A stretch of DNA of 64,000 nucleotides from Lutjanus erythropterus (taxonomy: Eukaryota > Chordata > Actinopteri > Lutjaniformes > Lutjanidae). The DNA lies in contig CM034613.1 in NCBI GenBank assembly GCA_020091685.1, forward strand, positions 3,695,878 to 3,759,877, read 5' to 3'. A model generated the notes under the pieces. That model saw only the letters and a list, made by a program, of their open reading frames with translations. It did not search any database and had not been told where the DNA came from. This document shows positions 1 to 64,000 of the stretch, in pieces. The stretch's first letter is position 1. Each line of letters opens with the position of its first letter. Made by a program: the position numbers and the translations under genes.

Positions 1-12
1 TGTTGTTGTTAT

Positions 13-1086
13 TAGAGTTGCAGCGATTAATTGATTATGAATCAATGATGATTTGCTAATCGATTAATCATTTTGACTTATATTTTAATGAAAAACAAAG
101 TCAAAAGTCTGTGACTTCAGGTTCTTAAATGTGAATATTTTCTGGTTTCTTTACTCTTCTCTGACAGTAAACTGAACATCTTTGACTTATGGACAAAAAA
201 GACATTTGAGGACATCATTTTAGTTTTTTTTTCTCAACATTTTCTGACATTTTAAAGCTATTAATCGATTAATCAACATTTTCTGATGAGACAATAAATT
301 GATTAGTGAAGATGGTGATCAACAAATTGACCAATAATGAATACAAGCATTACAGGAAAGACAAAAATAGGTCCAGACATGTGGAGCACAGAGACATACG
401 TCTCCATGTCCTCTTTCATCGCCACGTCTTACATCTGTCTTAAGCCATTTTTTATCTCGTTAGGTTATTTTTGGTCTTGTTTCTTTTTTTAATCTTTTTG
501 TTGTTAGATCATTGTTTGTTTTGTTTGCTGTTTTTTGCCTTATGTTGTTTTTCATCTTTTTCATTCTTATGTTATATTTTACAATATTTTTCATCATGTT
601 AAACTGTTATTTTGTCTTTTATGTCATTTTTTTGTCTTATTACACTGTTTTTTGTCGTTACGTCATTTTTTGTCTTTTTATGTCATTTTTTTGTCGTGTT
701 ACATTGTTTGTTGTCTTGTTTCACCATTTTTCTGTCTTGTTACATTGTTTTTTGTCGTTACATCATTTTTTGTATAGTTACATTGTGTTTTTTTGTTTTG
801 TTACATCATTTTTTGTCTTTGATGATTACATCTTATTAACTCTTTTTATGTCATTTTTCCTCTTGTTGCATCTTTTTTTTGCTTGTTTGTTTTTTGTCTT
901 CTCACATCTTTTTCATCTTACACCATGTTTCCTCTTTTTCAGCACAGTTGAAAATCGGTCCATTTGTCCGTCCATGTGCTCCACATGTTTGACCTATTTT
1001 TCAGGTGACAAGACTGTGACAGGATTAATTCATCAATAAATAAAGAAAATAATCAGCAATAAAAATCCTGGTTAGCTGCAGCCTTA
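13..1086 (+). mobile_element. hAT-type family-1 copy carrying an internal minisatellite
   Basis: The left end TAGAGTTGCAGCGATTAATT and right end TTAGCTGCAGCCTTA are hAT-like inverted ends. The flanks GTTGTTAT (5-12) and GTTGCTGT (1087-1094) match at 6 of 8 bases, a decayed 8-bp target duplication. The element has the family-1 core at about 115-215 (CTTCTTAAATGTGAATATT, then a stretch around CAGTAAACTGAA and GACATTTGAGGAC) that recurs throughout the window. An internal inverted repeat (363-391 against about 970-1002, around GACATGTGGAGCACA / TGTGCTCCACATG) brackets the pyrimidine-rich minisatellite. It has no coding capacity and is presumably mobilised by a transposase supplied in trans. Confidence 0.8.
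512..940 (+). repeat. pyrimidine-rich minisatellite inside a family-1 element
   Basis: Degenerate tandem units of about 20-26 bp of the form TTTTTTGTCTTGTTACATCA run through this block. They keep three overlapping reading frames open and give Phe/Leu/Cys-rich spurious ORFs of up to 175 codons. The block ends at CCTCTTTTTCAGC, which is shared with the similar block ending near 31345. Confidence 0.8.
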
Positions 1087-2261
<1,175 letters not shown>

Positions 2262-2656
2262 GAAAAGAGACTCTTTTTTTTAATTAAATTAATAGCCAAA
2301 TTATTTGAATTCAGCTTCTTAAATGTGAATATTTTCTGCTTTCTTTACTCCTCTCTGGCAGTAAACTGAACATCTTTGAGTTGTGGACAAAACAAGACAT
2401 TTGAGGACGTCATCTCGGACTTCATCTCGGAAACACTGATCGATATTTTCTGACATTTTATGGAGCAAACAGCTAATTGATTAGTGCAGAAAATGACTGA
2501 CAGATTGATAGATAATGAAAATTATCATCAAAAGAAAGACTTGAAAAATGGATCCAAACATGTGGAGCCATGTTTGGATCCATTTGTCAACTGAAAAGAC
2601 TGTGACAGGATTAACTGATAGATGAATCGAGAAAATAATCGTTAGTTCCAGCCCTA
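2262..2656 (+). mobile_element. family-1 hAT-type copy with a perfect internal hairpin
   Basis: It carries the family core at 2312-2410 (CAGCTTCTTAAATGTGAATA, then CAGTAAACTGAACATC and ACATTTGAGGACGTCATC) and the right end GTTAGTTCCAGCCCTA. The left end is eroded. At 2548-2562 and 2569-2583 are perfect 15-bp inverted arms (ATGGATCCAAACATG / CATGTTTGGATCCAT) with a 6-nt loop. This is the position that the minisatellite occupies in the copy at 13-1086. Confidence 0.8.
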
Positions 2657-4174
2657 TTCGTTTCTACCAGGAGACAGAATGACAGCTGAAAAAAATACCA
2701 GCTGACTTAGTGAGAGAAGATCCACTTTATTCCACTGATGCCTTTCAGCACAGAGGTGTCTGTTTTTTTGCTTTTTGTTCTTGTGACATTATCACAGAAA
2801 GAAACTGTGAGTAGACAATTTATCTTACTGTCAGAGACAAATGCAGTTCCTCCAACCAACCCAAAGTGTTTAATGAATTTTGCCAGTGAAGCAAGCAGAG
2901 GACACACACTGCATCAATAAAGGCACTGGACTCTCACAGAATACAAAGGTTAACTGATTTGTCAATATGCATGAACAATGTTGTCTTTGATTAAAGTTCA
3001 GGTATCAGGTAGTCAATCTCTTTCAATAGATCTCTTTTAAAGTGAGACCCTGATTAGATTCTAATAAGACTGAAGATTGTTCTTTACAAATGTCAGTATT
3101 TTTAGATTGAATTTGCCAAGAAAACGCATTTAAATTTCCAGATTATGCACGCAAATGTTCATATTCATTTTTTTCTGCATATAAAGACTGAGAAAACACA
3201 TATAGATGCAGAAACCTCAGTTTGACTGCATGCATTTTTGAAGATCATTGTCAGAGCGGATTCATATACTGATACAAATATTAATTATTAACAAAATGCA
3301 CTTCCATCCTCTCTCAGAGGCTGCAGATCCATAACCAGACATAACTGTGAGGGGATCCATGAGTGGAAAGTCATACACACTTAGAATGAAAAAATAATGT
3401 GAGCCTATATTCAGATACATGGTTTTAATGGTCATAGTAAGAACCCTATAGCTTATAGCTCACTGTATATGTCTGTAGCTTCACCTTTGACTTGAAATGA
3501 ATGAATTTATTCATCTGAAATGAAAAATAAATGTTTAAAAATACATATCTTTCTGCTTTATTGATTTGGAATAGGTTAGACCCAAGTCTTTAAGATGGTC
3601 AGAACATGAAAACTGAAGCTGTTATAGCTGAAGGTTATATAAAGAAAAAGTTTTTAAATTATATCAGCAGCATTACACATTACCAAAGCAAAGATTTCTT
3701 CAAATGTATCTTTTGTATTACATTAGGATACTTTTTGTATTCAATATTTTTTATTTTGCACAGTTGATGTGTCAATTCAACCCAGTGTCTTCTAGTGCAA
3801 GCTTGTTTTTAGTCTGCATTGCAAAAAAAAAAAAAGCCAGTATAATTCATAGAGTGCTGCAGGGATTAAGCATATTTGTAGGCTAACCCGTAAATTAGCG
3901 TCGCTCTATTTCCCTCCACCAAAAGCCAATGGGATTATTCCATTCCAGAATGCTATCATTATAGCTACAAAACTACACCGCAGTTGTATGACTTGTTGAT
4001 GATGTTTAGTGTTTTCAACAACCTCTGTAGCCTCATTTATCTGCCTGTTAGCAAACACCTTTTTTAAGATGCATTAAATCTTAAAGACTCACGAGTGAGG
4101 TATTCACTGATGTATTTTACATTGTTGACAAAAACTGAGAAATCTCTTACGCTTGTGTTAATCACAGACATTTT
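2657..4174. other. unassigned AT-rich intronic sequence
   Basis: No coding segment or recognised repeat. A short poly-A run lies at about 3823-3836. ORFs here are at most about 66 codons and have no recognisable domain. Confidence 0.4.
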
Positions 4175-4560
4175 ATAACCCAACCCGATGGTTTGTTACA
4201 CAGAACCATCTGGGAAATCGTCCATAGAAGCTGTTTGGAAAAGGGCAGGCACTTTCAAACAACACTTGGCATTTGAATGGATGAACCATCTGTCTGTCTT
4301 GTCTAACACAGGCTAACTGATGCTATCACAGTATCTATGCTAACCTGGTGAGGAGCCGCCATTGTTTGCTCAAGACGAGTCAGTTCCATGGACGCTTCTC
4401 ACTGTCGTCACACCTTAAACCACGCCCATAGCTGCCAGTAGCCCCTCCTGGAACGCTGATTGGCTACAACACTTTTGTTGAGGCCACAAACGGATAACTT
4501 AAAGTCTGGCAAGATGGATTTTCATATGACCTCGCAAATCCAGCTGCCTCGCAACGTAAC
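4175..4560 (+). repeat. interspersed repeat R4, longest copy
   Basis: The stretch from TTTGTTACACAGAACCATCT through TTTGGAAAAGGGCAGGCACT, GATGAACCATCT, GATGCTATCACAGTATCTAT and TTCCATGGACGCTTCTCACT to GCAAATCCAGCTGCCTCGCA recurs in shortened forms at 25080-25419, 37861-38064 and 56278-56480. No inverted ends, tRNA-like head or ORF were recognised, so the class is unknown. The four copies look like deletion derivatives of one longer element. Confidence 0.75.
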
Positions 4561-5428
4561 TTATTTCAGGCATCTAACCAAGAACACATTCGAAACACTT
4601 GAAGATGAGGGAAGCAGAGGCGCAAATATGCAAACTCATTTCCAGGTTTTAGAACGCATTCCTGCACTGCACATACCTTAAGAAAATATATACGCAGCAT
4701 TGTCTTTAATGTCAATGACTACACATGTATGTTTAGATTATTATTTGTATTTTACAATGTCTTGTAAGCCCAGTGAACTCAGTGAACTCTGGGACAGACG
4801 GGTGCAAGACAACATTCCAAACCACATTTATCATATGCAAACTCACTAACATGCCTCTGTATTTGAATTTGTTGGCACATTCTGCGCTCTGCACCTCACG
4901 CCCGCTGCTCTATTTTTAGCACTCAGGTGCTGTGAACGAGCGTGAATGTCAGGGTGCAAGGCTGTCTCTTTCACTTTGTTGAACAAGACGAGGATAAAGG
5001 CAGCACGGAGGCAAGAACTCAGCCAGCGGTGAGGCTTCACTGAGCCAATTAGCCACGCTGCCTAATGGACACGAAATGACATGGTGGGAAGTGACAAAGA
5101 GGGCGAAACTGAGACTAACATGATGCCTGTGACAGGGACTAGAGTCCCCGCTGCAGCATGAGCTCAGGGGTTAAAGCTCTGGAACGCGCTCATTTCATCG
5201 TGACAGAGGCGGCTTGGATTGATGGTTAGCAGTTACACGACACATCGGATTTTAATAAGCTGTTCAATTTCAAATCTGCTTCCAAGATCATAAAATACCT
5301 GAATTTGCTCCCATCCAATATCTTATCTCTCCCCCCTCACAAAGAGCAAGAACATACACCAAGGGCTATGACTAACAGTTGCTTTCATTATCACTTCATC
5401 TCTCTAGTATTATTTTTGTCTATAAAAT
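4561..5428. other. unassigned; candidate conserved block at about 5040-5240
   Basis: The stretch 5040-5240 is less AT-rich than its surroundings, not repetitive within the window, and contains CTCATTTCATCG and GGATTGATGG. It could be regulatory DNA, but nothing in the sequence proves it. Confidence 0.25.
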
Positions 5429-6430
5429 AGAGATGTTCCTAGTGACTAATTTCCCAAAAGTTTTCATTTCAACTAATCGACAAGTCTAATAGTAAGAAAA
5501 CACTGAAAAAGCATTTAAAATTGAGCACAATTTATTAACTAATAATGTTAAATGTTGTCAGAAGAAAATACCGCAAGTGTTAAGAGTCACTTGCAGTGGT
5601 TAATCACATTCTTCAGTGACTAAAATGTATCATAAATGTGGCTGAAATGTGTAACACTTTATGAACATTGTACATTAGCATCAGCATTATTGCTGTTTTA
5701 CGCTGTTTATGTGTACTGTACTATTGTGCATTGCTGTTCACATATTTTTACACATCTATGTCTATTTTTTCTATATTGTTGTATATAGTAGTGTAATGTG
5801 CATGCCTTTTCATATTTTTAAATACTCTCTTGTAGAATTTCTTTATGCTTATATACTGTATACTTGTACTCTTGAATGGGAGCAACTGAAATAAATTAAG
5901 TATTTCTGATTCAGATTTTGATTCATTATCCTTCAAAACAATGACGACAACTCAGTAAATTAAATTTTGCCCGGAGCTGACATTAGCAGCTAGCCTGACA
6001 GACAGTGTGGCTAACATTAGCCGAGCTAGCAGCAGCAGCAGCTGCTCTGCCTGCAGGTTAATGTCCGTGTCTGTGCTGAATGTGGTCACATGTTGCTCCA
6101 GTCGAGTGGTTGTATATCAGTTTATTCTGACACAGCCTACATTCATGCGCATTTTCATTTTCTTCATCAAAATACAGATGACCTGCGCTGTTTACGAGCC
6201 GTCATCGGTCCCACCGAGGCATTCGTGCTGCGTTAGAAGGGCTGCCATCTGCTAGACGGCAGCACCCAACTAGAGGTGGGTGGCTGCGTAACATCTTTGA
6301 GGCAACAGTTAACTGGCATTGTAGATGAATAAATGATTGATAAACAGTTTAACCAACTAGTATTTCTGGGGCCGGCTAGCATGGGTGGCCACGTTTAATC
6401 GTAGAGTCGGCTAGTCGTGCGCAACACCAC
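5429..6430. mobile_element. 1.0-kb non-autonomous hAT-like element with 8-bp target duplication
   Basis: TATAAAAT occurs at 5421-5428 and again at 6431-6438, directly abutting two imperfect inverted ends: GAGATGTTCCTAGTGACTA on the left, and GTGGTGTTGCGCACGACTA as the reverse complement of the right end. Subterminal CTAATCGACAAGTCTAATAG and CGGCTAGTCGTGCGC resemble the GACTA-rich ends of other hAT elements. No transposase ORF is present; the 82-codon ORF at 6007-6255 has no recognisable domain. An (AGC)n stretch lies at about 6028-6043. Confidence 0.7.
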
Positions 6431-6554
6431 TATAAAATGTTCAGAACCCAAAATGTTTTTTAAAAAATTGATCATTTTGTCCCAACAATAGCTCAAAACC
6501 CAAAGACTGATGAAGAGTTTGGCATGGATTGATTGAATGTTACTACTACTGACA

Positions 6555-6622
6555 AGAGTCCAGTACCAACCCTACTCGCCAAGGTGTCGGGTGGCTTCCA
6601 AAATGTACATGCCAAACCAAAA
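6555..6622 (+). repeat. short repeat shared with 10463-10530
   Basis: CCAACCCTACTCGCCAAGG followed by TGTCGGGTGGCTTCCAAAAT and GTACATGCC closely matches 10470-10530. It is a fragment of an interspersed repeat whose full extent is unclear. Confidence 0.6.
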
Positions 6623-8158
6623 CTCTACCCACATTTGGCTCTTGGAGAATGTTAATCTCAGGCCTGCTTGAACATCAGATAACATATGAAGTGCGCTCAT
6701 AAAAATAATCTGTTCTATTTCAGATTTTTATTTGATAGTAGATCGATTAACCTTTACTGGATCATCCAAATTCTAAAAGACTGCGAGCACAGATTAATCA
6801 TTACCATCCCTACAGACAATGATTGGGTTGTGTTTATTTACATGTCAGCAGGGAACACATCATTTGCTAGTTTCAGTGTTTTCCCTGAATAAAAAAAAGA
6901 CTCCATTAGTAATTCTACCAACAGTGAAAGGCTGATTGTACTGCGACTCTATGAATGTAGAGTAGGTGCTCCTGGAAAAAGCTCATTCCAGTTTCAGCGC
7001 ACAAAAAAGGTTAAAGACAAACAGCCCGGAGCCTGAGCTGATAGATGAAAAGATTAAAAAAGGGAAAGGACCCCCTGCGGGGATTCTCTGACGTGTCCGT
7101 GAGCTCGTCTCCTGATTGACATCTAAGAGATCTATCACCACGACGACCTTAATGGAATGAGGGCTTTCCCCGAGCTGGATGCTGCGCGAACGGAATAGTA
7201 ATGAGAGCAGCTCTACCTGCTATCTGACGGGAGACGGATCGGTTTCAGAAGGCGGGGGGAGTGTGTGTGGAAGTGTGTGAGCAGGTGAGTAATGAGAATC
7301 TCTGGTGACGACTCAATGCTGGGATCAATGAGTTTCCACTGTGTGTGTTCACTCTGTACTATAAACAGGTCTCAGAGGATTTCACAAACTGTTAATTATG
7401 TGAGGATGCTGTTGTTCTATACATCAGACCGGCATTATCTCATCGAGCACCAAGGCTGGGGCCTTTCTGAGGGAAAGAATTTCACATAATGAGAGAAAAG
7501 CTGCCGTGTAGCAAGTTGTAAAATAAATAAACATACAAATCCAGATCTCTGGTTCCTCATCCATCCTAGAAAGGAAAGAGATCCCAAAAGGAGAGCAGAA
7601 AGAATGTATGAGCCTTCAGAAAATGTGAGCTCTATATCTTTATACGAAAACTACTTTCTGTTTGAACTGTGTCAAGAATTACACGTTATTTCTCAATTTA
7701 ATACATAATTTTACAAGTCATGAAACTCGCAGTTTGTGGTAGGTTTGTCGTAGTTAAGTTTTGTGTGAAATCCACACCAACATCTTCGTCGCTTGTAACG
7801 TTGTCTTACTGGACAAATAACGTGTCATTTGTGGCACAATTCCAATGATTTGTCTCTCGTCATTGAGTAATATATTTTTCAGAGGTTAGGTCCCGTGGTG
7901 GTCCACTGGAAGTGGTCTATTTGATGGCAGATATGCACACAGAAACAAATGAACACTTAACTGTAGCAATAAATACTTATGGAATAATGTGGTTTTGCCT
8001 CGTGTGTTTTATAGTAATTCAACCAAGGTACCACTGAAGATGAGACCTGTCTGAATGAGTTTCCCTGGCTAAATAAAGATTAACAAGAATAATTATAATA
8101 ACAATTCACATTTCAAAGATTTAACTGTTCAAAATTTAGAAAGCAAAAGCTATAATTA
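6623..8158. other. unassigned; GC-richer block at about 7055-7275
   Basis: The block 7055-7275 is more GC-rich than the flanks, unique in the window, and includes CCTGATTGACATCTAAGAG and CCTTAATGGAATGAGGGC. It is a candidate conserved non-coding element. The rest is AT-rich with no recognised feature. Confidence 0.25.
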
Positions 8159-8166
8159 ATATTACT

Positions 8167-8572
8167 TATGGCTGAACAATGTGCAACAAAATCAATTACT
8201 ATATGAGTAGATCTGCAACTAATGATTCTTTTCATAGTTGATTAATCGGGTGATTATTTTCTCGATTAATTGTAATTGTTTTAAAATGTCAGAAAATGGT
8301 GAAAAATGTTGATCGGTGTTTCCCAAAACTGAAGATGACGTCCTCAAATGTCTTGTTTTGTCCATGACTCAAAAATATTCAGTTTACTGAGGAGGAAAGA
8401 AGAGTCACAATTTTCGTGCTCCCTTATGTCTGGAGAATATGATCTGTAGCACCACATGAGCTTCATTCATAATTCTATGTTACCCTTATTAAAAAGTCGC
8501 AGCTCATGCAGTTTGGATTTTGCAGTGCGACACTGCGATTTTAATAATATTTCTATTAACTGTTCAGCCTCC
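8167..8572. mobile_element. hAT-type family-2 element, interrupted by a family-1 copy
   Basis: A perfect 8-bp duplication ATATTACT flanks it (8159-8166 and 8573-8580). The left end TATGGCTGAACAATG and right end AACTGTTCAGCCTCC form hAT-like inverted ends and match the family-2 element at 52955-53272 (AACTGTTCAGCCCTA). The body is split: 8167-8207 and about 8417-8572 are family 2, and 8208-8416 is a family-1 copy inserted later. Confidence 0.85.
8208..8416 (-). mobile_element. family-1 copy nested in a family-2 element
   Basis: It begins TAGATCTGCAACTAATGATT and carries the reverse-complemented family core (AAAATGTCAGAAAATGGTGA, GACGTCCTCAAATGTCTTG, AATATTCAGTTTACTG). The distal end is eroded and no target duplication was recognised. 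Its position inside an intact duplication of the outer element gives the order of insertion. Confidence 0.8.
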
Positions 8573-8580
8573 ATATTACT

Positions 8581-10027
8581 GTATTTTGAACAATCAATCA
8601 ACTATAGAATATCTTGACTTGAAGACACATTTAACACAAAATGTTTAGGTGATATTTTTTGCCACTGGTTACTGCAGGTGCAGCATGAATATCATTAATG
8701 ATAAGCATCATTTATTACTCTTTAATATCAATGTCAGTTGGGGTCTGAATGGTTCTCTCCTCATCAACTGGCCATTTCAAGCAACCATTTAAAACAGAGT
8801 TAATATTTATCTGGTTATTAAAGTGCTCTTTTATGGTGGCTGTTAACTATTAAAGCTGCTGCTATCAAAAAAGAAATGACCATGTTGCCCTGAAGTAAGA
8901 CCTTGGTTTGGTTCTGCAAACTGACCCTACTACCCAAACCCTCCTCTGTCATATGTTGTCATAACAGACGAGCAAACCAAATAACCCCCTGTCCTCCCTT
9001 TGTTTGTCACTCCCACCCCCTCATCACTAATTTTCACTAACGGAAAAGAAAATGCACCCAACAACAAATAAATGCCAGTTTTCACTGTGTGGCAAAGTCG
9101 TTGCTGAGGTGGTAATTACAGTTTCTCGGCCTCTGTGGCTCCCGAAGCAAAGACAGAAGGGAAAGGGAGTGTGTGTGTGTGTGCGTGTTTGTGTGTGTGT
9201 GTGTTGGACAGGGGACGGGGGGAGGGAGCCATGTAAGCAGATGTGCTCTATTTGTAGACACAGGCGCTGAACAAGCCGGAGTGTGGCATCACTGAACTAC
9301 TAACCACAACAGTAAAAGCAGAACTACACTCTGGACTGTTTTTACTTTTATCAACTAGGTTGTGGTGACATAAAACTGTCAAAGTATTCACATCATGGGG
9401 ATTCACTTCCTGTTTGTAGACCAAAAAAAAAAAAAAAAAAAACAGGATCTGGCAAAGCAAAACAACCACTTTGCTGATTCTTGATCAAGGCTGGGGTTAC
9501 CATTTGGGTCATGTGTATCTGTTAAATTTCAGTGGTTGGGTTGAAAATCAGGGTACGTCTCTTGGGGATTAAAATAGTACCCCGTCTTGGAATTGTTGAA
9601 CTGCGAGTACGCTATATCAGAATTGATTGTTGGCCTGGGAAATTTCTTCAGAAACTGTGCTGAGAATGAGGGAGCGATTAGGGGGGTGGTGTCCAACGAT
9701 TTCTGACACTTTCCAAAACCGACATTCACACCCCTTCACACCTTTTTCATTCTTTATACAACCTTTTTTCTGTCTTCAAATGAGTGCCACACTACAAACC
9801 CTGAGCCTGATTCTGTTCAAGGTTTCTTAAATTTAAATGAAGTTTTTCCTCACCACTGTCACCTCAGTGCTTGCTCATGGTGGGACCTGTTGGGTCCAGG
9901 GTCCAAAATTAATTTTTTTAGCTCATCAGACAAATAGCTGGTTGATGAAAAATTCTACCCACCAAACTATTTTTTTTTCACCATCTCTACAGCCTTTTTG
10001 CATTGTGTATCATACATACATAATAAC
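8581..10027. other. unassigned intron with simple repeats
   Basis: Contains a (GT)n microsatellite at 9169-9204 and a poly-A run at about 9423-9442. No coding segment was recognised. Confidence 0.45.
9169..9204 (+). repeat. (GT)n microsatellite, interrupted
   Basis: GT dinucleotides over about 36 bp, interrupted by GC and TT. Confidence 0.9.
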
Positions 10028-10535
10028 TAGGGTTGGGTACCATTCACATTTGAACTGATACTGTCTGGAATTCGGTACCCAGTACTCAATGGTACCTTTT
10101 TTGGTACTTTACGCTCTCTGTAATCACAACAAAAATAATTTCCTTTATAAAAAAAAGTGTAAAAGTATAAATTTAAACATTTTTTAAAATTATTTTGTTA
10201 TTTATTTAGAGCATTTTTCCCGCCACACAAAATTAAATCCATCTCTCTCTCTTGTTTCAAACTGTCCCTAAAACCTGCAGCCTGTCAGTCAGTCACCAGG
10301 GCAACGCTTGTTGTTTATGCCGCAGTGGAAGCACGTGATATCCTTTTTTTTTATGTTGTTGTTGTCATTAGCGCCACTGAAATTTGGACTGATTTAATGT
10401 TAAATGATTCTCTGTAGTACCGACAAGATTCGGTGGGTACCATTAAAAGTATGGTTTAAAAGTTCAGCACCCAACCCTTCCCACCAAGGCGTCGGGTGGC
10501 TTTCTAAATGTACACCCCAAATAAAGAAAATGTAC
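10028..10535. mobile_element. probable hAT-like MITE with GGGTTGGGTAC ends
   Basis: TAGGGTTGGGTACCATTC at 10028 faces AGCACCCAACCCTT at about 10466-10479, with GGTACCC / GGGTACC motifs just inside both ends. No target duplication was found. The homology to 6555-6622 runs past the right inverted end, so the true boundary may lie further right. At about 10507-10550 a unit of about 21 bp, AAATGTACACCCCAAATAAA, is repeated in tandem. Confidence 0.55.
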
Positions 10536-10947
10536 ACCCCAAATAAAAAAAATGGGAAAAGATCTGCTCTAGTGAAGAGTGGGATTTTGTCAATTTGATG
10601 TTTTTCTTAACTCTTTTTCCTTGTTCGCCGTTTCTCCTATTGAATTGTTGAATTGTGATGTCTTCATACTGACATGAATGTTGTGTATTATTTACCTGTA
10701 TTTAAAAAGGAAAGAAAAGGCTGCATATTGAGGCTTCCTTGCAGAAACTATGCTGTCAGAAGCACTTAGGAGGAAACTGTGAATCCAACATATAGCATAA
10801 ATATTTAATGGATGTTATATACATCCACAAACCCATCTTCAGGATAACCTTTGTATGTTTTGAAACACAGAGATATATATTAAACATAACATCCTGAGAG
10901 GGAGGACAGGAAGAGTATATACTGGGAGTAATGGGAGTGTTAGTTAC

Positions 10948-11007
10948 CGATGTTGGGATGCTTGAGCAGGCGGCAGATCCGGGCCTCTCGCTCCAACTTC
11001 TGGTGAT
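10948..11007 (-). CDS. camk2: camk2 exon (CaMKII kinase domain, coding exon 3)
   Basis: Read on the minus strand, a pyrimidine-rich tract ending in CTCCACAG precedes a 60-bp exon, which is followed by the donor GTAACT. With one base from the previous exon completing the first codon (G|AT), it reads [20 protein letters not shown] and ends one base into the next codon (valine, G|TN expected). This is the alphaC-helix region of the CaMKII kinase N-lobe. It contains the glutamate of EAR, which in protein kinases pairs with the ATP-binding lysine. CaMKII is a multimeric serine/threonine kinase activated by Ca2+/calmodulin. Exon length, phase and sequence match the third coding exon of vertebrate camk2 genes. 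All paralogues share this peptide, so a, b, d or g cannot be chosen. Neighbouring exons were not seen in the window, so both flanking introns are large. Confidence 0.93.
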
Positions 11008-11884
11008 CTGTGGAGAAGAGAACAACACATCTGTCACATGTGTCTGCTGAGCCCTCCTGAAATTCTTCAGACTCCTCTGCAGAGACTGCTCATATTAAAC
11101 ACCGCCCACCTCTCCCTCCGCTGGGTCCCCTCCCTCCTGCGGGGAACAAATGAGCAGTAAAACTAACAGTCATAAGGACATCACGGCACACTGCAGCCAG
11201 GAGATGACTGTAAAGAAAACCCAGGCACGTCTCCAGTATCCCTGCTCATACAGTGTCTGTTTTAACTGGTCTAATCTCTAGAGTTAGGCTGCAATATGGA
11301 CCAATTCACTCTTATTTTAAATCTTAAATGTTCTTTTATATAAAGTCACTTTAACTACTTTCTACTGAAGAGGATAATGAATGGCATCATGTGTGCTAGA
11401 GTGGCAGTCAAAAGATAAAGATGAACAGCAAGTCAAAGCTCATCATGAAGGACAGAAAGACCTTCAACAGAATACAGTTGGTCCTAAGCATCAGAATAAA
11501 TGGCTGATCTCTGCCAATTCACCACTGTGACAGAGGCAAATGTATCTTCTGTGGAAGCATCAGATGTAAAAGAGGGACAGAGAGAGACATAATATGACAA
11601 TAAAAGTCATTTCAGTTAAAGACAGAAACAATACAGCGGGAAATTGTTGCTATTAGCACTACAAAGCCAAAACATGACCTACAAGATCAGCATGAGCATT
11701 ATGTATCACATTATTTTTATGACATCACTGCTCTGTCTTAGCTGTTGTCTGCTTGAATTAATATTAAACTGATATTTTGCAGATCACAGCAGGTCTGAAA
11801 CTGTCTATGCATCACTGTATTTTTAACTAGGCATAAAGTTCACTGCCTTGAAAATAGTACTTTTACAAAACAATCCCTGTCGCA

Positions 11885-11935
11885 CTTGGTTTGGGGACCG
11901 GAGGGTGGCCGGTTCAAATCCAGCTCAGTGGAGTG
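11885..11935 (+). repeat. possible truncated tRNA-derived SINE
   Basis: GGTGGCCGGTTCAAATCC contains a good Pol III box B (GGTTCAAATCC), with GGGGACCGGAGG just upstream, as in many fish SINEs. No convincing box A was found. Sequence downstream is unassigned. Confidence 0.4.
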
Positions 11936-12802
11936 TGGACTGGTAGTATCAAATGGTCAAACCTCTACTTCCAAGATCAAGAGTGAACTTTCATGCTACA
12001 CTTGAAACAAGCATGCACAAGAAGTCCTAAAGGTACGATAAGCGAAATCACACAAACTAGTTAGCTTGCAGGTCAACAGGTCCATCTCCATGACAAGTGA
12101 ACAAACTTAAAAAGCTTACAATGAAAATGCCAAAACTTATCCATTTTATGTATTTTTTGAAAAACACAGAACTGAGTTTAAGTATAATAATTACTAGCTA
12201 GAGTACCTTTCTCTGTAATGCATCAATTATCATGTGTCAATTGAGAAAGTGACATATATCAACTATGACTATGTTATGTTATTATTTTATGCAGTTTTGT
12301 TCGCCCAAACCCCAAAGACATTCAGTTTACCATCATGTGCGACAAGAAAAAATGCATCAAATCCTCAGATATGAGAAGCTAAAACCATCAAATATTGGAA
12401 TGTTTTTAAACTATTACAATTTTTCAGTGATCGAGACAATTGCAAATTCATTTTCTGTCAACTGACTAACTGATTCATGGAATACTGCAGCAGCAGTTCT
12501 AGCTGTGTCTTGAAGACCATGTGGCACATGCAGCTACATTCAGGAACATTTCAATCTTTTCACACACATTCTGTGACAATGGTGGAGTAAATGGCACCAG
12601 GGACAAACCAGCAGTGTGTCTCCAAGTGTGGAGAGGACCGGGGCGGAGCTGAGGCACAGAGCCGACAGACAGCTGATGAGAGCCGGGGAGCTTTGGGGGA
12701 GAGAGCCGGGGACAGACCTGATGTCCACTCTTTTACTGACAGGAGGGGAGCCTGAAGTTCATGTTTCAAACTTTTTGGATTAAAAAGCGGATTTATCTTC
12801 AC
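11936..12802. other. unassigned intron
   Basis: AT-rich. ORFs here have no recognisable domain. The GC-richer part after 12600 leads into the tandem repeat at 12803. Confidence 0.4.
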
Positions 12803-13022
12803 TCCTGCTTCTCATCCTGTCTGTAGCAGCGACCCACAAAGAGAAGTTGCAAACTTGTTTCCGAGTGAGAGGAGAGCTCAGAGTTATGTTGTGTCCTGCT
12901 TCACAACCTGTCTGCAGCAGCCACCAACGGAGAAGCCGAGAACTCATTTACAAGTGAGAGGAGAGCTCAGAGTTTGTGTTTGTGTCCTGCTTCTCAACCT
13001 GTCTGCAGCAGTGACCCACATA
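12803..13022 (+). repeat. about 90-bp tandem repeat, roughly 2.5 units
   Basis: TCCTGCTTCTCAACCTGTCT, with variants, starts at 12803, 12895 and 12985, and AGTGAGAGGAGAGCTCAGAG recurs at about 12864 and 12953. The spacing is therefore about 90-92 bp. Units are roughly 85-90% alike by eye. Confidence 0.8.
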
Positions 13023-15784
13023 CAGGCCAACCATGCTCAGCTGTTTACAGTAAGCTAATTATTCTCTCTCCAGATGGTGAGGGGATATCTGCTCAATTTG
13101 ATTAAAAAACAAAAAACAAAAACAGTCTACTGCATTAGAAAAGCACACGCCTCCTTTAAATCCAGCTCTTTATTTGACTCATTTTGGATAGACCTTTTAT
13201 TTACCAAACTGAGAGGATGTGAAGTGCATAAATGTTAGAACTCACTTATGGGAATTTGCTCTTCAGAGAAGTACACTCATACACTGGCAGGTTTCCATCA
13301 CAGGATCTATTTCCTGCCAACACATACAGTGTTCTTCTGCCATGGGAATGGTTTCTGATTCATGAGCATTGTGGCCATTGTTGTTGTCAAACACCAACAA
13401 TACAGTTTTTTTCTCAGATTGTAGCTCAGAATTAAGTAGCTCTCAAGATGGGATCTCAGGAATACCTCAAGTTATTGCAGGGAGTTCCCATACTCTACGC
13501 TAGGATGAACAGTTATATAACTCAAACCAAATCAACCAGGACTACAACATGTCTCTACCTGTTTTTGAGATTAAGTCTCATCAAATACTTTTCCACTGTT
13601 TTGATTTTACTTTGGCATTAAAACCCTTCCCTGTGTTACCACATTTGACATAGCCTTTAAAAAAAATGTGTGTTTAAGTGAGATCTCTCAGTGAAAAGGT
13701 TGATCAAAGTAATTATTTCCAAATGAATGCAGAAGACGGGTTGATTTGACCACAAATCACTAAGACACCGTGGCAATAATAACACCAGAAACGGGATACA
13801 ATGGAGCACAAACTGTGAGCAGCTCAGACTTTTATGAGGTGTCACTGGGGTCATCTCAAATTCAGCTGATTTGCTATTCAAATGAAGAGGCTTTGAGGAT
13901 GTTCAATTAATGGAGACTAAGTTACCCAAAAGACTGTTGAATATTTCATAAAAAGCTCTTGTTAAAGTATGTATTATTCACCACTGTGGATCATAAGTGT
14001 CCTTGACACTGCCATATTAAAGACGTTTCCAGGTAGATTGAGGGGAGATGTAAGGTGGAGCTCATGTATACAACATACAGCATACTGCCTTAAAATAATA
14101 TCAGGATATTGCAGGATAGTTTAGTAATAATGATATTAATGAGGACCTGAGAAAACAGGTTGGAAAACCCTGATTTCCTACATACATACACAGCACCGCC
14201 CAAGTCCCTACTTTTATAATGAAACAAATGAAGAGTGACATAACACATCAACACTCATGAAGCAACTATTAACTGTCACAGACAGATGACCTTACTGAGG
14301 TGTTGGCTGAAATTTCATTTGTATTTATGGTTTATAATCTGTGTGCTTTTATTTTGTTTGATTAGTTTTTTTCATCATCATGTGCAATTTTATTTATTTT
14401 AAATCATCTGCTCTATTATTTTTCAATATCATGTTCAATATTACTTTTTTCAACATGCTGTGAAATATTACTTTTCATTACTTTCATTATCACTGCCAGT
14501 ATTACTTGTCAAGTTTAGTTTTTTCATTTTATAAAATTTCCATTTCCATTTTATCTTTTATCGTTATTCTCTTATATACTCTTATTCACTTTATATTTCT
14601 GACTTTGTTTTTATTCTTATGTTACTGTCCTATTTTAAGCAGTTTCTTCCTCAGGAATTTTCTTCTAATTACCAAAATTCTATCTTACCTGTTATTAACT
14701 TTAAAAAAGAGCAACAAAAAACTTTTGAATAATGTTTCAGAGATGATTAAATGTCATGTAGGTCTGTAGTGCTGCAATGTCTCAAGCAGGGGGAGCTGTG
14801 CAAGTGAAGGCTACAGAGAAAGAAAGTCAGGAGAGGAAAGGAAAGAGTGAGAATGAGAGTGTGTGTTCATGTGTTCATGTAGAGTTGGAGTGGTGGGGTG
14901 GGACTGATGTTGCCTGCACAGATAAGTATCTCTTCACTAGTTGTATTTCCCCTGTTTTTCCTGTTTGAAACTATCTATTAAAATGGGTGTGGCTCCTGTT
15001 GCCGATGCAAAGTTCTCTGCTGTGCAACACAATGTTGGTCTAAACTACAATAAGATTATGTTTATCAGTGTACTCTGGATTTTTATGTTCACAGTCTGCA
15101 CCAGATTAGGACACAGCCAACTGACTTGACAAATCACAAACTCGAGCTACAGACCAATCAAAATGCTGCCATGTAAATTCAACATTTGGCTCTCCAATAA
15201 GCACCGAGTGTAATCTCAACCAGCACCAATGGGACAGGCTTCTGCTCTCTTGTAATCCCATTTTGGTTCCAACCAGATGTGATGACACCGTCTCCAATCG
15301 CACCTCGCTTTACAAGTCTGTAATCCTAGTCAGACCAATGGGATGTGCTTTTACAGGGGCTGTAATCCTCGTGGTCACCGGTTGAACGTTGACTTCTCTC
15401 CCTTTCTCCACATCATCCTTTCCATCCACTGGATGGCACGCTGCTAATCTGTGACATAACAGGATTTACAGCCTGAGTGGCGCTCACTCACCATCTCCAG
15501 CCTCACTGCAACCACAGGCAGCTGATCTTTTCCTCGCCATGCTCTCTTTCATTTCCTTTCTTCAGAGCTCACTGTCAGCCTGCTGTATGTTAAGTTAACA
15601 TAGCTACATGAGAGAGAATTAGACATAGACTCTATATACTGCTGTTCAACTTACATTAATTCTGAGAGTTACTTTTATTAGTCTATCGATTTTAGTGTTA
15701 AAAAATGTCAAGTCATAGTACAATTAGCTTATTTGTTGTTTTGAATACTTCTAATTTAAATGATTTAATAAGAATTAATAAATT
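13023..15784. other. unassigned intron
   Basis: No exon or transposon family was recognised. A T-rich tract runs from about 14330 to 14710 and accounts for the hydrophobic ORF at 14506-14769. Confidence 0.4.
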
Positions 15785-16190
15785 AGTGGTTCCCAACGTT
15801 TTCCTGGCGTGACTCCCTTTCAGAAGCTGAAAAAAAGTTTGCACCCACCTCCAGAATTTTTAGCAGTCATTAAAAACAAATGGGGATCTAAAAAAGTTCA
15901 AAAGTTGAACTTAAATGAAATAGGTTTAGTCCCCCCCCCCCCCCTCAAACTGTCTGATTTCAGTTCCTTAAATGTGAATACTTTCTGGTTTCTTTACTCC
16001 TCTCTGACAGTAAACTGAATATTTTTGGGTTGTGAGTAAAACGAGACGTCATCTTAGCCTTTGGGAAACAGTGATTGACATTTTTCACCATTTTCTGACA
16101 TTTTTAAAACAAACAAAAATTAATTGATTAATCAACAAAAAAATTTACCAATTAATCAACTATGAAAATAACCGTTAGTTGCAGCCCTGT
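15785..16190 (+). mobile_element. repeat fragment followed by a family-1 hAT-type copy
   Basis: 15785-15950 (from GTGGTTCCCAACGTTTTCCT, with a poly-C run at about 15932-15944) is a fragment of another interspersed repeat. From about 15950 the family-1 core follows (CAGTTCCTTAAATGTGAATA, GACAGTAAACTGAATATTTT) and ends GTTAGTTGCAGCCCTG at 16189. Confidence 0.75.
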
Positions 16191-16213
16191 TTAAGAACAT
16201 TTTGTTTAAAATG

Positions 16214-16420
16214 ACTGTGCGGTGGAGTTCAGTTGGTAGAGCGTACGCCTCATGTACTGAGGTGTCAGTCCTCTGCAGTGGCCGCCTGTTCGACTCCCGC
16301 CTGTGGCCCTTTGCTGCATGTCATCCCCTCTCTCTCTCTCTCTCTCTCTCTCACTTCCCCCTTTTCCAGTCAACTCTTCCGCTGTCTCCATCAATAAAGG
16401 CAAAAAGCCCCCAAAAATAT
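16214..16420 (+). mobile_element. tRNA-derived SINE
   Basis: The head contains a box A-like AGTTGGTAGAGCG and a box B-like TGTTCGACTCC. It is followed by a unique part (CCTTTGCTGCATGTCATCCC), a (TC)n tract at 16328-16352, and a tail ending CATCAATAAAGGCAAAAAGC. It is the same family as 39025-39218. Pol III transcription and LINE-assisted insertion are the known behaviour of such elements. Target duplications are not clear here. Confidence 0.85.
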
Positions 16421-18086
16421 GTTGTCATCACTAACTAAACTCTGGAATAATATCTGCACTGAAGCCTGACTGAATTTTGAAGCACATACCAACATTGATA
16501 ACAATATATTGGTACATGACTTGCATAAAACATTGTGAGGATGCTTGTGTGCCTTTTGCATCTTTTCTTTAATAAACTGTTACTGTATAACCAGCTATCT
16601 GCAACAAATAATCAGGCAATAACGTTTCTGATTTATCTGTCTAGTCCTATTTGGCACTAGCATTGAAATAACTCAAGTTATAGTCAGTCCTCTAATAGCA
16701 ACAAAAACTGAATCTCTTTTCTACAGAAAGGAATTAAATATTAATGTACTTTAACCTTCAAGAAGTTTCATTCAAGCAGCATGAACAAACAAAGCTCCCA
16801 CTTGTGTTCATGAGGACAATCCAAGCATCAGACCAAGCAACTGTGCCACAATAGCATAAAAAAATGTAAGTATCACCATTTTCTTCCACAGTGGGTAAGA
16901 AGGATGGCTGGGATTTAAAACAAAAATGATGAGATGCAAGCAGTCATGAATAAGCTCAAGGGAATACGTGTGTCGAAAGCGAAGAGTTAAGGCATTTGTT
17001 TTTATTGATGTGTTCAACAAAGATCCTTTTTTGATATCAGCCTACTTCATTTAAAACTGCAATACTATGAGTCAAGTAGTAAGCCGCCTAAAAATAGGTC
17101 CGAGACCGAAACTTGGATTTGTTTCAGTTTCTTGCAACTTATTTGACTAAGACTTGGGTAGTTCTCTATTTTCACTTACTGTACTTCCTCTAGTACAGTG
17201 CTACAAATAACTGAAGCTACTAAAGATATGTATTACATGCAACAGATTTTATGCAGTGATAAGTCAATTTCTCTTAGTCCTCAAACATGAGGCCTCTAGG
17301 CCTGACCACCCACAGCCCACTCCACTTCACCACAGCACAAAAAAGCAAAGACGTGTCTTAATCATCAATCCAAGTCCTGGGTGTGATTCGCTCTGGAGCT
17401 GGCCCATTTAGAAAACCCAGATGAGTTTGTCACTGGGCCCATGAAAACGAGGACAGCGGCTATTTTCAATGCAGCCGACTGATCAAATGAGCTGCCTCCG
17501 CAGTACTGTAAAACAGCACATCTGGTTCCACGTCCAGCGCCTGCAGGTTCAGTCACTTAAAGAATAATCCCTCAATGTGCCCACACACACAAATCTCTGA
17601 GCTAACAACTTATCAGGCTATCCTAACATTACCTCATTCAAAACCACAGGAAGAGTTAAAAAAATATGACCTTTAACTGCTAAGTATGTATAAGAAAAGG
17701 TCTGTCATTTCACTCCATTTTCACCTGCTGTTATTAATAATAGGTGAGTAATGGAGTTTGATGCCAAGAGACCAAGAGAGTGAATGTGATACAAAAAAAG
17801 AAATAAAAACAGAGGGATAGAAAAACACCCATGACGCACCACTCTGCCTACACACACATCCTAATGCTTGTTCTTTCCTTATTCCCTTTGGCAACATAGA
17901 CCCTTTCATTTCCTGCCTCTTACATTTAAATTCTCAGTCCATTTTATTGTTTGTTTTTGGTCTACCCATCAACATTCCTTTACTTTTCAATAGTCTGCTG
18001 GAATTATAGTTCTGCGACTAGATGTATTAGCATGGAGTAAGTCATCCTGGAGCAAGACAGTTAATTGTTGAGTCACAATCCCAGAT
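16421..18086. other. unassigned intron
   Basis: No recognised coding sequence, transposon end or tandem array. Confidence 0.4.
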
Positions 18087-18335
18087 CGTCAAATACTGAT
18101 GCCTTAGATTGGTAGTTCTGAACAAGCAGGTTGTCAAATAGCAACGCTTGGATTTTGGTGGTCAAACACAGATGTTTTGGGTTGATGATTTGGACCAAAC
18201 AGTATGTGGCAACCTGGTTGGTCTCAACTGGCAACCCAAAACATCAAAATCTTACGACCTAATGTTTTAGGTCAATGGTTCGGACCAACCAGGTCACCAA
18301 ATACTGATCCTCTGAGTCAGTGGCTCAGACCGAGG
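18087..18335 (+). repeat. degenerate minisatellite
   Basis: The phrases GTCAAATACTGATG, GGTTGATGATTTGGACCAA, GGTCAATGGTTCGGACCAAC and CAGGTCACCAAATACTGATC recur in shuffled, diverged form with a spacing of roughly 45-65 bp. It ends at GGCTCAGACC. Confidence 0.6.
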
Positions 18336-21300
18336 TGGGAATGAGGCTCAACAATCAACTATCTTTCTCTAGAATTTCTTATTCCACTTCTAACAAGATT
18401 TTCTGACCATGAACCACAGGTTGCAGAGAATACTCCTCATGTACATTGAACAGACTGGCCCATCCAACTTTGCGCTTTGCACAGATTCCCTGTCATACAC
18501 CCCCAAGAGGCATTTTCCAGCATTTAGAAGCAAGCAGGGGGTAACAGAAATGAGTTTCTTGTAGGAAAATAGACTCCTCGAGGTGAAGAACTCAAAGAAT
18601 TCATTCTTTAGAAAACATTTCAAAAAGCAGAGTTTTCTACAACCTCCATTTATCACGGTTATCCTTGAACGGCAAAATTAGGTACGCTCAAATACAGCAG
18701 TTACAAAACTCTCTTCAGCGTCACTCCACTGATCCTTGTTTCCTCTTGAGACTGGCAGGGAGCCCAAACACACATCCGTAGACAAACCTGAGCACATGGG
18801 CTCATGAATAACATAATAACTTCAGAGATGTAAACAAGCTTTTCATAGACAATGTGCCGATCGTCACTGTACTGCCCCACAGAGGGCTAGTAAGTCTGTC
18901 TCACCGGTATACTCTGATGCTTGAGCTGACAATCATCATTAGCAATCGTAATCATCACGGCTTTATTCGCTGGTGGAGCTGCGCATGCAACTAGAGACTC
19001 TTGGTTGTGGGTGTAATTGGAGGCACTGTAATAAGAGGGCTCTGTCAAAATGCAATTAGCAGGAGCTATCTAGGGTTCTCGATGTGAGTGTGCAACTTCA
19101 TGTGTCAAGTTGAGGTCAAAAGAAGCGGACACACTTACCAGATGCCTCAACTGTACATTCACAACACAGAGAGTGGCCGTCTCTGTATGACACAGAGCTG
19201 TGTGTCCTGCAGTGAGCTGGAAGCACACTGAGTCACTGCTATGTTGATACTTATGGAAGGCTTTTAGTCAGCGGTTCACTTCATTTCCTCTGGTGCCACA
19301 TTTTCAACAGCCGACTACCAGTGGGAAATTCCAAGTAAAAACTGATCGTTTCTGATCTTCATAGAAGCTCAACAAGGAAATCAAAGACGGGTAAACTTTT
19401 ATAAGCCTTTGGGCGGTCATTTTAGTAGGAATAGGTTCTGCACACATGCATTATTACAGATGAAAACGAAAGATTGAAAGTGAATTTTTTTCCCCATAAG
19501 ACTGTCATTCCTTCCACAGTTCTTCTCTGTGCTTAACACTCCTGATCAGTGGCAAACAGCTTTGTGTTGGGGCAGGCTGTTTTCTTTACAGGGAAATCAA
19601 AGATTACAGACTTACCAGTGCCTGAAACTCCGTTCCAAATGTCAGATTTCAGGGGGGGCAATCCAGCAGTGAAGCTCTCTTTTCATTCGTCAAAACTTTG
19701 ATGATTTTCTTGTGCAATACGAGCACAAGAATGCTTTTGAGTCTGACTTTGTGCAAGTCTGCACTGCCACTCACAGTTGTTAGGAACAGGAATTTATATG
19801 ACACCGATAATATTCATTCTGCTTATTGGTCAGATTCTTTATCGATTCCCTTATTGATTCCTGATCAATTTTCTGATCGTCTCTGTTTATTTGCAGCTTT
19901 GGGTGGCAGAGGTGCAGTGACAACACAAACTACCATACTTTCTTCAAACCTGTGGTCATTATGAGTCTAATGAAAGACGAGGACAAAGTGCGAGACATCA
20001 GCCGTCGTCTATTCCAGCCCCACCTCCACAGTCTAAAAACTCAACTTGACGGACAAGCGAGGGTTGAGTAGTTGCAAGTGCGTAGGGAGGGTCGAACTTG
20101 TGTTGATCACAGCCCTGCGCTCACAGAGCAGAAATGCTCCAATCAAATGAACTTTGTCCTGTGATACCACTTTGTGGTATTTAGCCTGACCCCTCCACCC
20201 ACCTTTATTCAATGGATGAGAGACCTTTTGACTTTTTTGCACCTGGAGGGATCACATCCAAAAGTTTGTTATGACTTTAGAACCGCTCTAGTAGCTCTAT
20301 AGTAAGTCTTATATTGTTTCTTAAAAATATGTGGACCTTGAAATGATCATTATAGTATTTATTTATTGAATTTCCTTTTTTTTTTTATTTTACTACAGTA
20401 TTTACTTCTGCAGCCCATTGGTGGTATTTATTTCAAGCTCATATTCAGTTTATCTGCTGCCTATTTAATACATAAGTACTTGGCTATGTGGCTCTTGTTT
20501 CCCCTTAATTTACTACTGTTGTTTATTTTATTTATCCCATATGTTGTCCATCTGCCATTCATTTTTTCTCTCTTTTTTTCTTAAGTTTAGGAGTCAGTGG
20601 ATAAGGAAGGAGCTTATAGGTGGGTGGTTGGGTGGGTGAGTTGGGGGGAGGAAATTCTGATGTTTCTTACACGTATTGCATTTTTGATTTTTGCTCCTGT
20701 CATGAAAATCAACAATGAGATTTGTCACAAAATGCTCCCTGAAAAGAGACCATCACACGCACACGCCTGGTTTTTATGTGTGTGGGTTTTGAGACTAATT
20801 AAACGCCACAGAGGAAGGACATTTCTCACTCCTCTTTTTCAATGCAGCCGACTCAACATCTCTGTTCAAAAATACAAAAAAAAGAGGGAAAAAAGCAAAC
20901 CAAACCCCGTAGCATTCGAATACCGATTTGAATGTGGATTACCATGGCAACGGTAGAAGCTTTTCAGCATTTGGGTCAGCTCTATATCATCTCACTGATC
21001 ATGTGTAGAGGGCTTTAAGGAATGCAGCAGATTTTTTATTAAAATGATACATTCCAGCCATCTACCTACACCAATTACTCTCAAGGTCTTTATCCCGTCC
21101 GTCCCTGGTGTGTCTGTCTGTCCTGCTTAGAATTCAGATCATATTCTACTCCAGCATCTCAGTCTGGGCTTCCCCAGGCTAAATCCTGCCGTACAGCTAT
21201 AAAACACTCACACACACACACACTTCCTTGCACGTACAGAAAATATGGCTCAGTTGTAGCACGATCTTTCTGGCCCACTTTGAGCCACAGGGGATATTCC

Positions 21301-21917
21301 AGCCAAGAGCCAATGCATCAGCTCAGAGACCACACAAAGACGTCCAGCCCACACACTCAACTCCCGACGACAGCCGTCACACAGCTGATGTCGCCATTAT
21401 GGAAAGATGGAGTAACAAGAGCAGCAAAAGTAATGCAATAAAACATGTTAAATGTTACATGTGAGACTATGACTCAAAATCTGAAAAACACATTTAAAAG
21501 CAGCAGGAAGCTCTCTCTGAATCTTATTTCCCAGCATGCTTGACTAAAGTCATCTGAGCAAGAGGTGCAGACATCATCAGTGCAACAGTAGAGTCCAACG
21601 AAGAAAAAAAAACAAAAACCCAACAACAACAGACGTGTGGGGCTGATGGGATGTGCAAGACGCTAAAAATAGCCATTGCCTGAAAACCACAGCATGAACA
21701 CACGCTAAAACACACTGATGCTGCCATGGGCAAGAGCAAAGAGCAGGTGTGAGTACCAGTCAAGAGAGTGTGTGTGCGCTTGGACTGAGAGGGAAGTGAA
21801 GAGGGAACTAGACGTGGAAAAGGTGACTAGAATTAAAAAAAAAAAAAAAACAGTGACAGAAGTGAGAGGCTGAGCTGCAGCTGAACACAGCAGAAACACA
21901 ACACATCAGAGAAAAAC
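18336..21917. other. unassigned intron with one candidate conserved block
   Basis: About 18930-19090 (CATCATTAGCAATCGTAATC, CACTGTAATAAGAGGGCTC, AATGCAATTAGCAGGAGC) is non-repetitive and homeodomain-site rich (several TAAT/ATTA), so it is a candidate enhancer. About 19785-19885 (GGAACAGGAATTTATATGAC, TATCGATTCCCTTATTGATT) resembles an eroded hAT-type repeat. Nothing else was recognised. Confidence 0.3.
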
Positions 21918-22100
21918 TAGCACCGTGCAATTAATCACTATTTTATTGAAATCATAATAAGGCCAAGTGCAATATCCAAATTGTAGAACTAATTTTTTGC
22001 AAAAGGAAAAACGTGTGAGAAAACAGCATTATAATGAAGTGCTGTAATGCTGCAGTGATATTACTTTGCGAGGCAGCTGGACTGAATGAAAGAAACATTT
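21918..22100 (+). mobile_element. eroded hAT-type repeat of the GCAATTAATC kind
   Basis: TAGCACCGTGCAATTAATCA is followed by CCAAGTGCAATATCCAAATT and TGCAAAAGGAAAAACGTG. The element at 53812-54091 has the same order of words. The right end is not definable. Confidence 0.55.
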
Positions 22101-22429
22101 ATAATTCATAAAAACACAATTTGACAACGATCCATTATGTGTCTCGAGTGGAATCGATTTTTCCCCGTTTGTAGTAGACTAGTTATGCTGACCTCTCGCT
22201 GGGGCTCTTTATTGTCTGAAATGCTTTTAACACCGGTGAAGATACAATAAAATAGAATACATCGTCCTCACTTTGAAAAATGTTTTTGCAACAAACCCTT
22301 TTCGGTTTTCTCTGATAAAAGACATCACAGTTTCAGTTCAAAGATTTTTGTCTCTGACAGACCTGTAAACTCATAAGAGGTAGAAGAAACATTTTGTGAT
22401 TCTGCAGACATTACTACTTTCACTTTTAC

Positions 22430-22690
22430 CCTTTTATTTAAATAAAAGCACTTAGTAGGGTACTACTGTAGGACTTTAATGCAGGATTTTTACTTGTAAT
22501 AAAGTATTTTTACGACTTTACTAAGTAGTATTAATGCTTTTACTCAAGTAAAGAATCTAAGTACTTTTCTTTACACTGCAGGTCACGGAATCTGACAGGT
22601 CACCAAATACTGTACTGCAACTTAAAGTAGAGTAAAAAAATATTCAGTAGGGTACTAAAGTAAAAGTCAAGTAAAACATACTAGAAACAT
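22430..22690 (+). repeat. copy of the repeat that hosts the 26.6-27.1 kb array
   Basis: Shares with 27090-27235 the words TTTTTACTTGTAATAAAGTA (variant), CTTTTACTCAAGTAAAG and CTGCAGGTCACGGAATCTGA. After 22618 come only one or two units of the GTACTAAAGTAAAAGT motif, in contrast to the large array at 26600-27080. Confidence 0.65.
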
Positions 22691-23799
22691 CCATGTTTAA
22701 GAGGGAAAAGAGGATGATGGAGTTATCTTGATTGTGATTGGCCAAAAGACTTTATCAAAATGCAACTAGTTTGCAGGTATGTTTTATGGTCTGGTGTTTG
22801 ATAAAATGAATAACTGAAAGTCTGCAACTTAGGAAGTCCTGAGCCTGTCACAAAAATGACCTGATGGTGTTTTTCAGCCATAGACGCTCGCTACGCTCGC
22901 TTTGACAGACATGACAGTCCACAGTTTTTGATTATAGCGCTGTCAGGCAGACAGAGGCCCTGTCAGTGGATCTCAAGCCTTTCTAACATAACTTCCCTGT
23001 CAGCCCAGTGTTAGTCCACGGCACGCTGAGCTCTGTGTTCTCCGTCCAAGCCGCTTTCACTGTACGGCGCCCCGAGGCACACTTTCCGCCCCGGCCATTC
23101 AAGCTGTGGTGGGGGTTGATATGACAAGGCAGAGTGTGTGGGCAGGCAGGTGGCACCGCCGGGGGAGGGAGGGGGAGCTGCTGTCAGCGTGCTGCCTGCT
23201 ATCACCGCCAGCCAGACAGTCGGACGGCGTCATGAGCAGTCGGTGCCACATCCGTCACAAAACCACATCTGACAGTCCGGCCTCCTGACACACGCTACGC
23301 ACTCAGGCCGTCCTCGCTATCATCGCTCAATTGTGATGAAGTGAAGTGTGGCAGGATGTGCTGCTGATGAAGAGGCACTCCAGAGGTTAAGTAATGACTG
23401 ACTGAATGATGAAGAACAGAGATTAACTTCTGCTAGCCTAGCTACTAAAGTCTGTCAATTTCTGTATTTGGATTTCTTAAAAGCATGAATTTTATGGAGA
23501 CTATAATTGTTTCTGTAGGTTCAGTTGCCTGGATACTTGCTGCCTTTTTTTTGGCTTTCAAACAGGGTTTTAATACTAATAGCCAGATTGCAGTTACAAC
23601 ATGTGTGCTGATGGCTTAGACTGCTCATGTGATGAAGCTGATGTAGTGTAAACAGGAAGTGGACAGGCCCAGCTGTTAGACAGAGAGAGAGAAGGAGAGG
23701 GAGGCTGAATGGACCAGCTGCGTTCTGTCTTTTGCACAATTCTTCATGAGATTTCAACAAGAACTGCACTAATTAATCCCCAACTATTCTGATCATTAA
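22691..23799. other. unassigned; GC-rich block at about 23000-23310
   Basis: 23000-23310 is the most GC- and CpG-rich stretch in this part of the window and is unique here. It could be regulatory DNA, but has no recognisable promoter or coding signal. Confidence 0.3.
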
Positions 23800-24040
23800 T
23801 TAACCCTTTTGAGTCTTTTTTTTACATTTAAGAAAGTCAAATTTCTCTGATTTCAGCTTCTTAAATGTGAATATTTTCTTGTTTCTTTACTCCTCTCAGA
23901 CAGTAAACTGAATATCTTTGGTTTGTGGACACAACGAGACAGTTGAGGACGTCATCTTGGAAAAAATATCAAGCTGATCAACTAATAAATCAAATTAGTT
24001 GGTGCTTAATTAAATATTTGACTAATCATTGCAGGTTTAA
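23800..24040 (+). mobile_element. family-1 hAT-type copy, ends eroded
   Basis: Contains the core (TTTCAGCTTCTTAAATGTGA, CAGTAAACTGAATATCTTTG, GAGGACGTCATCTTGG) and a degraded right end near AATCATTGCAGGTTTAA. Confidence 0.75.
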
Positions 24041-24292
24041 TCCAAACTAGAGGAAAAAAAAGATGTCTTCTGAGAATCAATGTTGCATTTTCATGCTGAT
24101 ATTCATCTTTTGTTTCTGCTTGGTGTGACACAACATTATCTTTTCATGTTTTAGATTTAAATGCCAAGACTCTAGATTTAGTTGTTGTTTTTTTTATCTT
24201 TTGCATCAGTTAGCTTCAAAAACCAAGGCTTTATTAACTCTCCCCTGACCATTTACAAATAAAAACAGGACTTTTTATTCTACAGGAATTTG

Positions 24293-24552
24293 TAGGGCTG
24301 CAGCTAATGATTATTTTCAAAGTCTATTATAAAATGTCAGAAAATTGTGAAAAAGAGCCCAAGATGATGTCCTCATATGTGTTATTGTGCCCACAAAAAT
24401 ATTCAGTTTACTGTCAGAGACGAGTTAAGAAATATTCACATTTAAGAAGCTGAAATCAGATTGTTTTCTAAAAAAAAGAGACTCAAACCAATTCACTGAT
24501 TATCAAAATAGTTGGTGATTAATTTAATAATTGTGTACTCGTTGCAGCTCTA
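24293..24552 (-). mobile_element. family-1 hAT-type copy with both ends
   Basis: Begins TAGGGCTGCAGCTAATGATT and ends GTTGCAGCTCTA, giving clear inverted ends. The reverse-complemented core lies between (AATATTCAGTTTACTGTCAG, ATTCACATTTAAGAAGCTGA). At 260 bp this is close to the minimal full-length form. The flanking 8-mers do not match, so the target duplication has decayed or the copy is rearranged. Confidence 0.85.
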
Positions 24553-25079
24553 GTACTTATTATAGGTTTCATTAGAACTGCAGTCGGATGGTGTTATTTT
24601 GTGCGTTCTTCCTCAGCAGCCTCCTCACAGTGTTCAGTGCAGATGCACAAGCCTGCAGCCTTTATTTACCGAGTACCGCGTTTGACTCAAACCAGGAGCG
24701 GGCTGATTGAGCTGAGGTGTCAAACTGTTTTAACAGCTTTAACTGTCTTTCTCCTCAGGGTGCCTCGTAGCTCATCTCAGTCATGTCTGCACAGAAAGCT
24801 TCACTCAGACGTTCAGTAAAAGCTCTGATGTGGCACACGTGTCTGAGTCTGGTTTGTAGAAGTATCAGTGCTGTGCGGTGTAAAAATGAGTTCCTGCATA
24901 ACGCACGTTTGGGTGGACTGTGGTATTTCCGCGTAAATACGCACGTTTTACACTACGTGCTGTTGTGAGCAAAGGAGTTGTTGAAAATTTATCACAAGTT
25001 CTATGAATTGTTGCATAACACTGAATCACGCTTTCATCATCTGAATGGACATGTGTGCACATTTGTACAGCAGCCAATG
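24553..25079. other. unassigned intron
   Basis: 24870-24965 is rich in ACGCACGTTT / AAATACGCACGTTTTAC words that could belong to an old DNA-transposon end. No boundaries could be set. Confidence 0.3.
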
Positions 25080-25419
25080 GGAAGGCTCTCTCTCTGAAAT
25101 GACCTGTGATTGGCCAAACTCTTATTCAACCTTGAAGCCTTGTTTGTTACACAGAACCATCTGGGAAGTTGTCCTTAGAAACGGTTTGGAAAAGGGCAAG
25201 CACTTAAAAAAAAAAAAAAACTTGGCAAGAGATTGGTGAACCATCTGTCCATCATGTCGAACCCCAGGCTAATTTCAGCCAATCAGATCAAACTCTTGCT
25301 GAAGCCCAGCAAGATGGACTCTCTTGTTATCTCATGATCTCACAAATCCAGGTGTCCAGCAAGGTAAAACAGGAAGGCCCTCTGTCTGAAATGACCTGTG
25401 ATTGCCAAATCCTTATTTT
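25080..25419 (+). repeat. interspersed repeat R4, copy 2, flanked by its own direct repeat
   Basis: The middle part (TGTTACACAGAACCATCTGG, TTTGGAAAAGGGCAAGCACT, GGTGAACCATCTGTCC) matches the R4 copy at 4175-4560. A 46-bp segment containing CTGAAATGACCTGTGATT occurs at about 25080-25125 and again at about 25372-25419. A poly-A run interrupts the copy at about 25206-25221. Confidence 0.7.
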
Positions 25420-26589
25420 TGTAGTTTTTCCCCATTATTTCTATCAGTAACAAAACACTTACCAGGTGTACAACAGTTAACTGTTGCTGTTAACGGATGC
25501 TAATGATAGCTTAACTACAAAATCATCATTTCAGTTATTACCTGCAGGACCTCGCAGCCTTTTCTGAACATCGTTGTGTCCTAAAATGCCAAATTTCTCA
25601 ACAGCTTCTCTAAAAAACTGTCGTGCATGTTGTTTTTAAACATTTTTTGCAATGAGATTGTGGGAGCAAGTGAAAATTGCAAAAAGGCGTATTAGTCATC
25701 ACAGGGAACAGGGAGGATAAAATCACAAAAGGCTCAGGACTACAAAGATTCTAGTAAAATATGCCTTTTTTGTAAATAAAGAAGTGCTGCTGGGGGGTAT
25801 TCCACAAAGAAGAAAAAGCTTTTTGAGCTCAAATTCAGTCAAAATAGCACAAAATTCTAAAATATAAAAGTGCACAGTGAATAGATAAATGTCTTTTCAG
25901 TGCCCATCACAATAAAAAGATTCCCCCCAAAAAACAGAAAATAGTAAAACACTGACTTGGTTTATTGAGATGTACATATAGAAGGTTTAGTCAGGGGACT
26001 GCTACGATTGGTGGAACTCATAGAAAACTACAGTGGTCACAGTACAGAAAAGTTGCGGCGATTGTACAAAATTGCAAGGTCATGCAGAATTCACGGAGAG
26101 CTGTTGAATTTGAGTGAACATTGCAACTTCGAGAGGGACTGAATTACGATTTTAACTGGATTTCCCCCCTTTTGCATTATTTGATCAATTAAATCTTTTG
26201 CTAATTTTTAGTTCTTTTACGTATGTTAATACTGGATGTCCATTTTGAAGAACGCTGCAAATACAGGTTATCAAGATAATAAGGATTCATTCACAGCTGG
26301 AGAACTCACTGCTTTCTGAACCTTTTTGCAGGAAAAACCGTTCTGAAAGGCTCCCTCTTAGTTTCTTGCCAGCACTCGGCAAAGTGAGAAAATACATTTT
26401 CTTTCTTTTGTTAAATGACCTCCCTCGAGAACTCGAGGTCAAACCCATTTAGAGAACTCTCAAGTAGAAAGTTGCCACGGCCTTCGCACAGACTTCACAT
26501 GGCTGGGTCATTAAAGTTCATCTTATGATTTCAGTTGAGAAGTAAGACAGTTGAGTACTGTTAACATTTAACATACCTCTCTAAACTCA
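25420..26589. other. unassigned intron
   Basis: No coding sequence. A short palindrome CCTCGAGAACTCGAGG sits at 26423-26438. Confidence 0.4.
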
Positions 26590-27235
26590 AGTAAAATGTA
26601 CTAACTAAAAGTAAGAAAATACTAACTAGGGTACTGAAGTACATTAAAAAGTACTAATCGGTATGTATGAAAGTATGAAAGTTAAAGTAAAGTAAAAAAG
26701 TACTAAGTAAGGTAAGAAAGTAAAAGCAAAGTAAAAAAAGCATTAACTAAGGTACTAAAGTAAAAGTAAAAAGTACTATGTAAGGTACGAAAGCAAAAGC
26801 TAAATTAAAAAGTACTATGTACAGTACTAAAGTGAGAGTAAAGCAAAAAGTACTAAGCAGAGTACTAAAGTAAAAGTAAAGTAAAACGTTCTACATAGGA
26901 TTCTTAAGTAAAAGTACAGTTTTAAAAAGTACTAAGCAGAGTACTTAAGTTAAAGTAAAGTAAAAAGTTCTACATAGGATATTAAAGTAAAAGTACAGTT
27001 TAAAAAAGTACTAAGCAGAGTACTAAAGTAAAAGTAAAGTAAAAACATACTAAGTAAGGTACCACAATAAAAGTAAAGTTACTATACTTTGATTTGTACT
27101 TTTACTTTGGTACTTTATGAAGGACTTTAAAAGCGGGATTTTTTACTGTGCTATTAATGTTTTTACTTAAGTAAAGGACATGAGTACTATAAATACTTCC
27201 TTCACTGCAGGTCACAGAATCTGATGGGTCACCAA
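26590..27235 (+). repeat. 38-41-bp minisatellite with higher-order pattern, inside a dispersed repeat
   Basis: About twelve units of AGTACTAAGTAAGGTACTAA followed by AGTAAAAGTAAAGTAAAA lie between about 26600 and 27080. Two alternating unit types, one beginning AGTACTAAGCAGAGTACT and one beginning GTTCTACATAGGAT, repeat as a pair of about 79 bp from about 26848 to 27040. The right flank to 27235 (CTGCAGGTCACAGAATCTGA) is shared with 22560-22615, so the array grew inside a transposable-element copy. Confidence 0.85.
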
Positions 27236-27905
27236 ATATGGTGTGACCCCTGTCACTAGTTCTGCCTCTTATTTTGCTGAGTCACCAGTTAACACGGTCA
27301 CACATTAAACCAGAACACCGGTGGGTCTCGTTTCGTTAGCCTGGACTCAGCAAAATGATTCCGAACTGTAACGCTGACATTTTAAGTTAATACACAATTC
27401 ACTGAAGTTAACGTTAGCTGACGTGCTAACAAGATGGTGTTCCTCCCGTTTTGACTCATGACATCTCACCAAAGATGTTTTATTGCCCAGAAGATCACTC
27501 TGAAGAACAGTACAGTATGTCATTATAGCAGCCCTGTGTCACATCAGGATGTGGAAGTCACTGACAGAGGAAGGGTAATGCTTCCACTCAGGATGCCTTC
27601 ATCATTTATCCAGATACGTCCTCCATACCGGACTCTCACTGCATCGATTTCCCATTTGTCCCATGAGAGCAAGGCTCTAGTGGTTTAATGACTGTATTGA
27701 TCCTCTGGACAATAAATCTCAACCCGCCATCAACAATAAAACACTTCAGCTGTTGATGCATGTGAGGTTTAGGTTTGAGAGTTATGACATCTATCTTGAG
27801 GAATTAAGTGCTGTTTGCATTAGATTCTCAATGAACTAACTAAATATTGGTTGAAGAATTAGTGGTTTTATGAATGACATGCAACAGGACAAAACAGGAA
27901 ACCTA
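27236..27905. other. unassigned intron
   Basis: 27440-27690 is non-repetitive and slightly GC-richer. No splice-bounded coding segment was found. Confidence 0.3.
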
Positions 27906-28079
27906 CTACAAGCAATCCAAGTGTCGTCTAAGCTCATTTTATTGGAGAGAAGGCAGACACCTCTACAGCTGATATCTGCAAAACTTTGCAACCAACACCA
28001 AAACTATATGGATGGATACATAGCACTACAAGCCAGGGGAAAATAAGTATATTTTTTATTTTAGGGGTGAACTGTCCCT
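27906..28079 (+). mobile_element. right part of a TTAA-target DNA transposon
   Basis: AGGGGTGAACTGTCCCT (28063-28079) abuts TTAA (28080-28083). This is a terminus type known from abundant fish TTAA-target elements (piggyBac or Kolobok type). Upstream words such as ACACCAAAACTATATGGATG and ACTACAAGCCAGGGGAAAAT belong to the same element. The left end was not found. Confidence 0.55.
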
Positions 28080-28083
28080 TTAA

Positions 28084-28675
28084 AGAAATCATTTAGCTTT
28101 ATGTTTCAACATTACATTTAACTGTCATGTGTGGTTGGTTATGACACTGGCTGTAATGAGACAATTTCAAATGTGGAGAAGTAAAGTGGTATATTTTGGA
28201 ACTTGTTATAAAAAATGTTATTAAATGTACTGAAAGTACAGTACCAAGGTGAGTCAGTTAACCTGATGGACAGATAGCAACTAGCTAATTTACTTGTTGC
28301 TAAAGTAGGCTAACTGCTGTTTGGTGTCATTTGTTGCCGGTGTTAGCTAGTTAGCTTTGTTAGCCATGGAGCAACTCACCTCATTAGCTGACTCAACCTT
28401 GGAGGATACAAAGACAAACCCAGCAAGAAACCCACCTTAGTACTGTATTCTCTTTTGTCTAACTGGACGTGACTGTACTACTATACTAATATGATAAAAG
28501 GTGACTATGCTATAATGGACTATAACTGTACAGTATTTAGTTTCTTTAGCTGCATTATTTAGAGAACTTACATATCACTTCATCAGTAAGTCCCAGTTTC
28601 CATCTTTATATCAATCAATCACTCAATCAATCAATCAATAAATTGTGCACAACAAAGGAAGGACCAGCTGGATCT
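28084..28675. other. unassigned intron with GCTAAC/GTTAGC-rich part
   Basis: 28270-28400 is dense in GCTAAC and GTTAGC and resembles 35780-35945, probably an eroded shared repeat. An (ATCA)n stretch lies at about 28610-28638. Confidence 0.4.
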
Positions 28676-28967
28676 GCATCTATTTTGATAATCAATTAAT
28701 TGTTTTCAGATAGTTTTTAATGAAAAAAAGTTAAAATTCTAAAATGTCAGCCTCTGAAGTGTGAATATTTTCTGGTTTCTTCACTCCTCTCTGACAGTAA
28801 ACTGAATATCTTTGAGTTGTGGACAAGACATTTGAGGACAATGTCTTAAGCTTTGACCAACATTTTCAACCGTTTTCTGACATTTTATGGACCTAACAGC
28901 TAATCGATTAATTGAGAAAACAATCGACTGATTAATCGATTGAAAGTAATCGTTAGTTGCAGCCCTA
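28676..28967 (+). mobile_element. family-1 hAT-type copy
   Basis: Core words (CAGTAAACTGAATATCTTTG, GACATTTTATGG) are followed by the right end CGTTAGTTGCAGCCCTA. The left end has a small deletion, retaining TTGATAATCAATTAATTG. Confidence 0.85.
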
Positions 28968-29789
28968 AGTATTAGAGTGTCCATGTAGATATACTCATTG
29001 ACTGAAGAGGCAGGCTTTCAGGCAGAACAGCAGATATAGATATCCATCCCACAGACAGACAGACAGACAGAAAATACAGACAGACAGGCTTGTTGTGCTT
29101 CGCTGGCTCTCAGCTCTATCTGTGCCTCCATCTCCTCTCTCTTGAGAGCAGAAAGCAAAGAAGTGTAAAGAAAGAGCAGCTCTGAATGGGGGGGGGGGGG
29201 GTTGTTGAGTTGCAACAAAGTGGGAACATTTTCTATAAATATTTCGTAGCCTGGGATGGAGTGTGCTGTAAACAGGTAGAGGTGGGGAAAGGGCGCGTGG
29301 TAAAATACGCTTCCTGCCACCGGTTTTGAATGGCGGCAAGAAAAAATAAACCTGAGAGGAGACACAAATCTGAAAGCTTCTCTGTTCGCCGTCCTGACTC
29401 CTCGTCTCTCGCCGACTTCCATCACCGCTCCTGTCATCTTGTTTTGATTCAGCTGACACTCCCTTCGATGTATTTACCTCCAACTCCTTCTCTGCTCCTG
29501 CGCCTGACCCCCTCCACCCCTCCAGCTCGGGTCCAGTCTCATGTCTTTCACGAACGTCTATTTTTTGGCTTTCACACAGCCTATAATACACAGATATTTC
29601 TTTTTCTGCCATTGAGAGAAACTCTAAAAGCTTTGGCTCCGTTGGCATAGGAGACGCTGCCTGTTCCTGCTCAGGAGATTTACAGACAAATGTGAATTTC
29701 TGGCACAAAGTGCAAAATGCAGCATAATGCTCAGCAAAGGTTTCCAGTCTTTGAGATGTCCATAGGCTAAAGATGGACCACTTTCAAGG
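28968..29789. other. unassigned; GC-richer block with poly-G and (CAGA)n
   Basis: Contains (CAGA)n at about 29053-29070 and a poly-G run at about 29188-29201. A minus-strand open frame of 237 codons spans 28995-29708 but has biased, low-complexity composition and no domain, and I do not call it a gene. Confidence 0.4.
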
Positions 29790-30206
29790 AGAACTGCAAC
29801 GATTAATCTATTATCAAATTGATCTCCAACTATTTTGATAATCAGTTTGAGGAACTTTTCAAGAAAGAAAGTCCAAATTCTCTGATTTCAGCTTCTTAAA
29901 TGTGAAGATGTCCTTGTTTCTTTACTCCTCTCTGACAATAAACTGAATAGCTTTGAGTTTTGGACCAAACAAGATATTTGAAGACGTCATCTTGTGCTTT
30001 GGGAAACGGATCAACAATTTTCACCATTTTCTGACAACTTATGAATCAATGGAGAAAATGATCAACAGAATCATCAATAATGAAAATAATCCGACTATTT
30101 GGAGCAGATGGACCTGTTTGTAAACTGACAAGATTAATTAATTAACTGTTTTAAGTCCCTTTTTGATAAAAAAAAAATCTAAATTCTTAGATTCCAGCTT
30201 CTTAAT
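29790..30206 (+). mobile_element. family-1 hAT-type copy plus a second partial copy
   Basis: From AACTGCAACGATTAATCTAT through the core (GATTTCAGCTTCTTAAATGT, CAATAAACTGAATAGC) to about 30110. At about 30118-30206 a second fragment repeats the left half (AGTCCCTTTTTGAT, ATTCCAGCTTCTTAA). It is followed by CACCAAGTGCAATATCTGAA, a scrap of the GCAATTAATC-type element. Confidence 0.7.
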
Positions 30207-31139
30207 CACCAAGTGCAATATCTGAATCGCAAGCTAATTTCACATTATTACAGTTTTTCTTTTCAGTAAATATGAAAATTTTAATACAAACATTCCTTCT
30301 ACTTATTGTGACCCTTGGGATGGAGGCTGTTGTGCTCCACTTTTGGTGCTGGTCAGCTGTGTTACTGTTTTGGTGTCGGTAAACTCAGTGACTGTTTGGT
30401 TTTGTGGCGTGTTTTTCACCTCATGGTGGCAGCCATGTTGTAGGTAAGTGGGAGCGACACCCACTGATTTGGCTACCGTGTGCTTACCAGGTGACAAGAT
30501 GTTGTTTGTTCCACATTTTGACCCAGGTTGACACCTTTTTGTCCCATTTTTAAGTGTTTTTGTTATTTTGAGGCTTGAAGAGTTGTTGAGTGTGGTACTG
30601 GGAGCTCTGCAATATTTGTTGAGTGCCAGACTTGAGTGCGATGTGGTTAATCAGCCTGCTGTAGAGTGTTGCTCTGTGCATTTAGCTGTGTTTAACCTGC
30701 AACACACAGCCTTGGTAAGCAGCACTCATTTCCCCATTTAATACACTTTATTTCAATGAATAAATAGTACAGTGGTAGTTTGTTAAAGTGCGAGATCGTG
30801 GTCACTTTCGATTTTAGATGTTTTACTTGTGTGACGCCATTTATTCATCATTCAGCACCTGTGCAGGCGGCAGAAATCAGAGGCTTGGGACTGTTTTGTG
30901 TTGCTTTAATGTCTTTCATTAGTCTTAATTTATTATCTTTATTTTGTAGTTTGTGTTGATAAATCCCATGGATTTGGTTGTTTTTGTGGGTTATTTAGGT
31001 TCATTGTGGAGTGTTGTTTGCCCTGGTAGGTCCACTTTAGGGTGGGTGTAAAAAATGCAAAAATGACCATTCCCGTGCAGCATATTGCAATTTCAGGCCC
31101 AAAACAAAAAACAAAAAAAAAAGAAAGAAAATCACAATG
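30207..31139. other. unassigned intron
   Basis: No recognised coding sequence or intact repeat beyond the short scrap at 30207-30260. Confidence 0.4.
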
Positions 31140-31466
31140 CGACTTTTCTTGTTTCCTCTTTTTTGTTGTTATGTCTTTTTTTGTTTTGTTACAGCTTCCT
31201 CAATTTCGATTTCCTGTTACACATTTTGTCGTCTTTTTCATTGTTACCTCTTGTTATATCTTTTTTTTTTTCATCTTCTTGCACCATTTTTGGGTTTGTA
31301 ACGTCTTTTTCGTCTTGTTGTCTTTTTTCCTCTTTTTCAGCGCACATGAAAAAAGGTCAGAACGTGTGGAGCAAGTGGACGCTGACAAGACTGTGACAGA
31401 AACAATTAATGAGAAAATAATCAACACTTTAACAGACAATGAAAATAATCGTTTGTAGAAGCCCTT
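31140..31466 (+). mobile_element. family-1 element right half with minisatellite
   Basis: A pyrimidine-rich array (31145-31345) ends CCTCTTTTTCAGCGCACATG. It is followed by AACGTGTGGAGCAAGTGGAC, GACAAGACTGTGACAG, GAAAATAATCGTTTG and TAGAAGCCCT. The same arrangement closes the element at 13-1086. The left half is lost. Confidence 0.75.
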
Positions 31467-32892
31467 CTATTGATTCAGTGAAAACTGAGTATTAAAAGCA
31501 TTTCAAAAATTCAGAATATTTAACACCACCACAAATACTGCTATAATACTGTGTACCCCTTTAAAATGTCAGGAAAAATATACTAAATAAAAAGTTCTTA
31601 TAATACATTACCTACTCCAGATTGACATAAATACTCCCTCTTCAATTCAAATCATTTCAGGTACACCTTTACTGCAAATCAAAACGACTGCAATAACTGC
31701 ATTTCTGTGCTCGGCTGTTTCTTTTTGCATCGGACAAACGTATCAAAGACCATAGGGCTTTGGTTTATATGAACGTCTATTTTTAGCCGGCTCCCTCCCC
31801 CTCATCTGCTCATGCAAATGAGTCCAGATAATGCCAGACTCATTCAAATAGGAGCCGGGGTTCAGGTGTATGTGTGGCAGTTCAGTCCTGCAGAGAAAAG
31901 GCTCGCAATTACCATTAAGTCAGCAGGAACGGAGCTCGGGGGCTGAACAGGCAATCTGCACAGGTCAGAAAACATCGGAGGCAAATGGTGTACAGGGGAG
32001 GCCTGTGAGGCTGCAATATGGTCAGTAAAACATGAGACAAACACTAACACAAAGGTTTACTGGAGAAGAGCTGGAGGCATGACAAATAGGTAGTATGATT
32101 ACATTTGTAGTCCTGATGTGACATTTATTAGAGGTGTCATGAATCTCCAAATTCATTATTTGATTTGACTCTTGATTTTAAAGGTGAATTCTATTTTTTG
32201 GCGCAAACTTTTTTCGGCTTCTGAAAGAGGGTATGGTATGCATCATACAATTTTGCTTAATTTAACTTTACTTAATTCATTCAGCATCACAATCAGAATT
32301 TCATAAATATACAACTGTAAAGTGCTGTCACACCAAGAACTCTAACTCACGAAACAAACAAACAAAAAAACATTAAAAATGTTTCACGTTGCAGCTCTTG
32401 AACCAAATAAACCCTCTGCTGTGTAGAACAGCAGCACATCTGCACTGGAAAGTCATTTACTGACAGCCTTTCTGCAGTCTGTGGTGATGACAGCCGAGCA
32501 TAAAACTGGAGGGAGCTCGGAAAATCCTTCTCTCCTTCCTCTCAGGCCGAGCGCCCACTGCAGAGGGCCGACACTTAAATCCCCTCTCCTTCATCTAATC
32601 TGCCAGTGGAAAAGAGCAGGAGCCGCGGCTCCGAGATAAAACAGATAAGAGGAGAACTCAGAAAGGTTCCTCTGCTCACAACAAAGTGTACAACTCAGTC
32701 CAGCAATGAGAGTCAAGCAACAGCAACGACAACACTTTATCAGCTGAGGTCTTACAGAAACTAAGTGCTGATCAAATCTAATTATCTCCACTAAACAAGG
32801 AATATTAGTCACTTACTATTAGAATTACAGAAGCCCATTTCTGCCAGTGAAAGAAAAAAAAATCCCCATGATACATCAAATTTTTGAAATTA
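31467..32892. other. unassigned; candidate regulatory block at about 31740-31870
   Basis: 31777-31786 is CTATTTTTAG, a perfect MEF2 consensus. 31803-31808 is an E-box (CATCTG) and 31812-31819 is an octamer (ATGCAAAT). Nested inverted arms lie at 31787-31794/31851-31858 and 31817-31824/31837-31844. The block is not repeated in the window. Regulatory function is inference. Confidence 0.35.
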
Positions 32893-33075
32893 AAAAGTTG
32901 GAATTATGATCAATTTTTATCGCATAATTTTGACTTCTTATAATTATGACTCTATATTTTCATCTTTCTATCTCATCATTATGACTTTTTATCTCAGAAT
33001 ATTGACTCTTTACCTCATGACTTTTTTCATCTAATAATTATGACTCTCTAATCATTTTGACATTTTCTCAGTTTT
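32893..33075 (+). repeat. degenerate minisatellite, ATAATTATGACTTTTTATCT type
   Basis: Units of about 22-26 bp built from TAATTATGACTYTTTATCTC recur with point changes and small indels across this block. Confidence 0.7.
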
Positions 33076-35057
33076 GACTGTTTTTGATCTCACTCTGGCT
33101 TCCATAGAAACTTAAAAATGATGGATTGCAAAAAATAAACTTAAGTTGCTGACATATTGAATAGTGAAATCTTTTAAACACAAGGCTGCATTCACACGAG
33201 GTTTGATTTTCAAAACTATTTTATCGCTCTTTCCCCACATTTCCTGGGTTTTCATGCCATAAATGAGGTCTGCAGAAAAGAAAAAGTGAGATTCATTCAA
33301 AATGTCTGGTTTTACTCTTTCATATTTTATAGTTCCCCTAAAAAAATAAAATAAAAAAAAAACATACAGATGTGTTTGATCTCCTTATCAGCATATCCTC
33401 TTAACAACAGCAGTTATAATATGGATGAGCGTCTAAGCCTCTTCACACAGCTGACCTCAGATCATACAGAGGTTGTAGGTGGTGATACTGTGCGAGTCAG
33501 AGAAGGAACATTTTGACATGTTGTTTTGGGGCGGTTGAGAAACACTGGACTCCCTTGCAACAATTAAGATTATCAGTTCAGCTTTTACCTCTTTTTTTAA
33601 TCGAAATTCCCATAATGGTTCAGACCTTTACAATATCAATCTGAGCCCTTTCAGCGGCAAAAGCAAGCGTCTATCTTGCGTGCTCCCACCACAGTTAGTT
33701 TTGTTGTTTGTGGCGATGTAATGACTCAGTTTGTAAAGTTTACAGCCAGTTATGATGTGCCAAACTTGTCTATCAACCACTCGCTTCAGCTTCTCTCATC
33801 AGTTAACCACCAGCGCATGTTGTCGCCAGGATTTTTTTTTTGTGCTCCGACTAATAATGTTCTCCCTGTGCATTTTTTTATAATCTTCTATCTATTATAT
33901 CCTGTTAATTTAACACAGTGACTGGACAAAGAAGGAAAACCACTGCTCAAATGGAAGAATCTGAGGGGCAGCTCTACAGCGCGGGTGTGGGTCTCCAAAT
34001 CAAAGACGACAATAGACCCTTTTACAGTTTGTTAACAATGAGCAAGCCCCGCATGCAGTTTGGCAACAGAAGTATGGCGGCCCACAACAGCTTGTCAGTG
34101 AGCACCGCAAACACGAGCAGTTTTGATCGTGTCCTCGGTCCAGTCAACATGTTTAATACCTTGCAGCCATAGACGATGGCCGATTGCTCTGAAACGGTCG
34201 TAATCCTGTCAGAATTCTGTACAGCTTAGGTCGGGCAGTGGAATATCGATATATAATAACCAGACATTTTGGTGATTTTGTTGCAGCTTGATCACTCATC
34301 TGGATGACTGGGGAAAGTTCTACTTCTGTTGCCAAAATGTGTGCAGCTTCTCAATGACATTGGCTGTAAAAAGGCCTATTGTTCTGGGTGTGTGGTGGTT
34401 TGATTATTTTTGTGTACATGTGGTTTCAGGTGACATCAAAATTAATCAGTGCATCGCTAATTGGTGCAAACAGGCAGGTCGATATACACTTGGTGTTTGC
34501 TGTACACCGTTAAATTTGAAATTACTGACATTTGTGTAGGAATGCATAAGCAGAATTAAAATTAATGATTGCTTTTTAATAAGAATTTTGGACTCAATTC
34601 TTTTTTTGGAACTAGCTCTCGATGTAGTAGGTTTTGTGCCTTTATTTTGAAAGTCAACCCACATGTTGCCTATTAATTATTGCTGAGTTGACCACAGAAT
34701 CCTGTATGTGCAAAACCGACAGCAGGGAGTACCTACAGTATCACAGTTTGAAGTGTAAGTCCACTGACCAAGCTGCTGCTGCTGTTTAAGCATCTGATTC
34801 ACCTTTAGATTCACTGACATGTTGCTCAAACTGCTCATCGCTTGTTGTACTTGTAGCAACATGCACACATCAACGCAGCCCTTGTGTGCATTTTAAAGCG
34901 GGGCTATTTTTGTTCTAAACACTGTAACACCAGACACCACCACAATCAGTGTGAGGCTGAAAATACCACAGCGCACCATCTAACAACATTTCGCCATCAC
35001 TGTGACAGTGCTGGAGCTGAAAGGCTGAACAAAGTTCATTCATCAAGCAAAAATGCC
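33076..35057. other. unassigned intron
   Basis: No splice-bounded coding segment was recognised. An 84-codon ORF at 33918-34172 shows no domain. About 34225-34260 (GGAATATCGATATATAATAA) may be a scrap of a hAT-type repeat. Confidence 0.35.
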
Positions 35058-35202
35058 AAATATTCTCTAGTTTCAGCTCCTTATATTAGGAGAATTTTCT
35101 GCTGCTGATTGATGGTCAGACAAAACTTGAGTGAACTGACATTTTGCACTATTTTCTGATATTTGTTTAGCCCCCAAAATGGTTTTGGGTTGCAGCTCTA
35201 GA
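35058..35202 (+). mobile_element. highly eroded family-1 hAT-type copy
   Basis: Retains TAGTTTCAGCTCCTTATATT, CATTTTGCACTATTTTCTGA and the right end GGTTGCAGCTCTA. Confidence 0.55.
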
Positions 35203-35779
35203 CAGTAGCATCTGATGTATCAACAGACGGCCCTGTTACATGGAAAAACACTATGTTCACAATAAACTCTATGTCGGTCACCATGGAAATACAAACAGCT
35301 CTGATAGGAATATAAATGTGAGTGCAGGCAGATGTTTTTACACTATGGCAGCAGCCTATACCAAAATCTGTTGTTAACTCCACATGACACGTGACACACA
35401 TACCTGGATGTTCTTTGAGTCTCTGCAAGTCTGTACCTGAATATCAACACCATCACTGTTGGACTGATTGCCCTTAAAAATGCAAACAGCTGGGTGTGAC
35501 ACTGCATTCCAATGTTTTCCTTAAAGGACTTCAAAGCAGAAAAACTCGTGTGCACACAAAAATACAGGAGGGATGAGAGCTGCTGTAGTTGGCAATCATG
35601 CAGGGTTTAACAGATTAAGGTTATCACCGCCAAAAGCCTAGAAAGAATACAATTTTGCCCTCTAATGGAGCTCTATTAACTTGTATGTATAATAAATGAA
35701 CACTGTTCAACCTTATGGTGGCTGATTGTCCTCTGAAAGCTGTTGAGTTAATTTAAAGATATAAAGAAACAATTAACAG
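35203..35779. other. unassigned intron
   Basis: At 35657-35668 the minus strand reads CCATTAGAGGGC, a CTCF-like core. Nothing else was recognised. Confidence 0.35.
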
Positions 35780-35945
35780 CAGACTAACCAAAGCTAACAG
35801 CTAACAGTAGCCACACTAACCAAAGTTAGCAGCTAAGAGCGGCCACACTAACAGCAGGCTAACCAAAGCTAGCAGATAACAATAGCCACACAAACAATAG
35901 GCTAACCAGTGTGCATGCTAGCTTTGTAAGTAGCTGTTAGCTCTG
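35780..35945 (+). repeat. GCTAAC-rich minisatellite
   Basis: About four diverged units of ACTAACCAAAGCTAACAGCT followed by AACAGTAGCCACAC, with a spacing of about 35-50 bp. Confidence 0.7.
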
Positions 35946-37860
35946 TTAGCCGTGTCATGTTGTCCACACTGCTCAAAACTGCCAGAATCAGACCCAGTAA
36001 GTGCAAGAGTGATGCCCGACAATAGATCAGCTGTTGGTCAGTTGTTCACCCACACCACAGAATGGATGAACGTCACTTTTATTACTAAAACACCAGCTAC
36101 GGTAACATTATGACCAGGACCATGGTCCTGACACATCACTGAGCCATGTTTCAGGTTCGCCCAAAAAATCCTGAACACAGAAATCATGAACAACATTTGA
36201 ACCATCTAACTCCTACATAGTTTTTAGTGTTTTCACATGTTTTTAGCAACTATTTTCCAACATGTTTAATTTATTTGGAAGATAAACTCCCTTTTTCCTT
36301 TACACAGACTTTAAGGTTTGCACAAATCCTGCCCGATCTCCATGGTGAGTTTGCTGGTTGTGGAGGACAAACACATGGCAGCACATGACCTGTCTGTCAA
36401 ACCCCAGGCACATATGGCTCCGAGAACATCCCCCGCCGGCGACCTTTATTTACCGCCACCCACACACCCTCACATCTCTCACTTTCATCTTTTCGCTCCG
36501 TCTTTATCCTCATCTCTCTTTTTTTTTCTTGCTTTCATCATTTCAATCTCTTTTTCTGTTTTGTCTCCTTCTCTCCCCAAAGCCATCACCTCACAATATC
36601 GAACAACAAATAACATCTCCTCTAATATAACTCAAGGTGAGAGAATACAACACATTACAGGAGCAACTTTCAAGGACTCCTACAGTTAGAAGCCAGCAAT
36701 ACATAAGGGAAGTAGCATGAAGTTGCAACTGCATTTAATTTCATGTACCCTTCCTTAGTTTTAAAATACATCAAGATATGGACTAAATTCTTAGACTGAC
36801 TTGACGACATGAAGATGGATAGGGTTGCCAAAGCAGGGTGATGAAATTTCGGGGCTCAGTCAGAGTGATCACTGGCTAAATTACATCTTTAGAGTCTGAG
36901 CAAATTATCCTTCCTTCATCATGTGCGTACCTTTATTTTGATATCTGACTATATAAATACAGACAGGAAATGTGGGGATGGCATGCAGCTAAATCAAGTA
37001 GTAGAGATGCTAATCTGTACAGTAGCTGTGCCTGACTGTAGCCAAAAAGCCCCTCATTTGAATCCTCCCACGCCTCACATCCTCTCCTGACCAGCCAATA
37101 ATGGAAACTCCGAGGTCAAAGGTGCATTGCATGTATTCCAGCAAAATATCCCTGCACACTGGTGATTTTGTTTTTCCAATGCGATGGTCCAATCTCTGTT
37201 CAACACTGCGCAGTCAAATTTCCAAGACCACATTTTATGGATTCTACACCACGGAGGAAAAGACAATTCGCCTGTTATTTATTGTGCGACCGTCCACAGG
37301 ATTTACCACAAACTGGAAAAATATTAAAATCTTATCCAGGACCACAGCAGCTATCCATTATTTTAGAAAGTGCTGAAAGGGAAAACAGCAACATTAAGCT
37401 CATATCCTTCTGATACTGGCTTAGACAAACTGAAAATGTATTAGAGAGAGAGAAGAAGTAGAAGGAAAAAGGAAGAGGAAAACATCAAAGTTTTATGAAT
37501 GATGTCCTCACAAAAAATGCAACTTTTGATGAGACTAGTGAGCTTGTAAGATGAGAGCCAGGGAACTCAAGAATCTGTCATTATTTCTATGGATTTCCTG
37601 TATTTCCTCATAATTATTCATTTATCCAGTAGGAGGCAGAGCATCATTAGTGTTGACTTGGAGTTGTGTGTGTGTGTGTGTCCTCCTAAAGTTCAATGTT
37701 CTCCCTGTTTTAGCTCTTTTTTGGTCTCCACCAACTTCTGAGGAAAATATTTGGCTCTGTAGCTGCTGAATGCTCAACTGTGTTTAGTAACTAGTTGCTA
37801 ACTTTGCTGTTTGGTGCTGAGCAGGTAGTGTACAATGGGAAGGGGGACCCCTAACCTGAC
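35946..37860. other. unassigned intron
   Basis: A perfect 16-bp palindrome CAGGACCATGGTCCTG lies at 36115-36130 and a short (GT)n at about 37664-37681. ORFs at 36318-36689 are low-complexity Ser/Pro/Phe frames with no domain. Confidence 0.4.
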
Positions 37861-38279
<419 letters not shown>

Positions 38280-38939
38280 CACAGTCTAGCATTTATGATA
38301 CCATACCTGCTAATTAAATTATCTCTGAAAATTTTACAACACTGACAATGTTAAAATAACACAATGCTACGATTAAAAGCACATACTGCTTCCTCTGTTT
38401 TTGGTGGCTCTTAGTCACCATTCAGTGATGACGTCTTTTACAAATATTTCATTGTTAATTGCAGCTATTTCGTCATGTCTGGATGACACTGAGGTGATGG
38501 CCTGCTCCCTTCCTCAGGTACTGATTTCTCCTTTGTGAGCGCTCCCCTTTTTCCCAGGTCAAACCAATGTGTGTTCATATCCGCCGCAGAATTTGTCACC
38601 CGCTCCACACTTGATCTTTTTTTTTCACCCCTTCTTGGACAAGGCCCTTGTTAGATTGCCAAATAAAACATTTTGGTTTTGCAGGATTTCAAGCTTGAAG
38701 TCTGGGAAGTTTTGTCATCTTGTTCTTTCTCATTTGTTCCTTTTACTCCACAACACATAGTCCTAAACTTTAAAGGGATGCTTACTATACTACCTGTTGC
38801 TATTTCTATTATTATTATTTCTATTTCCATTCACTGAAGTCACAAAATAACACAAACAAACAAGTCAACTGAGGCATCGCTAGACTAGCAACTCCTGTGT
38901 TCTGCGAGGTAAAATAACTGCTTTTGGCAATGGAGTTTG
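38280..38939. other. unassigned intron
   Basis: TTTAAAGGGATG at about 38769-38780 could be the eroded left end of the TTAA-type element that continues at 38940. Otherwise nothing was recognised. Confidence 0.35.
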
Positions 38940-39410
38940 GTGGTTTTGGATAGAGCGAAAATTGGTTTATATAAACTGAGGTTTCCCATTAAAAAAAGAC
39001 GGGACAGTTAAGAGATGAAAATATGGGGTGCCCTTATATCTCAGTTGATAGAGCGTGTGCCCCATGTACTGAGGCTACCAGTCCTCTCAGCGGCTGCCGG
39101 TTCGACTCCCGCCTGGGGCCCATTTGCCATCCTCTTCCTCTCTCTACCCCCTTTCCTGTCATATTTTCAGCTGTCACCATCAAAAAAAGGCAAAGGCCAA
39201 GAAAATAATCTTTAAAAAAGAGGTGAAAATATTCTAAATATAGTATATATTGATAGGTGATTTTTTAGAACACACTCTAAAACAAGTTTTTAAACTAAGC
39301 TTTGTTGCTGCCGACCCCGTCCACAGCAGTACATTGCTTAGCTTCCTACATCAGTACTTCTGTTCTCCAAACTGGGGGCAGTCAACCACCAACTAATACA
39401 CATACCTGAT
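38940..39410 (+). mobile_element. eroded TTAA-type element, interrupted by a SINE
   Basis: 38985-39024 and 39219-39400 match 40907-41100 of the intact element at 40312-41178 (TTTCCCAT, GGACAG, GAGGTGAAAA, CTTTGTTGCTG, GCTTCCTACA). The match is broken only by the SINE at 39025-39218. Neither terminus is convincing. Confidence 0.7.
39025..39218 (+). mobile_element. tRNA-derived SINE with target duplication
   Basis: Box A-like TATCTCAGTTGATAGAGCG and a perfect box B GGTTCGACTCC are followed by a body and A-rich tail matching the SINE at 16214-16420. AGAGATGAAAATAT (39011-39024) and AGAGGTGAAAATAT (39219-39232) are a 14-bp target duplication with one mismatch. The paralogous element at 40312-41178 has this site once (about 40945-40960), an empty-site control. 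Confidence 0.9.
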
Positions 39411-40307
39411 GTAGCAGGCTCAATTTAGAGTTGCTCATTACCCAGATCCAGAATTTTTTATAGATCAACTTTTGATGAATGAGGCTTGAGGGCAGTGGGT
39501 TCAGAAGGTCAGATTGGATTTCTCACCCCTCAAAAACGGGCGTCCTCGGCTGGGTATGACCTGCCACATTTTCCCCACCATCTCTGTCATCAGCTCCGGA
39601 GGCTGTGCTTCAGGTGTGAGTCACTGACTGGCCGGGAAAACAGTTTGCTTAATGAGTCAACTTGTTGGCTTGAACTGTCTGCTGCACAGAATGGGGACTC
39701 TGTTACAATCTTCCATTAAGTATAACCCTCGCCTAACCTGCTCTAATTGCACAAGCCTCACATGCCATTACTGACTATTTAAAGACACAAGAGGTGTTTA
39801 TCGTACAATTTTCTTGCATGAGTGCAAAGAAATGATTTGACTGTGATTCATGGGGTGTTAAATGAAGCATGGCGAAGTTTGGACTTGTCAAAACCAAGCT
39901 TTCAAAGATGCAGACAGTGATTTCTGGCACTGTCCTTCAGGCGCGTGTCCATGTTTGACGCAGACTGCAGAGCACATGCGCGGCAGGAAACGTGGTCTGA
40001 TGCCAAACTTACATTAGCACACACTCTAATCTGATTTAGTCTATGGGATTAAAGGGGAAAGTGATCACACTATCTGCTGAAGGGAAAGTGTGTATGTGTG
40101 TCACTGACACGTGTGAAGAGAAGTACTGGAAATGTCGTTTATTTTGTGTAACTGTGGGCATGAATAAATGATGAGTCAGGAACATATGTGCAGGAAGGTC
40201 GTGCTTGCTGAACTGGGAACATGCTGTTATGTTTACTCAGTGCACTGTGAGCTCAGCAGACTGAATGTGGGACTCACAAATATCTCAAGATTTAAGTTTT
40301 TTTTGCA
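39411..40307. other. unassigned intron
   Basis: 39530-39720 is non-repetitive and GC-richer; no exon was recognised. Confidence 0.35.
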
Positions 40308-40311
40308 TTAA

Positions 40312-41178
40312 AGGGATAGTTTGGATTTTTTTTGAAGTGGCGCAGTGTATTTTTGTGTATAAGCTAAGTGTAAGCTATATTTCATTTCTTTACCTTGCTG
40401 TTTAACAACCATTTCTGGCAGGAAACCAGAACACTCTCTCTTTCCTAGTGGTTTTGATTCACTTTGTCACAAAATTGTCACTAAAATGCCTTTTAAAAGC
40501 TTACCATTTCCAGTATTCACTGTTTAGATTGCAAAACATTTATTCACAAACATGAACACAAAGCTACTGTGGTGTTTCCTTTTATTTTGTTACTGACTAC
40601 TAACTTTCCAATATGCTGCAGTTTTATTAAGAAAAATAGTGTAAAAATGCAAACAAAACAGACCCTTGCATCTGACATGTTGTGTTGATATCCTTGCTAA
40701 GCTAGAACTTTAAAATAAAAACATTTCCTGTTAACATATTAATATCAAATTATCATCAGCAGGTTAAAACAATTTTAAACTAAACAACATAAATCTAATT
40801 ATTTCATTACTTTGAACTCCATACAAAACAATTCACAACATCTTCTATGGGTGGTGCAGCTGCAAATGGTCCACAACTCAAATGTTGTGTACGGTAGTTT
40901 GGAAAACAGTTTCCCATCAGAAAAGGCTGCCGGACAGCAAGATAAAGAGGTGAAAACATTCAAAATATAGCGTACACTCACACTGATATTCCTTAGGTGT
41001 CTAAAATACACTTTGTTGCTGATCCTGTCTGCAGAAGTACATTGTTTAGCTTCCTACACCAGTTCTGCTGCTGCTTCTCTAAACTGAAGGTGTGTCGACC
41101 GCCATCTACTGTAAGAAACACACTGACAGTGGATAAGTACCTCATACAACCTCACTTCAAATAATCCAAACTATCCCT
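40312..41178. mobile_element. 867-bp non-autonomous TTAA-target DNA transposon
   Basis: The target duplication TTAA lies at 40308-40311 and 41179-41182. Perfect 16-bp inverted ends AGGGATAGTTTGGATT / AATCCAAACTATCCCT continue into GAAGTG / CACTTC after a 2-bp indel. TTAA targeting fits piggyBac or Kolobok superfamilies. No ORF longer than about 70 codons is present, so movement would need a transposase supplied in trans. Confidence 0.88.
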
Positions 41179-41615
41179 TTAATATTCAGCTGAAATTCTG
41201 CCCCTCATGTGGAAAATATACCTTGGAAAGTGATGATGTCCATCCATCTTGCCCTCTATAAATAAATGGAAACGCTGAGGCTCTGTAGAGGACCTTTAAT
41301 TTGAAATGTGATCTAAAAGCTCTCTGAGGAACTACCTCTTCCTCCTCCAAACTCCCAGCTGTCATTTGTCCAGACTAGGGATGATAACAATTAATCGAAG
41401 ATCGACTAATTGGTCGTTAAGGATTTTCTCGATCACGTGAGACTTAATCGACTTATCAAAAAAAGAGATCAACAACGTATAACAGTCTCCTATTACATTC
41501 CACCAGCATGTTGTTTCGATGAGCCGCCAACAGAGGGCGGAATCAAACTATTTTATGTCAAAAAAGTGAGGCGGCCATCTTGGCATCTGACTCCGGACAG
41601 CGGCAACTCCGGAGA

Positions 41616-43526
41616 ATGAAGCGGACGAAGAGAAGTATTGTGTGGGACCATTTCCAACTGAGAGGAGAAAATGTCACCTGCAAACACTGTGATGCTGTGT
41701 TCAAATACAGCACAGCTACGACAGCAATGCTCTACCACTTAAACCACGTTCATTCGAGTGTGTTAGCTGGATCTTCATCTTCTCAGCAACAGCAGCCCAC
41801 TATCACCTCAGTGTTTGCCCGCAGGAGCTGCGACGCACAGCGGGCAGAAAAAATAACACAATCAGTATGTACGGTTATAGAAAAAGACATGATGCCCATC
41901 AGTATGGTTGACGGACAAGGATTTCGAGAATTGATGCACCTGCTTGAACCAGCGTACCAAATCCCATCACGCGGCACCATCACCTCACGCATCGAGAGTA
42001 GGTACAAGGATGCCAAGTTGGAGACGCTAGCACAGCTAGCTAGCGCCGCCACCAATGTTGCATTAACAACAGATAGCTGGACTGCCCTAACGACTGAGAA
42101 CTATGTGACCGTGACTTGTCACTACATCACTGTGGACTGGCGAGTCAACAGTGTGGTGCTGCTTACTAGAAGCTTGCCAGGCCGGCATACGGCAGACCAC
42201 CTCGCTGAAAAGTTAAAGGAAGCAGCAGATGAATGGGGGCTTGACGGCAAAGTGATAGCGTGTGTGCACGACAACGCGCGTAACATCACCGCCGCTAACG
42301 ACCCGCTAAGAGTGACCTGGTACTCTGTGGCTTGCTTCGCGCACACGCTTCAGCTCGCTATCAATGATGGATTTACAGTCTACCTCAAAAAAGTCATCTC
42401 CGCGGCTGGCAGGCTTGTCAGCCACTTTAACCACAGCACAGTCGCAACTAAAGCTCTGCAAGAAAAGCAACTGCAAATGGCACTGCCATTCCACCGGCTC
42501 ATCCAGTCCACCAAGACCAGGTGGAATTCGGTTTGCGACATGTTTGACCGTCTAGTTGAACAGAGGTGGGCCGTGGTTGCCGTCCTTTCCGACCGGACTG
42601 TCACGAACCTGGCAAGCGCTAAGGCGCTAGAGTTGAAAGAGGAATACTGGAGACTCATGGAGGACATGGCGCCAGTTTTAGCAGCGCTCAAGTGTGCAAC
42701 AACAGTGATGTCAACGGAGTCCAGTGTTTCCATCAGCAGCGTTTACCCCATCACATTTAGCCTCATCAATGGACATCTCGTGAGGAGAGAAGAAGACAGC
42801 GCACGAGTGGTGGAATTCAAGAAAAAAGTCCGCTCCTCTCTGATTGAGCGAATGATGGTAAGCCTAACATTACACTATAACATTACATCTCAATTTGGAT
42901 AGGCCTGTCTTTTAAGTATTTTTTTTTCTCATAAAACAAGCTATAGCTGATAATTGATTTTTACACATTTTTTATTTACAAAGATTCAGTCCGACCAATT
43001 GACGTCCCTCCCCCCCATGGTCGCAACGATGCTGGACCCTCGCCACAAGCATATGGGTTTTCTAACACCTGCGCAGCGGCTTCATGCAAAATCTAAGCTG
43101 GTTGAGCTCGGAGAGGCGACGGAGGTGCCCACCCCGAACCCATCGACCGAAGGTGACGCGCCAGAGAGAGACGCTCAGTCAGCAGCACCGGGAGCTGGAG
43201 CCGTGCGTCAGGCATCTGCGATGGCTCTACTTTTCGGGGACCAGTATTCAGCAGCTTCCGCCGATGTTAGCATGGACATGGAAGTTGAGAACTTTTTACG
43301 GGACATTCCCCCAACACTGGATACACAGCCGACAGACTGGTGGAAAGTCAACGCAGGGAGATTTCCCCGGCTGGCAAAGCTGGCACGCGAGTACCTTTGT
43401 ATACCCGCGACATCAGTACCATCTGAACGGGTGTTTTCAGCCGCTGGACTAATTGTGACCAGGCTGCGCTCCCGTCTGACGCCAGACCATGTCGACATGC
43501 TAATTTTTCTCAACAAGAACAAGTAG
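41616..43526 (+). CDS. hAT transposase with BED zinc finger (two exons, 594 aa)
   Basis: Exons 41616-42857 (414 codons) and 42984-43526 (180 codons plus stop) join in phase 0. hAT transposases bind element ends through an N-terminal zinc finger and cut and paste the DNA with an RNase H-like D-D-E centre. Visible parts: a BED finger with CKHC (Cys22, Cys25) and the histidines of HLNHVH (41, 44, 46); the TTDSW motif with Asp153; HDNARN with Asp219; CFAH (240-243); TRWNS (Trp303); and the C-terminal hAT dimerisation region with LCIPATSVPSERVFSAAG, where Glu562 is the likely third catalytic residue. The Asp-Asp spacing of 66 resembles that of Hermes (68). About 600 residues is normal for the family. 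ATG at 41616 is chosen because it has A at -3 and immediately precedes the BED finger; an in-frame upstream TTG at 41580 is unlikely. There are no frameshifts or internal stops in the spliced frame. Confidence 0.9.
42858..42983 (+). other. 126-bp phase-0 intron in the hAT transposase
   Basis: The donor ATG|GTAAGC and acceptor TTTTTTATTTACAAAG|ATT join two exons in frame. The intron contains an in-frame stop at 42900-42902 if retained, and a pyrimidine-rich stretch before the acceptor. Retention would add 14 residues and stop, losing the C-terminal third. Confidence 0.85.
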
Positions 43527-43539
43527 GCAAAAGATGGGA

Positions 43540-43915
43540 CACTGTGAGTCTGATGTGTTATTTTTCCTGTTGCAGTGTTATATTTGATTATTTTGAGCAT
43601 CTTGTTACATGACTACTGTGGAAGTTGCGGTGGAAATTAAACCTTGATTAAGGAAAAAAACGCATTTGTTATTGTTTAGGCAGATACTGGTACACTGAGC
43701 CTGTTTGTTATTTTCCTGTTGCAGTTTTACATTTGTTTGTTTAGCGAAGATTATTTTTATGATCGCGCATGTTGATATCCAATTACATGAGTTTTAATAT
43801 GCAGGCCTACAGCTTTATCTGTTTGATACACGCTGAAATACTGCCAGAGAATATGTTATATGTTGTTCTGGAAATAAAGCTTTGCTTGAGTAGAAAAAGC
43901 AGGTTTGGTATTGTT
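43540..43915 (+). repeat. imperfect tandem duplication in the transposase 3' UTR
   Basis: TTATTTTTCCTGTTGCAGTG (about 43559) and TTATTTTCCTGTTGCAGTTT (about 43709) begin two similar blocks. The blocks close with GGAAATTAAACCTTGATTAA (about 43632) and GGAAATAAAGCTTTGCTTGA (about 43870), each followed by TTGTTATTGTTTAGG- or TTGGTATTGTTTGTTA-like sequence. The second copy is about 80 bp longer. Confidence 0.7.
43873..43878 (+). terminator. poly-A signal AATAAA of the transposase transcript
   Basis: AATAAA lies about 350 bp after the stop codon and inside the right end of the element. The first duplicate block has ATTAAA at about 43637, a weaker alternative signal. Confidence 0.6.
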
Positions 43916-44127
43916 TGTTATAGGAGTGAGTTTCCACGTGTTTTTTAATTACAGTTAATCGAGAATTGATCGGTAATGTTATCAATGATCGAGGAAGGAA
44001 AGTGCTTGCAATTTGCATCCCTAGTCCAGACCACTCTCGCCCTGGAGGGCTTTTTGACAGATGTATGACTGAGAGAAAACAAAAGCAGGAGAGGATATAA
44101 TCCAGAGTGGTTGAGAGCATGGAGGAG

Positions 44128-44149
44128 GTGTGTGTGTGTGTGTGTGTGT
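44128..44149 (+). repeat. (GT)n microsatellite
   Basis: About eleven GT units, 96 bp beyond the right target duplication of the hAT element. Confidence 0.9.
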
Positions 44150-44439
44150 CTCTGGCTGCAATGCAGTGACAGCAGCACGAGACCGGGATTATAAACCCTG
44201 GATTACACACGCAAGCACATAAAAACACAAATCCACTGTTGGATTTGGCCCCAGGTCCTGCTTTCACTCAACTGGTCCTGAAATATGCTGTGTGAGACTC
44301 CAACATATCATCATTTCATATCATCGTCACGTCAGACATGACGACAGCAAAGGCTGGAAAATACTTTACAGCTATCTGCTTACTCTATGGACAATGAAGG
44401 GCTTTTAAATCACCAAAATAAAAGTCTTTAAAGTCTTAA

Positions 44440-44612
44440 AAAAGTCTTTTTGTCTATAAATGTCAGAAAATGTTGATCAGCGATCCAAAACCTCAGCAAG
44501 ACGTCCTCAAATGTTTTGTATTCAGTTTACTGTCAGAGAGGAGTAAAGAAACCGGAAAATATTCACATTTAAGAAGCTGGAATCAGAGAATTTTCACTTC
44601 TTTTCTTAAAAG
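44440..44612 (-). mobile_element. family-1 hAT-type fragment
   Basis: Reverse-complemented core (TGTCAGAAAATGTTGATCAG, GACGTCCTCAAATGTTTTG, CAGTTTACTGTCAGAGAGG, ATTCACATTTAAGAAGCTGG) without recognisable ends. Confidence 0.75.
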
Positions 44613-46869
44613 AAATAGTATATCTCTATCTTTGTTTCCTGGTTTGGTTTGGTTTTGTGGGGATCCACTTTAAAACCAGGAGCGGAATTTTTCAGTCGTC
44701 TTGGTTTTGTGATTCTGAACCAGAATGGAGTGTTTTGGGATTGTGGGGAAAACAAAAGTGACTCTTTACTTAGTGGATCGCTGTGCAAAGTTCAGGTATT
44801 GATATTGGTATTTCGAGGGAAAAAAAAATATATGAATGTATCTCTAATTTCATGATCTCAGCAATTAATTCAGTGAGTACAAAGTTATTCAAACCAACAG
44901 GAAGGACAGTGTGATAAAAAACCTCAGGTTGTATGAAACTGCAGCTTGAATGGCACAGCTGTGAGAACACTTTCTGAGGCGTCAGAACTGAAGGTTTCCA
45001 TTTCGTTGATCTTCAGAATGAAGCAACAATAATGAGAGGCCTTCACCTCCACACAAACTCGTATCAGGAGAAAGAACGAAGGGGAAAAGGTGCAGCGTGG
45101 GTGGAAAAAGGTAGCAGACTATCACCATCATTAACAAACAGTGAAAGAAGGCAAGCCAGTGACTCGGAACACCATGAAATAACATGCAGCAGATTTTCGT
45201 CAGGGGAAATGTTTGACTGTTAATGAAGCTTTTTGCTTTAATTTTCCTCTTCCAGACTGTTTGAAAAGAGCTTTTCAAACGGTGAAACTTTCATTTCAGA
45301 GCGAAACTTGTCCAGTTCACCACTGCTTGCTCGTCCCTCTGTAACAGTTCTTCTTCGTCTCATTTGTGTAACAGGGTGTCACCTGTGGCGTCGATTCGCA
45401 TTTGACGAACAGCAGCTTGGACCCAAACTTGGAACAACGAGGCAATCAAAGCTGCAGAATAAATGTTCTGACACACACAACGCGCCAGAGAACATGTACA
45501 CATGGGCACAGTTTTCCCCTCCTGTAGCTCATTGAGTCAATTTATAGAAGTGAGTCACCCTTGAGTGGAGGCGTTCGATCTCGACAGCGGTGTGACACAA
45601 CCTCAATTATCTTTCGCTGCAGCTGCTGTGATCGTTTCCAGACTCAGATCTACTGGAGATCCGATGGGAAGGACAGAAATTGGCTGTCTTTCATGTGGGA
45701 ACACGTTGATTTTTAAATGATAAGATTTTACCTTTAGAATAAGGTAAATGAAGCGATAGTCAGGCGCTGTTTAAGGTGATCCTAAAAAGCCGATATGAAA
45801 AGCAACAGCTGTGTATAGAGGCCAAGCACCACACCATTACTGTGGTTTTAAAAAAAACATTGTGTCTTCCTCCTAATTTTAAAAGGTGAGCTGTAGGTCA
45901 ATGAAAGTGTGTTTTTTTCTCTCTTTTTGGAACAAAAGTGCAGAAAACAAAGTTTTTCCCATCTAAAGTAAGCCATTGGCCAACTGGGATCATAGTTGGA
46001 AGGCAGCACTGAGGAGCCTGACCCAAATTACCTGAAGATGCAGTCACAACACACAGGGTCAAAGCAAGAGGGCAGCCAGAAGAAAATGGCAAAACAGTGA
46101 GCCTGTGCTGTAGAAAGACGCCAAACATCACCAGACTTAACCTGACCAACTTGATATGGAAAACAAATCAGGGGCCTCATTTATTAAATGGACTTGAGAT
46201 CAAGTTTGATCTTGTGGATTTGTGCATACCAGAAATAGGATTTAGATCTGGATTTAGATCTGAAGGACTGAAAGGCCTTGTTCAGACTGCGAGCACATAA
46301 ATCCAGATTGCATCCGGATTGTGACTGAAATTCTAGACAACAATAATCCACATGAAATGCCATTTTTGCAAATTGGATTCAAGCCACATTTGGAGGTTGC
46401 TTAAAATCCTTTCTGTCTTTTGGGTCACCACGAATGATGACATCAAATCCAGAGTGATAGAAGAAGCATCGGAGCGGCTGAGCAGAGTCCCTGATGCTTG
46501 GAGCAGAGCGGTACAGATAGAGGATGATGAGGAGAACATCAGTCCGTGGACTGAAACTAATTGTCTGCTGGCACTGTGAGGGGAGGCTTTTGTACGGACT
46601 AGACTGACTCACCGGTTGGATTAAACGACTTGTTTCAGTACAGCATTGCGGCATTCGCCAACCGCATTTTCAAGGTTTTCAAGGAGATTGCAACCTACAT
46701 GCTGAAAATGGCAAATTAGCGCTTGGGACGCCAATGGTACAAGCATAAAGAACCTATCAGCGGTTACCGCGGCAGCATCGCTGCATCCTGACCGTGATGA
46801 CCGTGATTGGTTTAGAGGAATACAAACAAGGCCTATAGCAGAATGTGCATGTGTGGATTATATTACAGT
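44613..46869. other. unassigned intron; possible old DNA transposon around 46165-46860
   Basis: GGGGCCTCATTTATTAAATG at about 46169 resembles the end of an abundant fish DNA-transposon repeat. ORFs over 46352-46579 have no domain I recognise. A candidate non-repetitive block lies at about 45540-45660. Confidence 0.3.
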
Positions 46870-47215
46870 ATGATTTTTTTTTTTTTATTAAAGAAAAAGT
46901 CAAATTCTCTGATTTCAGCTTCTTAAATGTGACTATTTTCTGGTTTCTTTACTCCTCTCTGAAAGTAAACTGAATATTTTTGGGTTGTGGACAAAACAAG
47001 ACATTTGAGGACGTCGTCTTGGACTTTGGGGAAACACTGATTAACATTTTCACAATTTTTGACACTTTATGGACTAAAAAAACTAATTAATTAATCAAGA
47101 AAATACTCAGTAGATTAATAAATAATGAAAATAATCATGACAGGAAAGACTTGAAAAATAGGCCCAAACAAAGTTGTGTTTTTTGTGACAGGATTAATTA
47201 ATCAAGACAATGATC
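46870..47215 (+). mobile_element. family-1 hAT-type copy with long 3' part
   Basis: Core (GATTTCAGCTTCTTAAATGT, AAAGTAAACTGAATATTTTT, ACATTTGAGGACGTCGTC), then GACTTGAAAAATAGGCCCAA and GTGACAGGATTAATTAATCA. It has the same 3' layout as 2262-2656 but lacks the hairpin arms. Confidence 0.8.
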
Positions 47216-47938
47216 GAACTCTGATCAACTCTTGAATATTGACTGATCTGATCTACATTTGACAGCAATACAGCTGTTCACTTTTTCTTTCATACATAAT
47301 TCACAAACCAATTAAATTTGAATCCACTTCATTTACTGTCATGCTGAACGTGGCACGGTTTAAAACAACCTAGTCCCCCTTTCATCCCACCTTATTCCTC
47401 TTCCTCTCTTTCCTCTTTTGGCGGCACCACTGACGTTCGCTCCCAGCTTCCAGTTTTTGTTGAGTGTTGGCTCTGGGACGTTTCTTGGCTTTCCTTTTAT
47501 TTCAGTCATAAATATTGTGGCTGTGCTGTGCTTGGAGACCGGGGGAAATCTCCCCCAACAGATGGTCACTTTGCTCCGCGGTGCTGAGCCGGGCACACGC
47601 GCAGCGGGCTGACGCCGTAGTTCCACTGCAATACAGGGATTCCACTGGCACCTCAACTGTGGTAGCACATGAAAACACAGCGGAAACTGGAACATGGAGC
47701 CGGAGTATATGTGTGGCTCTTCAAGGATATTGTTTAACAGAAGGTGGCGAACCATTCCGATCACCTCGCCTTCTAACCAGTTCAGTTCAAAGACTACGGC
47801 CACAATGACTCATTGAATATAGGAGCTAAGTTCTTGTTCCTGAAGGTTAAAATTTAGTGTATAAATTATTTTACTAAATTGAAGTGCGTAGTTTTTTTCT
47901 ACTCCAACTCAATTATGCAAAAGTCCTTCAAACAAAAT
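47216..47938. other. unassigned; GC-richer block at about 47390-47800
   Basis: A minus-strand open frame of 147 codons covers 47360-47803 (basic C-terminus, no domain). The block may be part of an old repeat. No splice sites or promoter could be assigned. Confidence 0.3.
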
Positions 47939-48740
47939 GAATGAATGAAGTAACTCAGTACAAATACTTTATTACTGTACTTAAGTGGACTTTTCTTTTT
48001 CTAACAACTCTTATTTTTCTTCCCTACTTTTGAACATAAATATCTGTATTTTCAATTCCTTACATTTGCAAAACAGGCGTGTTACTTTAGTTTTAAAGCA
48101 TTTGAGTGGAATTGATTATTTTCTATTTTGCACCATTGATCGGTGTCATCCCAACATGAAGACTGATTTCACCAAAATCAACAATAACACACAGGAGAGA
48201 GGATTCCTTTGTATGTCCATCGGTGAATATCACGCACAACAGACATAACAAGACAAAGATGACATAAAGGATGTAATGAGTTGGTAAAGACGTAAAAGTA
48301 GCAGCAAAATGAAACAAGACAAAAATAAAAGATGTAACAAGATGTAACGAGACAAAAAAAGACATGAAAGACATAAGATGAAAATGATAAAGAAGACATA
48401 ATGAGACAGTAACAGCATGAAAGTAGTAACAAGACCGTAAACTACACAGAAAGGATGTAACAAGAGAGAATACAATGTAACAAAACAAAACAAAAAAGAA
48501 GAGCAAGAAGAATCAGAGAGGAAGACTCAACTGTGAAGAAAAGGTGACGTTCAGTCAGCTTTGCACAGACACAGCTAGTAGAAATGTCTTTCAGAGGACG
48601 ACTTTTTACTTTTACTTTTTTGCCTGTACTTTTTCACTTTTACTTACGTAAAAAAGTCGAATCTGTACTTCTACTTTTATAAGAGTCTTTTTTACACAAG
48701 TATATGTGTGTCTATGTGGAGTTTTGCCACCTCTGGGTTT
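47939..48740. repeat. CTTAAGTA-type repeat split by a purine-rich minisatellite
   Basis: 47945-48075 (CAGTACAAATACTTTATTAC, TGTACTTAAGTGGAC) and 48595-48735 (TTTTTACTTTTACTTTTTTG, TTTTGCCACCTCTGG) look like the two ends of one fish repeat. Between them, 48240-48495 is an array of GACATAACAAGACAAAGATG-like units, the reverse complement of the pyrimidine-rich minisatellite found in family-1 elements. Confidence 0.55.
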
Positions 48741-48959
48741 CGGACCTCTGATGTTATTCCTATTGATGACCTTTTCCTGCTGGCTTAAGAAACAATTGTT
48801 CGATCGGAGATTGCTCAGCAGGGTTCGTGATGTCGATGCGATCTTTCTGTGTTGCTTGCTAGCAACCTTACTACATCCATGAGAAATGGTGCCAGAAAAA
48901 GTGTGAGAGAGACTGATGCAGCCATGCAGGTCATTGGAAGTTGACTTACTTTAAAAATT

Positions 48960-49140
48960 AAGTGAGCCTGAAATAATGTAAAGTTCACTCCTACAAATTT
49001 CAGGGTTGAATTGAGTATCAGTGAGTACACCAGTCTATGCACCAATCTGATGATCAGATAATTAATTGGCCCAGAAATGGGGCAATAATAGCAACCATAT
49101 CGCATCCATTCAGGGTTATTAAAATACTGTTCAAAAAATA
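48960..49140 (+). repeat. dispersed repeat shared with 54135-54225
   Basis: TTGAGTATCAGTGAGTACAC, GCACCAATCTGATGATC and AATTGGCCCAGAAATGGGGC match TTGGGTATCAGCGATTATGC, CACCAATCTGCAATCATG and CATTAGCCCAAAAACGGGAC near 54140-54210. Confidence 0.55.
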
Positions 49141-49184
49141 GCATTTTTACATTTTTTTTAAAATGTACTGGTATTGGACAATTT

Positions 49185-49430
49185 GCAAATTTCAGGTCTC
49201 AGAATTGGTAATAGGAATAAAAAAATGGTATTGGCGTATCTTTAGAATGTCTGTACCTAATTTCAGCAATCCATCCAATAGCTGTCGAGAAATTTCACAC
49301 AGACTCAGAAATGTCAACCTGCACTTCAGAGCAGTACTAGAAGAAAGGGCGAGAGATCATTTGGATCCATCTTTCGGACAAAATTTCACAGCGATCCATC
49401 CAAAGTGGTGGCTCTGCCATTCCTAGACGC
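49185..49430 (+). repeat. probable LINE-derived 3' fragment
   Basis: GCAATCCATCCAATAGCTGT, GAGAAATTTCA and GATCCATCCAAAGTGGTGGC resemble a very common fish repeat generally attributed to LINE 3' ends. The class assignment is from memory and unverified. Confidence 0.4.
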
Positions 49431-49439
49431 TGGGTAACC

Positions 49440-51069
49440 AAAAATAAGGAAAAAAAAAAAAAAAGCTACCAGTCATGTCGGGCTCTGAGAAGTTAAAAGA
49501 CTTCATTGAACCGAACAGATTCCCTTATATGAATTCCCTCCTGTACAGCATAATCAGTAGAGCTTCACTTCTGTTACCTCTCGCCCACAGATTGATCATT
49601 TTCCTTGGCTGACATTATTGCTTCTCTCTACAAGGCTGAACCACTCTGCAATTTCACACTCTAACCTTTGTCTTTCACTCACTCCATGTTTCCTCGCCCT
49701 CTTTGTGTCCTTTTAACCAGTGACCGCTTCGGTTTATTGCTCTCAAGAAAGCCTTGAGCATGAAAAGACATCATTAACCCCTGTCTGTTTCACTTCTTTT
49801 TACATCTTCATCCCCGTCTGCCCTTCGCCGTCATTGTGCTTCTATCTTTACTTTAAAATCGCTCCTTTCAAAGGAAACCCTGTTTCGATCGAAGTGCAGC
49901 ATCTAAGTGTCGGGGATGTCTTTGTTCCACAGGCAGCTACAGGAGACAGATTTTAACCTCTCTCTTGTTGAAATAACAGACTTTATAAAATACATTTCTT
50001 CATCCTGGATCACCTTCTGTACATTATATTTCCCTTTTCTGATAATGTTTATCTAAAGCACCATTTATCAACCTTGCTCTGTTTTCTTCAACATCCTCTC
50101 TGAAGGAATTTGTAATTATACAGTCTTTATCGCTGGCTGCTCGCCCAATTTAAGGGTTAACAATTAAGGCAGGTTGCTGGTTGATGCTGTAGGGAAACAG
50201 AAGCAGGACCTGCTCAGGTTAGAGTCAAGCTCTTGTGTTATTCTGGACTTCAAAGTTTTAATGAAGAGCCAGAGCTGTCATGGCAACGTGACATACTGTG
50301 CTAACACTCAACACGTGGGAGTATCTTTCTTTCTCGAGTTCAAAACGGAGGAAAAAGGAAAGAGGCAACCTGTTGCTTTAGCTGCTGAAAGAGTCTGAAA
50401 ACAAATGTTTAAGGTCGGTCCTTCAGAAACAGAGTTTTAACCCTTGAAGCTCTAAAGACCTGCGGCCTGTTCTTTTCAGACATCTAATTTATTTTATCAT
50501 CACTTATAATCATCAGGGTTACATCAGCTGGGTCTTGAGGAAGACAATTTTAGAACAGAGAGCCTGCAGTACATGGAGTTTGAAAGACGTGGGAGTTTAC
50601 CAAGCAGACTAATGAAAAGATGCCATCGCTTTGCATTATGGGAGCATTTTTGTAGCTTTACTTTTATAAGAATATGAAAGATAACTCCGCCTCTACTCTG
50701 ATTTTGTTAATCTATCTCTTTTAAGGCTCTCTCCTTCACACAATAAGGGCTAAAAGTGATTTTTTATTATTATTTAATTGTCCAGACATATTCAAACCGC
50801 TTGGTTTATCCAACCAACAGTTTATTATTATAAAAGGCAAAAAAAAAACATCAAACGGTCACATTTGAAAAAGTTGTAACCATTGCTTTATTGGAGTTAC
50901 TGTTGCTTAAAAAAAATGACAAATGTGTCATGATTTATTAATATTTTTGCTAAACTAATCAAATAATTGGTTGAGCTTTAAATGCAATACTAAATCAATG
51001 GACAATTTCTTCAAATACATAACAAGTGTGATGAAAAAAGTCACTTGATTCTGCTGAAGACTGTTTGAT
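49440..51069. other. unassigned intron
   Basis: A poly-A run lies at about 49448-49464. 49690-49960 is pyrimidine-rich and slightly GC-richer. No exon was recognised. Confidence 0.35.
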
Positions 51070-51240
51070 CAAACATTTATTCCTAAAACTGTGATCTGAT
51101 CTATGATATGTTTGTCTGTTTGTCTTCTGGATTACAGAAAAACTACTGGTCCAATTTTCATGAAACTTGGTGGAAGGATGTAGCATGGACCATGGGAGAA
51201 CCCGTTACATATTTGAGTGGATCCAGATCATTGGGGTGAA
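51070..51240 (+). repeat. interspersed repeat, TTTTCATGAAACTTGGTGGA type
   Basis: GTTTGTCTGTTTGTCTTCTG, GGTCCAATTTTCATGAAACT and TGGTGGAAGGATGTAGC are words of a widespread vertebrate repeat. A single copy is present in this window. Confidence 0.5.
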
Positions 51241-52954
51241 TACACTAATTATTTTTCACTTGCATTAACATGGCGACATTGGCAGTATAAATAAAAGCAG
51301 GTTATAGTTGAGCTCAATGGTGACTAAACAGTCAATTGTAGCAATAGAATGACTCCATATTCATATTCACAGCTACCAGTAATCGTCAGGGGTAGCCTAC
51401 ACATGTAGTTGCGTCGAAATAACTCGATTTGCAGACTTTCTCGTTCCTTGGATTTCTCCTGTCATGTTTTCTACGTCCATTAGGGGGCACTGCCTAACAG
51501 TAAACTTACCTATCGGTCGGAATAAGCTGCTTTCACTTTCAACCAAAACGCACAGTTTTCATGTGAGGTTGGCGACTGGATAGAAAATTTTAACACCCAA
51601 CCCTTATGTGGCTATAGAAAGATAAATACATACGTATCATGTAACTAATTACTCTCATACAAATGTGAACTGTCTGCATTAAACTTCACCAGAGATGTTA
51701 AGCAAGAATCTTTAAAGATTTGCATCTCATAGAAAACTGGACTATTTGGCTTGATGGTCTGCACTCTCCGACTGCCCTTCTTGGACATATTTTCTTTTGA
51801 TTCAGTCTGACAGTTTATTATCAATGCAATTACAATTTGTATTAATCCTGTCATATGGAACACTTGAAGTGGAGATGGCAACTGCAGTCATCTTTGATGA
51901 CTGAAAAAGATCACAGTCACTTATAATCATCTGTGCTGGAAACAAATTAAGAGATGAAAGACAAACAAACATATTGATCTCGTCCTCCACGCTCACATAA
52001 ATAAAACTAGATCCAAACAGGCAGTGCAGAGGAGGTTGGGTTTCTTTTTCTGGGAGGACAAATCCACACCGTCTGCCCTGATGCACCACCTAAGCCTCTT
52101 TCTGAGCCGCAAAAAAAAAAAGCTCTTGCTGTGGCTTCCCCTGATAACATGACTCAAATCAGCTCCAGTCAATGATGCAATCACTGACTTCATCCACCGA
52201 GCACGAGAGAAAACATATTGAAGGGAGGGAAGGCGAGGAAGGAGAGAGACGAAACACGATTTTGGCCAAGAGCGTCCCTGGAGGGATCAACGCCTTTCGC
52301 TCGGCTCTGGCAGCTTTTCACCTCTGCTGTCGGTGCACAATATGTGTGGGCTGTCCGAATGTTAGGGAAGCCGTATTACTTACACAGTCCAGATAATGTC
52401 CCTCTGAGACGTGAGGCAACTCCATTAGTGATGTAGTAACCATTAATTATAACGGCAGAAGCCCCATGGTGCCGCTTTATCAACACAGGGTTATCATAAG
52501 AAAATGCTCTGTGGACATTATTAACTATAACGCTGTCTCCAGCTGTCCAACAAGGTTAACACAACAAGTCTTAATGGTCGAAATAAAATCATTCTCTGGA
52601 TTTAACACATTCAGTAAGTGTCTTTAATTTTTTATGTTATTCAAAGATGTAGGTATGTGTCATGAGAATAGTCTACAAGAAAAGCACTCTGTCCTCTTGT
52701 TTGAGCAATGTTTGCTTAAAACAGCAGTGGCTGTGTAAGGAAATAATTTCACCTTCTATAAAAATGAAATTACATATTTGAGAGCATTTTTTGTTTTGAA
52801 AGATTTATTCATTTGCCTTTTGTTTAAATTCAGCAAACTGAAAATAAAGGTGGCTGGTTAAAACTGTCTGAAGAGTGGGTTAAATGTAATTTTTTTTTAA
52901 CAGCGAATGCTACATGTATGTGAACAACAGTTGTACATTACAGAGGCAATAATG
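51241..52954. other. unassigned; candidate conserved block at about 52380-52560
   Basis: CCATTAGGGGGCACT at 51478-51492 fits the CTCF core. 52380-52560 (CCATTAATTATAACGGCAGA, CTTTATCAACACAGGGTTAT) is non-repetitive with homeodomain-like sites. Both are motif-level observations. Confidence 0.3.
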
Positions 52955-53272
52955 TAGTGCTGAGCAATTCTGACTGACAATGCAATTGTGATATGATTTG
53001 CAATATTGATAATTTTTACATAAATACAATCATTTAAATTGAAAAACACATTAAAATGAATATGGTGTGTTTTTTTCCAGAGATCTGTACTAAACAAAGA
53101 TGTTTTTTGGAGTACGATGTGTTGGCCAGAACACCTCTGCAGCACAACAATATTTCATTTAAAATGGGATTCACTCACATTTTGCCTTTAACACATGCAC
53201 ATCCTGCTACTTAAAAATTGCAATAGACCATATTGCAATTTCAGTAAAATTTTGATTAACTGTTCAGCCCTA
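52955..53272. mobile_element. 318-bp hAT-type family-2 element with perfect target duplication
   Basis: CAATAATG occurs at 52947-52954 and 53273-53280. The ends TAGTGCTGAGCAATT and AACTGTTCAGCCCTA are imperfect inverted repeats. The right end matches that of the element at 8167-8572. It has no coding capacity. Confidence 0.9.
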
Positions 53273-53491
53273 CAATAATGTAAACAGAATGACACAATAA
53301 CTCTGCACTAGCTTGGATCGATCAGCGGCTCCAATGCCCAGAATAGTGTGACAAGTCAACCTGAAGTCCAAGTTAACATTTATTATCAGACAAATCAGCT
53401 CTATAGTTATACACTTTAGACCGCAACATTGCTAGCACCAGTTTAAACACTAACATTAACTTCAGTGCAACTGGCAGTAAAATCAAAAGAC

Positions 53492-53649
53492 CAGAGATAT
53501 ACTTGCATTTGCATATGCATAGTGTTAATTTCTGAGGACGTGCACAACCATAACACCAAATGGATGCAGGACATGTGAGGCATCCATGATGCGTATAGAT
53601 GCAAGAGGCTGCATATGCAAATGCACAGTTAAAAGCAAGTATATCTCTG
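53492..53649. mobile_element. 158-bp MITE-like element with perfect 15-bp inverted ends
   Basis: CAGAGATATACTTGC (53492-53506) and GCAAGTATATCTCTG (53635-53649) are exact reverse complements. Just inside, GCATTTGCATATGCAT and TGCATATGCAAATGCA form a second inverted pair. No clear target duplication was found, so the superfamily is unknown. Confidence 0.75.
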
Positions 53650-53811
53650 TCCTAATGGTCTTGCTGTCCAGATCAAGTCCTTCTCTGCTTTTAAACATAT
53701 GTCATCCATTAAATATTTTTTGAAAATTTAATGTGTTACCTGCTTTTGAACTACCTGACACTCTATTTTGGCTAAAATTACAAATTGGTAAGTATCAATA
53801 CCACTAAGTAG

Positions 53812-54091
53812 TAGGAATGAACAATTAATCGCAATAAAATCACAATATCAACTATCGCAAGTGCAATATAAATTGCAGAACCAAATCGCAATTTTTTGAA
53901 AAAGGAAAAGTGCCGCATAGATGACCTGACCTAAAAATTTCTTGTTCTCCAGATGAAAGAAAACGTTTGTTTGGCACAGACCTCAATAAATATCACAGCA
54001 TCATTTCCAGTATCTGTATCGCATGTTGCAATCGCAGTCTCAATCAAAATAATTGCAAAATGACTTTTTTTTTACCAAATCATGCTGCCCT
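53812..54091 (+). mobile_element. hAT-type element of the GCAATTAATC kind
   Basis: TAGGAATGAACAATTAATCG at the left, then AGTGCAATATAAATTGCAGA and AATCGCAATTTTTTGAAAAA, with AAATCATGCTGCCCTT as the degraded right end. Related to 21918-22100. The flanking 8-mers do not match. At 54135-54225 the dispersed repeat shared with 48960-49140 follows. Confidence 0.65.
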
Positions 54092-54230
54092 TGGACCAAA
54101 ACCAGTATTGGAAATGCCTCCAAAACAGCCTAAAATGCTGTATTGGGTATCAGCGATTATGCAAGTCCATCACCAATCTGCAATCATGTAATTCATTAGC
54201 CCAAAAACGGGACCATGCTACATCCCAGCA

Positions 54231-55918
54231 GTGTCCCGTATGCCAAGTATTTTTAACCTGAGCCAGGCTCCACAACAATCAAATTTCCAGTGTTTCAATG
54301 ATTATGAGGCAAACTTCTGTACTGGAGCCATGTTCCATGTTTGCCACAAGACCCAGCATTGACAAGTAGGTGGTGTCACTGACAAAAGGAGGTGGTAGCT
54401 GAGTGTTTTCATGCAGCATTAATTCTGATCTCAATATGGCTTCACGCTCCAGGCAGACTGAATCTGAATGTATAAAGGTCTCCAGTGAAAGCAGTGATTT
54501 TGGTGTTTTTATGGCTTTTCACAGCTTGAATCTACTAAACTTTTAACCTTGTATTCCGTGCACATGTGTCTTCCTCCATATTCATTTCTTTCCACCTCTT
54601 TGGAACTGTCAAGGATTGACTTCATGAAAATAGCAACCTGTTTTTTTTTTTTTTATATGTCAAGGGCACATCCTGCAGCAGGAGGAAACTCCCATCATCT
54701 ACACACTTGTAGACTGGAGCAGCACTACATGAATGCATTACACAAATCAGGGAGGGCGTTTTGGAGGTGAAAGTGAAGAGTTCTGGGACTACGTCTCTCA
54801 CAAGTCCTCGACACATTCACACCATTCTTATATTTGTACAGGGGACAAGTAATGAACACAAATATCCGAGGTTCAGAGGCAAATGCCATGAAGAAAAACG
54901 ACTGTTTGCAGGAAGCACGGAGATAAGAAAGGGGCAGGGAATGAGGTTGCATTTGCAAAGAGCCGCAAAGCTTCAGAGGGACAGAGAGGGACTGACCTTA
55001 TGCTCTCACAGAGCCAGCAGAGTGGTTTATTAAGGCGGAGGAGAGCACCACTGGAAGATGCCGTCTCTAGATTGGAGCACCCAGTCTCTGTCTGACAGAC
55101 AAAGAAGCCCTAATTAAAGCAGGCAGCCTGTCCCTCAAGTGGCTGCCCTACTTGGCTAAATGAGGATTTAGAATAAAGCCCAGAGGGAATACTCCAGTTT
55201 ATCCCGGTTTCAAAGAGACGGGAAGAGGCGGCACCTGAGTGGATGACACCGATGAAAGACAAGTTCGGAGGAGCCTCAGGCTTACCTGCTGTAAATATGA
55301 CAAAAAATACAAACATGTAAAACACATAAGACAATTACTCTAAACTGTGAACAAGATCCTATGAAACTTTAACTCCTGTACTTGTGGCATTTACTCTTCT
55401 AAACCACAACAGAACAATCCAGGATTTTCTGGCAGAGTATCAAGGCCTGAAACTTGGAGCTGAAAACTGAAGTGAACAGAACCACATCATCTGCAAAAAG
55501 TAGAGATCCAATCTTGAGATCACTGTACCGAACACTGTCCACACTGTGGCTGCAGCTTGAGAGGTGTCTGCGAAAATCACTAGAACAGTATGTGACAAGG
55601 AAGCGTGGGACCCAGACGAAAATGCAAGCTCATGTTTCCAACTAGCATTGGGCAGTACCGAAAGATTTCCAACCAGCCACTGTGAGCCCATCAACTCTTG
55701 AGTCTCTGCTTGGAGATGCGTGCAAGCGGATAATTCACTATATCATATACACTGTGTACGTTCACTGTGTCCAGTAGAGTTGAGTGATATGTTAAACGTT
55801 TTCAAAAGATTGGCGATATCTTCGTCCCCTCATAAATATCGCCCTAAAAATTAAAGATTCTCACACCAGTTTTCCTTTGCTCTTCTTTCAGTAAAGAAAT
55901 ATTCTCTCCAGTTCTGCT
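54231..55918. other. unassigned intron
   Basis: No exon was recognised. At about 55775-55850 GAGTTGAGTGATATGTTAAA and TAAATATCGCCCTAAAAA are scraps of an ATATCG-rich hAT-type repeat. Confidence 0.35.
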
Positions 55919-56277
55919 TAGGCCTGCAACTAGCAATTATTTTAATTTTTTCATGTCAATTATTTTTTCAATTAATCAATTAATTGGCTAATGTTAGCTA
56001 GGAAAAATGTAATCTTAAATTTTTAGCTAATGTTAGCTATTTTTCAAGTCTGTCCTGTTTATGAAATGGTGAAAAGTGAAAAAAAAATCAGTGCTTCCAA
56101 AAGTCCAAGATGACGTCCTTAGAAACCAGAAAATATTCAAATTTAAGAAGCAAGAATCATAGAATTTTGACTGTTCTTAAAAAATGACCCAACTGACCAA
56201 TGAACTGATTATTAAAATTGCTGATTAATTTAATAGTCAATCACTAATCAATTATTCAATTAATCATCGTAGCTATA
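55919..56277 (-). mobile_element. family-1 hAT-type copy with decayed target duplication
   Basis: Left end TAGGCCTGCAACTAGCAATT and right end ATCGTAGCTATA enclose the reverse-complemented core (GATGACGTCCTTAG, AATATTCAAATTTAAGAAGC). The flanks GTTCTGCT (55911-55918) and CTTCTGAT (56278-56285) agree at 6 of 8 bases. It sits directly against an R4 copy. Confidence 0.75.
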
Positions 56278-56480
56278 CTTCTGATAAAACTGATGCTATC
56301 ACAGTATCTATGGTAACATCTTCAGGAGCCACCACTGCCTGTTCAAGACGAGTCACTTCCATGGACACTTCTCACTGTCATTACACCTCAAACCACACCC
56401 GCAACTGCCGGTAGTCCCTCCTAGGACACTGTCTCCTAGGACTCTTGCATCATATCACAAATCCAGCTGCCTCACCAGGT
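56278..56480 (+). repeat. interspersed repeat R4, copy 4
   Basis: GATGCTATCACAGTATCTAT, GTTCAAGACGAGTCACTTCC, CCATGGACACTTCTCACTGT and CACAAATCCAGCTGCCTCAC match the second half of the copy at 4175-4560. Confidence 0.75.
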
Positions 56481-58247
56481 AAACTGAACACCTGCATACC
56501 ATTTTTCAATCCTAAAATATCCACCTTCAAAAATCCACTTGCTCTCAGGCCGATTTTAAATGACAGGAATCCAACAGACAGAAAATTGCTGCTTTTCCTT
56601 CCTTTCCTTCTCAAGGTTCATTCATCAAACGCAGCCTCGACTTCAGAGAGGCCGAGGCGCTAATCCGCCGAAATCCACAGTGTGTTATTATTCCGCAAGA
56701 GAAGAGACAATGCAGCTTATCAGTATTGATGAGGTGCCTCCTGTGGGCTTTGATTGAGTGGCTGATAGCAGACAAATCAGCTTAGCATCCGCCAATGTAT
56801 TTCATCATCAAACAGTCGATACCTGCCATCTGCTGCCTGAGCAATAAAAAAACAACTTTGAACAATGAACTTTATCAATATTGTAAGTAACACAAGGCAA
56901 AATAAGCTGGTATACTGCATTGTTAAATAGGTAGTGTGTAGGTTTTTTTTAACTCGGCTTTCTATCTGATGGATGCTATTCTACCCCATGTGTTTATCTT
57001 ATACATATTTCATGTTGTTGATTTTCCCTGACTTGTTGTCCTCCATTCCTTCATTTCCCCCTGTCATTATGCTTTCACTTATTCATCCCCTCTTCAGCTT
57101 GATCATAGTTAGCTTGAGCTGGGAGTGGAAATAACATTAATTACCATTTAAAAACAGGAAGGCTGGAATGATAAGCCTTTCTCTCGCCGGGTTGATTGAT
57201 GGCGAAATTAGGCAGGCAGAGATGAAAATACCTTTTGCCAAGGACCGGGGAGTCCTCCACTCCCGCTGACAGTTGCTCTATAACATGGCAGCCTGATTTC
57301 TGTTTTTCATGCTCCCTCGCGTCGTTCTAATGAGATATTTTTAGCCTGCCGCGAGCAGCTGTGCATCAGTTACAAGAAGAGGGAGTCCGGGGTGAATTAT
57401 TACAAATATACAAACATGTAGACACGCCTGTCATTGTACTACTCTTAATCGGTCTCACGGTTTTCCCCTCTGTAGATGGATCAATATATAGACTCCACTA
57501 CAGGAGCTCCAGAGCCTTTTGTCTCAGTTAAATCAATCACAGAGGGTTAAACACACCGAGGTTTTATTCTCATGTAAAAAAAAAAAAAGAAGAAATGCAA
57601 GGAGATGAGACAACTCTCCATCTGTTTTCCCCTGATGGGACACGCTCAGGGGAGACAGAAAACAAAGAGCGTCTGAATTTTCGGTACGGGTGGAATCACG
57701 CCCAGAAAAAAAGTAGGCAGAAAACTCTTGTTGTCATCAAGAGAAAATAAAGGGCTGTTTTTGTACTCTACATTGTCGTGGCGTAATGTTCTACAAATTT
57801 GTTCACAATCAAGACGAGTCAAGGAGAGATACAGGGGTTTCCTGACACACTTACACACTGAGGAACAGATCTGAGGGAACAGAGGAGCACATATGTTGAA
57901 GTATAAGATACCACCTGTAACAACTGTAACCAGTATGTCGTCTTGTTCTCACGACTTGTCTTGGTTTGGAGGACACTTTCATACCGTTTCACCAAAGGCA
58001 GGACAACTAGTTCTTATTTTAATGAATATCAGTAAGAGGTGAACTATTTCTTTAGGGGAACACTGTAATGGGATGAGTTCTGCTTCCTGGATTAGACTAC
58101 ATGTAATCCAAACTGAAGCAACCTACTGAAGTTTCTGAAAAATGGTGGCAGACTCATAAAACTAAGTGTACGTTGAGCTGTCTCATATATTTTGTTGTTT
58201 TAGACAAAACTGAATGAATAAGCTGCTGTCACTTTAGGCAAAAAAAT
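56481..58247. other. unassigned; two candidate conserved blocks
   Basis: 56630-56800 and 57130-57420 are non-repetitive, GC-richer and dense in homeobox-type words (TTGATTGATGGC, CATTAATTACCATTTAA, TTTGATTGAGTGGC). They look like developmental enhancers, but conservation could not be tested. A poly-A run lies at about 57577-57588. Confidence 0.35.
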
Positions 58248-58585
58248 TAGCTGAAACAATGACTTGATTCATAATTGATAGTTCAATAGAAAATTAGCAT
58301 TTTAATAATCAACAAATCATTAAATTTTAAGCCAAAATCTCTCCTGTAACCATTATTTTCAATACCAATTCATCAATAATCAATCACTTGTTTGGTCCAT
58401 AAAATGTCAGAAAATGGTGAAAAATGTTTCCTCAAGCACAAGATGACGTCCTCAAATGTCTTGTTTTGTCCACAACCCAAAGATATTTTGTTTACCGTTA
58501 CAGAGGAGTAAAGAAACCAGAAAATATTTATATTTAAGAAGTTGAAACAATTCGTAATCATTGAATCGATTAATGGTTGCAGCTC
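58248..58585 (-). mobile_element. family-1 hAT-type copy
   Basis: TTAGCTGAAACAATGACTTG at the left, reverse-complemented core (AAAATGTCAGAAAATGGTGA, GATGACGTCCTCAAATGTCT, AGAGGAGTAAAGAAACCAGA), and GATTAATGGTTGCAGCTCAA at the right. Confidence 0.8.
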
Positions 58586-59072
58586 AATATGCTTCATTGT
58601 GAAGATTGTTTACAATTGATATATTGGAACATAAATAATTAGTGAGCGTAAAGTAGACAAACAGTCAAATTTCCAACAAATTTGATGGATTCCAAGTGGA
58701 TGATCTGCATTTCGAGCAGAAAATGGCCTGGTGGGATTTTTTAATGAATGAATGATGCTAAAATGGCGTAAAATATTTAGTACAATCAGCTCACAGTCTG
58801 TGACAGAAGCAATTAGGATCAGGGGACATACTTTGGGCATGAGAGAGTGAGGGAGACGGACTGCTTAAATGGTAACAGAGACACAAGGACATTCTCTCAG
58901 GGGTTTCTGAGTCATCAGTCAGACTTGTGTCAGCAGCAGCTCGCTGGTCATCCCGGCCATCGGTCGTATGGGTCGGCAGGGACCTGAGGGGCGAGCTACA
59001 GATACAATGACAAGACTCGCTCGAATACTGTACACAAGGCTGCTTTGTGCTACATCTCTATTTCTCTTTATG

Positions 59073-59105
<33 letters not shown>

Positions 59106-60594
59106 CAATATATCTCCCTTGATCCATCCCTTTCATGTCTGGTTTAGCAGGGGACTGTGTAAATGGTGTGTTGAGCCCCTGACATTAGCTGCTAAGCCAA
59201 CCGCTGGCACTGCACACACACCAAGCAGCGGTGTGTGCTCTGATGGAGCACTTTATTTAGACACTCTCGGTCTGTGTGCGTGTGTATGTGTGTGAGTGAA
59301 CAGGGGAGTGTGGCAGGAAGGATTTAGGTACCGCTGACCCAGTCTGGATATAAACCATGGGGTCGAGGGGTCAGGTCGTCACCCCTGTTACGGCTGACAT
59401 AAAAAAACAGTTGGCACCGGCATGTTAAGCTACAGTTTGCGTGTGTGTTTGTGTGTTTGGGTGCGTGTGAATGTGACTTGGGAAGAACACATTGCGTCTA
59501 AATGAAGCCAGACGAAATAATGGCCCATTATAAATTCAGTAAATGATATCATTGTTCATTGTTTAGCTAAATATGTCTGAGCCGGGTGATTCACTAACAG
59601 CATCATGCACTTGCACAATTAACGGTGCTAAGACTGTAATATACTTCAGCGCCTATATTACCCCACAGACTATATTTAGCTCTCCATCTCTTTTGTTTCC
59701 ATGGGAATGAAGAGTTCAGCGTGCGAGGCTGGGGCCTCGGGTATTTTCCAGAAGCAGAACGGCAGAATGGCTGGCTCCTGTATAGCTAGCTTTTCCACAG
59801 CCTGGTGGGTTTGTCAAGTGATCATTTCCACTCGGCCGAGTCCAAGCATCACTAGGTCTGTGTTCAACCACTGCCCTAGATTTCCCTCCATAACAAGCCC
59901 GTGCTGTCAGAGGAGACGGGTTTTCACTTCAGTACATCTGGATAATGTTTTAGTTGCGTGTTCTCTGCTCATCCCAGTGTTAGGGCTTTTATTTTGAAGG
60001 CAGGGGTTGAGGCAAGGCAATACACAAACTTTTTACACATTTGTATTACAGCATAAAACAAGAGGACACAGTACGATTTGATGTAAACATTTTTTTTCAT
60101 TTTGCACTTACAGTTATGCCATTGTTAGATTATAAAGTTGTGATTTGTAAAGTTCACCAGATCATTAGTTTGATGTCCTGACAGCAAATTCTTCTTTAAA
60201 AAGATGCTACCAAGTGTGATAAATCGGCCGGTGAGCTATGCTGTGTCGTCTTTGAAGTGTTGTCTTTTTTCTTCAGACACACACCAGATGAGGATGAGTA
60301 GGAGAGAAAAACAAGTACTGGGAGAATCATCGATTCTGCCTTTTCAGGCGAGTCTTGAAATTGAAAGCTCATTTCAACCCATTTTTGAATTTGTGACACC
60401 CCTAAAAGCTTCATATTTTGTGTAAATGAAGAGTGGCAGAAGAAGGAAAAAGCTAATGGCTGATAGAAAAAAACAAATCATTGCTGACGTGTCAAACCTC
60501 CAAAGAAAAAAAGCTTTGAAGAAAAAAATTGTCATGAAGCAGTTGGGTTAACGGCAACGCTTCAACCATGACCTAATGCTCCATTGCCACAAAA
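58586..60594. other. unassigned; microsatellite and a candidate conserved block
   Basis: (AC)n lies at 59072-59101. 59480-59700 (GAAATAATGGCCCATTATAA, GATATCATTGTTCATTGTTT, CTATATTTAG at 59670-59679) is non-repetitive and rich in homeobox/MEF2-type words. A 98-codon ORF at 59701-59997 has no domain. Confidence 0.3.
59072..59101 (+). repeat. (AC)n microsatellite
   Basis: Fifteen uninterrupted dinucleotides. Confidence 0.95.
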
Positions 60595-60599
60595 AGTTA

Positions 60600-61215
60600 C
60601 TCTGTGGCCACCAAATATTCCATGTAGGTGGCCCACTGCCGTCGCCATGTCCCCAAACTTCACCCGCACAACATTTTCATCATTCATCATTATATGAAAA
60701 CAGGAAGAGCACTTAACACCAGCTAGCTACTGATATGTCAGGGCTACAGACGTCCGGGTTTACTGAGTCAACTTAAACTGCTAACTTGGGATATTCCTGG
60801 TGTTAACTTGCATGGGTGGCGACATTTAATGGTAACGTCCATTCTGCTAATGCGATCCTTACAGAAGAACCAGAAACACAAAATGCAGACAATGAAAATA
60901 CAAAAAAGCAACGAAAAATTAGTTTAGTAATGACTAAAAGCAGTGTAAGTGGCAAGAACATGTAAGAACATAAGGTACTGCAGTATTTTCAACCTGACTG
61001 CTCAACTAGCCGAGAAGTAGAGCTTGGTTTTCATCTGAAACGATGCCTTCAGGAAACATGGGCAAAGTGGACAACACAAGTGTCAGTTACGGAAGGCTGT
61101 GTTAAGTTACATTAAATTGCATTTTCAGTATTTTATTTAATGTAAGTTAAGATTTGGGCCACCAAAAATTTACTTTGGCCACCAAATGTAGAGGCTTGGT
61201 GGCCCATGGCGCTAG
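60600..61215. repeat. repeat bounded by GGCCACCAAAT hairpin motifs
   Basis: GGCCACCAAATATTCCATG followed by TAGGTGGCCCA (about 60606-60640), and GGCCACCAAATGTAGAGGC followed by TTGGTGGCCCA (about 61171-61200), are in direct orientation. Each is itself a small inverted repeat (GGCCACCAA / TTGGTGGCC). The interior is unassigned. Confidence 0.45.
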
Positions 61216-61316
61216 TGCTTAAAAATATTAGCATCTTTCCCTGATGTAGACCTATAACAAGCATATTTAAGTAATTTGATCACACTTTCATATCAAATCT
61301 CTTACAGCATCAGTAT

Positions 61317-61573
61317 GCAACTAATGATTATTGTCATTTATTTTGTCGTTTAATGTGTATATTATGTCTTCGGTTAGTGGATTAATAGTTGTTGGATTTA
61401 AAATGTCAGAAAAGTCATGTCATTGTTTCCCAAAGCCACGTCCTCAAAGGTCTCGTTTTACTCACAACCCAAAGATATTCAGTTTACTGTCACAGAAAAC
61501 ACTCAAAAACCATTAATCAATTATCAAAATAGTTGTTAATTCATTTCACAATCGATTAATCACTGCAGCTCTG
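61317..61573 (-). mobile_element. family-1 hAT-type copy
   Basis: TATGCAACTAATGATTATTG at the left, reverse-complemented core (AAAATGTCAGAAAAGTC, GTCCTCAAAGGTCTCG, AGATATTCAGTTTACTGTCA), and CGATTAATCACTGCAGCTCT at the right. Confidence 0.8.
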
Positions 61574-62843
61574 ATTAAAATAGCGATACATTACCTTCCT
61601 TGCAGCATTACAGTATTTTGAATCATAACCCATGCATTGTGTAATGCATCATATAGCCAGATGCTGAATTCTGCTTGTTTCAACTTTATGAACAGAATCT
61701 GACTTGAATCCATTTGAAGTGGAGGCTGCACCCAAAGGAGCCACACCAATCCTGCTCTACATCCAAGCTGTGTCCCATCTACATATCAATGGCCCACTTC
61801 CTGATTCCCCTGAGCGGAGAGGTGACCTTGTGCTGCGCTCTTCCTATAAAATATTCAGACCGTATACTTCAATTGATATATATTCTCACTGGACGTACAG
61901 ATTCAATGTTCAAGGTTCAGTATAAGTTTGCTGATTGTTTTAAATGTGAAAGTACATGAGTATGATGTGCAGCAACTATTGTCACAGACAAACGTGGACC
62001 ACAGACTGCAACAAACAGAAGAGGACGTGATTATGACTGTGTACATTCTGAAAGCAAAGATCGCAGAGATAAAACTGATCTTGTGCTTAAGTGTTCACCT
62101 CTAGTTCAATCACATCAATAATCCCTGAAGTGCACCGCACACTGGAAGCGCTGCCTTTGGTGTGAAGCCAAGGTTTCCAGCCACGTAAAACCTCTTCAAT
62201 GAGATGGAGCTTCCTGTTTAGGATTTCTCATCACGCAGCAGCGGCGGCAGCATTGGCAACAACTCTGGGGTTTCCCCGCACTGAACGTGACCTTCAGTTC
62301 AGCCTGCCTGCTGCAATATCTATCAGCCGGTCTAACAGCACACCACTGTACGTGGCTGTCAGTTTGCCTGAAGGCAGGATGTGCCTTCAGCGCCGTCTTC
62401 CCTTTAACTAACTGATCACTGCTGCTGTCAATGTGAAACCCCTGTAACACGAATTCAGGTGGTTTTCATCATTTGAAGCTTCAGTGTGTATTAAATCAAT
62501 CAGAGCTGTAAATGCTTTATGATCTGTGACTCATCCGTTTGTCTGAATTGCATCTTTCAGTGACAGTGATGTGATACTTTTAACCAGACTGTGGCTTGTC
62601 GTCACAACCAGTGGTGAGTTGGGTTGCGGCCATGTGGTTATCAAATTGAAGGTAGTGGCCACAGAGCAGGAGGATCACAATAATAGCTACAATTAGACCT
62701 GCTGCGCAGCGATTGGTCGCGGCTGGGCGTTTTGAGGAGGAAGAAGAAGAAGTGGAGGAGGAAAAGGAAAAGGAGTAGAAAAAAATGACAAATATATGAG
62801 GGTCTGTCAGGAGAACTGCCCACAATAAACTTCAGCATCACCA
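61574..62843. other. unassigned intron with a purine-rich tract
   Basis: A GGAGGAAGAAGAAGAAG-type tract lies at about 62733-62780. No exon was recognised. Confidence 0.4.
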
Positions 62844-63437
62844 GTGCAAACTCGTAACCTCTGATAAGCAGTAGAAGAAGAAGAAGAAGAAGAGGAAGAA
62901 GTAGAAGATTACTACTGCGTCAAATGGTTTGTTGATTTGATTGGCTGCAGTTTTCCCGTGTTAGACATGATCGACACAGGCTAAGTGTTTCTTTCAAAGC
63001 GTCTGCCCCGCCTCACCCTCAAATCGTCTACTGAGACAGTCTTAATTTTGTAGATAGAAATCATGTCTCTAATCCCCAAAGCATTACACTTGAGTAAGCA
63101 TTAGCGTGTCACTTCAGTGTCAACGATGGTGCAAACTCATAACCTCTGATTCCAGTAAAAAGTAGAAGACGAGGAGGAAGAAGTAGAAGTAGAAAAAGCA
63201 GAGGTAGAAGGTAAGTATAGAAGTAGAGAAAGAAGAAGACATAGAGAGAGAAGAAGATGGGTAGATGAAGTAGTAAGTAGAGGAAGAAGTAGAACAAGTA
63301 GGAAGAAGAAGATTATTACTACGTGTTAGACATGATCGACATGAGCTAAGTGGTTTTCCTTTTTTTGAAAGTGTCTGCCCTACCTCGCCCTCAAATCGCC
63401 TACAGAGGCCGTGTTAATTTTATAGATAGAAACAACG
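62844..63437 (+). repeat. segmental tandem duplication with variable (GAA)n tract
   Basis: GTGCAAACTCGTAACCTCTG at 62844 and GTGCAAACTCATAACCTCTG at 63129 start two units. GTTAGACATGATCGACA at about 62960 and 63325, followed by TCTGCC..GCCTC..CTCAAATCG and TAGATAGAAA, close them. Unit 1 has a purine tract of about 40 bp, unit 2 one of about 160 bp. Unit 2 lacks the segment around TTGATTTGATTGGCTGCAG. Confidence 0.85.
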
Positions 63438-63614
63438 GCCAAATCGACATAAATAAGGATTATACTTAGACCGTACCCATGTGGACTGAGAAACTCAAAG
63501 TCCCACTGGATAAATTCAAAAATAAAGTACTAATTACACCTTTTTTCTGCCTTCCTGAAAAGTTGGCTTTCACCTTGTACAAACACCAGAGCAAAGATGT
63601 TGGAGAACACTCTG

Positions 63615-63615
<1 letters not shown>

Positions 63616-63655
<40 letters not shown>
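63616..63655 (+). repeat. (CA)n microsatellite followed by (CCT)n
   Basis: Twenty CA units, then CCTCCTCCTCCTCCTC at about 63663-63682. All ORFs over this region are dinucleotide-repeat artefacts. Confidence 0.95.
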
Positions 63656-63656
<1 letters not shown>

Positions 63657-63682
63657 CACCTCCGCCTCCTCCTCCTCCTCCT

Positions 63683-64000
63683 CTCGTCTTTCCATTTCAC
63701 TCTCATTTTCTCCTTCAGGTGAGAGCGGCCCGGGCTCAGCGCAGGCTTTCGGCCAAAGCAATCCAAGTATGGAATCAATCACGGGCTCCCCTTCTATAAA
63801 CATCTGCCCTCCTCTCCTTCTGCTCTCCTTTCTTTTCATCGCCCGTGTTCTCCCCTCAACTCTGGAGCTACGGCGCCGATAATTAGACCCGCCAAACACA
63901 AGCTTTCTCATTCAAGCTTCCAGTTTCTCACCATATGGCAGAACTGGCTATGAATGAATAGAGATACTGTATCACATAGCAATCGAGAAAAGCAAAATCT
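63683..64000. other. unassigned end of window
   Basis: Pyrimidine-rich, then GC-richer (GAGCTACGGCGCCGATAATT). No camk2 upstream exon was recognised. Confidence 0.4.

Follow-up and report, generated by a model that had tools for sequence, protein, structure and literature searches.

A complete hAT transposon that moved very recently lies in a probable camk2 intron of a fish genome

Results

The window, that is, the whole 64,000-nucleotide stretch of DNA that was analysed, contains part of a host gene that is very probably a fish camk2. Two of its exons were recognised on the minus strand by matched coding parts of 19 residues each, exon 3 at 10949..11005 and exon 4 at 1167..1223. The window itself gave no match to exons 1 and 2; exon 2 is located at C23:3760667-3760768, also on the minus strand, about 0.8 kb outside it. 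The genome holds seven camk2-like exon-2 matches, a number that, like the fish relatives of the transposase, is consistent with a teleost. Between exons 2 and 3, in intron 2 (about 54 kb), a complete hAT element of 2,648 bp occupies positions 41376..44023 of the plus strand. It is thus antisense to the gene, with exon 3 about 30 kb and exon 2 about 21 kb away (distances calculated by hand). A location in a camk2 intron had already been proposed in an earlier reading of these letters made without database searches (the sequence-only reading), and the flanking exons agree with it.

The element is bordered by the target-site duplication GTCCAGAC on the left (41368..41375) and on the right (44024..44031). 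The two flanks agree at 8/8 bases, the duplication length of hAT elements, and the chance of such a match at one given 8-bp placement is about 1.5e-5 (4^-8, by hand). The terminal inverted repeats of hATs are short and start with the consensus [C/T]A..G. Here, TAGGGATG stands at the left terminus (41376..41383, plus strand) and again, inverted, at the right terminus (44016..44023, minus strand; CATCCCTA on the plus strand), in keeping with this end pattern. The repeats are perfect over 8 bp only. When the window was scanned with five end-like 8-mers, the ends of this element were the only inward-facing pair no more than 6 kb apart. Both the exact duplication and the matching ends that the sequence-only reading had described are therefore present. 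A candidate poly(A) signal, AATAAA, is located at 43873..43878 on the plus strand (sequence match only).

The coding sequence, join(41616..42857, 42984..43526), runs from a start codon through 594 amino acids with no internal stop. Exon 1 (41616..42857, plus strand, 414 aa) carries the BED finger and the residues D153, D219, C240/H243 and W303, and exon 2 (42984..43526, plus strand, 180 aa and the stop) carries the hAT dimerisation region and the catalytic E562. The intron between them (42858..42983, plus strand, 126 bp) has GT-AG borders; use of an alternative acceptor 6 bases on (exon start 42990) gives a protein of 592 aa. A Pfam search placed zf-BED (PF02892, E 3.8e-8) at the N-terminus and Dimer_Tnp_hAT (PF05699, E 1.3e-22) at the C-terminus. 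Residues 153, 219 and 562 are D, D and E, and they align with D180, D248 and E572 of Hermes, the house fly transposase of solved structure, so that a DDE triad is in place. For the predicted fold of a cod relative that is 66% identical to the window transposase, the fold alignment with Hermes gave 21% identity. The finger residues C22, C25, H41 and H46 are conserved, with R at position 22 in one relative. The start codon, the BED finger, the three catalytic candidates, the C-terminal dimerisation motif and the clean intron, all of which had been claimed from the letters alone, are present.

The comparison with hAT and ZBED proteins that the sequence-only reading had called for yielded, as the nearest full-length relatives listed, fish proteins with 65-66% identity, named "ZBED1-like" or "zinc finger BED domain-containing protein 1-like", in a cod (P0001), a wrasse (P0002), a loach (P0003) and a cyprinid (P0004). 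The catalytic and finger residues of these ZBED1-like proteins are the same as those of the window transposase. No near-identical protein was present among the 120 matches listed; the highest identity among them was that of P0010 (80% over 72%). The element is not identical to known relatives, and it belongs to a known kind of hAT. Its exon boundary is also seen in relatives: the donor position is the same in P0010, P0026, P0027 and P0028. The proteins P0026, P0027 and P0028 stop two to four residues beyond this position, and P0010 runs through the donor into letters resembling the intron of the window element. A sister element on contig C2 has an exon 1 that ends soon after the corresponding point, and its exon 2 opens again further on. 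Judging from these relatives and the sister element, the intron seems to be a feature of the whole family.

The genome that contains the window (444 contigs, 937.6 Mb) was searched with the element; 40 of 430 candidates were scored, which makes copy counts lower bounds. Besides the match of the element to itself on C23, this search revealed a second full-length copy at G000:C1:20860692-20863339. It has 0 differences from the window element, i.e., 100% identity over positions 1-2648, and it is flanked on both sides by a duplication of its own, GTGCAGAG, which also agrees at 8/8 bases. The flanks of the two copies, 2 kb on each side, have no similarity at E 1e-3. With exon 1 as a query, 101 of 628 candidates were scored, and of the 102 matches in the resulting list, none but the window and C1 copies reached 100%. 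Since the insertions are separate and not one base differs between them, the element must have transposed very recently. By the rule of three (0/2,648 sites), the 95% upper limit of divergence between the two copies is about 0.11%. At an assumed mutation rate of 1e-8 changes per site and generation, they separated fewer than about 57,000 generations ago. As only two copies stand at 100%, this lower-bound count points to few recent events.

Assembly polishing or gene conversion could in principle have increased the identity of the two copies, which is exactly 100%, and one may suppose that the assembler copied the element or that polishing homogenised two diverged copies. The different flanks and duplications argue against a duplicated contig; an assembler would hardly invent other flanks together with another perfect 8-bp duplication. 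In addition, older relatives in the same assembly retain their differences. We therefore consider an assembly artefact very unlikely. The second copy bears equally on the idea that a domesticated host ZBED gene was misread as a transposon. Several homologues bear ZBED1-like names, and ZBED genes keep the DDE motif (stated in the part of PMC3606216 used here). A host gene of this kind would have neither ends nor recent duplicates. The locus in the window is a mobile element: an exact duplication surrounds it, both of its termini carry the inverted repeat, a copy without differences stands at an unrelated site, and deleted derivatives carry the same ends. In our view, domestication is already refuted by the C1 insertion, which has a duplication of its own, and we regard it as extremely improbable.

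The older members of the family that were fetched are all deleted, truncated or broken. In L010, the final 60 bases are absent, and exon 1, which contains one stop, is divided between two frames. Stops are also present in L011, L012 and L013, each of which is truncated or has an internal deletion. Two internally deleted copies retain exact duplications: L014 (1,380 bp; GTAGATAA, in the orientation of the element) and L015 (1,235 bp; ATATGAAT). Over element positions 1902-2588, a 3' stretch that they share, the three nearest copies diverge from the element by 5.9% (L010), 7.9% (L014) and 7.5% (L015), and among themselves by 5.9-6.6%; L012 differs from the element by 9.6% over fewer sites. In L010, L014 and L015, 114 bases replace 4 at element positions 2242-2245. 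These extra bases are 3' untranslated, lie between the two members of an imperfect repeat pair of the element (2149-2218 / 2302-2367) and are missing from the young pair. On the strength of this difference, the young pair seems to form a separate lineage rather than to be the unchanged parent of the older copies.

The element has an observed/expected CpG ratio of 0.84, compared with 0.42 for the remainder of the window. In four older copies measured, it ranges from 0.62 to 0.97, and L015 (0.97) lies above the element. Thus, the CpG measure alone does not date copies. Together with the C1 copy and the protein alignment, it supports the proposal of the sequence-only reading that the element is intact, autonomous-looking and young; the near-identical copy that this reading suggested searching for is identical over 2,648 bp and has a different duplication. 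Its statement that eroded hAT relics surround the element held for one relic on the minus strand (6812-6049) and was not confirmed for the others. This decayed relic consists of a BED-finger fragment at 6192-6049 and, at 6812, a left end, TAGGGATGGTAATGATTAATC; the two pieces probably belong together. No right end was found by pattern between 4001 and 6900. Elsewhere, L017 and L022-L028 match the element at its ends only, with about 71-77% identity, and apparently represent an old miniature (MITE) family. One of them, L025 (about 375 bp), keeps the exact duplication GCACCTGT.

The sister element on C2 (G000:C2:113266-116132; L059 2390-5256, minus strand) is a second complete-looking hAT of 2,867 bp, from a sister family. 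It has 12-bp perfect ends, TAGGGATGGGCA, an exact duplication, ATTTACAT, and open exons 1 and 2. Such an element could be the source of a transposase acting in trans, in which case the window element would be a passenger. The complete appearance of the C2 element, and the fact that TAGGGATG is common to the ends of both, fit this idea. However, the C2 transposase is only 67% identical to that of the window element in exon 1, the left ends of the two elements diverge after 8 bp, and the window element carries an open transposase of its own. Movement by a transposase encoded elsewhere thus seems very unlikely.

We also assessed the subterminal regions. The pentamer ATCGA is the one most concentrated at the ends: 7/9 of its sites in the element lie within 150 bp of one or the other end (P 7e-6), and as the best of 330 tested it has a corrected P of about 0.002 (by hand). 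The left region (41376..41525, plus strand) contains 5 ATCGA/TCGAT motifs and the right region (43874..44023, plus strand) contains 2 ATCGA motifs. In related copies the motif is retained unevenly: the matched left-end stretches have between 0 and 5 sites and the matched right-end stretches between 0 and 4, the commonest count in the latter being zero. According to the part of PMC10368747 used here, the BED fingers of Hermes attach to short repeats in the subterminal DNA, and Hermes prefers 8-bp targets of the form nTnnnnAn. By this analogy, ATCGA is a candidate binding site for the BED fingers of the window element. Hermes differs from the window element in its ends and in its repeat motif.

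The target pattern nTnnnnAn is linked to the Ac family (in the portion of PMC8961557 used here), and it serves to tell Ac from Buster and Tip. We read duplications that match at 7/8 bases or more (n=7); L017, L022, L024 and L027, whose ends were both read and whose flanks match at fewer than 7/8 bases, were left out. The pattern fits 5/7 duplications, namely those of the window copy, the C1 copy, L014, L015 and the sister element L059. L016 fits at one of the two positions and L025 at neither. Both young copies therefore fit. ZBED1 itself is placed in the Ac family and has a single BED finger and a DDE motif (the part of PMC3606216 used here). The ZBED1-like names of the relatives and this placement of ZBED1 point to an Ac-like hAT.

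Discussion

It is highly probable that the window element is a complete autonomous Ac-like hAT of the cut-and-paste type, which moved in the fish lineage very recently. Its transposition may be pictured by analogy with Hermes. The BED fingers would bind short repeats near the ends, possibly ATCGA, and a transposase multimer would cut both ends. The flanking DNA would close as hairpins, and the freed element would be inserted at a target cut with a stagger of 8 bases, of which the second is T and the seventh A. An increase to two copies could have come about if transposition took place around replication, or if the donor gap was repaired from the sister chromatid. The antisense insertion in the large camk2 intron is presumably tolerated because the element is spliced out together with the intron.

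Whether the element still moves is a separate matter. Its present activity is plausible to judge from its sequence, and we lean slightly towards a currently active autonomous hAT in the living population, with insertions that would still be polymorphic. It is also possible, although we consider it less probable, that the element was recently active and is now silent, the family having been shut down by host methylation or small RNAs or by a subtle missense change. Such a silent element would have the same anatomy and the same recent move and would differ solely in activity today. Its silence would accord with the finding of only two identical copies (a lower-bound count), with the departure of the transposase from the 90% consensus of its relatives at 9 positions, and with the statement, in the part of PMC4890040 used here, that most vertebrate hATs are inactive. 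On the other hand, in an alignment with 19 chosen relatives, the transposase is never alone in leaving an invariant column; the loss of an essential residue, which the sequence-only reading had named as a possible refutation, did not appear. The high CpG ratio also suggests that the element has not undergone long germline methylation.

The autonomous fish hATs Tol2 and Tgf2 resemble the window element in kind, as judged by description and not by sequence comparison. In the same part of PMC4890040, Tgf2 has a BED-type finger, 8-bp duplications, a length of 4,720 bp and a transposase of 686 aa, and active hATs are described as rarely found in vertebrates. The window element is shorter (2,648 bp, 594 aa). 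As the active vertebrate hATs are few in that source, the case is of moderate interest. The element is of an ordinary kind and unusually well preserved: it is intact, and it moved very recently; its activity today we infer. Tol2 and Tgf2 serve gene transfer, and two identical insertions with separate duplications make a concrete, directly testable candidate. If it is currently active, the small group of active vertebrate hATs to which Tol2 and Tgf2 belong would gain a natural member with a length of no more than 2.65 kb.

The present results also suggest that some fish proteins named "E3 SUMO-protein ligase ZBED1-like" are transposases of mobile elements and not host ligases. Two other records deserve mention. 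The turtle record P0030, "calcyclin-binding protein isoform X2", has its own domains followed by a whole hAT transposase, and is either a gene-model fusion or an exonised transposon. In the sea louse Caligus rogercresseyi, the record P0097, for which contamination or horizontal transfer may be considered, holds a transposase 53% identical over 70% of the query.
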